In this document: piece after piece, positions 1 through 64,000 of the stretch
Numbering within the stretch: position 1 is the first letter of the stretch
How the letters are laid out: each line of letters opens with the position of its first letter
NCBI GenBank assembly: GCA_002840245.1
Contig: PHAA01000001.1
Span: 1 to 64,000 of the forward strand
Direction of reading: 5' to 3'
Length of the DNA: 64,000 bases
Source: Firmicutes bacterium HGW-Firmicutes-15
GTDB taxonomy: Bacteria > Bacillota > Syntrophomonadia > Syntrophomonadales > Syntrophomonadaceae
Made by a program: the position numbers and the translations under genes
The notes under the pieces: generated by a model
What the model was told of the DNA's origin: nothing
Databases searched by the model: none
What the model saw: only the letters and a program-made list of their open reading frames with translations

Positions 1-65
1 TTTTATCACCAATCTTTAATAAAAATAGCATCTTAAGAAAAGGAGGACACATTAGCTTATTCTTT

Positions 66-314
66 TTGAAAATGTGTCTTGACAACGGGGGGCACTATAT
101 TCTTTGGATGTTAAGTATGAACATTACTACATTTGAGATATCGTTTGTTTCTGAGGAGCAAGATTTAGACTCGATAATAGTATCAATCGAAATATTGCGA
201 CGTAGGCTAGCGGATTTAGTAGAACGCAAAGGTAATCTTGATCCCGAAGTACTTGCAGCCAGTCAAGAATTGGATGATGCATTAAATGAATACTACAAAC
301 GGATCGAACATTAA
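66..314 (+). CDS. Spo0E-like aspartyl-phosphate phosphatase family protein (start uncertain, probably internal)
   Basis: Short helical ORF ending ...LRRRLADLVERKGNLDPEVLAASQELDDALNEYYK; SQELD motif typical of the Spo0E family. Confidence 0.65.
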   Translation: MKMCLDNGGHYILWMLSMNITTFEISFVSEEQDLDSIIVSIEILRRRLADLVERKGNLDPEVLAASQELDDALNEYYKRIEH

Positions 315-472
315 GAAACTTTATAACATGTTTTGCAAGTTTTCTCACACTCACCCCCTGAGCGTATTCTAAAGCACTTAAACGATTTTCTCTATCATTC
401 CAATATCTCTGTTATTCAGATATAGTATGAATTCTATTATTGTATCAAAATACAATAAATTCTGTTTTAGGG

Positions 473-952
473 TTATTTGTGATACGGTTCTCCCTTCAAT
501 ATTTTGAATCCCCGGTAAACCTGTTCACTAAGGATTAGTACCGCCATCTGGTGCGGAAAGGTCATCCTGGAAAAGGATATAATATGGTTGGCTCTCTTTT
601 TTACGATATCAGCCAAACCATGGGATCCGCCTATTACCAAGTTCACCCTGCTCAGGCCAGACATATTCCAATTCCCCATGCATCGGGCCAGGTCCTCGGA
701 ACTTAATAGTTCCCCCTGCCCATCCAGAACCACCAGGATTTCTTTGTCACCCAACAATGCCAGAATTCGTTCTCCTTCTTTGCGCAGGACTTTTTCTATA
801 TCTTTTTCCCCCGCCCGGGGGCTTACCTTTTCTTCCAAGCCTTCTACTAGTTCAATTCCAGTATAGGGGACCAGTCGTTTGATATATTCATTAACACCCT
901 CTACATAAAACTTTTCACGAATTTTTCCCACTGAAATAATACGGTATTTCAA
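473..952 (-). CDS. rlmH: 23S rRNA (pseudouridine1915-N3)-methyltransferase RlmH
   Basis: 159 aa, MKYRIISVGKIREKFY...LVIGGSHGL...LSEQVYRGFKILKGEPYHK. Confidence 0.95.
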   Translation of the reverse strand: MKYRIISVGKIREKFYVEGVNEYIKRLVPYTGIELVEGLEEKVSPRAGEKDIEKVLRKEGERILALLGDKEILVVLDGQGELLSSEDLARCMGNWNMSGLSRVNLVIGGSHGLADIVKKRANHIISFSRMTFPHQMAVLILSEQVYRGFKILKGEPYHK

Positions 953-1104
953 AGATTTTCACTCCTGCAACTCGTGTTTTTTCCAGTCTAACTCAGACCC
1001 AGATAAAAATAAAGTGCTTACCTATGTTTACAGATGTAAATGGGCAAGTCAAGATCTGTCCCCACTTGCCCTAATAATAAAGCCGGTTGAGAAGTTTACG
1101 TCTT

Positions 1105-2208
1105 TTACGATTGATCCTGACCCAGCTTAACCTTTATTGTCAAGTTTTCAATCTGCGTGCTATCCTGACGGGGTATTCTCACGATTTGAAGTTCTATTTC
1201 CTCCCCAATTTTGCTGGCAAATATTTTTTCCTGTAGTTCCTGCCCGTTCTCCACTGGTTCTCCGTTCATTTTGGTGACGATATCGTTCTCCTTAATCCCC
1301 ATCTGATCAGCCGGACCACCCGCTACCGGAATAACTACCACTCCATTGGAAACAGGGAGATTATAATAGCTGGCCTCATCCGGGCTAATCTCACCCAGGA
1401 TTTTTATTCCCATGATAGGTCTGAGTACTCGCCCGTTTTTCAGAAGGTCGTTGACCACCATCCCCACTTGCTTGGATGGTATAGAGAAACCCATACCTTC
1501 AAATCCAGGGACGGCTATCTTAATAGTGTTGATTCCTACCACTTGTCCGCTTAAATCTACCAAGGCTCCCCCTGAGTTACCTGGATTTATGGCTGCATCA
1601 GTTTGTATGAGATGAAAGACGAAGCCCTCCTCACTAGTTATGATTCGATTTAAACCACTGACCACTCCTGCGGTTACTGACCGAGCAAATCTCAAACCTA
1701 ATGGATTGCCTATGGCCACTACTTCTTGACCTACCACCAGTTTATCCGAATTACCAAACTTAGCAGGGGTAACTTTTCGATCAACTTTTATTTTAATAAC
1801 TGCCAAATCTGTACGCGGATCTGACGCCACCAACGTGGCCTCTTCCTGATTACCATCAACCAGGCTAACCACCAATCGATCAGCACCCTCAACCACATGA
1901 TAATTGGTAACGATGTGTCCTTCCTTATCCCATATCACCCCTGAGCCTGTTGCTTCCGAGCTCTTCTGGTTGAACATATCCCCGTTACGGCGCAGACTGC
2001 TTACCCCAACTATGGAAGGGCTTACCTTGCTGGCGACATTACTCACCGAACCAATTGCTGGTACTCCTTGCTCATCATTTATCACCTTCTTGCTCGGACC
2101 GGTCAGGTTGTTAATAAAAGCAAAGGTTCCCAGTCCTAAGCAAAAACAGATCAAGAAAAGTTTAATTCCTCGCCGGTTACTTATCTTCACGCTATTCCTC
2201 CTAAACAA
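1105..2208 (-). CDS. HtrA/DegP-like trypsin-like serine protease with PDZ domain
   Basis: N-terminal TM, TNYHVV, DLAVIK, NPGNSGGAL catalytic motif, C-terminal PDZ. Confidence 0.92.
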   Translation of the reverse strand: MFRRNSVKISNRRGIKLFLICFCLGLGTFAFINNLTGPSKKVINDEQGVPAIGSVSNVASKVSPSIVGVSSLRRNGDMFNQKSSEATGSGVIWDKEGHIVTNYHVVEGADRLVVSLVDGNQEEATLVASDPRTDLAVIKIKVDRKVTPAKFGNSDKLVVGQEVVAIGNPLGLRFARSVTAGVVSGLNRIITSEEGFVFHLIQTDAAINPGNSGGALVDLSGQVVGINTIKIAVPGFEGMGFSIPSKQVGMVVNDLLKNGRVLRPIMGIKILGEISPDEASYYNLPVSNGVVVIPVAGGPADQMGIKENDIVTKMNGEPVENGQELQEKIFASKIGEEIELQIVRIPRQDSTQIENLTIKVKLGQDQS

Positions 2209-2397
2209 TTAGTATAATTAGTATCCATATCTTTTGCCAGCTAGGTCGATTTATACTTGGCATGAAGGTATATGAGGGAGTATATATTTCCACTAAAGAA
2301 AACCCGACTCGTGCCCTCCATTAATAGCGAACGAGAGATCGCATATGTAATGCTCAAAGGTTATAACATCTAAATTGTTATACGTTCTGATAGCAAA

Positions 2398-2425
2398 AAA
2401 AGAGAGGTTTTAACCTCTCCCCAGA
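2398..2425 (-). terminator. Rho-independent terminator
   Basis: Minus strand GGAGAGGTTAAAACCTCTCTTTTTTT. Confidence 0.7.
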
Positions 2426-2529
2426 CCGCTGACAAAAGCGAATCACAGCTCTTTGCCATCCATGGCATTGCTGCACTGGCCCATCCCTGGACGTCGCTCA
2501 GCGTTATTTCATTATTTATAAGTGCCTAT

Positions 2530-3789
2530 TTATTTGATCCGAGCGCCTAGCTTGCTTAATTTCTCGATTATGTTCTCATAGCCGCGAAAAATGTGTATAG
2601 CTTCCTCTATAACAGTTTCTCCCTGTGCCGCCAGCGCAGCTATAATCAGTGCAGCTCCGGCGCGTAGATCCGTTGCCTTTACCCTTGCTCCGTACAGAGA
2701 TCTGGTTCCTTCTACTACCGCTGCATGTCCCTCTAGTTTGATTTTCGCACCCATACGATTTAGTTCATCCACAATTTGAAACCGGTTTTCAAAAACATTC
2801 TCTACCACTACACTGGTGCCATCAGCCAGAGCAAGCAAAGCCAGCATCTGCGATTGCATATCAGTCGGAAACCCCGGATAGGGCATAGTCTTAATATCTG
2901 CTCGCAGGATCTTGGACCCCGCTTCCACTATTATGCCCTGATCAGTTTCACGGACAATGGCACCCACTTCCTGTAACTTAGCAATTATCGGGTGAAGATG
3001 GGTGGGAATTACATTTTCTACCAAGACCTCTCCCCCAGAAATCGCTGCAGCTATCATATAGGTGCCAGCTTCAATACGATCCGGTATAATGGCGTATCGC
3101 CCCGCTTTGAGTGCGGAAACACCTTCTATTTTAATAATATCCGTTCCGGCTCCCCTTACTTTGGCTCCCATGGAATTCAAGAAATTAGCTAAGTCAACAA
3201 TCTCCGGCTCCTTGGCTGCATTCTCGATAATGCTGCTCCCCGGAGTTTTGCAGGCCATCATCATCAGGTTCTCGGTAGCTCCTACGCTGGGAAAATCCAA
3301 GTATATTCTGGAACCGCAGGGCTCCCGACGCTTTGCATAAATATATCCATGCTCAATATCGACATGAGCGCCCAGAGCCCGTACACCTTTTATATGCAAA
3401 TCCATGGGCCTGGTGCCAATATCGCATCCTCCTGGCAGAGATACTATCGCTTCCCCCTGGCGTCCCAGCAATGCTCCCAAAAAAAGATTGGAAGCCCTTA
3501 ACTTCTTGGATAATTCATAAGGAGTCTGACAGTCTATCTCATGCCCTGGCGGACAAATAGATAGACTTCCATCTTCCTTCCAATGAATATCGACTCCCAT
3601 TTCGAGTAATATCTCTACCATAACCTCGGTATCACATATCCGAGGGACATTGTCCAGAATTGTCTCTCCTTCCGCCATGATACTAGCGGCAATCAGAACC
3701 AACCCCGCGTTTTTAGCTCCACTTATTTTCACACTGCCTCGCAGTGGCTGTCCTCCCTCAATAATCAGATGATCCTGCAAAAATAACAC
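2530..3789 (-). CDS. murA: UDP-N-acetylglucosamine 1-carboxyvinyltransferase
   Basis: 419 aa; LIIEGGQPLRGSVKISGAKNAGLVLIAASIMAEG, PGGCDIGTRPMDLHIKG, LRAGAALIIAALAAQGETVIE. Confidence 0.96.
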   Translation of the reverse strand: MLFLQDHLIIEGGQPLRGSVKISGAKNAGLVLIAASIMAEGETILDNVPRICDTEVMVEILLEMGVDIHWKEDGSLSICPPGHEIDCQTPYELSKKLRASNLFLGALLGRQGEAIVSLPGGCDIGTRPMDLHIKGVRALGAHVDIEHGYIYAKRREPCGSRIYLDFPSVGATENLMMMACKTPGSSIIENAAKEPEIVDLANFLNSMGAKVRGAGTDIIKIEGVSALKAGRYAIIPDRIEAGTYMIAAAISGGEVLVENVIPTHLHPIIAKLQEVGAIVRETDQGIIVEAGSKILRADIKTMPYPGFPTDMQSQMLALLALADGTSVVVENVFENRFQIVDELNRMGAKIKLEGHAAVVEGTRSLYGARVKATDLRAGAALIIAALAAQGETVIEEAIHIFRGYENIIEKLSKLGARIK

Positions 3790-3794
3790 CTCGC

Positions 3795-4652
3795 CTAATT
3801 GTTTTCCAGATACTGATAAAAACCATCAGCAAAGGTTTTATAATCAATACCTAGAGCCTTTTCTGTTGCTTTGGTCATAGAATCGCCGTTACCGAGATAG
3901 CGAAGTATTGTGTATAATGTCTCTTCCCCGTAGCTATTTACCAGGAAATCCACTGCCTGTAAGGATTCCCAGTAGGCCACTGACTGGTCGAGACTATCAA
4001 AATTCTTCTCCAAATTCTCCAGGGTATAATAGCTAAACTTCTGCCCTCCGGCAAAAGGATCAGCAAATTCAAATCCGGTAATCTTCTTTTCCGTATACTG
4101 AGCAATTCCTTCTGTCCACCAACGATTATAATTCCCCCGGGTCATTTCATCAACTATTAAATGAGTAAACTCATGCACCATGGGGCCTTCTTTCACAAAA
4201 CGCTCTCGTTGTCCCAGGTCTGACAACCAGGCTCGGGGCGACAATATCCTGATGGTTCCGCCCCAGTAAACCCCTAGTGCTTTTTCATTTTTATCCCAGC
4301 CAAAACTGGCAGCTAGGCTCGTATTATCTGGATAGATTACTATGGTGGTCTGCTTGGCAGGCTGTCGGCCTAAACTGCTACTAACCGAAGTGTAAGCTTC
4401 TTCAGCCGCCTCGGCCACCAGTTTTACACCATCCTCATCTACGGGCAAATACTTGATTATATAGTGATCGGTCTGCAGTTCATCCCATTGACCGGTTCGG
4501 AAATTCGTCTCCTGTCCCACCATGAAACGCATTAAATCCTGCCTGACCTGTCCAGTCAGCCCACCATTTTTAGACATATATAATCCCAGTATTGCTAGGG
4601 CCATAATTGCCAGAGCCAGCCAACTGCTGTTGACACTCTTTATTCCTGACAA
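3795..4652 (-). CDS. Membrane-anchored peptidase MA-like metallopeptidase
   Basis: N-terminal TM; HEFTHLIVDEM...WWTEGIAQY gluzincin motif. Confidence 0.75.
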   Translation of the reverse strand: MSGIKSVNSSWLALAIMALAILGLYMSKNGGLTGQVRQDLMRFMVGQETNFRTGQWDELQTDHYIIKYLPVDEDGVKLVAEAAEEAYTSVSSSLGRQPAKQTTIVIYPDNTSLAASFGWDKNEKALGVYWGGTIRILSPRAWLSDLGQRERFVKEGPMVHEFTHLIVDEMTRGNYNRWWTEGIAQYTEKKITGFEFADPFAGGQKFSYYTLENLEKNFDSLDQSVAYWESLQAVDFLVNSYGEETLYTILRYLGNGDSMTKATEKALGIDYKTFADGFYQYLENN

Positions 4653-4775
4653 AGTACCCCTCTCCCCTCATCCCTTTGTCCATTGATTATACAATGGTTA
4701 TCGGATTTGGGGTAAAGCAAATACTGGTACAGATGGCAGGGACTCTAAAGAAATAAACCCGTCCTTTACAGCCTC

Positions 4776-5681
4776 TTATTCTTTTAGGTATTCGGTCACT
4801 GCCATGCCTGCCTGGGCTCCGTCTCCTACGGCCGTGGCAATTTGACGTGTATGCTTTACTCTTATGTCTCCGGCGGCAAAAATACCTTCCGCAGAGGTTT
4901 GCATATGTTCATCGGTGACAATATAGCCATTTTCCGTATTTATAAAGCCTTGTATGAAGTCGGCGGCGGCAACCAGCCCAATGCTGACAAATAGCCCTTC
5001 AGCTTCCAAAACTTCTTCCGCATCGCTGTGCACGTCCTGTAAAACTAACCTTCGCATCACAGTGTCACCTTCAATTCTCTTTACCACCCGGTTAAATTTG
5101 CATTCTATTTTTTCATTTTTCATTAACTTGTCCACCGATTCAGGACTAGCTCTAAATTCTTCACGCCGATGAATGAGATAAACCTTGGAAGCAATATCAG
5201 CCAAAAACAAGGCTTCCTTGACCGCTGATTCACCGCCCCCAACTACTGCTACAGGGTAACCACGAAAGAATGCCCCGTCACAAGTAGCACAGTAGGATAC
5301 TCCCCTACCTAGAAATTCCTGTTCTCCTGCCACATCTAGTTCCCTACGTTTAGCACCTGTAGTAATAATCAGGGTCCGGGCTAAATATTCGCCCTCGCTT
5401 GTAGTAACCTTCTTTCCTTCCGGGCTGTTGGCAATATGAACGACCTCTTCCATCCGTATCTCAGCTCCAAATCGCTCCGCCTGCTTACGGAAGTTCTCCA
5501 TAAGTTCCCCCCCTAGTATACCAAAGGGAAACCCTGGATAGTTATCAATCTGATCAGCAATGGCAGCATTTCCGCCCACCACCGCAGATTCCAGAATTAG
5601 TGTTTTCAACCATGCTCTGCCGGTATATATGGCTGCCGACAATCCAGCCGGACCGCCACCTAGAATTATCACATCATACAT
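4776..5681 (-). CDS. trxB: Thioredoxin reductase (NADPH type)
   Basis: GGGPAGLSAAIYTGRA, CATCDGAFF, GGGESAVKEALFL, HRREEFRAS, GIFAAGDIRVK. Confidence 0.93.
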   Translation of the reverse strand: MYDVIILGGGPAGLSAAIYTGRAWLKTLILESAVVGGNAAIADQIDNYPGFPFGILGGELMENFRKQAERFGAEIRMEEVVHIANSPEGKKVTTSEGEYLARTLIITTGAKRRELDVAGEQEFLGRGVSYCATCDGAFFRGYPVAVVGGGESAVKEALFLADIASKVYLIHRREEFRASPESVDKLMKNEKIECKFNRVVKRIEGDTVMRRLVLQDVHSDAEEVLEAEGLFVSIGLVAAADFIQGFINTENGYIVTDEHMQTSAEGIFAAGDIRVKHTRQIATAVGDGAQAGMAVTEYLKE

Positions 5682-5699
5682 CTTAACTCCCCCTTAGAC

Positions 5700-5740
5700 A
5701 TAAATAAGAACCCTGACCAGGATTCGGTCAGGGTTCCGTT
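5700..5740 (-). terminator. Rho-independent terminator-like hairpin
   Basis: AACCCTGACC...GGTCAGGGTT inverted repeat just downstream of the M23 gene. Confidence 0.6.
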
Positions 5741-5747
5741 ATTCTAA

Positions 5748-7121
5748 TTAGCGCAGATAGTTTACCGGGTTACGGAACGCACCATTCTGTAAAACCTCAA
5801 AGTGTAAATGCGGTCCAGTGCTGTGCCCCGTGGAACCCCTCGTAGCAATCGCCTCGCCCCTGGTCACGTGCTGACCCGCATTGACCAATAGGTTGGAGCA
5901 ATGTGCATACCTAGTCACCAATCCATTGCCATGGTTAATGACTACAAAATTGCCATACCCTCCCTGGTAACTGGCAGAACTAACCGTTCCGTCAGCAGCA
6001 GCAGTTATGGTAGTCCCTGAACTCCCGCCAATATCAATGCCGGTATGTCCACCACCAAAAGGCTGGGTAATGAGACCATATACCGGCCAATCCAAATCAG
6101 CTGAAGCTTCACCTCCACGAGAGGCCACCTGGTAAGCCCGGCTACCCTTGACTACTACCTTGTCAACAGCTTCTTTGATTATCTTTTCTTCGCTGACATC
6201 TCTCTTTTCCATGATACCGTTACGTTTGGTAGCTGTATAGGCAACGTATTTCTCCCCGTTTTGCCCTTCGTCTCTAACCTTAATTCCGCTGCTAACCTGT
6301 TGGTCGGTGATGGTCTTAGTCTGGTAAGGAATGACTTCGTTCCCTCGACCCTCCACTTTTGCAATCACATTAATTAAAGGCTGAGTCTTGTTTATGATGA
6401 TTTGCTGTCCTAAAGATAAAAGGTTATTTTCCTGCAAATTATTATTCTGCAGAATATCCGCTACATACATGTCATTCTTACGAGCAATTGACCACAGGGA
6501 GTCACCTTCTTGGACAGTATATTTTTGCGGGCTAGCTGTGCCAATGGTAATTACATTCCATGCATCATTCCAAGCCAGCACTCGGGCAGATGAAACGTTT
6601 TCTGCCTTTACCTCTACCTGTTCCTCAAAATCCAAGGACAATAGCTTTTCACCTGCTGCAATCTGAGAATTGTTAGTTTTTAGCTGCTTCAGCATGGCCT
6701 CAGCCACGGCCTGGTCTTGTACATATACAATTGGTTTACCATTTACCCAAATGGCTACCGCCATGGTCTTAGGCTGCAGGGCCACCTTGATCTCCTCTGC
6801 TACCTTTTCGGAAGGTACTAATTGGCTGCGGCTTACAAAGACCCGCTTAAAACCAACCCGATTCCTGATCCCCATTTTTATAGCATTTGCTGTTTGCTCT
6901 TGGCTCTGCAGCTGCTCCAATGCCTGGGTAACCTCTCCAGAATTCTCCACCACAAACTCTTTATTTCCATCAACCGACACTGAATACGCCGGGGTATTTA
7001 TCCCATAAAACCAAATAATTGCAATTATAAAAATTGCCCCCAAGCTATTTATCAATATACTATTTTTTCGCAAAATTTCTTGCATATAATCTCTCCATAA
7101 CCATAATTTTTTAGTAAACAA
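5748..7121 (-). CDS. Peptidoglycan DD-metalloendopeptidase, M23 family with LysM and G5 domains
   Basis: LysM YTVQEGDSLWSIARKN, G5-like region, M23 HTGIDIGG...HSTGPHLHFEV. Confidence 0.93.
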   Translation of the reverse strand: MFTKKLWLWRDYMQEILRKNSILINSLGAIFIIAIIWFYGINTPAYSVSVDGNKEFVVENSGEVTQALEQLQSQEQTANAIKMGIRNRVGFKRVFVSRSQLVPSEKVAEEIKVALQPKTMAVAIWVNGKPIVYVQDQAVAEAMLKQLKTNNSQIAAGEKLLSLDFEEQVEVKAENVSSARVLAWNDAWNVITIGTASPQKYTVQEGDSLWSIARKNDMYVADILQNNNLQENNLLSLGQQIIINKTQPLINVIAKVEGRGNEVIPYQTKTITDQQVSSGIKVRDEGQNGEKYVAYTATKRNGIMEKRDVSEEKIIKEAVDKVVVKGSRAYQVASRGGEASADLDWPVYGLITQPFGGGHTGIDIGGSSGTTITAAADGTVSSASYQGGYGNFVVINHGNGLVTRYAHCSNLLVNAGQHVTRGEAIATRGSTGHSTGPHLHFEVLQNGAFRNPVNYLR

Positions 7122-7189
7122 TTTTCTTATTCTACATTGAATTGTATGATTCCTGCTTTTTCAACAAACATTTATGAAGTGCTTAGGGA

Positions 7190-8578
7190 CTATCCTTGAT
7201 TGCCCATTACTTTTTTCGTCATTTCCAGGTAAATGGCCCCTTCTATCCTTTTGCGGTGCATCACACAACTTATATTCGCAGGTTTAGCCATATCCCCGTT
7301 GCTATGATAGGCATTGGCATGACAGCCGCCTCCGCAAAAATAGCGCGCCCAGCATCTCAGGCAGTCTTCTTTATCCTGCAGGCGATTGCGAACAAATCTC
7401 TGCTGGATCTCCCCATCCAACTGTGCATCATAAATATTGCCCATAAGAAACTCATTCGCACCCACAAACTGGTGGCAAGGATAAATCTCCCCAGTCGGGG
7501 TAATAACCAGATACTCCACCCCAGCTCCGCACCCGGAATTACGTTTGGCGAGGCAGGGACCCTTTTGCAGGTCAAGGTTAAAATGAAAAAAGTGTACATC
7601 CTTCCCGGTTTGCTGGTAGTCACAGAGTAGGTCGGTCAGTTGCTCATACTCCTTAAGAACCTTAGGAAGGTCAGCCTCACGAATGCTATACTCGTTTTCC
7701 GGTCCCACCGCCGGTTCCAATGATACCGAATCAAAGCCCAGATCTATAATGTGTTGCAGATCACGAGAAAAATCCAAATTCTGTCGGGTAAAAGTTCCTC
7801 GTATGTAATAGCTAAGCGGATTTTTTTCTACCATTTTCTTTATGTTGGGCACAATAAGGCTGTAACTTCCCTCGCCATTGTTTAAGATACGGTGCCGATC
7901 ATTGGTTTCCGGACGACCATCCAGACTTAGAATAACGCTGATCTGGTTATTTATTACAAAATCAATTAAATCATCATCCAGAAGTAGGGCATTGGTAGTC
8001 AGGGTAAAGTTAAAATGTTTGCCAGATTCCTCTTCCTTCTGTCTTCCGTATTGAACCAATTCCCTTAGCATCGCACCATTTAAAAGAGGCTCTCCGCCAA
8101 AGAAATCTACTTCCAGATTCTTAACTTGACTGCTCTTTTCGATTAGAAAGTCTAAGGCCCTCTTGCCAGTTTCCAATGACATTAAGCCCGATTCCATCCC
8201 AAAATCACCCTGACTGGCAAAGCAATATCGGCACTTCATGTTACAGGCATGGGCAACATTTAAACAAATCGCTTTAATGGGCAGGTCAGACAAATCCGCT
8301 AGCAGGGTATCTTCTTCGGTAAAAATTGCACCCGCTTGATGAACTGCTTCCAGTTCCGCTGCTACCTCCCTGAGTTCATCATCAGAATATTCCTTCTTCA
8401 GATCTTCTATCGCCCGGTTAGTATCTCCTGCATAATCGCGAAGTTTCTCAATAAAGCGGGTGCTAATATCGTCTAAGATATGAATGGCTCCGCTATTCAC
8501 ATCCAGCATTAGGTTAAGCTCTTTCCATCGAAACAGGTGTATACCTGCCATGAAATCATAGCCCGTTGGTGATACCAA
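7190..8578 (-). CDS. scfB: SCIFF (six cysteines in forty-five) peptide maturase, radical SAM/SPASM protein
   Basis: CNMKCRYCFASQGDFG radical SAM motif, SPASM-type cysteines (CLRCWARYFCGGGCHANAY), adjacent to the SCIFF peptide ORF. Confidence 0.92.
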   Translation of the reverse strand: MVSPTGYDFMAGIHLFRWKELNLMLDVNSGAIHILDDISTRFIEKLRDYAGDTNRAIEDLKKEYSDDELREVAAELEAVHQAGAIFTEEDTLLADLSDLPIKAICLNVAHACNMKCRYCFASQGDFGMESGLMSLETGKRALDFLIEKSSQVKNLEVDFFGGEPLLNGAMLRELVQYGRQKEEESGKHFNFTLTTNALLLDDDLIDFVINNQISVILSLDGRPETNDRHRILNNGEGSYSLIVPNIKKMVEKNPLSYYIRGTFTRQNLDFSRDLQHIIDLGFDSVSLEPAVGPENEYSIREADLPKVLKEYEQLTDLLCDYQQTGKDVHFFHFNLDLQKGPCLAKRNSGCGAGVEYLVITPTGEIYPCHQFVGANEFLMGNIYDAQLDGEIQQRFVRNRLQDKEDCLRCWARYFCGGGCHANAYHSNGDMAKPANISCVMHRKRIEGAIYLEMTKKVMGNQG

Positions 8579-8643
8579 ACTCCCTCTCCTCTCCTTAGGC
8601 TACCAGAATGAAAACCATAAGCACCCTCCCTGGTAGGCTAGAC

Positions 8644-8665
8644 AAAAAAAGGGGCTTTCGCCCCT
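8644..8665 (-). terminator. Terminator/attenuator between scfA and scfB
   Basis: Minus strand GGGGCGAAAGCCCCTTTTTTT. Confidence 0.8.
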
Positions 8666-8673
8666 GTATTTCG

Positions 8674-8820
8674 CTATTTTTGATTCTTACAAACCTGGTT
8701 TCCCACTGTACAAGAGGTTTTACAGGCCGATTGACAAGAAGTAGCGCACTCCCGACAGTTTATCAGATCTTTGTCCCTCTTCAGATTAGGCTTGACCATA
8801 GTTATAATATGTTTTTTCAA
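8674..8820 (-). CDS. scfA: SCIFF/ranthipeptide precursor peptide (TTG start, absent from ORF track)
   Basis: Direct translation from TTG: MKKHIITMVKPNLKRDKDLINCRECATSCQSACKTSCTVGNQVCKNQK*; 48 aa, six Cys, SCQSACKTSCTVGNQ core; SD AAGGAG 9 nt upstream. Confidence 0.93.
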   Translation of the reverse strand: MKKHIITMVKPNLKRDKDLINCRECATSCQSACKTSCTVGNQVCKNQK

Positions 8821-8978
8821 CCCTCATAACTCCTTCCCGCAGGTAAATATTGAAAGATAATCAATGGATCGGCATAAGACGCCTTTATGCCCTTTTTAGG
8901 AAACGCATTTTAAATTATAACTTATCTCGCTTCCTATTGTAAAGTCCGTACGATTATTCCAGAGCCGCCTCACGAACC

Positions 8979-10289
8979 TCATTTTGTCAGCAAAGCCGGC
9001 AGAAACGTGACGATTTGCGGGAATAGCATAAGCAGCGCCAGACAGACAACAATTGCAATCAAGAATGGCCATATACCTTTGAAAATGACTTCCAGCGGCA
9101 CTTCAGGTACAATCCCTTTAAGAATGTACACATTCATTCCTACCGGCGGTGTTATAACCCCCATTCCCACTACCAGAACGATGATTACCCCGAACCATAT
9201 GGGATCATAACCCAACGTATCAACTGCGATGGGATAGAATATGGGAATAGTAAGCAGGATCATCGCGAGGGCATCTATAAAACATCCCAATATTAAGTAA
9301 ATCAAAAGTATAATTCCCATTACCACAAACGGGGGTAGATCCAGAGAGCCAGTCCATGTGGCCATTTCGAAAGGAACCCGGCTCACTGCCATAAAACGCC
9401 CGAAAATAATTGATCCGGCTACCATCAACATGATCATGGCACTAGTCCGGGTCGTATCAGTCAGGGATTTTATAAAATTCTCCCAGCTCAGATTACGCCC
9501 CAGGAGAGCCGATACAAGAACTCCCGCAGCACCTACCGCGCCTGCTTCAGTAGCAGTAAACCACCCCGCAAAAAGCCCTCCCATAGACAATGCGAACACT
9601 AGTAAAACCTCTCCTAATCCTCCCCGTAATGCAGCGATCCGTTCTTTCCAACTGGCTCGCGGACCGGGAGGCCCTAACTTAGGATTGCGCCAAGTGAGAA
9701 TCACAATGGTTATCTGATATAGAAGCATTAGCAAAACACCCGGTAGTATTCCCGCTAGGAAAAGCTTCCCGATGGACTGTTCCGTGGCCATACCATATAC
9801 TATAAATATTACGCTGGGCGGGATCAGAACCCCTAGCACCCCTCCGGCTGCTACGCTGGCCGTAGCTAATGATACATCATATTTATATTTTTTCATTTCT
9901 GGCAGTGCAATGGCCCCTATCGTTGCAGCTGTTGCTGTATTGGAGCCGCATATCGCCCCGAAAATGGCGCAGGCGGTCTGGGTGGCTATCGCCAGACCGC
10001 CTGGCCAATGTCCAATCAGTTTATATGCAAAAATGTAGAGCCGAGAACCTATTCCTGAGTAATATGCCAGAAATCCCATCCATACAAACATCGGAATGAC
10101 ACTTAAACTATACGAGGAGAAATTGCCATATAGTTCTCTTACCACCATATTCATGGCTGCCGAAGTAGAAGTCATATAACTAAACCCTGCAAAACCTACC
10201 AGTGCCATAGCAAAGGAAATGGGCATGCGCAAGAATATTAGTATTATAAAAACCAATAAACCTATAATTCCAAGCATCAATACGCTCAT
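8979..10289 (-). CDS. dctM: TRAP transporter large permease subunit (DctM)
   Basis: 436 aa polytopic, FAMALVGFAGF, PPSVIFIVYG, ATEAGAVGA, TPPVGMNVYI. Confidence 0.93.
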   Translation of the reverse strand: MSVLMLGIIGLLVFIILIFLRMPISFAMALVGFAGFSYMTSTSAAMNMVVRELYGNFSSYSLSVIPMFVWMGFLAYYSGIGSRLYIFAYKLIGHWPGGLAIATQTACAIFGAICGSNTATAATIGAIALPEMKKYKYDVSLATASVAAGGVLGVLIPPSVIFIVYGMATEQSIGKLFLAGILPGVLLMLLYQITIVILTWRNPKLGPPGPRASWKERIAALRGGLGEVLLVFALSMGGLFAGWFTATEAGAVGAAGVLVSALLGRNLSWENFIKSLTDTTRTSAMIMLMVAGSIIFGRFMAVSRVPFEMATWTGSLDLPPFVVMGIILLIYLILGCFIDALAMILLTIPIFYPIAVDTLGYDPIWFGVIIVLVVGMGVITPPVGMNVYILKGIVPEVPLEVIFKGIWPFLIAIVVCLALLMLFPQIVTFLPALLTK

Positions 10290-10771
10290 TTTGTTACCTT
10301 CCTAACCGCATCTGATATTTTAAGTACTAAGACTAGGCAGAGTACCATTAGTCCAAAGCTAATCAGATAGATAACTGGATATAGTGGTATCTGGGTGGTT
10401 GGCGCAACTAGGTTGGTTTGAGCCATGGTTCTGGCATATCCCATCATATACCAAGCGGATACTGCCCAAAAAACTAGGGAGATTAGGTTAGTAAATGTAT
10501 CAATAATTGCCTGAGTCTTCTTAGATAACTTCTCAATTATTAAATCCACAGCAATATGCCCGTTCTTAAAACCACAGTAAGCCAAACCTAGGCCAACAGT
10601 TAGAGCCATCAGCAGAGTTACATAATCCATCGTTCCGAGCAATGGATTACCTAGAGCCACCCGCAATACTATATTGAGAACCACCACTGCCATCGTAGCC
10701 ACGATGCAGAACCCGGCTATACTATCCAGTGCATGGCTTAAGCTCTGAACCAAGGCAGCAAATTGTTTCAT
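10286..10771 (-). CDS. dctQ: TRAP transporter small permease subunit (DctQ)
   Basis: 161 aa, 4 TM, FKNGHIAVDLIIEKL, overlaps dctM. Confidence 0.9.
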   Translation of the reverse strand: MKQFAALVQSLSHALDSIAGFCIVATMAVVVLNIVLRVALGNPLLGTMDYVTLLMALTVGLGLAYCGFKNGHIAVDLIIEKLSKKTQAIIDTFTNLISLVFWAVSAWYMMGYARTMAQTNLVAPTTQIPLYPVIYLISFGLMVLCLVLVLKISDAVRKVTK

Positions 10772-10793
10772 TTTTCTTTAAGCCCCCCGTAAA

Positions 10794-11897
10794 TTACTTA
10801 TATTCTTTATTATATTTTTCAGCCTTGGCTTTAACCTGATTCAAAATGTCTTGTCCATTGAAGCCCAACTTAGCCATACGGTCCACGTAGTCTTGCTGAA
10901 CAGGAGCAACTAAATTTAACCAACGATCAACTTCTGCTTGTGGAAGATTTATGATTTCCATATTGTTTTGTTTTATAGCACCGCTCATAGCAGTTTCATT
11001 CTGTTTATCCCATAAACCCATACCCACTTGGTCAAAGTATTTTTCAGTAAGCTCTTGTACCGTCTTCTGGAGTTCGGGGCTCAGAGAGTTCCACTTGTCA
11101 TTGTTCATAGTGACAAAAAACAGGGTATTATACAGGAAAGGTGTCTTTGTGATGTATTTTGTTACTTCGGCTTGTTTCCAGCCCTGTAATACCTCTATTG
11201 GGCCAAGATTTCCTTTAACCACACCTTTTGAGAGAGATTCATAAGCTTCCGCCTGGGACATAGCGACTGGGGTTGCTCCCAGAGCTTTAAGGGTAGAGGC
11301 GCTCAAACCGGTTGCCCTTATTTCCATACCCTTAATATCTTCCAGTTTACGAACTGGAGCCTTAGTGAACAGGTCGCCAGGGCCGGTAGTTATAACCATT
11401 AGCAGGTGAGTATCCTGCACTTCTTTGGGCTTCAACTCCTTTATTGCTTCCCAAGCTACTTTGCTGGCTACCTTGGAATTGTTATAGGTTATGCCTGGTA
11501 GTTCAAACACTTCGCTAATTGGAAAACGTCCCCGCGTATAGGAAAAACAAGAAACACCTATATCGGCAATGCCGTTTACAACACCATCATAAATATCAGC
11601 AGACTTTAAGAGGGTCTCCCCAGGGTAACTAGTGATCTTTACCTGACCTTTTGTGGCTGTCTCGATTTCCTTGGCCCAGGGCTGGACCAGTTGGGTCTCT
11701 GCCGGATGAGTAGTTGGCCAAAAATGCGCCAGTTTAAGTTCAACCGTTTTCACTTTCTCCTGCGACGTAGTAGGCGTTGATGCTTTTTGAGCGCAGCCAG
11801 CCATGCTGAATAGCATCAGCACTAATAGTACCGCCACCGTCCTTCTTACTGCTCCCCCGGTACCTCTTCCGTTAATAATTCTTGCTTTTCCCCTCAA
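10794..11897 (-). CDS. dctP: TRAP transporter substrate-binding lipoprotein (DctP); TTG start proposed
   Basis: Lipobox LFSMAGC; LKLAHFWPTTHPAETQLVQPWAKEIE; SD GGAGG upstream of TTG at 11897 makes the track start at 11999 unlikely. Confidence 0.88.
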   Translation of the reverse strand: MRGKARIINGRGTGGAVRRTVAVLLVLMLFSMAGCAQKASTPTTSQEKVKTVELKLAHFWPTTHPAETQLVQPWAKEIETATKGQVKITSYPGETLLKSADIYDGVVNGIADIGVSCFSYTRGRFPISEVFELPGITYNNSKVASKVAWEAIKELKPKEVQDTHLLMVITTGPGDLFTKAPVRKLEDIKGMEIRATGLSASTLKALGATPVAMSQAEAYESLSKGVVKGNLGPIEVLQGWKQAEVTKYITKTPFLYNTLFFVTMNNDKWNSLSPELQKTVQELTEKYFDQVGMGLWDKQNETAMSGAIKQNNMEIINLPQAEVDRWLNLVAPVQQDYVDRMAKLGFNGQDILNQVKAKAEKYNKEYK

Positions 11898-12326
11898 CTT
11901 TACTTCCTCCTTTATTTTTGATTTGGGCAATAAAAAAAACTCCACTAGGAGTTCACAAAGAAAAGCGACCCATTCTCTGTTTGCAAATAAAAACAACAAG
12001 AGAATAAACGCATTCTTTTTCCTACCGTCCTTACTGTCCTACCCTTTTTTATTAAGTATTTCCACCCTACATTTACTACCACTCTACATATTTACTACCA
12101 AATCAAAGACCCAACTATTCTAGTAAAGTTATCTAAAGCATTAATCATGTGTTTTATAAAATAATATGAATTGAAATTCGAATACATATTTATGCTATTA
12201 TTCTACACAATTTGGACAATTCCTGCCAGAAGGTTAATCTTTTTATATTCTAAGCTAACATCCTTTTAATCCCGGACTTTCAAATGATTATTTCTTCGTA
12301 AGCTCTGGTATTCCCTTTCTGTCGCC

Positions 12327-13538
12327 TCACCACTCTCCCTGAACTTCCGCATACCTATGGTCCACATTAAAATCAGCTTTGTCAAAATAGTTTCCATTCG
12401 TTCCAAAGGTGGTGTCAACATTGATCCATCTGCTTTCTTCATCTGAATAAATCTGATTCCAAGCATGGTCCCCCCAGGCAATCCCGCTATACCCCAATCC
12501 GGTAATCAAACGCACCTTTACCCCTACCGCACGGCACATGGATATATACAAACTGGAATAATCGAAGCAAATACCCTTTCTGGTATTAAATGCAATAATT
12601 GAACCCGACGAAATTCCGCTAGGGTCCTTACTAATCATTACGGCCTTGTCATAATCGTATTGCATATTCTGGCTGAGCCATTTATATATCAAATATGCCT
12701 TCTTCTTGCTGTTCTGCTCATTGCCCACAATCTTCCTGGCAGTTTCATCTATTTGAGAATTTGATTTAATTGCTTCATCCAATGTAACTCCATTAAAATA
12801 CGTTATCACCCGAATATTGTTTTTTTTCAACTGCTTTAATAGCTGCTCAGCAGTTGAATTTCCTCCGGAATCTCCTATGTCCGTAATAACCGTCTCCATG
12901 CTTCTGCCAAAAGAATCATTGACCAGAACCGGAATTTTCTTGGCAATATTGGAGTTAAGCACGGGGCATACAGCATTTTTATATAAACTCTGGTAAGCAG
13001 CTGACTGATTCATCGACCTGGACAAAAACGGAGACGGGAAATAATAGGCATAGAAGTTAAGTAACAGGCCTAGAATAAAAACTAAAAATACCGCCCTCGG
13101 CACCTGTGATAAAGCCCCAATAATATGTCTTACCACACTACCCATGGAATCAAATAGGGTATATAGCCCGCTGGCCAACGATTCACCAAAAGCATTGAAC
13201 AGTGGGGCGGTAAAAAGCCTTAAGATAATGCGAACCAGCAAGAGTATTAGCGGCACAACAATAATATAAATCATCACATCCTGCCCATATAGGAACGTTC
13301 TGATCTTTTCGGGTATCCCATTATAAATCTGATTAAACACCCCGCTATTATTATCGAAAAATATCCTTCTCGTCAGATAAATCGCCATAAATAAGCCGAA
13401 TAGGAACTCCAAACTATTAAGTAAAGACCACAATGATTGCTTAATTCTTTCTCTTGAAAAATCTTGAAAAGCACCAAAAATTATTGGCAGTGCAAAAACA
13501 CCTACCAGTATTACCGTTAAAATATTGATTCTTAACAT
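12327..13538 (-). CDS. Membrane protein with transglutaminase-like domain
   Basis: Several N-terminal TM segments; KGICFDYSSLYISMCRAVGVKVRLITG ... HAWNQIYSDEESRWINVDTTFG. Confidence 0.85.
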   Translation of the reverse strand: MLRINILTVILVGVFALPIIFGAFQDFSRERIKQSLWSLLNSLEFLFGLFMAIYLTRRIFFDNNSGVFNQIYNGIPEKIRTFLYGQDVMIYIIVVPLILLLVRIILRLFTAPLFNAFGESLASGLYTLFDSMGSVVRHIIGALSQVPRAVFLVFILGLLLNFYAYYFPSPFLSRSMNQSAAYQSLYKNAVCPVLNSNIAKKIPVLVNDSFGRSMETVITDIGDSGGNSTAEQLLKQLKKNNIRVITYFNGVTLDEAIKSNSQIDETARKIVGNEQNSKKKAYLIYKWLSQNMQYDYDKAVMISKDPSGISSGSIIAFNTRKGICFDYSSLYISMCRAVGVKVRLITGLGYSGIAWGDHAWNQIYSDEESRWINVDTTFGTNGNYFDKADFNVDHRYAEVQGEW

Positions 13539-13765
13539 ATATTCACCCTCAAAAATAGCATTTTTTCATCATCTAATTATTACTACATAAACACTTGCTT
13601 GTAATTAGAAATTTTTGGATCAGCTTGTTTATGTTATTTTACATAAAAATAAGAGGGCATACCAATGTCCTCTTCAGCGTGTCGATAAAGTCAGGCTGAG
13701 TAAAAGCTCCTATTTTAGAAACGCCTGTTTCATGATCACTAATATTATATACTATGGTCAAAGGA

Positions 13766-14665
13766 TTAATATGTTGATTTTCCTTTAGGAGCCCGTTGTG
13801 TTGGTCCCGAGGATGAATACTTGCTCGCGTTCAACCCTGCCACCTGTCCTTCTCCAACAGACTTGGCAATTTGATAGGGAGGCCCGGTGCAGTCTCCAGC
13901 TGCATATACCCCGGGGAGATTGGTTTCCTGATTGCGGTTAACCCTGATATGCCTATCGGCTATCTCTAACCCTGGTACCAAACGCTCTGGCGAAGTCTCA
14001 GCCCCTAGAACAAATAATCCTTCTACCTTTATGTTTTGACCATTATTTAACTCAAGTCCTTCCACAAAATCCTCCCCCATGATCACTCTTGGCTGAGCAT
14101 TAACAATTTCTATCCTTTGGTCTAGGTCCCCAATTTCTTTATACATAGGCAGATAATATACTTTGCTGCATATTTCCGCCATAAAGTTAGCCTCATGTTC
14201 GGCTTCCTCACCGTGCCCTATGATTAGTACATCCTTGGCTCTATAAATTGGGCCATCACATGTGGCACAGTAACCCAGTCCTTTCCCTAAAAAAAAGTCT
14301 TCCCTTGGTAAAGTGGCTTTGTAGGGTACTCCTGTAGCTATTATAATAGTCTTGGTACTGACCATGTCATTTCCTACCAGTATGTTGTATGTTCCGTCAG
14401 CTTCATTAATAGCCTCGGCCATAATATTACTTATTTCAATATCCATCGCCCGCGCATGATCCATAAATTGTTCCAGCAGTTTTTCTCCGCTCACATCGGG
14501 AAGGCCCAGGTAATTGTTTACCTTCTGAGCTTTGTGCAGCGGCGGACTGCATATGTCTGAGCCTATGACAACAACCTTTTTATTACGGATAGTTGCGTTT
14601 ATCGCAGCAGATAGACCAGCCGGCCCGCATCCCAGAATTGCTATATCATATAATTCATGTTTAAT
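13766..14665 (-). CDS. Thioredoxin reductase-like flavoprotein lacking NADPH motifs; N-terminus extends past the track start, possible ATT start
   Basis: Reading frame open upstream of 14494: ...KHELYDIAILGCGPAGLSAAINATIRNKKVVVIGSDICSPPLHKAQKVNNYLGLPDVSGEKL; CATCDG active site retained. Confidence 0.75.
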   Translation of the reverse strand: MKHELYDIAILGCGPAGLSAAINATIRNKKVVVIGSDICSPPLHKAQKVNNYLGLPDVSGEKLLEQFMDHARAMDIEISNIMAEAINEADGTYNILVGNDMVSTKTIIIATGVPYKATLPREDFFLGKGLGYCATCDGPIYRAKDVLIIGHGEEAEHEANFMAEICSKVYYLPMYKEIGDLDQRIEIVNAQPRVIMGEDFVEGLELNNGQNIKVEGLFVLGAETSPERLVPGLEIADRHIRVNRNQETNLPGVYAAGDCTGPPYQIAKSVGEGQVAGLNASKYSSSGPTQRAPKGKSTY

Positions 14666-14940
14666 TTTACATTCCCCCCTTGTATTTGCTTTATAAGCTC
14701 TCTTATATTATCCCTTACTTATGGTATTCTAATGCAGCTTGAAAGAAACCTCATCCACAACCTATTATAATTAATGCTGTCTATATTAGAGACTATTCTG
14801 CCTGGCTTATTCCCTGATAGCCCCTAACTGGGTTGACCTATCCCCTGCCTTGTTAAAAAAATAAGAGAACCCTATCTTCGTGATCAACGAAAACTGTGTC
14901 CTCTGCTTAGTTATTATTGAGTTATTGTCTTAATTAATAA

Positions 14941-15015
14941 TGGAGCGGGAAAAGGGGTTCGAACCCTCGGCACCCGGCTTGGGAAGCCGGTGCTCTACCA
15001 CTGAGCTACTCCCGC
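14941..15015 (-). tRNA. tRNA-Gly(CCC)
   Basis: GCGGGAGTAGCTCAGTGGTAGAGCACCGGCTTCCCAAGCCGGGTGCCGAGGGTTCGAACCCCTTTTCCCGCTCCA; anticodon loop TTCCCAA. Confidence 0.95.
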
Positions 15016-15062
15016 CCATAAAATACTACCAGAGATATTTTATACTAAATAGCATCCGTTAG

Positions 15063-16043
15063 TCAAATTGGGCTTGAGTTTTTATGGTTGATTACCTTAT
15101 CCGCAAACTCTTCCGCCAGTTCCAGAATCTCCTCTTGGCGCGGTAGAAACTGAATCCATTCCGCAGGTATACCGCCTAAACCATAAGCTATCCCGGCCAG
15201 CCCTCCAACTACCGCAGCCGTTGTGTCTGTATCCCAACCCAGATTGACTGCCTCCAGCACCGTGTCCTGGTAGTTGTCATTCCTGAGCAAGCACCACAAA
15301 GCCGCTTCCAGGGTATGGATGACATATCCGTCCGAGTTGATTTCGGCTTCCGGTAGTTCATCTATTTTTCCGGACAATATACGGGTAAAGTGCTGCAGCT
15401 CTCCCGGCACCATTCCCGGCAGTTTTGTCAGCTCCTGGGTATGGCACAGGCTCCGATAGGCTTGCTGCGGCGTTGCACCTGCCAGCAATTCCCGCACCAT
15501 CATGGTATACAGGCAGCAGGCCACCTTACTCCGGAGATGTCCATGGGTAATGCCTGACATCAAATGTATCCCTGCCGCCATGGTGGTATCGTCTTCCTCA
15601 GCCAGGTAAATGGCGGCCGGCAATATTCTCATCAAGGCACCGTTGCCGTTGTCGGTTTCATTATTGGGGCCGGCTTTTTCGGCCGGTATCCCAGTTCTCA
15701 TCCGTTCCATGGCCTCGGTGGTAGCATTGCCAACATCGAAGGCGTAACCGGTCGGTGTCCAATAACCATCTTCATACCATTTTAGAAACCTGGCTCCTGC
15801 ATCAGCGGGATCAATTTCATGTCTACAGATACTTTCAACTAGGCATAATGTAAGGGAAGAATCATCTGACCAATATCCAGGCGGCAGCTTAAATGACCCC
15901 CACCCTTCCATCCCGGTGACCGGTCTTTGCCGCCTCAACTCCCGGGAAGCAAATTGCACCGGCAATCCCAGCGCATCCCCTACCACTACCCCGATAATGC
16001 CCCCCATGATTTTCTGTTTTTGCATTCTAAGCCCTCCAGGCAA
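15063..16043 (-). CDS. ADP-ribosylglycohydrolase family protein
   Basis: GGIIGVVVGDALGLPVQF, WSDDSSLTLC, GWDTDTTAAVVGGLAG motifs. Confidence 0.92.
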   Translation of the reverse strand: MPGGLRMQKQKIMGGIIGVVVGDALGLPVQFASRELRRQRPVTGMEGWGSFKLPPGYWSDDSSLTLCLVESICRHEIDPADAGARFLKWYEDGYWTPTGYAFDVGNATTEAMERMRTGIPAEKAGPNNETDNGNGALMRILPAAIYLAEEDDTTMAAGIHLMSGITHGHLRSKVACCLYTMMVRELLAGATPQQAYRSLCHTQELTKLPGMVPGELQHFTRILSGKIDELPEAEINSDGYVIHTLEAALWCLLRNDNYQDTVLEAVNLGWDTDTTAAVVGGLAGIAYGLGGIPAEWIQFLPRQEEILELAEEFADKVINHKNSSPI

Positions 16044-16132
16044 TAAATCTTGCTGAATATTATATTAACAGACCACACGCCCGATTTTTTCAGTAATCTC
16101 GACCAGTAATTGGTCTATCATATAAGTAATAC

Positions 16133-16162
16133 TAAAAAAGCAGGCCTATTCAGCCTGCGTAA
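16133..16162 (-). terminator. Rho-independent terminator downstream of agrD-like gene
   Basis: Minus strand GCAGGCTGAATAGGCCTGCTTTTTT. Confidence 0.75.
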
Positions 16163-16196
16163 GTAAGTGATTCCACGAAATATGACACTCCTTAAA

Positions 16197-16325
16197 CTAG
16201 TCTCTTTTTTTCGGCGGTTCCGGTTGATAGTTAAATACTGGACAACCTAACGCACTACCTACTGCAACGAATGTGAGAATAGTTATTAGCAAAGAACATG
16301 TAATCGCTTTAACTTTGCTTAACAT
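16197..16325 (-). CDS. agrD: AgrD-like cyclic autoinducer pre-peptide (absent from ORF track)
   Basis: Direct translation MLSKVKAITCSLLITILTFVAVGSALGCPVFNYQPEPPKKRD*; amphipathic leader, small residues, Cys + aromatic core, YQPxxPK-type tail; overlaps agrB stop. Confidence 0.88.
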   Translation of the reverse strand: MLSKVKAITCSLLITILTFVAVGSALGCPVFNYQPEPPKKRD

Positions 16326-16957
16326 TTGAGCACCCCCTCTCGCTTAAATTTTGCCGCTAGTATATCGAAAAGCTGGTCCCATAAATGAATATAGGCCTGC
16401 CCAGCTGGCAACAAGGTGATATTCTGCCAGAACAGACCCAATAGCAGTGCTATAGCAACCAGTTTTTCTCCCATAATATAACTGCTAATCAAGCTTATTA
16501 GCAAAAGCAAAAACAAAACCCAATATGACTTTTGCTTCCTCTTTCTTATTATTGGTTTATCTATAATTGGATTGATTAGATTGTCGACGGGAACATAATA
16601 GTGAATAATTAATATTGCCAGTATGGCAAGAAAGGTAATATATACAGGTAAATGGATAACAGGAATGAATCTGCATATGTAAGCTAATAAAATAATGTGC
16701 GAAAGGCTGACTATCGTACAACGAAAATAGGACTGGCAGTGAGCTCCCCCCGAATATCTCCGATATAGTGCTGTCGAGCAAATCAACGCCAGGGTTTCTT
16801 TGCTCATTCCCAGCAGGAAAGCGACCGCCATAATAACAAATATCTGTAATAATCCCCCCAGTGATATCTCCAGACCATAACGTATCTCATCCTCATATAA
16901 AGACTTATTGGCGTTTTCAGCCATCAAATGAGCTATTCTCCTGGCCAGCAAATTCAT
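16319..16957 (-). CDS. agrB: AgrB-like accessory gene regulator membrane peptidase
   Basis: 212 aa; YRRYSGGAHCQSYFRC (His/Cys catalytic region) in a polytopic protein. Confidence 0.93.
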   Translation of the reverse strand: MNLLARRIAHLMAENANKSLYEDEIRYGLEISLGGLLQIFVIMAVAFLLGMSKETLALICSTALYRRYSGGAHCQSYFRCTIVSLSHIILLAYICRFIPVIHLPVYITFLAILAILIIHYYVPVDNLINPIIDKPIIRKRKQKSYWVLFLLLLISLISSYIMGEKLVAIALLLGLFWQNITLLPAGQAYIHLWDQLFDILAAKFKREGVLKC

Positions 16958-18317
16958 ATAAGTCCCCCTTTTCCAGCTTTCTCGGGAAATATACTGAAAA
17001 GTTCACCATATGTTTATCATTGTTGCTGATATCTAAGCGTCCCCCGTATTTTTGGGCTAAATTATGACAAATATGCAGGCCCAGTCCTAAATGCTCCCCC
17101 TTCTTGGTGCTATAACCTTTTCGCAATATTTTTTCTTTTATATCATCTTCAATATATCCATAATTAGACACCTTGAAAATATAGTGTTCAGCATTGGAGC
17201 CTATATATACCATTACCAGCCTCTGGTCAGTATCCAGTGGCATCACTGCATCAAAAGCATTATTAATCAAATTACCTAGAATATTATTTAATTCATAGGT
17301 CGACACCTTCAAGCTGTCGATCGGCGTGTCCACCTCTACTTTAAATGTAATATCGTTAGTCCTGGCAATACCTGATTTAATATAGAATAAGGCGGTTAAC
17401 CCGGGACTCCCGGTAGTGATAAACTCATTCGACAGGATATTTCCACCCATAAGTTCACTCAAATACTCCTGCACTTCCTGCTTATATCCCAGCTGGTTAA
17501 AACCATAAATGGTCTGCAGGTGGTTAATTATATCGTGTCTTTCACTGCGTATAGCGGTATATAATTCGTCTAGAGTTTCAATATATATAGCCTGCATATG
17601 ATATTGACTTTCTTTTTGGGTTAATTCAACCAACTGAATTATTAATAGTGCCATTGCAATCAAACCCAATATAAGAACCGTAGTCGAAATTGCTCCCATT
17701 AGCGGAAGTGCCAACCCGTGGAAAAAGCTAAATCCCTTATTAATAACCGAGAAACTAAAAATCATTTGAATAATAATAACTATTAATATTGTGACTACTA
17801 AAAATGCGGTGGTTCTCGTTCGTTTGCTCTCATAAAAAACAGAAGTCTCACTTATCGTTTCCTGAAAATTAAACAGATAAAATTTGAACCTAATACATAA
17901 ATAAATAATAATTATTGTCATTACTATTTGCGGTAACGGAACAAATACTTTTATTAATGGATTAGTGCTTGCTACGACATCTGGGCCAAACCATTCAATG
18001 ATAATAAGAGTAAAAACTAGCTCTCCCAATACCAATACTATTACTCCAAAAATAGTAGCAACAATCGCTTTGAGCAAACTAAAATTCAATAAAATTGTCA
18101 CTGAAATAAGCAAAAAAAGTATTTGAATGTAAAAACTGATGTCATAGGGCAAATAAGATCTTAATAAGACCCCCAACACTGCATAGCTCAGTGCAATAAT
18201 AACGAGCTTTTTCATCGAAGGTCTTATATTTACCAAGAGCAGGCCCAGCCATGGCATTAGAAAACCAGCAATAAAGTTATGCAAAAACGTTATCCAGTGC
18301 ATTGTGGTATTATTCAC
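16917..18317 (-). CDS. AgrC-like sensor histidine kinase (multi-TM, GHKL)
   Basis: N-terminal ~6-7 TM; SERHDIINHLQTIYGF; NNILGNLINNAFDA; KGEHLGLGLHICHNLAQKYGG. Confidence 0.88.
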   Translation of the reverse strand: MNNTTMHWITFLHNFIAGFLMPWLGLLLVNIRPSMKKLVIIALSYAVLGVLLRSYLPYDISFYIQILFLLISVTILLNFSLLKAIVATIFGVIVLVLGELVFTLIIIEWFGPDVVASTNPLIKVFVPLPQIVMTIIIIYLCIRFKFYLFNFQETISETSVFYESKRTRTTAFLVVTILIVIIIQMIFSFSVINKGFSFFHGLALPLMGAISTTVLILGLIAMALLIIQLVELTQKESQYHMQAIYIETLDELYTAIRSERHDIINHLQTIYGFNQLGYKQEVQEYLSELMGGNILSNEFITTGSPGLTALFYIKSGIARTNDITFKVEVDTPIDSLKVSTYELNNILGNLINNAFDAVMPLDTDQRLVMVYIGSNAEHYIFKVSNYGYIEDDIKEKILRKGYSTKKGEHLGLGLHICHNLAQKYGGRLDISNNDKHMVNFSVYFPRKLEKGDLYEFAGQENSSFDG

Positions 18318-18488
18318 AACTAATTCCCCACTCTTTCCTAATGTGGGTAATATTCTCCAATGTTTTTAAAATTCCTCTTTTTTTATGTTTTTTCGCATTT
18401 TAATGTTATCAGTTTTAACCCGATTCAGATATCTGTTTTGCGCTAAAATATATTCTTTTTCAACATCATTCCGAAGGATTTCCTGTTC

Positions 18489-18530
18489 ATGCGGCCAAAA
18501 ATAACAGGGCCCAGCAAGCCCTGCATTAGT
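18489..18530 (-). terminator. Terminator downstream of cheB
   Basis: Minus strand GCAGGGCTTGCTGGGCCCTGTTATTTTT. Confidence 0.6.
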
Positions 18531-18553
18531 TCCTTAAAAGCCTCTACAACTTA

Positions 18554-19591
18554 TCATTTCCCCCTTATCATTGAACAGACTACTTGCGGAATGGAGACTA
18601 AGGGAACTTGTCTGTCAACAGCCCCCAGGTTAAGTGCCGCTCTGGGCATTCCATATACTATACAGGATTCTTCATCCTGACCAATGGTCTTAGCGCCTAT
18701 TTTTTTCATAGCTAAGAGTCCCTTGGCTCCATCAGTTCCCATTCCGGTCAAAATTACCCCTAATGCTGTTCTTCCGATCTGTTCAGCTACAGAATCAAAA
18801 AGGACATCTACTGATGGACAATGGCCATTTACTTTTTCTCCTTTGCGGCATTCCACGAAATATATACTCCCCTTTTTCTTTATCCTCATATGATAATCGC
18901 CTGGAGCAACCAGAGCCCGGCCTGCAAAAACCCGATCCCCGTCCTGGGCTTCCTTAATTTCCATCAAACAGCTATTATTTAATCGCTCGGCATACATCCT
19001 AGTAAAAACGGGTGGCATGTGCTGGACGATTACCGTACCAGGCATATCTGCTGGAAAAGCCTTCAGAATAGAAGCAATGGCTTCAGTTCCTCCAGTAGAA
19101 GCACCGATAGCAATAATATCCATGCCGTAGCTGCTATCTGTTCTCTTAATGCTGTCGGAGCTTGTTTCGCGTTTCCAATGGCCTACTCTAGCCGTAGCGG
19201 CTATCTTAACCTTGATGATTAACTCATTAAGCAGGGTGTCAAACCTTCGGCCCGTTTTCCAGTCTGGTTTGGTTACAAAATCTACCGCTCCTGCCTGCAG
19301 AGCCTCAAATACGTTTTCACTGACCGAGCTCACCACCACAACTGGCATAGGATACTGGGGCATGAGCCGGCGTAAAAACTCAATGCCGTTCATTTTAGGC
19401 ATTTCCACATCCAGGGTCATTACGTCCGGCTGATATTTAATTATTTTGTCCCGGGCGTTATACACATCATGAGCAGTTGCCACGACCTCAACGTCAGGAT
19501 CTGCAGACAGCCCCTGGGAAATGGCTTCCCTGAATAGTAACGAATCATCCACTACGAGAACCTTAATCTTTTTCTTAATCTGCACGACCAC
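18554..19591 (-). CDS. cheB: Chemotaxis response regulator protein-glutamate methylesterase
   Basis: Receiver VLVVDDSLLFREAI plus CheB methylesterase IGASTGGTEAI, GMGTDGAKG. Confidence 0.96.
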   Translation of the reverse strand: MVVQIKKKIKVLVVDDSLLFREAISQGLSADPDVEVVATAHDVYNARDKIIKYQPDVMTLDVEMPKMNGIEFLRRLMPQYPMPVVVVSSVSENVFEALQAGAVDFVTKPDWKTGRRFDTLLNELIIKVKIAATARVGHWKRETSSDSIKRTDSSYGMDIIAIGASTGGTEAIASILKAFPADMPGTVIVQHMPPVFTRMYAERLNNSCLMEIKEAQDGDRVFAGRALVAPGDYHMRIKKKGSIYFVECRKGEKVNGHCPSVDVLFDSVAEQIGRTALGVILTGMGTDGAKGLLAMKKIGAKTIGQDEESCIVYGMPRAALNLGAVDRQVPLVSIPQVVCSMIRGK

Positions 19592-20410
19592 TCATTCCTT
19601 TCTATAAACCGCAGGTATAATATACTTGTACCTGGTTTCATTCCGGTCCAGAGATTCAGCATGGCCGACAAATAAATACCCCCCCGATTCTGTCGCCTCG
19701 TAAAACTTATTTACCAATTCGTTTTTCGTTGGGGTGTCAAAGTAAATCATCACATTCCGGCAGAATATTACATGAAACTTCTTCTTAAATGGAAATACCT
19801 CGCTCATTAAATTACATCTGCGAAATATGACTTCTTGTTTGATCCTATCGACCACCTCGCTTCTATCATCATCAATCTTAACAAAATAGTTTCTTTGCCA
19901 TTTATTAGGCAAAACGGCCATTTGTTCGTTTAGATAAATGCCTTCACCAGCGGAAGTAATCGCCTGTTCTGAAATATCGCTGGCTAATATTCTAGTATCC
20001 CATTTTTCTTTTTGATCTCCAAAGTAATCGGCTATAATCATGGCTATAGTATATGGTTCTTCACCCGTTGAGCAGCCTGCACTCCATGTGCGCAGGTCTT
20101 TGCTTATGGCCTGGGAGTTTGCCCAGTTGGGTAATGCGGTACTTCTAAAATAATCAAAATGTTCCCGCTCTCTCATAAAGAAAGTATGATTGGTCGTAAG
20201 TTTATTAATAAGCATGGTAAGTGCCTGGCCAGTTTTATCAGATAGCACATACTCAAAATAGTCTGTAAAACTGTTCATTTTCTTTTCAGCTAACAGATTC
20301 TGCAAGCGTCCTACTACTAGATATTTCTTTTCCATTTTTAGATTAATACCGTAATTACTTCTCATATAATTCGCTAATTGTATAAACTCTTTAGTGGATA
20401 TCGATATCAT
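19592..20410 (-). CDS. cheR: Chemotaxis protein methyltransferase
   Basis: LRTWSAGCSTGEEPYTIAM, IFCRNVMIYFD, VGHAESL. Confidence 0.95.
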   Translation of the reverse strand: MISISTKEFIQLANYMRSNYGINLKMEKKYLVVGRLQNLLAEKKMNSFTDYFEYVLSDKTGQALTMLINKLTTNHTFFMREREHFDYFRSTALPNWANSQAISKDLRTWSAGCSTGEEPYTIAMIIADYFGDQKEKWDTRILASDISEQAITSAGEGIYLNEQMAVLPNKWQRNYFVKIDDDRSEVVDRIKQEVIFRRCNLMSEVFPFKKKFHVIFCRNVMIYFDTPTKNELVNKFYEATESGGYLFVGHAESLDRNETRYKYIIPAVYRKE

Positions 20411-20536
20411 ATTTCCACCTGCCTTATTTGAGAATATGTAATAGGCAATAGACTCAAACTATGCTCACACATATGACTATCTCCCACCACTTCTTCTAAT
20501 GTCTGTTTTGTCTTCGTCTATTACCCTTTTACTATC

Positions 20537-22537
20537 CTAGTATTTTCCGAAATCCCCTTCGTCCAGTGTTATTTTAATCCTGGAAGGAATGGCAGTTTCT
20601 TTTCTCCCACTATTATCGTTGTTAGATTTAGCCGGTTTCTTTTTTTCCACCATGTTTTCGATCATCCTGATGAGATCCGGACTCATTTCATTAAGTTTTT
20701 GAAATGAATCATTGTTTTTTTGCAGTTTAAATTTATTTACCCAGTCTTTTAATATTTCAGCCTGGCTGGCCAATTCCTCACTAGCGGCAGCGCTCTGTTG
20801 GGCAGTGGCAGTATTCATCTGGGTAACTTCAGATACGCCTGCTATTCCCTGATTTACCTGGGCGATAGCGGTAGCTTGTTCATTGCAAGCACTGGCTATA
20901 TCTGCTACCAGATCAGCTACAGTAGTTATCCCAGTCACAATTTTGTTTAGAGCCTCGGCGGTTTCATTAGCCATTTTAGTTCCCATGGCCACTTTTTTAA
21001 TTGACCCTTCTATCATCCCCGTCGTTTCTTTTGCTGCATTTGCACTCCTGGCGGCCAGGTTCCTGACTTCTTCTGCTACTACCGCGAATCCTTTGCCGTG
21101 CTGTCCAGCCCGGGCTGCTTCGACGGCTGCATTTAGAGCCAAGATATTAGTCTGGAATGCTATTTCATCAATAACCTTGATGATTTTTGATATATTATTG
21201 GAAGCTTCATTGATTTCCCCCATGGCTTTGAGCATCTCCTGCATTTCTTGATTTCCCTGAGCAGCATTATTTTTGGCTGTAACTGCCAGTTCATTGGCCT
21301 GATTGGCATTCATTGCGTTTTGTTTCGTCTGGGCAGCCACCTGGGTAATTGTTGCCGTAATTTCTTCCGCTGAGCTGGCCTGTTCGGTGGAAGCCTGGGA
21401 TAATGTCTGGCTGGAAACGGAAACTTGACCGGCTCCGGCAGCAACCTGTTCAGCTGCCTCATTAATCTGACCAAGAACCTCATTGAACGCCTTAAGCGTA
21501 TTGTTTACCGCATTCTTGATCTGAGCATAATCTCCCTGTAATTCGCTGGTGATACCAGTACACATATTCCCCTGGGCCATTTCATTCAGTACTGCCATCG
21601 TTTCCTTCATGGGAGCTACAACCCCATCCAGTATATTATTAATACCCTGTACAATTTCAGCAAACTTCCCTCCATGTTTGGATGCGTTAGCTCTGACATC
21701 AAGGTTACCTTCTGCAGCCGATTCAGCCAACATCGAGGCTTCTGCCATTGTGAGATTAATAGCCTCGACCATAATTAAGAAAGATTTTGCCAGCATGCCG
21801 ATTTCATCTTGACTGCTAATATCGAACTTGATATCCAAATCACCCTGAGAGATCTTATCGGCCGCTTCTGCCAGCGTTTGTATGGGCCTGCTTATAATAC
21901 GAGAAATAAATATCCCCAGGGTCAAAGCTAAAATTACCGCAACGCTGATTAGAATAATCATGATGCGGATAGCAGCAGATGCCGTAGCTTGATTCCTTTC
22001 AGCTGTTTCCTTAGCCTCGAGGGTCTTCATGTCAATTAATTTGGAAAGCGAATTGTCCACTACTTCGACGATTGGAGGACCATTTTTACCAAGAAATGCT
22101 ATGGCTTCGGCTTCCTTATTTGCCATATTTAGCTTAGTAAAGGTATCTGTAAAAATATCCAACTTGTCTAGTGCTTCCCTTAAGTTTTTAAATTCTTCCC
22201 GACCCTGGGAAGTAGTTATGGTTTTTTCAAATTGAGTCGTGTTTTCTTCTATTTTGCGATCCATTTTAAAAATATCATCGATCAACTTTTGCTTGGCAGT
22301 GCTTTCTTGGGTAATAATCAATGCTCTGTTATCAACCCGTATACGTTGAAAAGCATCATTAACCGCAGTAATTACGACCAGGGATTTAGTTTCTTGTTCA
22401 TATAAGGCAGTATCTGATTCAGTAATTGTCTTAATTTTAACAATACCGGTATATCCAACTACTCCAGCAATAAGGGTAACCAAGATAAATGAAGATAGTA
22501 ATTTAGTACTAATCTTTAAGTTGTAAAACCACTTCAT
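20537..22537 (-). CDS. Methyl-accepting chemotaxis protein (4HB-type sensor, HAMP)
   Basis: Two TMs, HAMP, signalling hairpin [44 protein letters not shown]. Confidence 0.96.
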
Positions 22538-22795
22538 ATTTTTTTACTCCTCCTTTAACATCAACTGTCAACCCTCTTCTTTTCAGGTCCTCACCCCCCG
22601 TGTTTACTTTACATAGTAATTTGGAATTCATGTCAGCTTTTTCTTTTTTATCCACAAATATTTACCTATAAATAAAATATGTCAATCTTACCTAGAGGGT
22701 TACAATACGAATGAATAAACCCTATGAGGTTTTTGTGTGAAATGACAACAAAAACTACCTGGATCAAATCATCAGTGACTATATTTAAAAAAATA

Positions 22796-22840
22796 AAAGG
22801 CCCATCTGATAATTATTAATCAGCGGGGCCTTTTATTTAG
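22796..22840. terminator. Bidirectional terminator-like hairpin
   Basis: AAAAGGCCCATCTGATAATTATTAATCAGCGGGGCCTTTT. Confidence 0.65.
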
Positions 22841-22981
22841 ATAGGGCGATTATAGATACCGGTTTTACGCTCTTGGTAAGCCATTATTCCGTGGCCATTC
22901 TGGTCAAGGATTTCACGTGTAACCCATCAAATATCGTAGACATAGTATTTAGTAATATATGCTAAGGGAGGTATATAAAAG

Positions 22982-23569
22982 ATGTACAAAGCAGATGTCC
23001 TAAGAGGAAGAATTTGGAAAAGGATCTGGCATCTTCTAAAGATATTAGAAATGAAAGATGAATATACCTGTCTTCATTGTAAGAATACAGCGCAATATTC
23101 TATGGCATTTGCTAAAGAACTTAAGCTTTCAAATGATCAGATAAATGATTTGCATATTGGAGGGTGCCTACATGATATCGGTAAACTTTTCCTCCCCACT
23201 GACATTTTACAAAAACCAACTGCTCTAACGACAAATGAATGCAAGCATGTTAAGAACCACGTATTATATGGTTTAAACATTGTTGAAATCTATAAGTTAC
23301 CCCCTATAGCAATAAATTGTATTAAATATCATCATGAACGCTGGGATGGATTAGGTTATCCGTTTCAGTTGACTGGTAATGATACCCCACTTGAAGGTCG
23401 TATTCTTCAAATCACCGATGCATTTTCTGCTATGACAGTTAAGAGAATTTATCGAGAACCATTATCCTTGAATAATTCATTATCTGAACTTGAACAGAAC
23501 AGCGGTACGCAATTTGATCCCGAACTCGTAAATATTTTTGTTAATATCATTAAGCGAAGAAAATTGTGA
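22982..23569 (+). CDS. HD-GYP-type domain phosphohydrolase
   Basis: HDIGKLFLPTDIL ... HHERWDGLGYPFQLTG ... ILQITDAFSAMT. Confidence 0.88.
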   Translation: MYKADVLRGRIWKRIWHLLKILEMKDEYTCLHCKNTAQYSMAFAKELKLSNDQINDLHIGGCLHDIGKLFLPTDILQKPTALTTNECKHVKNHVLYGLNIVEIYKLPPIAINCIKYHHERWDGLGYPFQLTGNDTPLEGRILQITDAFSAMTVKRIYREPLSLNNSLSELEQNSGTQFDPELVNIFVNIIKRRKL

Positions 23570-23631
23570 CTCCACTATTTCCCCCACAAAAATAGCGGGA
23601 CCCTAAAAGCCCCGCTATCACTTACTTTATA

Positions 23632-23706
23632 TGGTGGGCGCAGAGGGTTTCGAACCCACGACTTCCACCGTGTGAAGGTGGCACTCTCCCGCTGAGTTAT
23701 GCGCCC
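23632..23706 (-). tRNA. tRNA-Val(CAC)
   Basis: GGGCGCATAACTCAGCGGGAGAGTGCCACCTTCACACGGTGGAAGTCGTGGGTTCGAAACCCTCTGCGCCCACCA; loop TTCACAC. Confidence 0.94.
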
Positions 23707-23774
23707 AAAATTCTGCTCGCATCCTAATGCAAACCCCTCTTTGAAGTTTACAATAAACAATTTCCGTTTTCCAG

Positions 23775-25049
23775 CTAAAAAAGCCGGTTGCTGACAATGG
23801 TCTGGCTTCTTTTTGGCCCCACTGCCACCATTGAGTGCTTTACGCCGCTTAGCTCTTCTATTTTGGCAATATAGGCCTGGGCTTCCAGTGGCAAATCCCC
23901 GTATTCAGTAATTTGGCTTATATCCTGGTTCCACCCCGGCATTTCAATATACTCCGGCACGCAACCTTCTAGTACATGAATATTATCAGGGAACTCATAT
24001 ACGAGTTCCCCCTGATAGCGATAAGCAACACATATCTTTAGAGTAGCGAAGTTATCCAGCACATCCAGCTTGGTAATCGCCAAATCTGTCAATCCATTTA
24101 TTCGGGCGGCATAGCGTAAAATAACCGCATCCAGCCATCCGCATCTCCGGGGTCTTCCCGTGGTGGTTCCGAATTCCGCTCCCCGTTCCCGGAGAAGTTC
24201 TCCCGTAGCATCCACTAGTTCGGTGGGAAAAGGTCCTTCCCCAACCCGAGTAGTGTAAGCCTTGGCAACTCCAATTACCTTGCCTATCTCCGTTGGCCCA
24301 ATTCCAGATCCTATACAGGCTCCTCCGGCCGTGGGATAAGACGAAGTAACATACGGGTAGGTGCCATGGTCAATATCCAACAAGGTACCCTGAGCGCCTT
24401 CAAAAAGAACATTTTTGCCTGCCCTGAGGCTGTTATGCACCAAGTAAGCTGTATCAGCAATATATTTTTTCAATATCCCGATTTGAGCCATCAATTGTTC
24501 TTGCATTTCCTTAGCATCAAACCCAGGTTCACCATAAACAGCTTCTAAAAGCCGATTCTTGCACTCTACCTCTTCCGCAAATTTTTTCTGGAAGGATTCC
24601 TCATGTAAAAGATCGCAAATCCTAAAGCCCACCCTACTGATTTTATCAGCATAAGTAGGTCCAATACCCCTCTTCGTGGTACCTATTTTTTTGGTACGAT
24701 CCTCAATTTCATCAATCTTCTTGTGATAAGGCATAACTACTGAGGCCCTGCTGCTAATCCGCAAGTTGCTGGTATCAATTCCGCGCCTCTGTAAACCTTC
24801 AATCTCATCAATTACTTTACCTAAATCTACAACAACGCCATTGCCTATCACACATAGCTTTTCAGCATGTAATATTCCCGACGGTATTAAATGCAACATG
24901 AACTTTTCATTGGCTAACTCGACTGTATGCCCGGCATTACTCCCACCCTGATATCTAACCACACAGTCCGCGTCTTCGGCCAGAAAATCTGTTATTTTGC
25001 CCTTACCTTCGTCGCCCCACTGCGCCCCTACTAGCACTACGGCTGGCAT
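23775..25049 (-). CDS. purA: Adenylosuccinate synthetase
   Basis: VLVGAQWGDEGKGKITDFLAEDADCVVRYQGGSNAGHTV. Confidence 0.97.
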   Translation of the reverse strand: MPAVVLVGAQWGDEGKGKITDFLAEDADCVVRYQGGSNAGHTVELANEKFMLHLIPSGILHAEKLCVIGNGVVVDLGKVIDEIEGLQRRGIDTSNLRISSRASVVMPYHKKIDEIEDRTKKIGTTKRGIGPTYADKISRVGFRICDLLHEESFQKKFAEEVECKNRLLEAVYGEPGFDAKEMQEQLMAQIGILKKYIADTAYLVHNSLRAGKNVLFEGAQGTLLDIDHGTYPYVTSSYPTAGGACIGSGIGPTEIGKVIGVAKAYTTRVGEGPFPTELVDATGELLRERGAEFGTTTGRPRRCGWLDAVILRYAARINGLTDLAITKLDVLDNFATLKICVAYRYQGELVYEFPDNIHVLEGCVPEYIEMPGWNQDISQITEYGDLPLEAQAYIAKIEELSGVKHSMVAVGPKRSQTIVSNRLF

Positions 25050-25193
25050 AGATCCACCCCCTGGTTTTATGTATGAAATTACGTGTTATTGTTATAACAT
25101 AACTAAGTAAAGTTCATTTATTTCCAACCTATTAATAGTAGCAGAAGGGCAATATAGTGTCAATAATAGCGGGAAGTGCAATACCTCCAAAGA

Positions 25194-27122
25194 CTAATCG
25201 ATCCGTCTACCACTCTGTGACTCGGGTATAAAAACATGTTGATAGGCTTCCTGAATGTATTTTACAGGAATTATCTCTATTCCCTTGATCCCGACAGGTA
25301 TATCGGGTATATTTTCCACTGGTATGATTACCTTCTTAATGCCGGATTGCTTCGCTCCAAATATTTTCTGATAAATGCCTCCCACCGGCTTAACCCTTCC
25401 CTGGATGGATATTTCTCCACTTACTGCTACATCCTGGCAGACTGGCCAGTTGAGCACCGCGCTGCTTATCGCCAGATAAATGGCCGCACCCGCTGATGGT
25501 CCATCAACTTTCCCCCCGCCGACAATATTGATATGAATATCATAGTTATTGAGATTTTGGCCTCTCTCCTTGCGAAAAACCGAGGCTGCATTTATGACCG
25601 AATCTTTAGCCATGCTTCCCGCGGTATCGTTGAAGCGGATTGTCCCAGCTCCTGATTCAACCGCAAAGGCAATCGCTTCTAGTTCGATCAGGCTGCCTAG
25701 GTGCCCAGATACCCCAATGCCAAATATTTTACCTACCTCAGCTTCATTAGAACCTTTGCTCAAAATATATGGCGAAATCCGACTGTTCTGAATGGCTTCA
25801 TAAACATGCTGGGCCTCAACCTTTAGTCGCCCCAAACTAAGCTTTCCTTCATTGCTGGCCAAGGCATAAGCATCTACCAATATCTTATTAGCGCTACGCC
25901 CATCATGGCTGTAATCACTTATGATATCACCCAGCTCTGGCGCAATATCTATTCCCAGTTTGTGGGCGGAATTTGTTACGATCTGCTTAATGTGTTCCGG
26001 GGTAAGGGGTTCGAAAAATATTTCCATGCACCGAGAGCGAAAGGCAGGACTTATCTCTTCCTGAGCCCTGGTGGTCGCCCCGATTAGCAGGAAGTCAGCT
26101 GGAACCCCATCGGTAAATATTTTTTTTATGTACTGAGGCACCCTCTCGTCATTAGCGTCATAATAGGACGACTCAAAAAAGACCCGCTTATCTTCCAATA
26201 CCTTTAACAATTTATTCTGCAAGTAGGTATCCATCTCGCCAAATTCGTCTATAAATAAAATGCCCCCGTGAGCGTCAGACACCAAACCCAATTTGGGCTC
26301 CGGGATGCCCTCCTCGGCTAATTCCCGCCTAGCTCCCTGATAAATAGGATCGTGTACCGAACCCAGCAGAGGATTAGTTGATTCCCGCGGATCCCATCTC
26401 AAGGTAGTTCCATCCACTTCAACGAAGGGTGCTTCCTCCCGAAAAACGCTGTTCTGCTTGCCTCTTACCATTTCCATCGCCAAGCGGGCACACGTCGTCT
26501 TACCTACTCCAGGTGGCCCGTAAAGCAGTATGTGTTGAGGGAATGGGGTATTCAGCTTGGAAATCAGTGCTCTAAGAGCCTTTTCCTGACCTATAATCTC
26601 CTCTACCTTTCCTGGCCTTAAACGATCAAATGCCGAACCATTTAGTCCGCAGCGTTCCATCTTTTCCAGTTGCCCCAGCTTCTTAAGTGTTTTCGCATTC
26701 TCATGGTTATTGCTTTGTTCCTTGACAATCTGAGTTTTTATATCTCGCAGATAGTCGTTGTATTTTTCCTCCATTTTCTCTTGAACCCGTTTTTGCAATT
26801 TATCTTCCACTGCTCGCCGGGCATATTTATCTGCCACCATATCTTCCAGGTGGTCTAATATCTCCTCTATTTCCTCGCCGGCAGCCAGTTCATTGAGAGT
26901 CGGATCCGCCTCTAGCATCTTCTGCAGCGCCAATACCCGGTCTTGGGACTGCTCCGAACTAATTAAATCCACGGCATCCAGTTTGCTGGCTCGGAGTATA
27001 AAACCTTGAGTTCCGTAGAGTATATCGAGGTGTTTAAAAAGGTCTGTGATTCGTTTGTCTATATCCAATTCCTTATCTTGCTGTGATTCTTTCTGATTCA
27101 TTTGTTTTATCAAGTACAACAT
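25194..27122 (-). CDS. lonC: Lon-family ATP-dependent protease (LonC type)
   Basis: LLYGPPGVGKTTCARLAMEMV Walker A, ILFIDEFGEMD, C-terminal Lon protease GGGKVDGPSAGAAIYLA. Confidence 0.9.
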   Translation of the reverse strand: MLYLIKQMNQKESQQDKELDIDKRITDLFKHLDILYGTQGFILRASKLDAVDLISSEQSQDRVLALQKMLEADPTLNELAAGEEIEEILDHLEDMVADKYARRAVEDKLQKRVQEKMEEKYNDYLRDIKTQIVKEQSNNHENAKTLKKLGQLEKMERCGLNGSAFDRLRPGKVEEIIGQEKALRALISKLNTPFPQHILLYGPPGVGKTTCARLAMEMVRGKQNSVFREEAPFVEVDGTTLRWDPRESTNPLLGSVHDPIYQGARRELAEEGIPEPKLGLVSDAHGGILFIDEFGEMDTYLQNKLLKVLEDKRVFFESSYYDANDERVPQYIKKIFTDGVPADFLLIGATTRAQEEISPAFRSRCMEIFFEPLTPEHIKQIVTNSAHKLGIDIAPELGDIISDYSHDGRSANKILVDAYALASNEGKLSLGRLKVEAQHVYEAIQNSRISPYILSKGSNEAEVGKIFGIGVSGHLGSLIELEAIAFAVESGAGTIRFNDTAGSMAKDSVINAASVFRKERGQNLNNYDIHINIVGGGKVDGPSAGAAIYLAISSAVLNWPVCQDVAVSGEISIQGRVKPVGGIYQKIFGAKQSGIKKVIIPVENIPDIPVGIKGIEIIPVKYIQEAYQHVFIPESQSGRRID

Positions 27123-27141
27123 GTTTCTTTTTCCTCCCTGA

Positions 27142-27588
27142 TTATTCAGGTGCTACAATTAGTATGACCTCGGCTTGAACCGAAGGATATATCTTCAATT
27201 TGATCTTATATTGGCCCAAGTGTTTAATTGGTTCACCTACATCTATCTTCTTTTTATCTATTGATACCTTAAATTCCTTTTGTAAAATATCGGCAATCTC
27301 TTTAACCGTAACCGCCCCGAAGAGTTTATCTCCTGCTCCAGCCTTAACTTTAATCTCTATCTTTTTCCCGTGTAGCTTCATTTTCAGGGCTTCTGCATTC
27401 TCTTTTTCACTACTTTTTTTCTTTTCTTCTTTTACACCTTTTTCTTGAATTTCCTTTAATTTTGTTTTAGTAGCTTCCTCTGCAAGCCCTTGGGGGATAA
27501 GAAAGTTTCGCGCATAACCATCCGATACTTCCAAAACCTGGCCTTTAAGCCCTAACTTTTTAACTTCCTGAGTCAGTATCACCTTCAT
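27142..27588 (-). CDS. rplI: 50S ribosomal protein L9
   Basis: MKVILTQEVKKLGLKGQVLEVSDGYARNFLIPQGLA. Confidence 0.97.
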   Translation of the reverse strand: MKVILTQEVKKLGLKGQVLEVSDGYARNFLIPQGLAEEATKTKLKEIQEKGVKEEKKKSSEKENAEALKMKLHGKKIEIKVKAGAGDKLFGAVTVKEIADILQKEFKVSIDKKKIDVGEPIKHLGQYKIKLKIYPSVQAEVILIVAPE

Positions 27589-28550
27589 CTTGTTTCCTCC
27601 TTTTTGCTGCGCAGTTTTCTATAGTCCAATAATGAATCAAATAGCCCTAAAAGACCAATGAAAATTATGGCGGGCAATGTGAACGCTAAGCTAAGAATTA
27701 TAAATATTATTAGAATCCATTTTTTACTTCGCGGGTTCATATTTACCCAGCGGTAGGCTAGACTGGATAGCCCAAAATACACTGTTACCGTTGCCAAGAT
27801 GACCAAGAGGTTTGACCCCACATAATACCAAGCTGTCAGTTCATCTCTTCCCCATAACCATAAGGACAAAGCAACGATAATCCCCCAGGCGAATTGCCAT
27901 GGCATAATCTCCTCACTAAAAGGCCTCTTTATTAGGATAGGCAGGCTTTTTTTTCGGCTAATGTAGGCACTTAATTCCAAAATAATTAATACTGTCAGCA
28001 TGGCCTGTAGATAATAAAAAGCTGGCAGATGCATAACCAACCCTCGGGCCACCATCGCTATGCTATTGTTCAATTCCTCCCGGCTGATCCCCTGTTCTTC
28101 ATAAAGCTTCAAAATGCTGGAATCCCCAGACAAAACCAGGCTTTCCTGCATGTATTTTTCAACTTCCATTTGCATGCCATATAGTTGTGCCTCGCCGACA
28201 TTATAATAAGCTAGGGCGATAAACAGGCTAACCGCTATTACTGCTGATACAAACCCCCACTTCTGGAGTTCATAATATCCCTTTTGACGCCCCAACATAT
28301 AACCCATTAAAAATGAAGGCATCCCCAAAAAAACTAGTGTAAAAAATAAGCCGCTGCTTCCAGTAAGCCCATACAAAAGCAAAAGGTTGAGCCCAAATAC
28401 CACCGCTAATTTCTTCCCATTAAGAAAGTGCCCGCCTATAACTAGGGATACTCCCCAAACTATGGCGGCTATATAAGTTAAATATGGCGAACGGCCCATA
28501 ACCAGACAGGCCCCTGACGATATGCAAATCAGATATACAATTCGTGGCAA
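27585..28550 (-). CDS. YybS-like DUF2232 membrane protein
   Basis: Polytopic membrane protein directly upstream of rplI in conserved order. Confidence 0.75.
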   Translation of the reverse strand: MPRIVYLICISSGACLVMGRSPYLTYIAAIVWGVSLVIGGHFLNGKKLAVVFGLNLLLLYGLTGSSGLFFTLVFLGMPSFLMGYMLGRQKGYYELQKWGFVSAVIAVSLFIALAYYNVGEAQLYGMQMEVEKYMQESLVLSGDSSILKLYEEQGISREELNNSIAMVARGLVMHLPAFYYLQAMLTVLIILELSAYISRKKSLPILIKRPFSEEIMPWQFAWGIIVALSLWLWGRDELTAWYYVGSNLLVILATVTVYFGLSSLAYRWVNMNPRSKKWILIIFIILSLAFTLPAIIFIGLLGLFDSLLDYRKLRSKKEETR

Positions 28551-28554
28551 TTTA

Positions 28555-28890
28555 TCACCTCTTTTTATCTTCTTTACGCTCCAGGTATTTCTGTAGTTGA
28601 CTTAAATCACCGTACCACTGTTCTATTTCATGGGTTTCATTAATGCTGGTATTCAGTTTGTGCTTAACCCTCATGTCAATTATTTGAAAACTTACTCCTA
28701 CCCTACGCCCTAATATATATACAATAATAATAATAGTGGCCAGCGCATCACTAGTCGCATCGCTTCCCGCCTTTAACAACGACTTTAGCAATACTCCCAC
28801 AGTATCAACCAACTCCGCCTTAAGCCATTCCACAATTCTTAGATTGGTCGCAATATCCATTTCCTTTTTCTTAACATTCACTAAAGACAC
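28555..28890 (-). CDS. MazG-like family protein
   Basis: 111 aa, ATNLRIVEWLKAELVDTVGVLLKSLLKAGSDATSDALATIIIIVYILGRRVGV; position between rpsR and yybS. Confidence 0.6.
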   Translation of the reverse strand: MSLVNVKKKEMDIATNLRIVEWLKAELVDTVGVLLKSLLKAGSDATSDALATIIIIVYILGRRVGVSFQIIDMRVKHKLNTSINETHEIEQWYGDLSQLQKYLERKEDKKR

Positions 28891-28945
28891 CTCCTCCTAT
28901 CATGTTCTTCACAACAGTCGGTTTTTCCTGCCTGGCTGCAGCCAA

Positions 28946-29104
28946 GGGACTATCAAAAAATAAACTAGTCATTTACTCCGGTCTTTTTAGCGCTATACTT
29001 CGTTATCAAAGCTTGGAATACGTCCAGTATGCCTGCGCTTTGACGCCTTGTCTAGCGCTAAAAATCCACGGAGTCCTCTGCCTAGTTCATCTCTTGATAG
29101 CCCC
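28946..29104. repeat. Dispersed ~160-bp palindromic repeat, copy 1
   Basis: GGGACTATCAA...TTGATAGCCCC termini; highly similar to 45661-45820. Confidence 0.85.
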
Positions 29105-29125
29105 TGCAATTCCCGATGATAAAAC

Positions 29126-29166
29126 GTTTTCAAAAAAAATAAGCCCTCCACCGAAGCGGGGGCTTA
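29126..29166 (-). terminator. Terminator of rpsF-ssb-rpsR operon
   Basis: Minus strand ATAAGCCCCCGCTTCGGTGGAGGGCTTATTTTTTTT. Confidence 0.8.
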
Positions 29167-29176
29167 TCTGTTGCTG

Positions 29177-29404
29177 CTATTCTGATGTATAAGGTAGTAA
29201 GGCCATGATTCTAGCCCTTTTTATCGCCACTGTTAACTGCCGTTGGTGCAATGCACAGTTGCCGGTGATCCTGCGCGGAAGTATCTTGCCCCGCTCAGTG
29301 ACATAGCGGCGTAACTTAACTAATTCCTTATAATCTATCCCCTCAACTTTGTCAGCACAGAAATTGCACTGACGCCTCTTCTTGCGTTTGTCCCGCTTCA
29401 TCAA
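29177..29404 (-). CDS. rpsR: 30S ribosomal protein S18
   Basis: [56 protein letters not shown]. Confidence 0.97.
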
Positions 29405-29422
29405 GGTAGTCGTCCTCCTTAT

Positions 29423-29866
29423 CTAGAAAGGTATTTCATCCTCTTCATTTTTATCTACCATATCAATATCTTCCAGCCTTACTTCACGGCCCAAGTCTTC
29501 CCACTGGTCATCTTTGCGAGCACTAGCCTGTTGCCCAGAGCTCGAAGCAGAACCTGTCCCGCCTTTATCCAGAAACCGTACATCGTCAGCTACTACTTCA
29601 GCAACCTTCCGCTTTTGCCCCTCCTTGGTTTCATAGGTGCGTACCTGTAACCTGCCTTCTACGGCGGCCAGTCTCCCTTTGCCCAAGTAATTGGCGCAGT
29701 TTTCAGCTAGACCCTTCCATACTACCACATCAATAAAATCCGTTTGATCTTTATTGAATTTGCGGTTAATGGCCAAGGTAAATGTAGCTACCGCTGTCCC
29801 GTTAGTCGTATATTTTAGTTCCGGATCGCGTGTTAGGCGACCGATAAGAATAACGCGGTTTAACAT
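29423..29866 (-). CDS. ssb: Single-stranded DNA-binding protein
   Basis: MLNRVILIGRLTRDPELKYTTNGTAVATFTLAINR ... acidic tail DEIPF. Confidence 0.97.
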   Translation of the reverse strand: MLNRVILIGRLTRDPELKYTTNGTAVATFTLAINRKFNKDQTDFIDVVVWKGLAENCANYLGKGRLAAVEGRLQVRTYETKEGQKRKVAEVVADDVRFLDKGGTGSASSSGQQASARKDDQWEDLGREVRLEDIDMVDKNEEDEIPF

Positions 29867-29893
29867 TTTTCGCTCCCCCCCGGTTGGCAGATA

Positions 29894-30193
29894 CTATTTT
29901 TCGTCTTTACGTATAATAATGTGGCGTAACAGACTATCGGATATCTTTATAATTCTGTCCAATTCCAGAACAGTCTCTGGCATACCTTTAAAATGCCATA
30001 AAGAATAGATACCCTCTGAATAGTCTTCTATCTTGTACGCCATGCGCTTCTTGCCCCAGCCTATTACCTCGTCGACAAACTCGCCTCCAAAATCATCAAT
30101 AATCTTGTGTAGCTTTTCTTTGACTTCAGCGATTCCTTCTTCGGGCACATCTGGTTTGATGATAAACATCATCTCATAAGCACGCATATTCAC
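29894..30193 (-). CDS. rpsF: 30S ribosomal protein S6
   Basis: RAYEMMFIIKPDVPEE ... GKKRMAYKIEDYSEGIYSLWHF. Confidence 0.96.
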   Translation of the reverse strand: MNMRAYEMMFIIKPDVPEEGIAEVKEKLHKIIDDFGGEFVDEVIGWGKKRMAYKIEDYSEGIYSLWHFKGMPETVLELDRIIKISDSLLRHIIIRKDEK

Positions 30194-30308
30194 ACCTCCT
30201 CCCTCTGGACTAAACTCGTTTACACGAGTAATGGCCCCGAACCTTTCGTGCGGGGCAGGGACTTGTCGTTAATTATAGCAGTATTATTCTTGTGATGCAA
30301 CCAAGTGT

Positions 30309-30530
30309 TTACAGTATACCCTTAATCAAAAGACTTTTTAATTCAGATACAGGTTTTTCAATAATAAAGGTATCATTAAAAAGCGCCTTGAGTACGGCCA
30401 CTTGTTGCTGTTGTTCATTTATCTTCAGCCCGATGATGCAGAAACGCTCGTCTTTCCGGGAATTTTTCACGGTAACTAGATCCCCGGTACAGAATTGCTT
30501 CTCGGATACAATTTTAAGCACCTTTTCCAC
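30309..30530 (-). CDS. Small conserved hypothetical protein
   Basis: 73 aa ORF codirectional with flanking genes. Confidence 0.45.
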   Translation of the reverse strand: MEKVLKIVSEKQFCTGDLVTVKNSRKDERFCIIGLKINEQQQQVAVLKALFNDTFIIEKPVSELKSLLIKGIL

Positions 30531-30599
30531 TCTCCTCGGCCACAGTCTAATTGTCCTGCTACATTATATGCGCCAGAACATCATAGTGTTATTGCTGAT

Positions 30600-30788
30600 T
30601 CATTTTTCCACAACCCGAACCATTTTCTTCTCAAATTCGCTGCGAGCAAGCATTACCAATCGACCGCAGCCCTGGCATTTTATTTTTATATCCATCCCCA
30701 TACGAACCACTTCCCAGTCATGACTACCACAAGGATGCTGCTTTTTCATCCTTACGATATCCCCTAGAGTAAAGACTTTTCTCTCCAT
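30600..30788 (-). CDS. DUF951 domain protein
   Basis: 62 aa, LGDIVRMKKQHPCGSHDWEVVRMGMDIKIKCQGCGRLVMLARSEFEKKM. Confidence 0.85.
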   Translation of the reverse strand: MERKVFTLGDIVRMKKQHPCGSHDWEVVRMGMDIKIKCQGCGRLVMLARSEFEKKMVRVVEK

Positions 30789-30807
30789 ACTTCCCCCTAT
30801 TTTCTTA

Positions 30808-31848
30808 TCACCGGTTAATCTTAATGGGTTTGAACCCTGCGCGAAGCACCTGTCCGATTTTATAACATGCGCAACCCTGGTCTTTCATTGCCTTCTGCAA
30901 CGAGGCCTCTTTGCTCTGATCTACAGCCATAAGCAAGCCACCTGCAGTTTCAGGCGAAAACAGCAGATCTCGTAACGTAGGATCGAGTTCCTCACGATAT
31001 TCCACTTTGTCGGCCAAGTACTCCCGATTAGTATAGGCTCCCCCAGGTATCAAACCTAGGCTGGCATATTCCAGCGCTCCCTGCATAAAACAAATCTGCT
31101 CACAGTTCAATTCAACCTCTACATCGCTGGCCACTGCCAATTCGAAAAGGTGTCCCACTAGCCCAAACCCTGTTACATCAGTAGCTGCGTTGACACCTAC
31201 CTCTTGCATCACTTTACAGCCATCCTTGTTTAACATGCTCATCCAATGGATGGCCTCATCTATCGCTGGCTGGGATGCCAATTCCGCTTTTATAGCGGTA
31301 GCAATGATGCTGCTTCCCAGGGGTTTGCTTAAAAACAGGGTGTCTCCGGGGCGAGCAGTGCTATTGCTAATTACCTTGGTCGGGTGTATCCGACCACAAA
31401 CTGAAAGCCCGTATTTGGGCTCATTATCATCTACCGTATGCCCTCCGACCAGCAAGGCACCTGCCTCTTTGACCTTGCTAAGCCCCCCCTCCAGGATTCT
31501 TCTCAAAATGCCCATATCTCCACACTGGGGGTAACATACCATGTTCATCGCCAGCAAGGGCTCTCCACCCATAGCGTAAATATCATTAAGTGCATTGGTG
31601 GCTGCTATCTGCCCGAAAATGTATGGGTCATCCACCATAGGGGTTAAAAAATCCAAAGTCTGAATAAGGGCCAACTCATCATTTACACGATAAACCCCGG
31701 CATCATCCCGGCTGTCAATTCCCACCAAGAGATTTGGGTCCTGTGGCCACTCAAATCCTTTTAACACTTCTTCTAAGGTCCCCGGACCTATCTTAGCTGC
31801 TCAGCCGGCAGCCCGAACCATCTCGGTAAGCCTCATTTGCTTTTCCAT
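30808..31848 (-). CDS. selD: Selenide, water dikinase, selenocysteine-containing (in-frame UGA at 31801-31803, residue 16)
   Basis: Frame read from ATG at 31848: MEKQMRLTEMVRAAGUAAKIGPGTLEEVLKGFEWPQ...; U occupies the active-site position; track ORF lacks the N-terminus because of the UGA. Confidence 0.95.
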
Positions 31849-31917
31849 CCTGTATCACCTCCCCCTGCAGAATCTCCTAATGTGTCTATGATTCGTTTAT
31901 TTCATGCTTAGCATATA

Positions 31918-33303
31918 TTAAAACTTCTGCATAAAAGCCTTGTAACCTAGGTATGCCATATAAACATCCAGCTTGCTGGCCACCTCAAAAGGAGAATGCA
32001 TCCCCAGCAAAGCCACCCCGCAGTCCACTACTTCCATTCCATAATGCGCTATATACTGGGCGACTGTACCTCCACCGCCGATATCTACCTTCCCCAGCTC
32101 CCCTACCTGCCAAACTACCCCGGCCTCGTCAAATAGGCGGCGGATTCTAGCGACAAATTCTGGATTGGCATCATTGGAGCTAGATTTGCCCCGAGAGCCA
32201 GTGTATTTTGTTATCACGACCCCATGGGCTAGGAAACTACAGTTCATTTTCTCGAATACTTCGGGGTAATTAGGATCTACAGCTGCATTTACATCAGCCG
32301 AAAGGGCACTGGAAAGAGCCAGGGCCTGCCGTAGGCTGTAGTAGTTGTCGTTGCCTGCTTTGTGCATGATTTCGGCCACAATATTTTCGATCAGCAATGA
32401 TTGCAGTCCGGTATTCCCGCAGCTGCCTATTTCCTCCTTGTCAACGAAAAGACAAAGAGCGGTACGTATTGGCTGCTCCACTTCCAATACGGCCATCAAA
32501 GAGCTGTATGCACATACCCGATCGTCCTGACCATATGCACCAACCATGCTTCGATCCAGCCCGACCTCCCGAGCCGAATAGGCAGGAACCAGTTGTAGTT
32601 CTGCACTGGTCAAATCATCCTCTTCAATGTCATATTGCTCTTGAAGCAGCTTCATAATGTGCGTTTTAATAGGATCATTATCACAGTCTGATTGAGGGCG
32701 GCTACCCACCAATGCGTTCAGGCTTTCCGCATTTATTGCTTCAGACATTTTCTTTTCCATCTGATCTTTGGCAAGGTGCGGCAAGAGGTCAGAAATGGTA
32801 AATACCGGGTCATCCGCACTCTCCCCTATGACCACCTTGATTACCCTGCCATCTTTCTTCACCACTACCCCATGCAGTGCTAATGGCATAGCTGGCCACT
32901 GGTATTTCTTAATCCCGCCATAATAATGGGTCTTCAACAAAGCCATGCCATCAGCTTCATATGCAGGCCGGGCTTTTAAATCCAATCGCGGAGAATCTAT
33001 GTGCGAGACAACCAAGTTAAACCCCTCTTCCAGGGGCTGGCTGCCTATTACTGCCAGAGCTGCTACCTTACCTTTGCTAGTAATAAGAATTTTATCCCCA
33101 GCTTTTATCGAATCAATATGTTCAATTGCCTTAAAACCTTTATCTCCAGCTAGTCGGCATATTTGTTCGGTTACCTCCCTCTCAGTTTTGACCTGAGTGA
33201 GGAAATCGATATATCCATCGTTGAATTTATAAGCTACCTTTATTTTTTCCTCGTCAAGCCCGGGCCAACAACTCCGGTCCTTTTTTTTGGCGTTTTCCTG
33301 CAT
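31918..33303 (-). CDS. Aminopeptidase 1, M18 family
   Basis: NLVVSHIDSPRLDLKARP, DKEEIGSCGNTG, GGGGTVAQYIAHYGMEVVDCGVALLGMHSPFE. Confidence 0.93.
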   Translation of the reverse strand: MQENAKKKDRSCWPGLDEEKIKVAYKFNDGYIDFLTQVKTEREVTEQICRLAGDKGFKAIEHIDSIKAGDKILITSKGKVAALAVIGSQPLEEGFNLVVSHIDSPRLDLKARPAYEADGMALLKTHYYGGIKKYQWPAMPLALHGVVVKKDGRVIKVVIGESADDPVFTISDLLPHLAKDQMEKKMSEAINAESLNALVGSRPQSDCDNDPIKTHIMKLLQEQYDIEEDDLTSAELQLVPAYSAREVGLDRSMVGAYGQDDRVCAYSSLMAVLEVEQPIRTALCLFVDKEEIGSCGNTGLQSLLIENIVAEIMHKAGNDNYYSLRQALALSSALSADVNAAVDPNYPEVFEKMNCSFLAHGVVITKYTGSRGKSSSNDANPEFVARIRRLFDEAGVVWQVGELGKVDIGGGGTVAQYIAHYGMEVVDCGVALLGMHSPFEVASKLDVYMAYLGYKAFMQKF

Positions 33304-33357
33304 TGTTAATGTCCCCTTTCATATTCATATTATTAATTTCCCAAAGCCCCGGCTCAT

Positions 33358-34005
33358 CTATACGCCCCCAGCTATCATTCCCTGAAGAAAGACAAATACC
33401 TTCAAGAGGTAGGGTACTAAAGAAGAACCTTGAATATAACCCGCAGCCTGGGAAATGCCGTTCATCCCTATTTTAGCGCCTAGTCCTAGAGGGGAGTTAA
33501 GAACCCCCAGCAGCGCTGCCATTATAATAATGTTTTGAGTAATTATTGTTCCTGCACCTGCCACCTGATTCATTCCTCCCAGTATACCCCAAAGAAACAT
33601 TTTTTCTAAAATAGCACATAACATTTTTATCAGGTAGCTGCTTATCATATATAGTAACAAAAAACACAAGGCCCCCACTAGCATGTAGGCCATTTCCATA
33701 AATTGTCGATGAATATAAGCCAGGCCTTCATTTAAACCCGGCAGAGAGGCTAGCGGAATAGGTTGTTTCGAACTCCAGGCCGAAATCGGCATATGCTTTT
33801 CCAACGTTGTGGCTAGCGAGCTGACCACCCCATAATGTTCCTGCAGATAAACGGCAGCATCATTGCGGTATAGGAACGCGACCCCCACGCCCACCAGCGT
33901 ACTGATAATGCCACCCACCGAGGCTATAAAACCCTTTTTATAGCCAATAAGCCCGCTAAGCAGCAAAACAGCTATGATTATGTAATCGAGCGAGTTAAAT
34001 CCCAT
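33358..34005 (-). CDS. CvpA family membrane protein
   Basis: NSLDYIIIAVLLLSGLIGYKKGFIASVGGIISTLVG. Confidence 0.8.
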   Translation of the reverse strand: MGFNSLDYIIIAVLLLSGLIGYKKGFIASVGGIISTLVGVGVAFLYRNDAAVYLQEHYGVVSSLATTLEKHMPISAWSSKQPIPLASLPGLNEGLAYIHRQFMEMAYMLVGALCFLLLYMISSYLIKMLCAILEKMFLWGILGGMNQVAGAGTIITQNIIIMAALLGVLNSPLGLGAKIGMNGISQAAGYIQGSSLVPYLLKVFVFLQGMIAGGV

Positions 34006-34158
34006 GCCATCACCCTATCTATTATTAAGCAGCAACCAGGGGACGTTCTTCTGGTTGCTCAAAATTATTAATAATTACGCAATTTAAATATATACTGACA
34101 GTTTTTACCTCTCATTACGTACTATTGTACACTTAATATTATAAGGAGCGTGATAGAT

Positions 34159-36372
34159 TTGCACACTTGGCGACAGAAATTTCTAACCTGGCTACTTGTT
34201 TCCCTAATGCTACTCACCTTGCTGCCAGCTGCAGCCCTTGCATCTGCCCCAGCAACCATACCCCTGGAACAGGCTATACAAGCGGTGAAACAAAACTTTA
34301 TTGTCCCCCCCGAGTATACTATTTTTAACTCCGGATTTAATGAGTCCGAAAATCGACGCGCCTGGTCTCTGATTTGGAGTAATCCCGATGATACCGGCGG
34401 CAACTTTGGTGCCCAGGTGGACGCTGGCACCGGTGAAATCATCTCCATGAACTGTTGGAAACCGGAGACTCTTCCTCCGAATAGGATACCCTCAATTTCA
34501 CTGCCCCAGGCACAAAAGATTGGTATCGATCTTTTGCAGCGGCTGGTTCCAAACCGAGTCTCCTCTATGACGCTGATTCCCGATAGCCAAGTTATTTCTC
34601 TAACCAGTTACGGTCGCTCCAACTATTCAGTTCGCTGGCAGCGGCTAGTCAACAATATTCCCGTTCTTGGCGAGGGAGCCAACGTGGAGATCAATGCGGA
34701 TAGTGGCCAGGTGCTGGGTTACAATCTTAACTGGTCTAATCTGAATATGCCTGCTGCAGCGGGAGTCATTTCCTCGGAACTAGCCCGTCATTCCTTCGTC
34801 CAAGAGGGCATCATACAGCTGCAGTATGTGCTGGTTAATAACATGAGGCCACTGGCTGCCCGGCAAAAGCAATCTCCTCTTCTGGTATACAGAGTTGATC
34901 ATCCTTCCAATGGAGCAATTGATGCTCTCACTGGAAAACCTATTGTGCCTGAAGCCAACCAATGGTTCAGCGGTGGCGGTGGCGGTGGAATGTACGTGAT
35001 GGATCAAGCCAAGACCGCATCCACAATACCAAAACTTCCCTTAAGCCCCCAGGAAAAAGCTGAAATCGACCAAACATCAGGACTAATAAGCCAGGAGGCT
35101 GCTGCCGATGCGATTAAGAAATGGGTGGCTATTCCTAATAACCTGCGTTTACAGTCGGCTAACCTGGAACAGGATTGGCGTGATCCGAGTCAGCGTATGT
35201 GGAATCTAAGCTGGTCTTCGGCCCCGTCGCCAGCATCCAGCCTTCCCTCACCAACTTCATCGACCCAGCCGCTCAGCATATATGGGAAAGTAAATGCTCA
35301 AACTGGTGACTTGCTTGGCTTTAACCTGGAGTTACCTCCAGCTAACGATTCCGTAAGCACCATGAGTCAAGAGGCTGCTCAGACTTTAGCCAATGATTTT
35401 TTAAAAAAGGTGCAAGCCCAACGTTTTCCCCAGTTAAAATTGGATGCAAGAAGCTCTGACCGGGAGAATGCGATCAAGATTTTCCCTGGTGCTGACCAGA
35501 GCACCTGGAACGTTAATTACCTGCGGATAGTAAATGGGATAAGTTTCCCTGGCAATGGGGCTGATATCCGAGTAGACCGCGCTAGCCAGAAAATAGTTGC
35601 TTATAACCTGAACTGGGTCGATAGTGATTTCCCATCCGCTCAAAATGTTCTGGGGCTAAATAGGGCTAACGAATTATACCTGCAGACAGCTCCCCTTACC
35701 CTCTGTTATTCCACCTATTACAAGGCTAAAAGGGGCCTGCCGGAGATGAGTTTGGTATACCAACCCCAAACCCCGCCTGGCCAGCCTCTCTCCAGTATGA
35801 TAGACGCCCGCAGCGGAGAAAAACTGAATGAGCAAGGGCAACCCATTTCACAGAATTTAGGTGTCCATGTTTTCAACGATATCGCCGGAAACTTCGCGGA
35901 AAAGGAAATCTCCCTACTCGGTCAGGCTGGCGTCATGAGTGAATATCAGGATGCCTTTCACCCTAATGAAAGTATCAAGCTGGTTACCCTGCTGCGGGCC
36001 ATGCTAGATACTGCAAGCGGTATTGACAACACCAGGAATCTTTCTGACCAGGATGTCATAAAACGCTCTCTGGTCTTAGGCTGGATTAAGGAAGATCTTT
36101 CGCCAGACTCGTCGGTAAGCCGAGGACTCTTGTCCCAGCTTATGGTGCGTTCCCTGGCTCTGGAATACTTGGCTCAGTTACCGGAAATCTATCAGCTTCC
36201 CTATCAGGATAGTTCCTCAATCGGCACTGACCTGAAGGGGTATGCAGCTTTAACCTGGGGTTTGGGCATTATCAGGGGTGACGGGGTAAACTTTGATCCC
36301 CAGCATACCATAAGTCGAGCTGAAGCAGCGCTCGCCTTGGTGAAAACTCTAGGGACGAAAACCCGTCCTTAA
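34159..36372 (+). CDS. Secreted YcdB/YcdC-repeat (PepSY-like) protein with C-terminal SLH-like region; TTG start proposed
   Basis: Signal peptide; two repeats of the 'ADIRVDRASQKIVAYNLNW' type; C-terminal SLH-like segments. AAGGAG at 34143 is well spaced for TTG 34159 rather than the track GTG 34150. Confidence 0.75.
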   Translation: MHTWRQKFLTWLLVSLMLLTLLPAAALASAPATIPLEQAIQAVKQNFIVPPEYTIFNSGFNESENRRAWSLIWSNPDDTGGNFGAQVDAGTGEIISMNCWKPETLPPNRIPSISLPQAQKIGIDLLQRLVPNRVSSMTLIPDSQVISLTSYGRSNYSVRWQRLVNNIPVLGEGANVEINADSGQVLGYNLNWSNLNMPAAAGVISSELARHSFVQEGIIQLQYVLVNNMRPLAARQKQSPLLVYRVDHPSNGAIDALTGKPIVPEANQWFSGGGGGGMYVMDQAKTASTIPKLPLSPQEKAEIDQTSGLISQEAAADAIKKWVAIPNNLRLQSANLEQDWRDPSQRMWNLSWSSAPSPASSLPSPTSSTQPLSIYGKVNAQTGDLLGFNLELPPANDSVSTMSQEAAQTLANDFLKKVQAQRFPQLKLDARSSDRENAIKIFPGADQSTWNVNYLRIVNGISFPGNGADIRVDRASQKIVAYNLNWVDSDFPSAQNVLGLNRANELYLQTAPLTLCYSTYYKAKRGLPEMSLVYQPQTPPGQPLSSMIDARSGEKLNEQGQPISQNLGVHVFNDIAGNFAEKEISLLGQAGVMSEYQDAFHPNESIKLVTLLRAMLDTASGIDNTRNLSDQDVIKRSLVLGWIKEDLSPDSSVSRGLLSQLMVRSLALEYLAQLPEIYQLPYQDSSSIGTDLKGYAALTWGLGIIRGDGVNFDPQHTISRAEAALALVKTLGTKTRP

Positions 36373-36408
36373 AAACTTAGGTACTATCAAGCTATTTTAA
36401 CTAAATCA

Positions 36409-36468
36409 GCCCGCTCTTGCCCCGACATTATATTTCTCCGTCGGGCAAGAGACGGGCTTTGCTTTTTT
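36409..36468 (+). terminator. Rho-independent terminator
   Basis: AGCCCGCTCTTGCCCCGAC...GTCGGGCAAGAGACGGGCTTTGCTTTTTT. Confidence 0.8.
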
Positions 36469-36595
36469 CCGCTTTTCCGATTCCCATTTATTAATATCCC
36501 GTCGTTTTCGCCTTGCCACCTTCTCTCTATACAATAAGTCTCAGAAGCCGTCAGATAAAAGTCGGCTTTCAGTAAAGAGAAAGGAGGTGGCTAAT

Positions 36596-36820
36596 ATGGC
36601 ATTAAGTTCAACTACCATCGCAACCGATTTGGTGCTAGTGATGGACAATGGAGTTGGCGCTTCCGGTCAGGTTCTGACCAAAGCCCGCAAGTACGGAGCG
36701 GTTAAAACCACTGCAGTTAACAACGACATTTATGCCGTGGCCCAGATCATTTCTGGCTTGCAAGACCAGAGCCTGGTCGCTGTGCAGCGCAAAGATACTG
36801 TGGAAATTGAAAACTTCTAA
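36596..36820 (+). CDS. DUF1659 domain protein
   Basis: ~74 aa; ATG preceded by AAAGGAGGT; pairs with DUF2922 and YvrJ downstream. Confidence 0.8.
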   Translation: MALSSTTIATDLVLVMDNGVGASGQVLTKARKYGAVKTTAVNNDIYAVAQIISGLQDQSLVAVQRKDTVEIENF

Positions 36821-36875
36821 CTTAATCTTTAGTGCGTAGCGATGCGCAGTTTATTTAAGGAAAGGAGGTGCTAAT

Positions 36876-37100
36876 ATGGCAGCACAGAGGGTTCTCGAAA
36901 TGGATTTTTCTACCGAACTGGGCAAAACTCACCGTATTCGAGTATATGAAGCCCGTGCTAATCTCACCGGAGCAGAAGTAAACACCGCAATGAATGACAT
37001 CGTCAGCAAAAATATTTTCTCCGGCACCAGTGGTCAACTAACCGGCAAGGTCGGTGCCAGGGTTGTAAGCACTGACAGCAGCGATCTGAACCTGGCGTAA
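36876..37100 (+). CDS. DUF2922 domain protein
   Basis: 74 aa; RVLEMDFSTELGKTHRIRVYEARANLTGAEVNTAMNDIVSKNIF. Confidence 0.8.
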   Translation: MAAQRVLEMDFSTELGKTHRIRVYEARANLTGAEVNTAMNDIVSKNIFSGTSGQLTGKVGARVVSTDSSDLNLA

Positions 37101-37285
37101 TGTACGGGGACACACCTGCTATTCATCAACCTTAATTGCGACCCAGGGAGCATCAGCAACATTATTGGCGACCCGGAGGGAGCACCAGTAGTACCCGAAG
37201 GGGGAAATGTCCCTGGGTATGCTTCTTTCCCCGGCGGATAAGATGCTCCTATCTGCCGGGGATAATGTATGTAAGGAGGGAAGAC

Positions 37286-37522
37286 ATGAACGAACTTTTA
37301 ACTGTAATCGGTAATGTTGGTTTCCCCATCGCCATATCCACCTATCTCTTAATTAGGTTAGAGGGTAAGTTAGTCGAACTGACGGCCGCTATCAGCGAGC
37401 TGCGCGAGGCTATCCTTGTTCTACCTGCTGCCCCAGTTTGGAATTCGTCCCTGGCCCACACCCTTTCCTCAAGCTCACCAAAAGAAGTTGTCAGACCTTC
37501 CCAGATGTATCCACCGACATAA
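37286..37522 (+). CDS. YvrJ family protein
   Basis: MNELLTVIGNVGFPIAISTYLLIRLEGKLVELTAAISELREAI; AAGGAGGG upstream of ATG 37286. Confidence 0.8.
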   Translation: MNELLTVIGNVGFPIAISTYLLIRLEGKLVELTAAISELREAILVLPAAPVWNSSLAHTLSSSSPKEVVRPSQMYPPT

Positions 37523-37539
37523 TTTAAGCCCTATTTACT

Positions 37540-37575
37540 ATGCCCCGACAATAAGTGTCCGGGGCTATTTTTTGC
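37540..37575 (+). terminator. Rho-independent terminator
   Basis: GCCCCGACAATAAGTGTCCGGGGCTATTTTTT. Confidence 0.75.
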
Positions 37576-37763
37576 TCATTTTAGTCGTAAAACCTCTCTT
37601 TGTAACAGCTGTAATTTTGAGCAATATATGGTAGTATGAAAAGAAGGCTCATTTGCTCATTTATTGTTCTGGTAGAATCTCGCCGCATTTATTTAGGTGT
37701 TGGCGCATAAAATGAACAACTGATTTTTTGCCTTTTCATTATAAGAGGAAAGCGGGGTATTTT

Positions 37764-38432
37764 ATGAAGGTAAAAGACAGAATGACTCCAAATCCTTACA
37801 CGACATCACCGGAAACCAGCGTCGGTGATACTTGGCGGCTTATGAACGAGCATAAGCTCAGCCGTCTTCCTGTTCTGGATAGGGGTAAACTGGTTGGTAT
37901 CCTAACCAGAACTGATTTCGGATCCAGACCCGATCTAAACTTCAGGGGTACATCTATTGCCACGCGCTATTTCTCCAACGAACAGGAACAATTGTTAAAC
38001 AAGGTAAAAGTTCGAGACATCCTCCCCCAAGATCAATCTCTAATTACGATCAGCCCGGATGCTTACGTAGAACAAGCGGCCAAACTGCTCCGCGATAACA
38101 AAATAGGCGGCCTGCCCGTAGTGGATGACAACGGCAAACTGTTGGGTATAATAACTCAGACCGATGTCTTCGATGCTTTTCTTGATCTACTGGCCATCAA
38201 CCGTAAAGGGGCCCGCATCAACCTTAGAGTAGCGGACACCCCCGAAGCGCTGGTTCAGATTGGTCAAATACTTGGTAAATACGGAGTAAAGATAGAAAAC
38301 CTGGTAACCATGGAAATTAAAGGTGAAGAACACCTTATGATCTTGCGAATAAATACTACTGATTCCAAACCCATCGTCGATGATTTCAAAGCAGGCGGCT
38401 TTAAAGTAGAGTCGGTCATTGTCAAGCAATAA
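37764..38432 (+). CDS. CBS-domain protein with C-terminal ACT-like domain
   Basis: MKVKDRMTPNPYTTSPETSVGDTWRLMNEHKLSRLPVLD ... second CBS; ACT-like tail. Confidence 0.88.
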   Translation: MKVKDRMTPNPYTTSPETSVGDTWRLMNEHKLSRLPVLDRGKLVGILTRTDFGSRPDLNFRGTSIATRYFSNEQEQLLNKVKVRDILPQDQSLITISPDAYVEQAAKLLRDNKIGGLPVVDDNGKLLGIITQTDVFDAFLDLLAINRKGARINLRVADTPEALVQIGQILGKYGVKIENLVTMEIKGEEHLMILRINTTDSKPIVDDFKAGGFKVESVIVKQ

Positions 38433-38486
38433 TTGCTATTATTCTTCATATTTATACTTAAATAGATTCGGGAGGCGAAGTAAGTT

Positions 38487-39083
38487 ATGGAAGAAGAATT
38501 AGAAAACAAACAACCCCAAAAATCTATGCTCGACCCCTACAAAATGTGGAAGAAGTTGTATTTTTCAGCAGAAGAAACTCTAAGCTCCGCCGTACGGAAA
38601 TCCGTAAATACCGGCGAATTTGCTAACGGTATAGATTTCATTTTAAACAGCTACTTACAGTACTTGAAAATGCAAAATGACTATTTATCAAGCTATATGA
38701 AGGATTCTCCTTTTGCCTCCAAGCACGATGTGGCTCGGGTAGCAGAACTAGTAGTTTCTCTTGAAAATAAGCTGGATAGTCTGGAAGGAGACTTCGGGGA
38801 AAAGCTAACCGACGTTGATAATAATACCAATCTTATTGCAGAACAACTAGCTAAGCAGCAGGAACCGACAGCCAAAGCTTTGTCCACAGCTTTGTCCCCT
38901 ACTATGACTGCCTTGAAGGACATAAGCCATCGGGTGAGCGATCTTGAAATACTAATTAATAAACTAGATGCTAAGCTAACTGATGTGAATCAGCTGCCTA
39001 ACCTTGACGCTAAAAAGAAGAAAACAGCTTCCCCTGTCTCTAAGGTTCAAAAGCCCACTCCTAAAACCAAGCCAACAGAATAG
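38487..39083 (+). CDS. PhaR-like polyhydroxyalkanoate synthase subunit
   Basis: DPYKMWKKLYFSAEETLSSAVRKSVNTGEFANGIDFILNSYLQYLKMQNDYLSSYM...SKHDVARVAELVVSLENKLDSLE; immediately upstream of phaC. Confidence 0.75.
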   Translation: MEEELENKQPQKSMLDPYKMWKKLYFSAEETLSSAVRKSVNTGEFANGIDFILNSYLQYLKMQNDYLSSYMKDSPFASKHDVARVAELVVSLENKLDSLEGDFGEKLTDVDNNTNLIAEQLAKQQEPTAKALSTALSPTMTALKDISHRVSDLEILINKLDAKLTDVNQLPNLDAKKKKTASPVSKVQKPTPKTKPTE

Positions 39084-39103
39084 ACTAGAGGAGTTGATTA
39101 TGA

Positions 39104-40219
39104 ATGGATGATGACATTATGCTTCATAAGGATTCAGCCTTTCAGCTTGGAGAATCCTTGGCTAAAACCAGTGAACACTGGATGCATACTACCGCTCGAT
39201 GGATGGAGGTACTGGCCTACGACCACAAGCCGCCCACGGGGCTTTCTCCCAAGGAGTTGCTATGGCGCAAGAACAAATCTAAGCTTTACCATTACCATGC
39301 TAACACCGAAAGAAAGTACCGCACCCCCGTCCTGCTAATATATGCCTTGATTAATAAGGCCTATGTCTTGGATCTGACCCCGGGTTTTAGCCTGGTGGAA
39401 CATCTGGTCAATGAGGGTTTTGACGTATACATGCTTGACTGGGGAGAATTTGAATGGGAAGATCGGGAACTCACTTATGCTGACTTTGTTTATGACTATA
39501 TCGCCCCCTCTGTAAAACGGGTCGCCCGCAGCGCACAGTCACCTGACGTAAGTATAATCGGATACTGTATGGGCGGAACCATGTCAACTATGTATGCCGC
39601 ACTATTCGATAAACCTATTTTGAAAAACTTAGTATACCTGGCGGCTCCGATTGACTTCACCAACGCCGGAACCTACGATGTATGGCTCAAGGCTCAGGGC
39701 TATGATCCGGATCGCATTGCAGATGCCATGGAACTAATCCCTAAAAGCTTTGTTGACTGGGGAAACCAGATGTTAAATCCTATGGCCAACTATCTGGGAA
39801 CTTATACCCGCCTGTGGAAAACGATCGAAGAGGATAAGTCCGTACATTTCTGGAAAGTTCTCAACAAGTGGGCTAAAGACAATGTAAACTTTCCCGGAGC
39901 GGCTTACCGGGATTGGATAAGAGATTTTTACCAAGGTAACAAGTTAGTGAAAAATCAGGTAATCTTACGTGGAAAACGGGTTCAACTTCAAAGAATAAAA
40001 GCGAATCTGCTGGCCTTGGTAGGACTCCGTGATCATATCGCCCTGCCTCACCAGACAGCAGCAGCCCTGACTTATTTGGGCGGAAACGACAAAACCTACC
40101 TGGAGTTCCCGGTGGGACACGGTGGACTGGTTCTGGGGGAAACTGCCCGAGATAAGGTCTTCCCCGTATTGTCCTCCTGGTTGGCGGAACGTTCTGACCC
40201 CTGGATAGAAGAAGAATAA
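39104..40219 (+). CDS. phaC: Polyhydroxyalkanoate synthase catalytic subunit (class III/IV)
   Basis: 371 aa alpha/beta hydrolase with GYCMGG lipase-like box, LDWGEFEWEDRELTYADFVYDYI, GLRDHI, GHGG. Confidence 0.93.
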   Translation: MDDDIMLHKDSAFQLGESLAKTSEHWMHTTARWMEVLAYDHKPPTGLSPKELLWRKNKSKLYHYHANTERKYRTPVLLIYALINKAYVLDLTPGFSLVEHLVNEGFDVYMLDWGEFEWEDRELTYADFVYDYIAPSVKRVARSAQSPDVSIIGYCMGGTMSTMYAALFDKPILKNLVYLAAPIDFTNAGTYDVWLKAQGYDPDRIADAMELIPKSFVDWGNQMLNPMANYLGTYTRLWKTIEEDKSVHFWKVLNKWAKDNVNFPGAAYRDWIRDFYQGNKLVKNQVILRGKRVQLQRIKANLLALVGLRDHIALPHQTAAALTYLGGNDKTYLEFPVGHGGLVLGETARDKVFPVLSSWLAERSDPWIEEE

Positions 40220-40224
40220 GCCAG

Positions 40225-40737
40225 ATGATCCATACTTATCTGCCCATAATTATCAGTTCCGCAACCGTATACCTTTTTATTGTTTTGGCTATACGACTAT
40301 TCGGCAAGAAAGAATTATCCCAGTTATCAGTAGTTGATCTGGTATTTATTCTACTTATCAGTAATGCTGTCCAAAACGCCATGGTAGGCAGTAATTCCAC
40401 CCTTTTTGGTGGATTAGTTGCTGCAACTACATTGTTTGTGGTTAATTACCTGTTGAAAAAAGTACTTTTGCGTTCTCGATTTCTCAACCAATTACTTCAG
40501 GGCAATCCATTGATGCTGGTTTACAATGGTGAAATTATTCAAAAGCATTTAGATCAGTCTCAGATTTCTTTGGAAGAGTTGCAAGCAGCAGTTCGAGAAC
40601 ACGGAGTAGAAACCATTAAAGAGGTAAATCTGGCGATACTGGAAGTTGACGGTAATATCAGCGTTTTATCAGATAATTTCACCAATAAATCAGTAAAGAA
40701 GCGCAAGGCTCATAAGTTTATTAGCAAAAATGGTTAA
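40225..40737 (+). CDS. DUF421/YetF-like membrane protein
   Basis: RLFGKKELSQLSVVDLVFILLISNAVQNAMVG. Confidence 0.88.
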   Translation: MIHTYLPIIISSATVYLFIVLAIRLFGKKELSQLSVVDLVFILLISNAVQNAMVGSNSTLFGGLVAATTLFVVNYLLKKVLLRSRFLNQLLQGNPLMLVYNGEIIQKHLDQSQISLEELQAAVREHGVETIKEVNLAILEVDGNISVLSDNFTNKSVKKRKAHKFISKNG

Positions 40738-40759
40738 AGATGATGGAGTTAGGCTGAGT

Positions 40760-41473
40760 CTATAAACTTAACCTAACTCCATTTATCTTCAACCATTTTT
40801 GCACATCCTTATAATCGGGAAGAATCTCGGCCACTAGATTCCAGAACTCCTTGGAATGGTTGAGGTGAACTAAATGGCACATCTCATGAACTACGATATA
40901 GTCCATTACGGCTACCGGGGCCATAACAATTCTCCAGTTGAAATTCAGGTTGCCTTTGGAACTGCAGCTTCCCCACCTTTTCTTCTGGTCCTTAATCACT
41001 ATTCGGTTGGGCTCCTTCGGAATCTTGTACTGATAATAATTAACTCTTCCCGGTATTATCTCTTTTGCTCTCTGGCGATACCAGCCCCCTAAAGCACTTG
41101 CTAACGTAATTTTATCTATTGTGGGAGTACAGATGCACAATCTTCCCTGCTTAAACTTAACTTCCGGTCTTCCTAAAGAAATATCATGCTCGACTTGCAG
41201 TTGATAATCCTCGCCCAGGTACAGAAATGATTCGCCGTCCGCAAATTCTCTGGGGGTATGCAACTGCTGAACATTTCTAAAATATTCTAGTTTTTTAATA
41301 ATCCAGGGCGCTTTAGCTTGAACTTTTTCCAGAATAATTGCCTGGCCAGTTCTAATCGGTACAATAGCGATAACTTTATCTGGAGCCTCAACAATTATCG
41401 TCATACTCTTACGCTTCCTAAAGATAACCTCAAACTGAACAACAACCGTATCATATCGAAATGCTAATTGCAT
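40760..41473 (-). CDS. SprT/YgjP-like (DUF45) metallopeptidase
   Basis: KRWGSCSSKGNLNFNWRIVMAPVAVMDYIVVHEMCHLVHLNHSKEFWNLV. Confidence 0.92.
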   Translation of the reverse strand: MQLAFRYDTVVVQFEVIFRKRKSMTIIVEAPDKVIAIVPIRTGQAIILEKVQAKAPWIIKKLEYFRNVQQLHTPREFADGESFLYLGEDYQLQVEHDISLGRPEVKFKQGRLCICTPTIDKITLASALGGWYRQRAKEIIPGRVNYYQYKIPKEPNRIVIKDQKKRWGSCSSKGNLNFNWRIVMAPVAVMDYIVVHEMCHLVHLNHSKEFWNLVAEILPDYKDVQKWLKINGVRLSL

Positions 41474-41635
41474 TTATAATCTCCCTTATTATATTACTGC
41501 GTAACATCATTCTGGATACTAATACCCATCGTTCATTTTATTCTCACCTAGCATATATATCAACAGACATATTTCTAGAAACTGCCATTAATTCTAATGA
41601 TCATATCTGAATGCTACTCTCTTCCATATGTGCTG

Positions 41636-41759
41636 AAAAAGGGGCTTTGTGAGCGCTGAAAATGGCAGCGGCAATACCATAAGTACCGGCGAATGGTAAA
41701 TGGCCTTAAAATGGCTTCCTGGAGCGAATACGTCGAAGAGGTGTTCGCCGGCCCTTTTT
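41636..41759. other. Structured intergenic element bounded by an inverted repeat
   Basis: AAAAAGGG...CCCTTTTT termini; internal hairpins CGCTG/CAGCG, ACCAT/ATGGT, GCGAATA/TGTTCGC. Confidence 0.5.
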
Positions 41760-42004
41760 GTATGCTTCTAGTTATGTTTTCGAAGGGAGCAAGTCATTTA
41801 AGGGGGCAACAATGATATAAAAAGACCCCCTTAGTTTAAGGAGGTATATATCCTGTCTATTTTTATTAATGTCCCGTTGTCTTAAATGGTAATTATATGA
41901 TGACCTGGCCTTTGATAAAAAAATCCCCACTTTGGCTTTTCAGATTGCTGGATTTATCGCTATAAGAATAATCCCTAACTATTAATTTGCTTATTGTCTA
42001 AATT

Positions 42005-42103
42005 TGGCGGAAGCGTGTGAGAATCGAACTCACCCGCCGCAGGGTCACTACGGCGCAAACTGGATTTGAAGTCCAGGCGGCCCACCAGGACCGATCCGCC
42101 TCC
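42005..42103 (-). tRNA. selC: tRNA-Sec(TCA)
   Basis: GGAGGCGGATCGGTCCTGGTGGGCCGCCTGGACTTCAAATCCAGTTTGCGCCGTAGTGACCCTGCGGCGGGTGAGTTCGATTCTCACACGCTTCCGCCA; ~99 nt, 6-bp D stem, long variable arm, TCA anticodon. Confidence 0.95.
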
Positions 42104-42120
42104 AGAATATTGCTAACTGA

Positions 42121-42249
42121 TTATATTCCAAGTTTCTCATGGCTGTCAATTATATATAGTCCCCGGAATGGTTTATCTCCTTCTATGGATATTTTCTTGA
42201 GAGCATGAATCGCGCCGCAGTAAACGTCAATCTCTTTTACTTGCAGCAC
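42121..42249 (-). pseudogene. LivF-like ABC-transporter ATPase N-terminal remnant or small ORF (GTG start)
   Basis: Translation MLQVKEIDVYCGAIHALKKISIEGDKPFRGLYIIDSHEKLGI*; first ~23 aa resemble a LivF N-terminus; no Walker A follows. Confidence 0.6.
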
Positions 42250-44189
42250 TAATTTACCACCTCTCCTGTACTCTTTTCACGACTCGGGTTATATTTTACT
42301 CTTATATCTCCGACCCTGCGGGTAAAATGCGTTCTATCATAGTATTCTATCAATGGTAGTGCGTACTTGCGAGAAGTATCAAAAATATCTCTTGCTGTGG
42401 CCAGAGTAAGCTCCTTCTCCCGGGTGAAGTATTCGTTTAATAGGTCTTTCCCTCTTTCTATCGCGGCTATTGAAAAATATATACTTTCGTTTATTTTAAC
42501 TAATTCTCCCTGCTCGGTTAAATAAGCAATGATTTCATTTAAACCTACCTCCGGTAAGTTACAGACTGCACTTATTTCTTCCATGCCTGGGGGGGCAAAT
42601 AGGGCCTCTTTCATAAGACTCCTGATCTTAACAATAAGTTGTTGTTCTTTTTCCCCAAGTGTTGGCCGGTAGCCAGGTAAGCTTACTAAGTTGGTTTTAT
42701 TAATAATCCTTCCCTCGTCTTCAAAATATTTAATCATGGCATTGAATACCCGGGGGGTTATTTTGCTAAACGAACGACTTCTCATGTCCTCTTTGGGATA
42801 ACCTGACCGCAGCGGGTATTTTTCCTGATAACGGCTAATGGTATTGGCAATATGTTCATAAATCAATTCTAACCCCTGACTACTCAGATAATAGCTCCCT
42901 TTCCCACTAATATCCACAATCTTTTCATCTTCTAGCAGCTGATTGATTTCTTCGATAATCGCTTGGTCTGAGCTACCCGTTCTCTTCGCTAGCTCCCCTA
43001 CACTAAGGGGTTCCTGGGTATTCTCCAATTCATGTAATACCACATCATAAAGACTACCTTCTTCTTTTACTGCCAGGTCATTTAAGACTTCTTCCTTAAA
43101 TCTTTTCTGATGAGGAGCATTAGGGTCTATAATGCTCCCCCCACCAATGGTATCAACTGGTGAATAATAGCGTATTACAAAAGGGTCTCCTTTGTAAGCT
43201 ACCACCGGTTTTTCCATAACAATCTGCACATATGCTTCCTCACCAGGGACCAGTTCATCCCGATCAAGAAGTACTACTCTTCCTAATGTCTCGTCGGTTC
43301 CAAGGTGAAACCTGATTCGATTCCAGTTTTTTAGCGTGCGTGAGCTGCTGCCCAAGAGCCTTAATTTTGTATCCACCCGATAGCTGGGGACCAGATATCC
43401 CCGGCTGGCCACCAAATAGCCTCTTTTAATCTCGCTGACCTCTATTCCCTGCAGGTTTACCGCTACCCTTTGCCCAGCAAACGCTGTAGTCACTTTTTCA
43501 TTATGTACATGCAGGGTTCGCACCTTAACCATTTTCTGGGTTGGCATCAATTCCAGGATATCTCCAACATGAATCTGCCCCGACCACAGGGTACCGGTTA
43601 CCACCGTCCCAAAACCCGCTATGGTAAATACCCGATCAATAGGCAAACGAGCCTGTCCCACTATCGGCTTCTCTACCACCGTTGATGCTACTTCCTCAAT
43701 TGTTTGCAGCAATTCAGGAATACCTTCGCCGGTGACCGCTGAAACTGCCACTATCGGACAACCCTTTAATATCGTATCATCAATGTATTCTCTTATCTCG
43801 TCTTCTACTAGCATGAGCCATTCTTCATCTACCATATCCATTTTGGTAATAACTACTATGCCTTTATCAACCCCCAACATTTCAATGATATCCGCATGTT
43901 CGCGAGTTTGTGGCATTACGCCCTCATCAGCCGCGATAGTAAACAAGACCATATCAATTCCAAATGCGCCGGCCAACATATGGCGTATAAAGCGTTCATG
44001 TCCGGGCACATCTACGATAGCAGCCTTTTGTCCCCCCGGCAGGTTGAACGGGGCAAAGCCCAGTTCAATGGATATTCCTCTTTGCTTCTCCTCCTTGAGT
44101 CGATCTGTCTCTATTCCAGTCAGTCTTTTTACCAGAGTAGTCTTACCGTGATCTATATGTCCGGCTGTCCCAATGATAAGCCTCTTCAT
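42249..44189 (-). CDS. selB: Selenocysteine-specific translation elongation factor
   Basis: GTAGHIDHGKTTLVKRLTGIETDRLKEEKQRGISIELGFA; C-terminal winged-helix repeats. Confidence 0.97.
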   Translation of the reverse strand: MKRLIIGTAGHIDHGKTTLVKRLTGIETDRLKEEKQRGISIELGFAPFNLPGGQKAAIVDVPGHERFIRHMLAGAFGIDMVLFTIAADEGVMPQTREHADIIEMLGVDKGIVVITKMDMVDEEWLMLVEDEIREYIDDTILKGCPIVAVSAVTGEGIPELLQTIEEVASTVVEKPIVGQARLPIDRVFTIAGFGTVVTGTLWSGQIHVGDILELMPTQKMVKVRTLHVHNEKVTTAFAGQRVAVNLQGIEVSEIKRGYLVASRGYLVPSYRVDTKLRLLGSSSRTLKNWNRIRFHLGTDETLGRVVLLDRDELVPGEEAYVQIVMEKPVVAYKGDPFVIRYYSPVDTIGGGSIIDPNAPHQKRFKEEVLNDLAVKEEGSLYDVVLHELENTQEPLSVGELAKRTGSSDQAIIEEINQLLEDEKIVDISGKGSYYLSSQGLELIYEHIANTISRYQEKYPLRSGYPKEDMRSRSFSKITPRVFNAMIKYFEDEGRIINKTNLVSLPGYRPTLGEKEQQLIVKIRSLMKEALFAPPGMEEISAVCNLPEVGLNEIIAYLTEQGELVKINESIYFSIAAIERGKDLLNEYFTREKELTLATARDIFDTSRKYALPLIEYYDRTHFTRRVGDIRVKYNPSREKSTGEVVN

Positions 44190-45619
44190 AGCTTTCCTCC
44201 CGGTCCCTGTTCTTCTCCTGCTCTAAGCAGCCCCATTTCTATCAATTCAACCAGGATTCTAGCATCTCCTTCGAGCAAAGTACGCACACTGATAAGCATT
44301 TTGTCTTCTTGTTTGCGGATAAGCAACGCCGGGTTCATTCCCCTTAACTGTTTAGACAGCTTTTCCAGTTGATTGTTTTTGAAGGCTATTTGTACCCCAT
44401 AGCCAGGAATTTTGTGCGTAGGGTAGGCTCCTCCTCCTATCATATCCTCTGTTTTGATAACGCTTATCGCCTCAATTTCCCGCATGGTCCCTTGCTTCGA
44501 ACAAATTTCCGCTCTTAGTTTTTCCGCCTGTTCCTGTAATTCTTCTGGCGAGATGGTGAGCATTTTAAGCACCGGTATATTTTCCAGAGGATTACCACTC
44601 AGATATTCCAATAGCGTTCCTTCCAGAGCTGCTATGATAAGTTTATCCACACGCAGCGCGCGGGTTAGTTGGTTTTTCTTCATGGCAGCAATGTATTTCT
44701 TCTGGCCCACAATAATGCCCGCCTGGGGGCCACCTAGAAGCTTGTCCCCGCTGAAACTAATAATATCCGCACCGCTCTCCACGCTCTCACGAACGGTGGG
44801 CTCATCTTTCAGTCCCCATTCTCGCAGATCTGTCAGTATCCCGCTTCCCAGGTCATGCATAACCGGTATTTTGCGCTCCTGTCCCAATTTAACCAGTTCG
44901 CCCAGCATTACCTCTTCGGTAAATCCTACTATTTTATAGTTGGAGGTATGGGCAGAAAAAAGCAGTGCCGTGTTCTCCGTTATGGCCTCTGCATAATCGG
45001 ATAGATAGGTTTTGTTGGTGGTTCCTACCTCTACCAGACGCGCCCCGCTCTCTTTCATAACCTCGGGAATTCTGAATGCTCCTCCAATTTCAATAAGCTG
45101 TCCACGCGATACAATTACCTCTTTGTTTCGGGCCAAGCTCGTCAGTCCTAGTAGAACGGCCGCAGCATTATTATTAACCACCAAACCTGCCTCTGCGCCA
45201 GTCAGGGTAATCAAGAGCTCTTCCACATGACGATATCTAGAACCTCTTTCTCCGCTTTCCAGATTAATTTCCAAATTGTTATAGTTTCTTCCCATATCGT
45301 TAAGGTAGCCTAGAGCTCGGTTACTCAAAGGAGCTCTCCCTAAGTTAGTATGTAGTACTACTCCTGTTCCATTGATGACCTTTTGCAAGGTTCCTTGGCT
45401 TGCTTTTTCTAACAATATCTCCAAACGATCCATAATCTTTTCGGTCAGATTTTCTTTACTGTAGTCTCCACCGGTCAGACGTAATTCCTGCCTGCTCTCC
45501 TCAACCGCCTGCCTTAAGATTCTCATAATGAAGTCCCGATTATATAGTTTCAGCAAATCTTCGATTCGCGGCAGCGCTAGTATTTCATCTATTGCGGGAA
45601 TATTTCTGAGATTCATCAC
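44186..45619 (-). CDS. selA: L-seryl-tRNA(Sec) selenium transferase
   Basis: VINGTGVVLHTNLGRAPLS, IISFSGDKLLGGPQAGIIVG. Confidence 0.97.
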   Translation of the reverse strand: MMNLRNIPAIDEILALPRIEDLLKLYNRDFIMRILRQAVEESRQELRLTGGDYSKENLTEKIMDRLEILLEKASQGTLQKVINGTGVVLHTNLGRAPLSNRALGYLNDMGRNYNNLEINLESGERGSRYRHVEELLITLTGAEAGLVVNNNAAAVLLGLTSLARNKEVIVSRGQLIEIGGAFRIPEVMKESGARLVEVGTTNKTYLSDYAEAITENTALLFSAHTSNYKIVGFTEEVMLGELVKLGQERKIPVMHDLGSGILTDLREWGLKDEPTVRESVESGADIISFSGDKLLGGPQAGIIVGQKKYIAAMKKNQLTRALRVDKLIIAALEGTLLEYLSGNPLENIPVLKMLTISPEELQEQAEKLRAEICSKQGTMREIEAISVIKTEDMIGGGAYPTHKIPGYGVQIAFKNNQLEKLSKQLRGMNPALLIRKQEDKMLISVRTLLEGDARILVELIEMGLLRAGEEQGPGGKL

Positions 45620-45660
45620 CTTAGACCTCCTTGCCCCTGCTAAATAATTGGATTATTATA

Positions 45661-45820
45661 GGGACGATCAAGAAATAAACTAGTCATTTACTCCGGTCTT
45701 TTTCACGCTATACTTCGTTGTCAAAGCTTGGAATACGTTCAGTATGACTGCGCTTTGACGCCTTGTCTAGCGCGAAAAATCCTCGGAGTATTCTGCCTTA
45801 TTTATTCCTTGATCGCCCCC
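45661..45820. repeat. Dispersed ~160-bp palindromic repeat, copy 2
   Basis: GGGACGATCAAG...CTTGATCGCCCCC termini; near-identical core to 28946-29104. Confidence 0.85.
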
Positions 45821-46880
45821 TATAGTATAACTCTCCTCCCATTTCTTTTACAGCCCTATATAGTAATGCGGCTATGATTGATACCCCTAAGACTCCAAAA
45901 AGGGGGTATATTTTGGTAACCAAACTGGAAAAGCTCTGCATGGACAGTGGCAATGCCATTGTCATACATAAAACTAGGCATACGCCATAGCTCAATCCTG
46001 TGAATCGGGAAAAACGTTGAGCAAAGCCGTAAGCATTGGCAATTGCGGTTGTAAGAATCCCCAACCAAAGAACCAGCGTATATATGTGTTTGGCTGTTAG
46101 GCTTATGTGGCCTGCAACGTACAACATTGGCACTTCATAATGTAATACGGTTGGCAGGAATTTACTTAAAGAGAGATAATTCATAATGACCAAGACTCCC
46201 AGAATCAGCCCGCCCAAGGCTGCGCCAACAATTCCGTTGCGCCTGTTAGTAATGGTCTGATACTCGGTCAATACCACCATGGCCAAGGCAAAATTATAGG
46301 CAACATACAATATGCTGGCCAGCATCCAATTCCAGGCTTCCTCGACGCCCAGGGAGACGGTATAGGCTTCCAGGTGACTCCCTTCTACAAAGAAGGCGGC
46401 ATACCCTGATATAATTAATAATAGGACTATTTTAACCGGTACCAGTATATTATATGAAAGGATTAGTCCCTTTTTCCCGGCTACCAGCAGAATTACAATC
46501 AAACCATAGGCTAGGAAAACACCCAGGTTCTTTGAGAGGTATAGGTGTTCATAAAATACTGCTCCACTTGCCGATAACATGGTGCTGATACCCAGGAATA
46601 GAAAGATCGCCAGCAGGAAGTCAACTACCCTGCCCATCTTATGGCCCAACAAATATCCCAGCATATCCTGGTAATTAGCTACTCTTTGCCTATGAGCCAA
46701 ATACAGCAACAACCCCCCGCAGGCAGCGAAAAGAATGGTCGCCATTAATGCCCCTTTTATCCCGTAGCTTCCGTATGTTACAAAAAACTGTACTATTTCC
46801 TGTCCCGAGGCAAAACCCGCCCCTATAACTGCTCCCAGGTATCCCATAATTAGCATTAATCGATATTTTATTCTATCCAC
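45798..46880 (-). CDS. YkvI family membrane protein
   Basis: MGYLGAVIGAGFASGQEIVQFFVTYGSYGIKG; 10+ TM; 3' end overlaps the repeat. Confidence 0.85.
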   Translation of the reverse strand: MDRIKYRLMLIMGYLGAVIGAGFASGQEIVQFFVTYGSYGIKGALMATILFAACGGLLLYLAHRQRVANYQDMLGYLLGHKMGRVVDFLLAIFLFLGISTMLSASGAVFYEHLYLSKNLGVFLAYGLIVILLVAGKKGLILSYNILVPVKIVLLLIISGYAAFFVEGSHLEAYTVSLGVEEAWNWMLASILYVAYNFALAMVVLTEYQTITNRRNGIVGAALGGLILGVLVIMNYLSLSKFLPTVLHYEVPMLYVAGHISLTAKHIYTLVLWLGILTTAIANAYGFAQRFSRFTGLSYGVCLVLCMTMALPLSMQSFSSLVTKIYPLFGVLGVSIIAALLYRAVKEMGGELYYRGRSRNK

Positions 46881-46995
46881 CCCACCTCAAAAACTACACT
46901 TCCTTAATAAATATTCGCCCCGGTCAGAAATACCGCATAAAAATTTTCCCAGTGGCAACAATAATGGTAAATATTTATATTCGGGAGGATATTGG

Positions 46996-47631
46996 ATGGA
47001 TATTTCTATCGTCAAGAAAGCTGGCGAAAAGTTCTCCTATCATTATGAAGACCCAACTTGTTTGAATCGTCTGGAAAATGGGATTTATAAGCTTATGACA
47101 GACATGAATTTCGGCTTTAAGCGGGATATTGTTTATCTTTGTATCGGAACGGATCGAGCTACTGGTGATTGCCTGGGCCCCCTGGTAGGTACCCGCCTGC
47201 AAGCAATGATCCCAACGATCAATCTATTTGGAACCTTAGAAAAACCTTCTCACGCCGCCAACCTAGATAGCGTTCTGGAAGAAATTGCTCTCCAGCACAA
47301 AAATCCACTAGTAGTTGCCGTGGATGCCAGCCTAGGTAACACCGATCGCATCGGTTATATCAATATCAAACCAGGTGGACTAAAACCAGGAACTGCTTTG
47401 AAAAAAGTGCTTCCCGAGGTAGGAGATTTTCATATATCTGCCGTGGTTAATGTGGGAGGCTTCCTAGAACAGATGGTTTTGCAAAATACCCGTCTCTATG
47501 TAGTCTATAAAATGGCTGATTTAATCGCCCGAAGCCTATATCTTGCGCATTTGCAATATGACAGCGATAGAAGTCGTTACTTGGCTCTTGCCAATAATTG
47601 GAAACCGGCGTCTTCGTCTATCGCAACTTAG
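46996..47631 (+). CDS. yyaC: YyaC family (DUF1256) sporulation protein
   Basis: VYLCIGTDRATGDCLGPLVGTRL, VAVDASLGNTDRIGYINIKPGGLKPG. Confidence 0.92.
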   Translation: MDISIVKKAGEKFSYHYEDPTCLNRLENGIYKLMTDMNFGFKRDIVYLCIGTDRATGDCLGPLVGTRLQAMIPTINLFGTLEKPSHAANLDSVLEEIALQHKNPLVVAVDASLGNTDRIGYINIKPGGLKPGTALKKVLPEVGDFHISAVVNVGGFLEQMVLQNTRLYVVYKMADLIARSLYLAHLQYDSDRSRYLALANNWKPASSSIAT

Positions 47632-47659
47632 GAGCTTTCTCTTCTTTTACAGACAGAAA

Positions 47660-47708
47660 AGGGTCTCCTGACACGATTTAACCTATCAGGAGACCCCTCT
47701 TTTTTGTT
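47660..47708. terminator. Terminator between yyaC and bactofilin genes
   Basis: GGGTCTCCTGA...TCAGGAGACCCCTCTTTTTT. Confidence 0.8.
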
Positions 47709-47735
47709 CCGTCACATTTTTCCGCCTGTTCGTGC

Positions 47736-48134
47736 TCAGGCTTTCTTTTTTTCCCAGCTTTTTACTGCTTCGCTTTCGGCTTTGTTCCCGGACATTTTGC
47801 TGTTTCCGTCCAAAATACCACCTTCTTCGATGGTAAAAACACTACACTGTACGTCTCCCTTTATCTTCCCGGTGCTGGCAATTTCTAATTTCCCGCTCGC
47901 CACTAAATTACCCTCCAGCTTTCCGGCCAGGATTATGTTTACCGCCTTTACCTCTCCTTTTAGTATGCCACTTGCTCCAATAATCAGATCGCCCTGTACA
48001 TCCATACCTCCGTCTATGCTTCCATCCAGCCGCAGCGACCCTTTTGACTGAATCTGCCCTCTAATCACCACTCCTTCAGCAATAAAACTTTTTATATTAT
48101 CATTACGCTGATCTTTCTTCCACATACCCAGCAC
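47736..48134 (-). CDS. Bactofilin family polymer-forming protein
   Basis: FIAEGVVIRGQIQSKGSLRLDGSIDGGMDVQGDLIIGASGILKGEVKAVNIILAGKLEGN. Confidence 0.92.
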   Translation of the reverse strand: MLGMWKKDQRNDNIKSFIAEGVVIRGQIQSKGSLRLDGSIDGGMDVQGDLIIGASGILKGEVKAVNIILAGKLEGNLVASGKLEIASTGKIKGDVQCSVFTIEEGGILDGNSKMSGNKAESEAVKSWEKKKA

Positions 48135-48178
48135 TCCTATTCGAATAAATTCCAGTTCACATACTCTCTTTGTTTGTC

Positions 48179-49099
48179 TCAGGGCAAGTAAATCATCGGG
48201 TCCAAGAGTTGCCCTTTTTTCTCGATAGAAAAATGCAAGTGTGGCCCGGTACTCATCCCAGTTGTCCCCACCCGAGCAATCACGTCACCCTTTTTCACCT
48301 TATCACCCTTATTAACTAATAACGCAGAGGTATGACCATATTTGCTTTCTAATCCGTTGCCATGTTTAATGACTACTGCCTTACCGTAAACCGCCATCCA
48401 GCCCGAATATACAACTTCACCATCTGCAGCTGCTACTATGTCGGTGCCCACCGAGCTTTTAATATCAATGCCTTCGTGAAAGGTCTCCTGTCTACTCCAA
48501 GGCGATTTACGCACACCATAGTCGGAGCTTATCTCCCCATTTACCGGCCATTGGTTGGGAAGCGCTCTGAAATAAGCCTGATCATTTTTTACCTGAGCTA
48601 ACATATCATCCAGCTCTTTCTCTTCCCGAGCAAGATTGGTTTTAATGTCCTGAATCAGAATAAAAGACTTGGCTTCTTCATTTTCCCCAATCTCCCGATC
48701 CTCTCCCCCCTGTCCTCCTCGCGAAGGATTGGGATTGTCGATAGTTTGCTGCTCAACACCCATAAGCTTTTTAATTTCCTGTTGTTTACGCTCCACCTCT
48801 TCCTGCTGAATTTTCATTTCATTTATCTCTTGGTTCATTTGTTTAATTGTTGATGCTTTCTCCTGGCTTTCCTGTTTAATGCTTTGCACGTTCCTTATGT
48901 CATTTAGCCCTATTAGGTGTGAATAAGCCAAGATAAAGAAGACTAGAACGAAACCAGCCACAATTCCCAACGTTCCGGCGATCCTTCTCCTGGTCATACT
49001 GTAGTTGAAAGGTTTATTATTAATGTCCGGTATAATCATAAACGTAACCGGCAGGCTCTTTTTTCTTTTTTTATTATTAAATTTCATTGTCATCCTCAT
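48179..49099 (-). CDS. M23 family peptidase with N-terminal TM and coiled coil
   Basis: HEGIDIKSSVGTDIVAAADGEVVYSGW ... GMSTGPHLHFSIEKKGQLLDPMIYL. Confidence 0.92.
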   Translation of the reverse strand: MRMTMKFNNKKRKKSLPVTFMIIPDINNKPFNYSMTRRRIAGTLGIVAGFVLVFFILAYSHLIGLNDIRNVQSIKQESQEKASTIKQMNQEINEMKIQQEEVERKQQEIKKLMGVEQQTIDNPNPSRGGQGGEDREIGENEEAKSFILIQDIKTNLAREEKELDDMLAQVKNDQAYFRALPNQWPVNGEISSDYGVRKSPWSRQETFHEGIDIKSSVGTDIVAAADGEVVYSGWMAVYGKAVVIKHGNGLESKYGHTSALLVNKGDKVKKGDVIARVGTTGMSTGPHLHFSIEKKGQLLDPMIYLP

Positions 49100-49236
49100 C
49101 CCTAATTGTTGTAGTATAATGGATGAAATTCAGCCCTTAGTCTACGAGTTATCTTGTGTTTGTAATAATAACAAGATTTAAACGCTTTGTAAAACTTCAA
49201 CTAGTCATTAAAATCTGTCGGTTTGTGGAGGTATTT

Positions 49237-50415
49237 ATGAGTTTTTTGTATTTCGACTGTTTTTCTGGAGTTTCTGGTGATATGATAATAGCTGCGCTTC
49301 TAGATTGTGGGGCTTCTTTTGAGGATTTGCAAATTGCACTTTCAAGTCTCCCCATTGTCGCCAACCTGTCTTACAATCAAAAAGTCGTTAAGGGAATCCG
49401 TTGCACCTCCTTCAATGTAGATGCCACCGGTTCTGCCCCTATTCGACACTTGGCAGATATCGCAGAGATTATTGGTGCCAGCAATCTATCTTCGGAGATT
49501 AAAAGCAATTCATTAAATGTTTTTAATAAATTGGCTGCAGCAGAAGGTGCCGTTCACGACGTAAGCCCCGCTAATATTCACTTTCATGAAATTGGGGCGG
49601 TTGATACCATTGTAGATATCGTCGGCACCTTTTTATGCCTAAATTCTCTCGGAATTGATGACATCTATTCTTCAGCTCTTCCCTGGTCGGACGGGTTCGT
49701 GGATATTAGCCATGGTCGTTATCCCCTGCCGGCTCCGGCCACTGCCTTATTATTGTCCGGTTTTCCCTGTGTTTTTTCCAATGTCGGCATGGAACTAGTT
49801 ACGCCCACTGGTGCAGCGCTCATTACTTCTATTGCCTCCCCTTTGCTCGCTCCGCATCCGTTCATTCCTCATCGCGTTGCCTACGGAGCAGGAACTAATG
49901 AAAGGAAAGATAAGGTCCCCAATCTTTTACGCTTAATCAGAGGTGAGTTCATTACCCCTTCCGAGCCCGGCGAAGCGGTTGCAGTTTTAGAAACCGAGGT
50001 AGATGACCTTAACCCCGAGATTTTTTCTCACTTATATCACGTGTTTGGCTCTCATCCTGATGTCTTAGATTTTTTTACCTCCCCAATATATATGAAAAAG
50101 AACCGCCCCGGCACCCTGATAACTATAATTACCCGCCCAGATAGTTCGGAGAAACTATCTCAACTGCTTATACAGGAATCCGGTTCTCTAGGAGTACGCT
50201 ATCGCTTGCAAAAGCGTTATATAGCTTCGCGCTCAGAACGCCCTGTGGATACCCCCTGGGGCCCTGTTCGAGTAAAGATTGCCCATCTTCCCATGGGCGG
50301 AATGCGCGCCAAACCGGAATACGAGGATTGCCACGCCATTGCTCTTCGACATAATCTTCCTCTACTGGAAGTCTACTCAGTAATTAACGCCTTAGCTTTC
50401 CGATCTCCGGAATAG
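49237..50415 (+). CDS. larC: Nickel-pincer cofactor biosynthesis LarC family protein
   Basis: MSFLYFDCFSGVSGDMIIAALLD, HFHEIGAVDTIVDIVG, ELVTPTGAALI; SD TGGAGG upstream of ATG 49237. Confidence 0.9.
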   Translation: MSFLYFDCFSGVSGDMIIAALLDCGASFEDLQIALSSLPIVANLSYNQKVVKGIRCTSFNVDATGSAPIRHLADIAEIIGASNLSSEIKSNSLNVFNKLAAAEGAVHDVSPANIHFHEIGAVDTIVDIVGTFLCLNSLGIDDIYSSALPWSDGFVDISHGRYPLPAPATALLLSGFPCVFSNVGMELVTPTGAALITSIASPLLAPHPFIPHRVAYGAGTNERKDKVPNLLRLIRGEFITPSEPGEAVAVLETEVDDLNPEIFSHLYHVFGSHPDVLDFFTSPIYMKKNRPGTLITIITRPDSSEKLSQLLIQESGSLGVRYRLQKRYIASRSERPVDTPWGPVRVKIAHLPMGGMRAKPEYEDCHAIALRHNLPLLEVYSVINALAFRSPE

Positions 50416-50443
50416 CCCTTTCCTAACGAAATTGAAACCCAAA

Positions 50444-50459
50444 TGTTTCACGTGAAACA
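50444..50459. promoter_or_regulatory. parS: parS centromere-like site (perfect consensus)
   Basis: TGTTTCACGTGAAACA, ~0.8 kb from parB. Confidence 0.95.
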
Positions 50460-50676
50460 TTTGGGTTTTTTCTGATCTATAACCTTTTTGTCATTTTTAT
50501 TTTATTAACCTATTTATAGGAAAAGATCTCTAATTGTACGTTATCAACTCGAGACTCCAAGTTATAATTGTCATTGCAAATGTTTTTCATTATATGGTAA
50601 ATGATCTCAAGGCGATTACCTGCGCAGTTTGTTGAAACTACGCAGGTACGTTTTAGATTCAGTCAAAATTAAATAC

Positions 50677-51024
50677 TCAATTAAAAGGGAATATCATAAA
50701 AATCCACATGATAAGGTGGGATAGAATTATGGACATAGATATGCCATTTATCCAAAATGAACAGGAAGTAGCCTTCCTTCTCCGTGAAAATAATATAAAA
50801 ATAAAAATAAAAAAGGAAATGCCTAACCACCATAAAGAAACAACTGGATAATTTACACCAACTACTCTTGTAGGTACCATATAGCCGTTATTTAGAGGGG
50901 TGGTATTAATATAATTATAAATTGTTAATAACAGTGGACTCCATGTACATAATATCGTCAGAATAGCCGTTAAGCATAGAATAATAGAGGTTAGAAAATT
51001 AAAGGATTTCCAGTTATTATTCAT
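50677..51024 (-). CDS. Hypothetical 3-TM membrane protein
   Basis: 115 aa hydrophobic ORF; no recognised family. Confidence 0.5.
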   Translation of the reverse strand: MNNNWKSFNFLTSIILCLTAILTILCTWSPLLLTIYNYINTTPLNNGYMVPTRVVGVNYPVVSLWWLGISFFIFIFILFSRRRKATSCSFWINGISMSIILSHLIMWIFMIFPFN

Positions 51025-51223
51025 AAGATTTATTCCTTTCTTATCACTGAGGAGTTAACATATTTAACCATATATAGCTATTGTACTATAAAACTACTGC
51101 TGCACATTACAAATATGATGCGCAGTATGGTGCCGGGAGATTGGTGATGCACGGATTCTCCGTTTTCATATTCTAGCCTTGTATTGTGCGCATAATTCAT
51201 TAACTGCGTACTCTAAGCTACTA

Positions 51224-51239
51224 TGTTTCACGTGAAACG
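51224..51239. promoter_or_regulatory. parS: parS site (one terminal mismatch)
   Basis: TGTTTCACGTGAAACG just downstream of parB. Confidence 0.88.
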
Positions 51240-51282
51240 TTTTGGACAAAAAATAAAGGGGGTTTCCCCCCTAAATACTACC

Positions 51283-52116
51283 CTATAGGCCTAGCAGTTC
51301 CAAAATTCGATCTAAGTCCTCTTCGTTGTAATAAACTATTTCAATTTTTCCGCCCCGTCGCTGGCCATTTATTTCCGCCCGGGTTCCAAAGTGCCTTTGC
51401 AGCCGATCTTCCAGTTCTAGCAGGTCGGCGCTTTTCCCCTTCTCTTGGATCCGGTTTGCTTTGCCTTCTTTTACTTTTTGCTCAGTCTGTCGAACTGACA
51501 ACTTGCTCTTTATAATATCGTTTGCTGCCAGAAGCTGCTCTTGGGGACTGCTCAATGCCAGCAATGCCCGGGCATGACCGGGCGTAATTTGTTTTCGATC
51601 TATCATTTCAATAATCTCGGGCCTCAAGCTTAACAGCCGCATCGTATTGGTGACGTACGCCCGGCTTTTACCAATTCTTTCTGCAATAAATTCCTGAGTA
51701 TAGTTATATTGTTCTACCATATTTTTATAGGCCCTAGCCTCTTCAATCGCGGACAAATCATCGCGTTGTATGTTCTCAACTAAAGAAATCTCCGCTGCCT
51801 CAACGTCCTCCATTTCCTTAACCAGCGCCGGTATAAGCTGCAGTCCTGCCATCTCTGCCGCCCGCCAGCGCCTTTCGCCAGCAATTATTTCGTAAAACTC
51901 TCCGATAGGTCTCACCAAGACTGGTTGAAGTATGCCATGTTCTCTAATTGAGTTGGCCAATTCTCGCAGAGATTCCTCGTCAAAGCTTTTGCGAGGCTGG
52001 TCATCCTGAGGAATAATCAGCTCCAATTCCAGTTCCATAACTTGTGCCGAATCAAACTCCGTGGTCGATAGCAATGCCTCAAGGCCTCTACCTAGCCCGC
52101 GTTCTTTCCTCCCCAC
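51283..52116 (-). CDS. parB: Chromosome partitioning protein ParB/Spo0J
   Basis: GLGRGLEALL, LANSIREHGILQPVLVRP, IAGERRWRAAEMAGL. Confidence 0.96.
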   Translation of the reverse strand: MGRKERGLGRGLEALLSTTEFDSAQVMELELELIIPQDDQPRKSFDEESLRELANSIREHGILQPVLVRPIGEFYEIIAGERRWRAAEMAGLQLIPALVKEMEDVEAAEISLVENIQRDDLSAIEEARAYKNMVEQYNYTQEFIAERIGKSRAYVTNTMRLLSLRPEIIEMIDRKQITPGHARALLALSSPQEQLLAANDIIKSKLSVRQTEQKVKEGKANRIQEKGKSADLLELEDRLQRHFGTRAEINGQRRGGKIEIVYYNEEDLDRILELLGL

Positions 52117-52894
52117 GTTTCAACACCTCCTTGGCTAAATCTCTATAAACTTCTGCTCCCTTGGAGCGAGGGTCATATAATGCGATCGGTTTACCGTGAC
52201 TGGGCGCTTCACTTAGCCTTACATTTCGAGGTATGATGGTCTGGTAAACCTCCCTGCGAAAATGCTTTTTTACCTCATCGACTACCTGTATGGAAAGATT
52301 AGTACGACCATCAAACATGGTGAAAAGTATTCCTTCTATTTTCAATTTCGGGTTTAACCGTTTTCTAATCAGCTGAACCGTGTCAACAAGCTGGCTTAGT
52401 CCCTCCAACGCATAGTATTCGCATTGAAGAGGAATTAAAACCGAATCACTGACTGTCAAAGCATTAACCGTTAGCAAGCCCAGTGACGGAGGACAATCCA
52501 GAAATATGTAGTCATAATAATCCTTTACCGTCTCCAGTCCTCGGGCGAGAACCTGCTCCCTATCTGGGCGGGATGCCAGTTCTACCTCTGCTCCAGCCAA
52601 CTGGATCGTTGATGGTATTAAGTCCAATCGATCTATTTTTGTATGGGTCATCACCTGCCGGAACTCAAGCCCCTCTATAAGTAAATCATACATGCAGTAT
52701 TTGAGCCGTTTGCGGTTAATCCCCAGCCCGCTGGTAGCATTACCCTGCGGGTCGCAATCCACCAGGAGTACTTTATAGCCTTCCATAGCTATAAAGGTAG
52801 CCAAATTAATGGACGTAGTGGTTTTTCCCACTCCCCCCTTCTGGTTGGTAACCGCAATTGTCCTTGCCATCCCTTGTCCACCTTTCTTCCCCAA
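52088..52894 (-). CDS. parA: Chromosome partitioning ATPase ParA/Soj
   Basis: IAVTNQKGGVGKTTTSINLATFIA, VDCDPQGNATSGLG. Confidence 0.97.
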   Translation of the reverse strand: MGKKGGQGMARTIAVTNQKGGVGKTTTSINLATFIAMEGYKVLLVDCDPQGNATSGLGINRKRLKYCMYDLLIEGLEFRQVMTHTKIDRLDLIPSTIQLAGAEVELASRPDREQVLARGLETVKDYYDYIFLDCPPSLGLLTVNALTVSDSVLIPLQCEYYALEGLSQLVDTVQLIRKRLNPKLKIEGILFTMFDGRTNLSIQVVDEVKKHFRREVYQTIIPRNVRLSEAPSHGKPIALYDPRSKGAEVYRDLAKEVLKRGEERTRAR

Positions 52895-53091
52895 AAGACC
52901 TCCTAATAAAACCGGGTCACTATTCTATTTCTATTTCATACTCCCATATTCCTTCCTTGAATACTTAAAGTAGCACAAAAGGTTTTGGCAATCCATCGTT
53001 TTTTCGGTTGCACCATGATTTTTTTAATAAAAAAGCAAGAGGGTTCGCCTCCTGCTTTTGAAATGGTTCCTTTTTTCTCTCACCTCCTAGG

Positions 53092-53952
53092 CTACCCTTT
53101 GGCCAATACCCTACTGTGTCTTCTGACCTTGGGCACTCTTATGACAATCTCATATTCCTCCTCTCCATCATTTTCGGCCATAAACATGTTGACTCCTGAT
53201 TTTTTTGCTCGGCTCACTGTTTCTTTTATGGTATTTAAAAAAATCCGAGCATCTCTGATTATCAAAGAAACGCATTGTCCACGGTCCTCGTTTTTCACTT
53301 CTTGAGGAATATTGTTGTGGCGGAGCCTTTCTACCATATCTTCGGTTTCCTTGACATTTAATTCCCTGTCATAAACTGCACGCAAGACTTCCTTTTGCAT
53401 TTCAACGGAATTCAGTTTCAACAAAGCCCTTGCATGCCTTTCAGTTATGGTTTCCGTTGTAATCATGCAACGCAGTTCCTCCGCGAGTTTTAGAAGCCGT
53501 AGCTTGTTCGCAATGGCTGACTGGCTCTTTCCAATCTTCTGGGCCAGTTCTTCTTGAGTCATGCCAAACTCATGAAGCAGTCTAGCATACGCGCCCGCTT
53601 CTTCAAAATAGTTCAGTTCCTTGCGTTGCAGATTTTCGATGAGTGATACTGCGGCTGCCTTCTCGTCATTCATTTCCTGTACAATCGCTGGAATAGTAGG
53701 CCTTCCTATCATTCTGCAAGCACGGTATCGCCTTTCACCAGCAATCAACTGATAACCATCTCTAGCTTTTCTTACAATAACCGGTTGGATGATACCATAC
53801 ATTTGAATCGATTTGGCAAGCTCTTTTAATTCGAGGTCATTGAATTCCTTGCGAGGCTGAAAAGGATTACGACTAATATTCCCCAAAGGTATATCCAGAA
53901 TCTTTCCTTTGTTTCCCTTTGCTAAAAGCCTTTCCCACTGTTTCATGACCAC
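53092..53952 (-). CDS. noc: ParB-family nucleoid occlusion protein
   Basis: ParB/Noc domains, IPLGNISRNPFQPRKEFNDLELKELAKSIQMYGIIQPVIVRK; adjacent to rsmG. Confidence 0.9.
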   Translation of the reverse strand: MVMKQWERLLAKGNKGKILDIPLGNISRNPFQPRKEFNDLELKELAKSIQMYGIIQPVIVRKARDGYQLIAGERRYRACRMIGRPTIPAIVQEMNDEKAAAVSLIENLQRKELNYFEEAGAYARLLHEFGMTQEELAQKIGKSQSAIANKLRLLKLAEELRCMITTETITERHARALLKLNSVEMQKEVLRAVYDRELNVKETEDMVERLRHNNIPQEVKNEDRGQCVSLIIRDARIFLNTIKETVSRAKKSGVNMFMAENDGEEEYEIVIRVPKVRRHSRVLAKG

Positions 53953-53967
53953 CCCAGCACCCCCCTC

Positions 53968-54615
53968 TTATAGCGGACTTTTAGTCGGTGCTCCTACCCG
54001 CCTAGGATATTGGTCAGGAGTTCGCCCCACCTTTTCTACCGCTACTATCGCCCGATCTCTTTCTTGCCTTAGTTTATACAGATAGACGGTCTCGATCTTT
54101 CCCCCCAGTTTCTCCAAGGCACCTTCTGCCTCCATTATTTCCTGCTGAACATTTCGCCCTTTCCATAAGAACACTCTCCCTCCTAGTTTCACCAGAGGAA
54201 TCCCGTATTCTAGGACCACATTCATCGCCGCTACTGCTCGGTTGGTACAAACATCAAAGCTATTCCGGTATTGCCGATCCTGTCCCAAGACTTCCGCCCT
54301 CTCGCGTATAACTCGAACATTTTCTAGCCCCAATTCCTCTATTACCATCTGTAAAAAACCACTTTTTTTCAGATCGGACTCAATAAGGGTAAATCGGCTT
54401 TGGGGACATGCCATCGCCAAAATCAGTCCTGGAAATCCGGCTCCAGTTCCAATGTCAATGACGTCTAGATCAACTAATGGCACCCATTCTAATAGCTGCA
54501 GGCTGTCCTGCACATGTTGCTCAATTTCCTCCGGCCCGGCTTTACGGCTTACCAGGTTTTGCTTCTCATTTTCCTTGAATAGCAATTGAATAAAGCGCTT
54601 TACATATATTTCCAT
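53968..54615 (-). CDS. rsmG: 16S rRNA (guanine527-N7)-methyltransferase
   Basis: VIDIGTGAGFPGLILAMACPQSRFTLIES. Confidence 0.95.
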   Translation of the reverse strand: MEIYVKRFIQLLFKENEKQNLVSRKAGPEEIEQHVQDSLQLLEWVPLVDLDVIDIGTGAGFPGLILAMACPQSRFTLIESDLKKSGFLQMVIEELGLENVRVIRERAEVLGQDRQYRNSFDVCTNRAVAAMNVVLEYGIPLVKLGGRVFLWKGRNVQQEIMEAEGALEKLGGKIETVYLYKLRQERDRAIVAVEKVGRTPDQYPRRVGAPTKSPL

Positions 54616-54624
54616 ATGTTTTAA

Positions 54625-56496
54625 TTAATTCCTTCTTTTTTCTAAATTAATTAGTAAAATATTTATATCAGCCGGGGTGACCCCTGAAATCCTGGAAGCA
54701 TGGCCTATGGACTGGGGTCGGATTTCCTTCAATTTCTGCACGGCTTCGTTGGATAAGCTGTAAACCTCATCATAATTGATATCCTCTGGAATCTGCTTGC
54801 TCTCCATTTTTTCAAATCGTAGTACCTGTTCCTGCTGCTTATTAATATAGCCTTCATATTTGGCCTGTATCTCCATTTGTTCCAGTATCTCCGGTTGGTT
54901 TTCCTGTATCCACCCCTGTTCGACATAGTCCTCTATTTTTACTTCTGTCCTGCGTAACATCTCCCAGAGGGATGTTCGGTCGCGCAACGGGGCCGTTTCC
55001 TTGCTGGTCAGGTATTTTTCCACTTCCGAATCCGCTGGGGTGAAGGTTGTCTTCTGTAAAAATTGAGTACCAGCTTCCAACCTTTTCTTTTTCGCTTCAA
55101 ACAAGCTCCATCTATGCTCATCCACCAGACCAATCTGCCTTCCTTTCTCCGTCAAACGGAGATCAGCGTTATCCTGCCGCAATAGGAGTCGGTACTCAGC
55201 TCGGGACGTCAATAGTCGATAGGGTTCATCCGCTTCCTTGGTAACTAGGTCATCAATCATCACTCCTATATAGGCTTCACTGCGTTTTAGTATTAGAGGC
55301 TCCCGTTTCTGAACCCACAAAGCCGCATTAATCCCCGCTATAAGTCCTTGTGCCGCTGCCTCTTCATATCCTGAAGTCCCATTTATTTGCCCGGCAGTAA
55401 AAAGGCCTTCCACTACCTTGCTCTCAAGGCTTAGTTTAGCCTGAGAAGGAATCACATAATCATATTCAATAGCATAACCCGTTCTTATCATGCGCACCTC
55501 TTCCATACCGGGAATACTGTGCAAAACCTGTACCTGCACATCTTCCGGAAGACTGGTATTTAGTCCCTGCACATACATCTCATCAGTGTCTCGCCCCTCA
55601 GGTTCAATAAATAGCTGGTGCTGGGACTTGTGGGCAAAACGTACTACTTTATCCTCAAATGAAGGGCAGTAGCGTGGCCCTTTGCCTTTGATGACGCCGG
55701 TAAAAAGAGGCGCTCTATGTATATTGTCCATAACTATACGATGGGTCTCAGGGGTAGAATGGGTTAACCAGCAAGAAAGTTGTTTCCTAACTGGCGGGGG
55801 ACTAATATATGAAAATCTCCAAGGTTGTTCATCTCCGGGCATCTCAACGGTCTTAGAAAAATCAACGGTTTTTCGGTCAATGCGGGGAGGAGTGCCTGTT
55901 TTAAACCGGCCCAGCCTTATACCCATAGCCCTCAAACTGTCGGAGAGCTTTACCGCTGGAAACTGGTTCCCCGGCCCTCCATCATACATGACCTCTCCCG
56001 CAATAATACGCCCTTTGAGATATGTCCCTGAGGTAATGACTACCGTCTGACATTCATAGCGTGCTCCGGTTCGGGTAATAATAGCTCTCACCCTAGCACC
56101 TTCGGCTTCTATCTCTTCCACCTCTGCCATTAACAGGTGCAATCGCTCCTGTCCCAGGATGGTTTTAATCATTTCCCTTCCGTACTCGTGTTTATCGGCC
56201 TGAGCACGCAAAGCCTGCACCGCTGGGCCTTTTCCAGTATTAATTAAGCGCATCTGAATACTGGACTTGTCTATGTTGATTGCCATTTCTCCACCCAGTG
56301 CATCTATTTCCCTTACCAACTGTGCTTTGGCCGGACCTCCAATAGATGGATTACATGGCATTAGGGCGATGTTTTCAACACTCAAGGTTACCATAAGAGT
56401 GGAGCAGCCCATGCGTGCTGCCGCCAAAGCCGCCTCACAACCGGCATGGCCAGCACCTATAACCACGACATCATATTTACCCGCTTCGTAAATCAT
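54625..56496 (-). CDS. mnmG: tRNA uridine 5-carboxymethylaminomethyl modification protein MnmG (GidA)
   Basis: [46 protein letters not shown]. Confidence 0.97.
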
Positions 56497-56505
56497 TACT
56501 ACCTC

Positions 56506-57897
56506 CTACTTACCTATACAAAAATCGTGAAAAATTCGGTCTATAACTTCGTCTTTCAGGGTTTTACCGCTTATCTCTCCTAAGCTTTCCAGGGCTCCCC
56601 ATATATCAACCCCTAAACAATCCAGGGGTACCTCCCTTAATGTCTGCAAAGCGTTCTCCACCTGCCCCTGGCTTCGTATAAGAGCATTCTTCTGGCGCAG
56701 GTTAATCATTGTTTCCAACCCATCGCCGGGGAGGACCCCTTGCAGAACCACTGCCTCAACAGCTTCCTCTAGCTCTTCCACGCCAATATCGTTTTTAACG
56801 GATGCCCTAATCACCTTTACCCCTGGGAATAGTGCTTCTATTTCCCCGGGAGCAATGTTCTTTTTGTCTAAATCTTCTTTATTGACCAGTACAATGAGCC
56901 GCTTTCGATCAATGTCCTGATATATATCCATATCCTCTTTACCAATGCCTGCCTCCACATCTAACACAAAAATAAGCAAATCGGCCTGATCCATTACCTC
57001 TTTGGATTTTTCCACCCCGATCTTTTCTACAACATCTTCGGTTAAACGTATACCAGCTGTATCCATAATCTTCACCGGGATACCACGCACATTTATAAAC
57101 TCTTCTACCACATCCCTGGTCGTTCCCGGTATCTCCGTAACTATGGCTTTTTCCTTCCTAACCAAGGCATTTAGCAGGCTGGATTTACCTACATTAGGTT
57201 TACCACAGATGACTACCTTCAGCCCATCCCGATATATTTCACTTCTTTGACCGGCTACGATCAGTCGATCCATACGCTCTTTAATCTGAAGCAGAATAGA
57301 ATAGGCCTCCAAATAATCTAAATCACCAACTTCTTCAGGGAAATCCAGACTAGCCTCCAACATAGCATTAAGCCTTAGCAGGCTGTCCTCTATCTCCGCA
57401 ACAAAATGATTTCTACCTTCCAGTTGTTGTAATGCCAGCTTTAATCCTCGGTCTGTCTTCGCTCTTATCACATCAATAACCGCTTCAGCCTGGCTTAAAT
57501 CCAACCGTCCATTCAAAAAGGCCCGTTTGGTAAATTCGCCTGGTTCGGCCAGTCGCATCCCTACGTCGATGCACCTTTGCAGACAGCGACGTACCGGCAT
57601 GCTTCCCCCGTGGCAGTTAATTTCGACCACATCATCCCCAGTATAGCTGTGCGGAGCCCTCATTATGCCCAGAAGGACTTCATCTATTTTACCGCCATCT
57701 TCATCCATTATCCAGCCTAGGTTAAGGGTAAATCCTTTCCGCTGACCAAGTTCTTTTTCGGTAATGGGCAAAAATATTTTGCTTATCTTATCGATGATCC
57801 CATTCCCGCTCATTCTTATTATCCCTATTCCACCCTCGCCTGGGGGAGTAGACAGGGCTACAATATCCTCTTTTAACATCCTTTTCTCCTGTCGCAA
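56506..57897 (-). CDS. mnmE: tRNA modification GTPase MnmE (TrmE)
   Basis: IVALSTPPGEGGIGIIRMSG, GKPNVGKSSLLNAL, C-terminal FCIGK. Confidence 0.97.
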   Translation of the reverse strand: MRQEKRMLKEDIVALSTPPGEGGIGIIRMSGNGIIDKISKIFLPITEKELGQRKGFTLNLGWIMDEDGGKIDEVLLGIMRAPHSYTGDDVVEINCHGGSMPVRRCLQRCIDVGMRLAEPGEFTKRAFLNGRLDLSQAEAVIDVIRAKTDRGLKLALQQLEGRNHFVAEIEDSLLRLNAMLEASLDFPEEVGDLDYLEAYSILLQIKERMDRLIVAGQRSEIYRDGLKVVICGKPNVGKSSLLNALVRKEKAIVTEIPGTTRDVVEEFINVRGIPVKIMDTAGIRLTEDVVEKIGVEKSKEVMDQADLLIFVLDVEAGIGKEDMDIYQDIDRKRLIVLVNKEDLDKKNIAPGEIEALFPGVKVIRASVKNDIGVEELEEAVEAVVLQGVLPGDGLETMINLRQKNALIRSQGQVENALQTLREVPLDCLGVDIWGALESLGEISGKTLKDEVIDRIFHDFCIGK

Positions 57898-58039
57898 AAA
57901 TAATTGGGGCTCACCAAATAATTTCCTTATTTTCTAGCCAAGACTTTTTCTCTATCTTACCAAAATACAACTACAGATACACTAGTGCTTATTTCCACCA
58001 TTTTGGCATCAAAAAAGGCCCCTCAGGGCCTCTTTAATA

Positions 58040-58678
58040 CTATTTCTTTAATGCGATTACAACTTTGCGGTTAGGCTCTTCCCCCATAGAATAGGTGACC
58101 AACACCGGGTCTTCCTGAAGAACCGTATGTACTATCCTTCTCTCCTGTGAACTCATCGGTCGCATTATTACATTTTTCTGAGTCTCTTTGACCTTATCAG
58201 ATAGCCTTAACGCCAGCGATTCCAATGATTGTTCCCGTTTCTTGCGATAATCCTCTACATCAAGTACTATACGAATCTTTTCTTCCCGTTTACGATTAAG
58301 CATGAGTCCAGCAATAAATTGCAAGGCATTCAATGTCTCACCTTTACGACCAATCAGTAGTCCCATATCTTTACCAATAATATTAATTCTCGCTATTCCA
58401 TTTTTCCACTCAACTCTTTCGATCTGGTAATCGATTTTCATCTCATGCAACAGAGTTTCTACTAGCTTGCGAGCCTCTGTCTCTGGCTTTTCCCGAAGCG
58501 ATACCTTTACAATAGCCGGTTTGTTCCCCATGAAGCCCAGTAGTCGTTTGCTGGGTTCTTCCACTATTTCTACTGTAACATCCTCAATGTTGCAACCCAA
58601 CTCATCCAGCGCTGCTTTTACGGCTTCATCAACGCTTTTTCCCTTTTTTTCGATTGTTTGCCCCTGCATTCTTTTCAT
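58040..58678 (-). CDS. jag: Jag/KhpB RNA-binding protein (Jag-N, KH, R3H)
   Basis: KGKSVDEAVKAALDELG, LIGRKGETLNALQFI, R3H MSSQERRIVHTVLQ. Confidence 0.94.
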   Translation of the reverse strand: MKRMQGQTIEKKGKSVDEAVKAALDELGCNIEDVTVEIVEEPSKRLLGFMGNKPAIVKVSLREKPETEARKLVETLLHEMKIDYQIERVEWKNGIARINIIGKDMGLLIGRKGETLNALQFIAGLMLNRKREEKIRIVLDVEDYRKKREQSLESLALRLSDKVKETQKNVIMRPMSSQERRIVHTVLQEDPVLVTYSMGEEPNRKVVIALKK

Positions 58679-59423
58679 TTCCTCCTTTGTCCCTCCGTGC
58701 TACCACCTCATCATCATCCTGGTGATCAAGCCCGGTTTGCATTTCCTGCACATCTACCTGTATTCCTGTCCCGGTATCAAGCTTAGCACTGTTATGCATC
58801 TTATTTACATATAGTTGCTGCAAAATTCCCAGGATGTTAAAAACCGCCCAGTATAGCGGCAAACCAGCCGGCATCTTGAGCGCTATCCAAGCCATCATCA
58901 CCGGCATAAAATACAGCATAGCTTTCTGGGTGGGGTCATTACTCTCCACCATGGAAATCTTCTGCTGCAGGAAGGTTGTGACTGCCGCAAGTATCGCTAG
59001 GATAAAAAGCGGATCCGGTTTGCTTATGTCTGGAATCCATAAAAAACCTATGTTGGCGGCATCTACATATTGAAAATTAAATAGCGATTGATAAAAAGCA
59101 AAGAATATCGGCATCTGAATTAATAATGGCAGACACCCTCCTAATGGATTCACCCCGTGCTCCTTATACAACTCCATCGTTTTCTTCTGCATTAACTGGG
59201 CATCATCTTTGTATTTTTGCTGGATATACTTGGTTTTTGGTTGAATTTCTTGCATGGCGCGCATGGATTTCATCTGTTTTTGGGTAAGCGGGAACATCAC
59301 CAATTTAATAGCAATAGTCATAAATATTATGGCTAAGCCATAACTAGGCCATCCTATTTGAGCCGTGAACCCATACATCAGGTTAATTACATCAGAAAAC
59401 CATTGCACAAAAGTATGCCACAA
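58629..59423 (-). CDS. yidC: Membrane protein insertase YidC/SpoIIIJ
   Basis: YGLAIIFMTIAIKLVMFPLTQKQMKSM ... NPLGGCLPLLIQMPIFFAFYQ. Confidence 0.95.
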   Translation of the reverse strand: MWHTFVQWFSDVINLMYGFTAQIGWPSYGLAIIFMTIAIKLVMFPLTQKQMKSMRAMQEIQPKTKYIQQKYKDDAQLMQKKTMELYKEHGVNPLGGCLPLLIQMPIFFAFYQSLFNFQYVDAANIGFLWIPDISKPDPLFILAILAAVTTFLQQKISMVESNDPTQKAMLYFMPVMMAWIALKMPAGLPLYWAVFNILGILQQLYVNKMHNSAKLDTGTGIQVDVQEMQTGLDHQDDDEVVARRDKGGNEKNAGANNRKKGKKR

Positions 59424-59496
59424 ATTATAACCCTGCCCTCCGAAACTTAAACTCCGGCAGCAGGTGTCACCTCCTTATTAAGTAAACCCTTAACGT

Positions 59497-59703
59497 TCAG
59501 GGAAGCGGGTCATATCCTCCGGGATGAAATGGATGACATCGGCTAATTCTCTTCACTGACAGCCATCCTCCTTTAATCACCCCATATTTCTGTAGGGCTT
59601 CAATAGAATAATGGGAACAAGATGGATAGAACCGACAGACCGGTCTTCTGCCAAAACTTAATTTTTGATAAGCTCTTATCATTAAAATAAAAACCCTTTT
59701 CAA
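59497..59703 (-). CDS. yidD: Membrane protein insertion efficiency factor YidD
   Basis: [31 protein letters not shown]. Confidence 0.95.
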
Positions 59704-60074
59704 TACAAGCTGGCCTTTTTCATAATCCTTAAATAATCCTTTTCAATCAAATCAAAGATAACTTCTTTTATATTAAACCTGGCTATTATTACCATATTAT
59801 AGCCAGGTCGAATAAGCTGCAGGTTTTTCCTTATCACTTCTCGAATCTGCCTTTTAGCTCGATTCCTAATCACTGCATTACCAATTTTTTTTGAAGTTAC
59901 TATCCCAAACCGATTGTTCATTAGGTTATTTTCTTTTATGAATACTATTATATACTTACCGGTTATTCTTCTGCCGTTTTTATATAAATATCCGTATTCC
60001 TTGCCTCTGTTTATTCGCCTTTTTTTATCTAACATAAGAAGCCCTTCTAAAAGGTAAAATAATAGGCCGTTCAC
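59700..60074 (-). CDS. rnpA: Ribonuclease P protein component (true start probably internal at MLDKKRRI)
   Basis: [28 protein letters not shown]. Confidence 0.93.
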
Positions 60075-60079
60075 ACGAC

Positions 60080-60214
60080 CTATGCAGAGAGTTTCTTCCT
60101 TCCCTTTTGTCTGCGCATAGACAGTACTTTTCTTCCCCCGGCACTCGCCATCCTCTTTCTAAATCCGTGGACTCTCGATCTCTGTCTTTTCTTTGGTTGA
60201 TAAGTTCTTTTCAT
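60080..60214 (-). CDS. rpmH: 50S ribosomal protein L34 (absent from ORF track)
   Basis: Direct translation [44 protein letters not shown]. Confidence 0.98.
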
Positions 60215-60388
60215 TCTCCAGTAGCCTCCCTTAATTTTTCCAACGCTTAATAATTATATTTTTAAAACACACTCTATGTCAAGAATCTCTATCCCTCTAA
60301 ATACTTCTAATTATGTTTCAAATCTGCTAGTATTATACTATATCTTTAGCTATAAGAATATAAACCGCGCATATTTTCGCCTATTCTA

Positions 60389-60475
60389 GGGACTTTCAAG
60401 GAAAAAAAAGGCAGCACGAAGTATGCGCTACGAAAAAAACCGGAGCGAATGACTCGTTTATTTCTTTATAGCCCC
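60389..60475. repeat. Degenerate, internally deleted copy of the dispersed palindromic repeat (reverse orientation)
   Basis: GGGACTTTCAAGG ... AAACCGGAGCGAATGACTCGTTTATTTCTTTATAGCCCC; matches the reverse complement of copies 1 and 2. Confidence 0.7.
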
Positions 60476-60523
60476 TTACTCCTTGTCCAGATATACACAA
60501 GCAGTTTTTCTGGACGAGATTAC

Positions 60524-60532
60524 TTTTCCACA
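60524..60532 (+). promoter_or_regulatory. Candidate DnaA box upstream of dnaA
   Basis: TTTTCCACA (1 mismatch to TTATCCACA); ATATACACA at 60491-60499 nearby. Confidence 0.5.
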
Positions 60533-60553
60533 AACATACAGGAGGCTTTATTA

Positions 60554-61855
60554 ATGTCCGTAGATTTTGACTATGCAGCCATATGGGACAAGGTTTTACA
60601 ATCCTTTCGCAATGAAATTGGCGCCACCAGTTTTGATATCTGGTTTCCCCAGGTTACCTATAACACTTTTCGTCACGATAAACTCTATATTATGGTTCCC
60701 AATACGCTTACTCTGGAATGGATTGAATCTCGTTACCTGGAAGCCCTCCAAAATAACTTTAGGGATCTGAGTAAACAGAATATATCTTTGATCCTTATAA
60801 CTGAGCCGATTGTGGAAAAGGATGGGTATATCTCTCCCCTTAACTCTAAATACACATTTAACACCTTTGTGGTAGGTAACAGCAACCGCTTTGCCCACGC
60901 TGCCTGCTATGCAGTGGGTGAGGCTCCTGCACGTGCCTATAACCCTCTTTTTATATATGGAGGGGTGGGACTGGGTAAAACCCATCTAATGCATGCTATC
61001 GCCCATCGAATACTGGCTAACAATCCTTCTTTTTCGGTGAAGTATGTCTCTTCCGAGCAGTTTACCAATGAACTAATCTCTGCCATTAAGGACGATTCTA
61101 CTCCCGCTTTCCGTAACAAATATAGAAATATTGACGTTCTTTTAATAGACGATATCCAGTTCCTAGCTGGCAAAGAAAGAACCCAGGAAGAATTTTTTCA
61201 TACTTTCAACACTTTATACGAAGCCAATAAACAGGTGGTAATCTCCAGTGATCGGCCGCCTCGCAATATACCTACTTTAGAGGATCGCCTGCGCTCTCGT
61301 TTTGAATGGGGATTAATAACCGATATTCAGATCCCCGACCTGGAAACCCGCATCGCTATCCTGCGGAAAAAGGCACAAAATGAAGATTTAAATGTTCCTT
61401 ATGATGTATTGGATTACATAGCTAATTATATAGATAATAATATACGGGAATTAGAAGGCGCTCTAGTTCGATTAGTAGCCTTTGCCACCATTAATAAGCG
61501 CCCTCTAAATATGGAAACTGCCACCGAAGCATTAAAAGATATTTTACCGCCTCCCCGACCTAAAAAAATAACCATAGAATGCATTCAAAAAGAAGTCTGC
61601 AAATTCTATGGTCTAAATTTAACCGAATTACTCTCTAAAAAAAGAAACAAACAGCTGGTATACCCTCGTCAAATTGCTATGTTTCTGTGTCGAAAACTGA
61701 CAGATGCTTCTTTTCCTCTGATCGGTGACCAATTTGGCGGAAGAGATCATACTACTGTAATGCACTCAGTAGACAAAATAGAAAAGGAGAAACTTGAAAG
61801 CCAAGAATTAATGGCAACTCTGGAAAAACTGCGTAAACAACTAGACCCCAACTAA
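60554..61855 (+). CDS. dnaA: Chromosomal replication initiator protein DnaA (start corrected from track 60449)
   Basis: GGAGG at 60541 before ATG 60554; LFIYGGVGLGKTHLMHAI, FGGRDHTTVMHSVDKI. Confidence 0.97.
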   Translation: MSVDFDYAAIWDKVLQSFRNEIGATSFDIWFPQVTYNTFRHDKLYIMVPNTLTLEWIESRYLEALQNNFRDLSKQNISLILITEPIVEKDGYISPLNSKYTFNTFVVGNSNRFAHAACYAVGEAPARAYNPLFIYGGVGLGKTHLMHAIAHRILANNPSFSVKYVSSEQFTNELISAIKDDSTPAFRNKYRNIDVLLIDDIQFLAGKERTQEEFFHTFNTLYEANKQVVISSDRPPRNIPTLEDRLRSRFEWGLITDIQIPDLETRIAILRKKAQNEDLNVPYDVLDYIANYIDNNIRELEGALVRLVAFATINKRPLNMETATEALKDILPPPRPKKITIECIQKEVCKFYGLNLTELLSKKRNKQLVYPRQIAMFLCRKLTDASFPLIGDQFGGRDHTTVMHSVDKIEKEKLESQELMATLEKLRKQLDPN

Positions 61856-61929
61856 AGCAATAAAAAGAGCTTTTTACCAACAGCTTTGTCGACAGGCTTC
61901 AGCATATACGGACTGAGCGTTAGCGATCC

Positions 61930-61962
61930 TTTTACACATTATACACACTACTACTACTATTA
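61930..61962 (+). promoter_or_regulatory. oriC: Putative oriC unwinding module: two abutting DnaA boxes plus DnaA-trio run
   Basis: TTTTACACA-TTATACACA-CTACTACTACTATTA then AT-rich TTTATTAATAATTAAATAAAAA, in the dnaA-dnaN gap. Confidence 0.8.
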
Positions 61963-62011
61963 CGGCGGTCTGTTTATTAATAATTAAATAAAAAGAGCGG
62001 AGGCAAGACCC

Positions 62012-63151
62012 ATGAAGTTTAATATCGAAAAAAAAGAAATATCAGCCCTTACCACTCTGGTTCATCGAGCAGCATCCAATAAAAATACGATCCCGGTCCT
62101 TTCTGGTTTACTTATTAAAGTATCCCATGATAAAGGCTTAACTATGACGGCAACAGATATGGAAATAGGTATACATTCTTCCACCTCCAACTTAGATATA
62201 TTAGAAGAAGGTGTAGTACTGGTAAATGCTAATTACTTTGCCGATTTTATTAAACTTCTTCCCGACACATTAATATCTTTTGATTTGAGTAAAGAAAATT
62301 CCAGACTTAACATTAGTTATGGACGTTCCTCAGGTAAGATAAATATATATAGAGATCATGACTATCCAGAATTACCTCTTAATAAAATGGAATTTAAGTT
62401 TTCAATTCCTCAAAAAATTCTTAAAGAAAGTCTTAAAAAGACTGCTTTTGCAGCGGCCGCAAATCATTTCCGCCAGGTTTTTACTGGAGTTCTATTTGAT
62501 ATATTAGCTGGTGGAATAATAAAAATAGTAGCTTCTGATACTCATAGATTAGCTTATTACTCTTATACTTTGGAACAAAAGGAAATAGAACCCTTTAATT
62601 TTGTTATTCCTATGAGAACCGTAAACGAATTACTTAGATTCTTAGATGATAGTCCAGAGACTATAAATATTGGTCTTTCAGAAAACAATGTTATTTTCTA
62701 TAAAGACGATTTTATTCTACTATCTCGCTTAATAGATGGTCAGTACCCTAACTATGAAACAGTAATTCCTGGTTCTTTCAGCACTAATTTTAATATTAAG
62801 ACTAGTATACTGGCCTCTAGCCTTGAAAGAGCTAAAATAATGCCTACAGACGATAAATTTAAAATTCAACATGTCCAACTATCATTGCAAGAAAATGATG
62901 CTATTTTAAATTCTTTTTCAGAAAGTATGGGAGAGATATCCGAAGTAATTGAAGATATTGAAATTGAAGGAGAAAAGGAAATAAAAATAGCCTTTAACAC
63001 CCATTATTTCTTAGAAGCAATCAAGGTTTTCGATGCAGAATGTGATAAAGTAAATATCAAATTATCGGGCTCTATGAGCGCAGCTATGATTAAAAATCCC
63101 GAAAAGGAGAACTACTTATATATATTAGTTCCCATGCGTACCAACAACTAA
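62012..63151 (+). CDS. dnaN: DNA polymerase III sliding clamp (beta subunit)
   Basis: 379 aa clamp; MKFNIEKKEISALTTLVHRAASNKNTIPVLSGLLI, C-terminal LYILVPMRTNN. Confidence 0.96.
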   Translation: MKFNIEKKEISALTTLVHRAASNKNTIPVLSGLLIKVSHDKGLTMTATDMEIGIHSSTSNLDILEEGVVLVNANYFADFIKLLPDTLISFDLSKENSRLNISYGRSSGKINIYRDHDYPELPLNKMEFKFSIPQKILKESLKKTAFAAAANHFRQVFTGVLFDILAGGIIKIVASDTHRLAYYSYTLEQKEIEPFNFVIPMRTVNELLRFLDDSPETINIGLSENNVIFYKDDFILLSRLIDGQYPNYETVIPGSFSTNFNIKTSILASSLERAKIMPTDDKFKIQHVQLSLQENDAILNSFSESMGEISEVIEDIEIEGEKEIKIAFNTHYFLEAIKVFDAECDKVNIKLSGSMSAAMIKNPEKENYLYILVPMRTNN

Positions 63152-63170
63152 GGGAGAGTGCCTATTTTAT

Positions 63171-64000
63171 TTGAAAATAAATAAACTACAGGTAAGAAAT
63201 TTTCGAAATCTTAAAAGAATAGAATATGAGCCTTCTCCTGGTATAAATGTTCTGGTTGGTGATAATGCCCAGGGTAAAACCAATCTATTAGAAGCTATTT
63301 TTGTATTGTCCACTGGGAATTCGTTCCGTAATGCTATAGATAGCAACTTGCTGAATTATGAAGCAGAAGGATATATTATAAAAAGCAACTATATTATTTC
63401 AGACCGTTGCATTGAAGCAAGCCTTCAATACCAAATAAATGGCTACAAAAAAGCTTTGATAAATAATAAAAAAAGCTCCCAGAAACATATCGATAGATTG
63501 AGAGTTGTTCTTTTTACACCGGATGATCTATTTTTAGTCAAAGGATCTCCATCGAAAAGGAGATCTTTTTTGGATTTCATCCTTAAGCAGTTATCGAATG
63601 AATATATTTTCAATCTTGATAACTATGCAGGAATTTTAAAAAAAAGAAATTTATTACTAAAAAAAGAGCAAACTACAGGCAAGGCCTTTGAAGTCATTAA
63701 TGAGGTTTTTATCGAAAATGCAATTCGCTTAGTTATTCAACGAATTAATTTTGTGAATATATTGGATGATATAAACCGATCCGTTTTTCGGGAAATTAAT
63801 GGTGGAATGAATGATATAAAAATTAGATATGCACTTTCTTTTGCGATAGATAGTGATAAAATTAATGTGGCCGTTTTACAGGATGCCTTAAGAAAAAACA
63901 TAGAAAAAAATATGAAAAGCGAAGTTCTTCGTAGGAAGACACTGACAGGACCGCACCTTGATGATCTTAATTTTTATCAAGATGGTCGTCTGGCACGTAC
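63171..64000 (+). CDS. recF: RecF (partial, truncated by window end; TTG start)
   Basis: Translation from TTG: MKINKLQVRNFRNLKRIEYEPSPGINVLVGDNAQGKTNLLEAIFVLSTGNSFR...; open to window end. Confidence 0.93.
   Translation, partial: MKINKLQVRNFRNLKRIEYEPSPGINVLVGDNAQGKTNLLEAIFVLSTGNSFRNAIDSNLLNYEAEGYIIKSNYIISDRCIEASLQYQINGYKKALINNKKSSQKHIDRLRVVLFTPDDLFLVKGSPSKRRSFLDFILKQLSNEYIFNLDNYAGILKKRNLLLKKEQTTGKAFEVINEVFIENAIRLVIQRINFVNILDDINRSVFREINGGMNDIKIRYALSFAIDSDKINVAVLQDALRKNIEKNMKSEVLRRKTLTGPHLDDLNFYQDGRLAR

Follow-up and report, generated by a model that had tools for sequence, protein, structure and literature searches.

Does the group of three ORFs at 16197-18317, on the minus strand of the window (i.e., the whole 64,000-nucleotide stretch of DNA that was analysed), encode an Agr-type peptide signalling system and, if it does, which peptide would be made and which regulator would receive the signal? 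The archetype of these systems is agrBDCA of Staphylococcus aureus. The locus shares with it an AgrB of the same family, an AgrD with a Cys-based ring and a Pro-containing tail, and an AgrC-type kinase, whereas it has no linked AgrA and its genes follow the order C-B-D. Taken as a whole, the locus is with high probability a real Agr-type cassette of an AgrA-less lineage, in which a CPVFN signal would act through AgrC on an unlinked regulator. The features are as follows.

16917..18317, minus strand: agrC, 466-aa sensor histidine kinase with a GTG start; predicted peptide receptor.
16319..16957, minus strand: agrB, 212-aa membrane protease predicted to cut and cyclise AgrD; Pfam AgrB.
16197..16325, minus strand: agrD, 42-aa propeptide MLSKVKAITCSLLITILTFVAVGSALGCPVFNYQPEPPKKRD; NCBIfam TIGR04223.
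16230..16244, minus strand: agrD codons 28-32, encoding CPVFN, the five-residue thiolactone ring as predicted from the orthologue and paralogue alignment and the Clostridium thermocellum precedent.
16200..16229, minus strand: agrD codons 33-42, recognition tail at the C-terminus (YQPEPPKKRD), which AgrB would cut off.
16140..16158, minus strand: intrinsic-terminator-like hairpin followed by T6, from scan and fold; end of the predicted operon.
18504..18524, minus strand: terminator-like hairpin behind the cheB-like gene that lies upstream of the cassette, from scan.

The ORFs overlap by 41 nt for agrC/agrB (16917-16957) and by 7 nt for agrB/agrD (16319-16325), as given in a preliminary description of this DNA. 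G-rich Shine-Dalgarno-like stretches lie 5' of agrD (GAGAGGGGGTGCTCAA-ATG) and of agrB (AAAAGGGGGACTTAT-ATG). A 7-bp stem followed by T6 is found at 16158-16140, i.e., about 40 nt past the agrD stop, with a computed folding energy of -13 kcal/mol. A hairpin with T6 is thus present where a strong terminator had been proposed; however, the scan gave 9 terminator-like sites where 4.6 would be expected, which makes this hairpin by itself weak evidence. With hairpins after both agrD and the cheB-like gene, the cassette looks like a transcription unit of its own, i.e., a predicted operon. The next gene downstream (15063-16043, minus strand) belongs to the ADP-ribosylglycohydrolase family (262 bits); no gene of this family was seen at the matching place downstream of the cassette in the related genome G006.

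The preliminary description had named the cluster AgrC-AgrB-AgrD, and this is borne out by the AgrB and AgrD models and by the kinase domains of AgrC. In the Pfam search that it had proposed as a check, AgrB reaches 115.8 bits with PF04647, for which the cut-off is 23. His73, Cys74 and Cys80 are invariant in the aligned AgrB orthologues; from their position and general knowledge of the family, we take His73 and Cys80 to be the catalytic pair. AgrB gave no phage match and has no solved relative among the structures. AgrC has about six transmembrane segments predicted from hydropathy, followed by a SPOB_a dimerisation/His domain (46.9 bits) and a GHKL ATPase (HATPase_c_5, 49.5 bits). The profile of the AgrC family matches the kinase module of S. 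aureus AgrC (6e52) with an E-value of 7.5e-10 over profile positions 233-424. His261, presumably the phospho-acceptor by position and general family knowledge, and the N-box Asn349 are kept in all 8 aligned orthologues; AgrC thus probably works as a kinase on an unlinked partner.

The cassette is present in 13 of the 63 genomes of the class and in the Syntrophomonas MAG UBA9860 (L092), i.e., 14 in total. With the AgrB profile, 12 of the 63 genomes score above 200 bits; the next one, G040, reaches 163 bits and its agrB is apparently frameshifted. A search for related loci seeded with the closer AgrB set found three Syntrophomonas loci and one Clostridioides difficile locus. In the AgrB tree, the 12 cassette AgrBs that are complete enough to be included form one clade (support 100/97). 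The lineage covers several genera in two families of one order (the window's own family and another), and it is patchy: 2 of the 7 genomes of the window's own genus carry it. The compared genomes are mostly draft MAGs, so any gene absence is provisional. The named relatives with the cassette are Syntrophomonas MAGs, and the host, previously suggested to be a syntrophic fatty-acid degrader, is indeed a Syntrophomonas relative. Flanking genes are shared by three genomes from two genera: a ComM-type gene before the cassette and holin-like, TatA-like and metH-like genes after it (the holin being confirmed by Pfam, the others named by eye from the start of their sequences).

Is the 42-aa ORF a gene? 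A check against AgrD models had been suggested: AgrD reaches 23.1 bits with NCBIfam TIGR04223, i.e., only 4 bits above the cut-off of 19, and has no Pfam match; the same model is matched by 9 of 9 aligned AgrD orthologues. Loss of the short ORF in relatives, which would have argued against the proposal, was not observed: all 14 cassettes have a 41-48 aa ORF directly after agrB, ending with [GC]CP, three variable residues and YQPExP. Between the window and G006, dN/dS is 0.29 (NG86) or 0.50 (YN00) for agrD, similar to agrB (0.28 and 0.52, respectively). This conservation and the agrB-like dN/dS lead to the conclusion that, on comparative grounds, the agrD ORF is a maintained gene. At the codon level, the pattern CP-x3-YQPE occurs once in the 64 kb, exactly at agrD, and in none of 100 shuffles; since it was picked after the family had been seen, it illustrates the case but does not test it independently. 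Independent evidence for the cassette comes from the Pfam AgrB score, the NCBIfam AgrD score and the conservation of the small ORF in related cassettes.

It might be supposed that this ORF encodes a small lipoprotein, since a positively charged start and a hydrophobic segment (8-26) are followed, in the window and G006, by A-L-G-C, which before Pro resembles a weak lipobox. This is extremely improbable: the other orthologues have QACC, GPCC, SICC or QVCC at this place, whereas YQPExP in the tail does not change; moreover, the ORF is invariably located behind agrB and is recognised by TIGR04223.

The window genome contains four further agr loci, which are useful for the prediction of the ring. 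In all of them AgrC is split into two genes.

L006:4900-6238, contig C51: split-AgrC agr locus.
L007:3485-4871, contig C49: split-AgrC agr locus.
L008:4989-6310, contig C41: split-AgrC agr locus.
L009:5111-6462, contig C45: split-AgrC agr locus.

The first ORF (157-183 aa, 4-5 membrane segments) matches the membrane part of the fused AgrC of the window, and the second (281-298 aa, 2 membrane segments and a kinase domain) its kinase part. A split AgrC is also found in L122 of genome G002.

In the alignment of AgrD orthologues, Leu13, Cys28, Pro29, Tyr33, Gln34, Pro35, Glu36 and Pro38 are invariant and positions 30-32 are variable. Cys28, previously proposed as the ring nucleophile, likely has this function. 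The end of the ring had been placed around Tyr33 (CPVFNY or GCPVFNY), and the sequence does contain Cys28 as well as an aromatic residue at position 33. Nevertheless, a six-residue CPVFNY ring is very unlikely: Tyr33 is invariant together with the QPExP that follows it, i.e., it is the first residue of the YQPExP tail; the paralogous AgrDs of the four other systems all show a Cys and four residues (CWFHF, CWYLW, CWFIT and CMWTM) ahead of Y-[QE]-P; and in C. thermocellum AgrD, whose mature pentapeptide was identified by LC-MS/MS, cleavage occurs ahead of the equivalent Tyr (PMC5322536). A five-residue thiolactone ring is also the likely natural signal of Clostridium perfringens (PMC7492741). 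From these orthologue and paralogue patterns and the two five-residue precedents, the predicted ring is CPVFN, a five-residue thiolactone very probably ending at Asn32. The computed [M+H]+ values are 561.249 for CPVFN, 618.270 for GCPVFN and 724.312 for CPVFNY. Within the genus the rings differ (CPVFN vs. CPYWN), as one would expect if each species had its own signal, and the YQPExP tail stays the same.

The mechanism can then be proposed as follows: (i) AgrB would remove the YQPEPPKKRD tail of AgrD; (ii) it would join the Asn32 carboxyl to the Cys28 thiol, a closure that we infer from what is known of the family, giving the thiolactone CPVFN; (iii) the peptide would be exported after removal of the leader, possibly carrying at least one additional residue at its N-terminus; (iv) once accumulated, it would bind the membrane part of AgrC and change autophosphorylation at His261; (v) the phosphate would pass to a response regulator encoded away from the cassette.

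The last step raises the question of AgrA. An AgrB protease with its His and Cys, an AgrD propeptide and a polytopic AgrC receptor kinase are all present, as in Agr systems; the linked AgrA of the full B-D-C-A type is not, and the LytTR matches of the window genome all lie elsewhere. Inspection of the flanks of all 14 cassettes showed no LytTR gene. Since AgrA-less loci of acetogenic clostridia are still called Agr, this absence excludes the four-gene type and not Agr in the wider sense. As no regulator is linked to the cassette, the phosphate of AgrC would go to one encoded elsewhere, and AgrC probably signals through such an unlinked partner. Candidates for this partner are Spo0A and the four AgrA paralogues, both being choices within the preferred reading.

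The window genome has five LytTR matches, i.e., four intact AgrA-type regulators and one 90-aa remnant. AgrC might use these paralogues of the other agr loci, thus forming one shared quorum circuit, and the His region of the window AgrC (HDIINHLQTIYGFNQLG) is similar to its counterpart in the C51 kinase (HDFVNHLQTVYGLMQLG). This can be considered only as a tentative possibility: each of the four paralogues has a kinase of its own next to it, and genomes G044 (91% complete) and G006 (75% complete) have the cassette and no LytTR match, which suggests that some members of the lineage can do without one, although unlinked partners may be missed in incomplete genomes. In G071 (99% complete) the sole LytTR match adjoins its own AgrC-like kinase.

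As for Spo0A, AgrC would be an orphan kinase phosphorylating it directly, the cassette then feeding sporulation. Orphan kinases of Clostridium acetobutylicum act directly on Spo0A according to a reference cited in PMC8748961, and a Spo0A match exists in every genome of the set that has the cassette. However, Spo0A is found in 60 of the 63 class genomes; being near-universal, its co-occurrence with the cassette is uninformative, and we regard this partner as rather doubtful. A broader proposal, namely a stable AgrA-independent lineage of syntrophic Clostridia whose Cys-Pro cyclic pentapeptide would act on a non-LytTR regulator (e.g., directly on Spo0A), is speculative though plausible enough to be kept in mind. 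If true, quorum sensing would be wired to sporulation or to syntrophic metabolism without the usual AgrA.

A LytTR response regulator without adjacent kinase (L099:2047-2850 and its relatives) is conserved in 47 of the 63 class genomes and has, where examined, a radical-SAM-like gene on one side and an AAA ATPase gene on the other. As a candidate for the missing AgrA it was discarded, since it occurs in 8 of 13 cassette genomes vs. 39 of the 50 remaining ones (Fisher p = 0.29) and is absent from the whole genus of the window.

Agr itself is known, and AgrA-less agr loci have already been described in acetogenic clostridia (PMC8748961), as have loci of pathogenic Clostridia that consist of agrB and agrD only (PMC8534292, PMC10602386). 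Among the closest known systems is Agr system 1 of Clostridium autoethanogenum (agrD1-agrC1-agrB1), a three-gene locus which, as here, has AgrB, AgrC and AgrD and no agrA; systems of this type also have a five-residue ring proper to each species and a conserved P-x-x-P tail (PMC8748961). Its gene order is D-C-B, against C-B-D here (B-D-C in G044), and it is followed by a spo0E-like gene, whereas the present ring starts with Cys-Pro. Judged from the ORF lists of the cassettes, agrD is the only consistent small neighbour; in G044 the gene downstream of the cassette is a PAP2. The C. thermocellum AgrD (Clo1313_2818) has in common with ours a cut before Tyr, giving a five-residue ring and the removal of a Tyr-led tail; its ring is however a serine lactone, not a cysteine thiolactone, and its gene lies outside any agr operon (PMC5322536). 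In Agr1 of C. difficile (agrB1-agrD1), the same reasoning gives the five-residue ring CPWII, also starting with Cys-Pro (PMC8534292, PMC10602386). As here no agrA is linked to it, and agrC is not linked either; the AgrD1 tail starts with HQPK instead of YQPE. A kinship based on the Cys-Pro rings was ruled out, AgrB1 being the weakest match to the lineage profile (62.9 bits) and lying on a long branch outside the clade. The lineage thus differs from the known AgrA-less loci by its gene order, its fixed Cys-Pro ring start and its phyletic range.

Syntrophic fatty-acid oxidisers live at the thermodynamic limit beside methanogens. In the open-access literature, no paper was found pairing « Syntrophomonas » with « AgrD », or « Syntrophomonas wolfei » with « accessory gene regulator ». 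A named candidate, the CPVFN thiolactone at m/z 561.249, allows the coordination of syntrophs with cell density to be asked directly. The partner of AgrC would moreover reveal how an Agr receptor works without a linked AgrA, in parallel with the receptor question raised by C. difficile Agr1.

Several agr remnants must also be noticed. On contig C51, at L124:1361-1951, a second copy of the CWFHF AgrD lies beside the 90-aa LytTR remnant, with no agrB of its own and 3 kb from the intact agr locus of this contig. An AgrD-like relic (MLQLSPCPVFCHQPKLPDSLRE) without leader segment is found at the edge of contig C73 (L062:92-142, minus strand). In genome G032 (L105:1617-2296), a truncated LytTR gene has an adjacent AgrD with a CLFHW ring, and neither agrB nor agrC is nearby.
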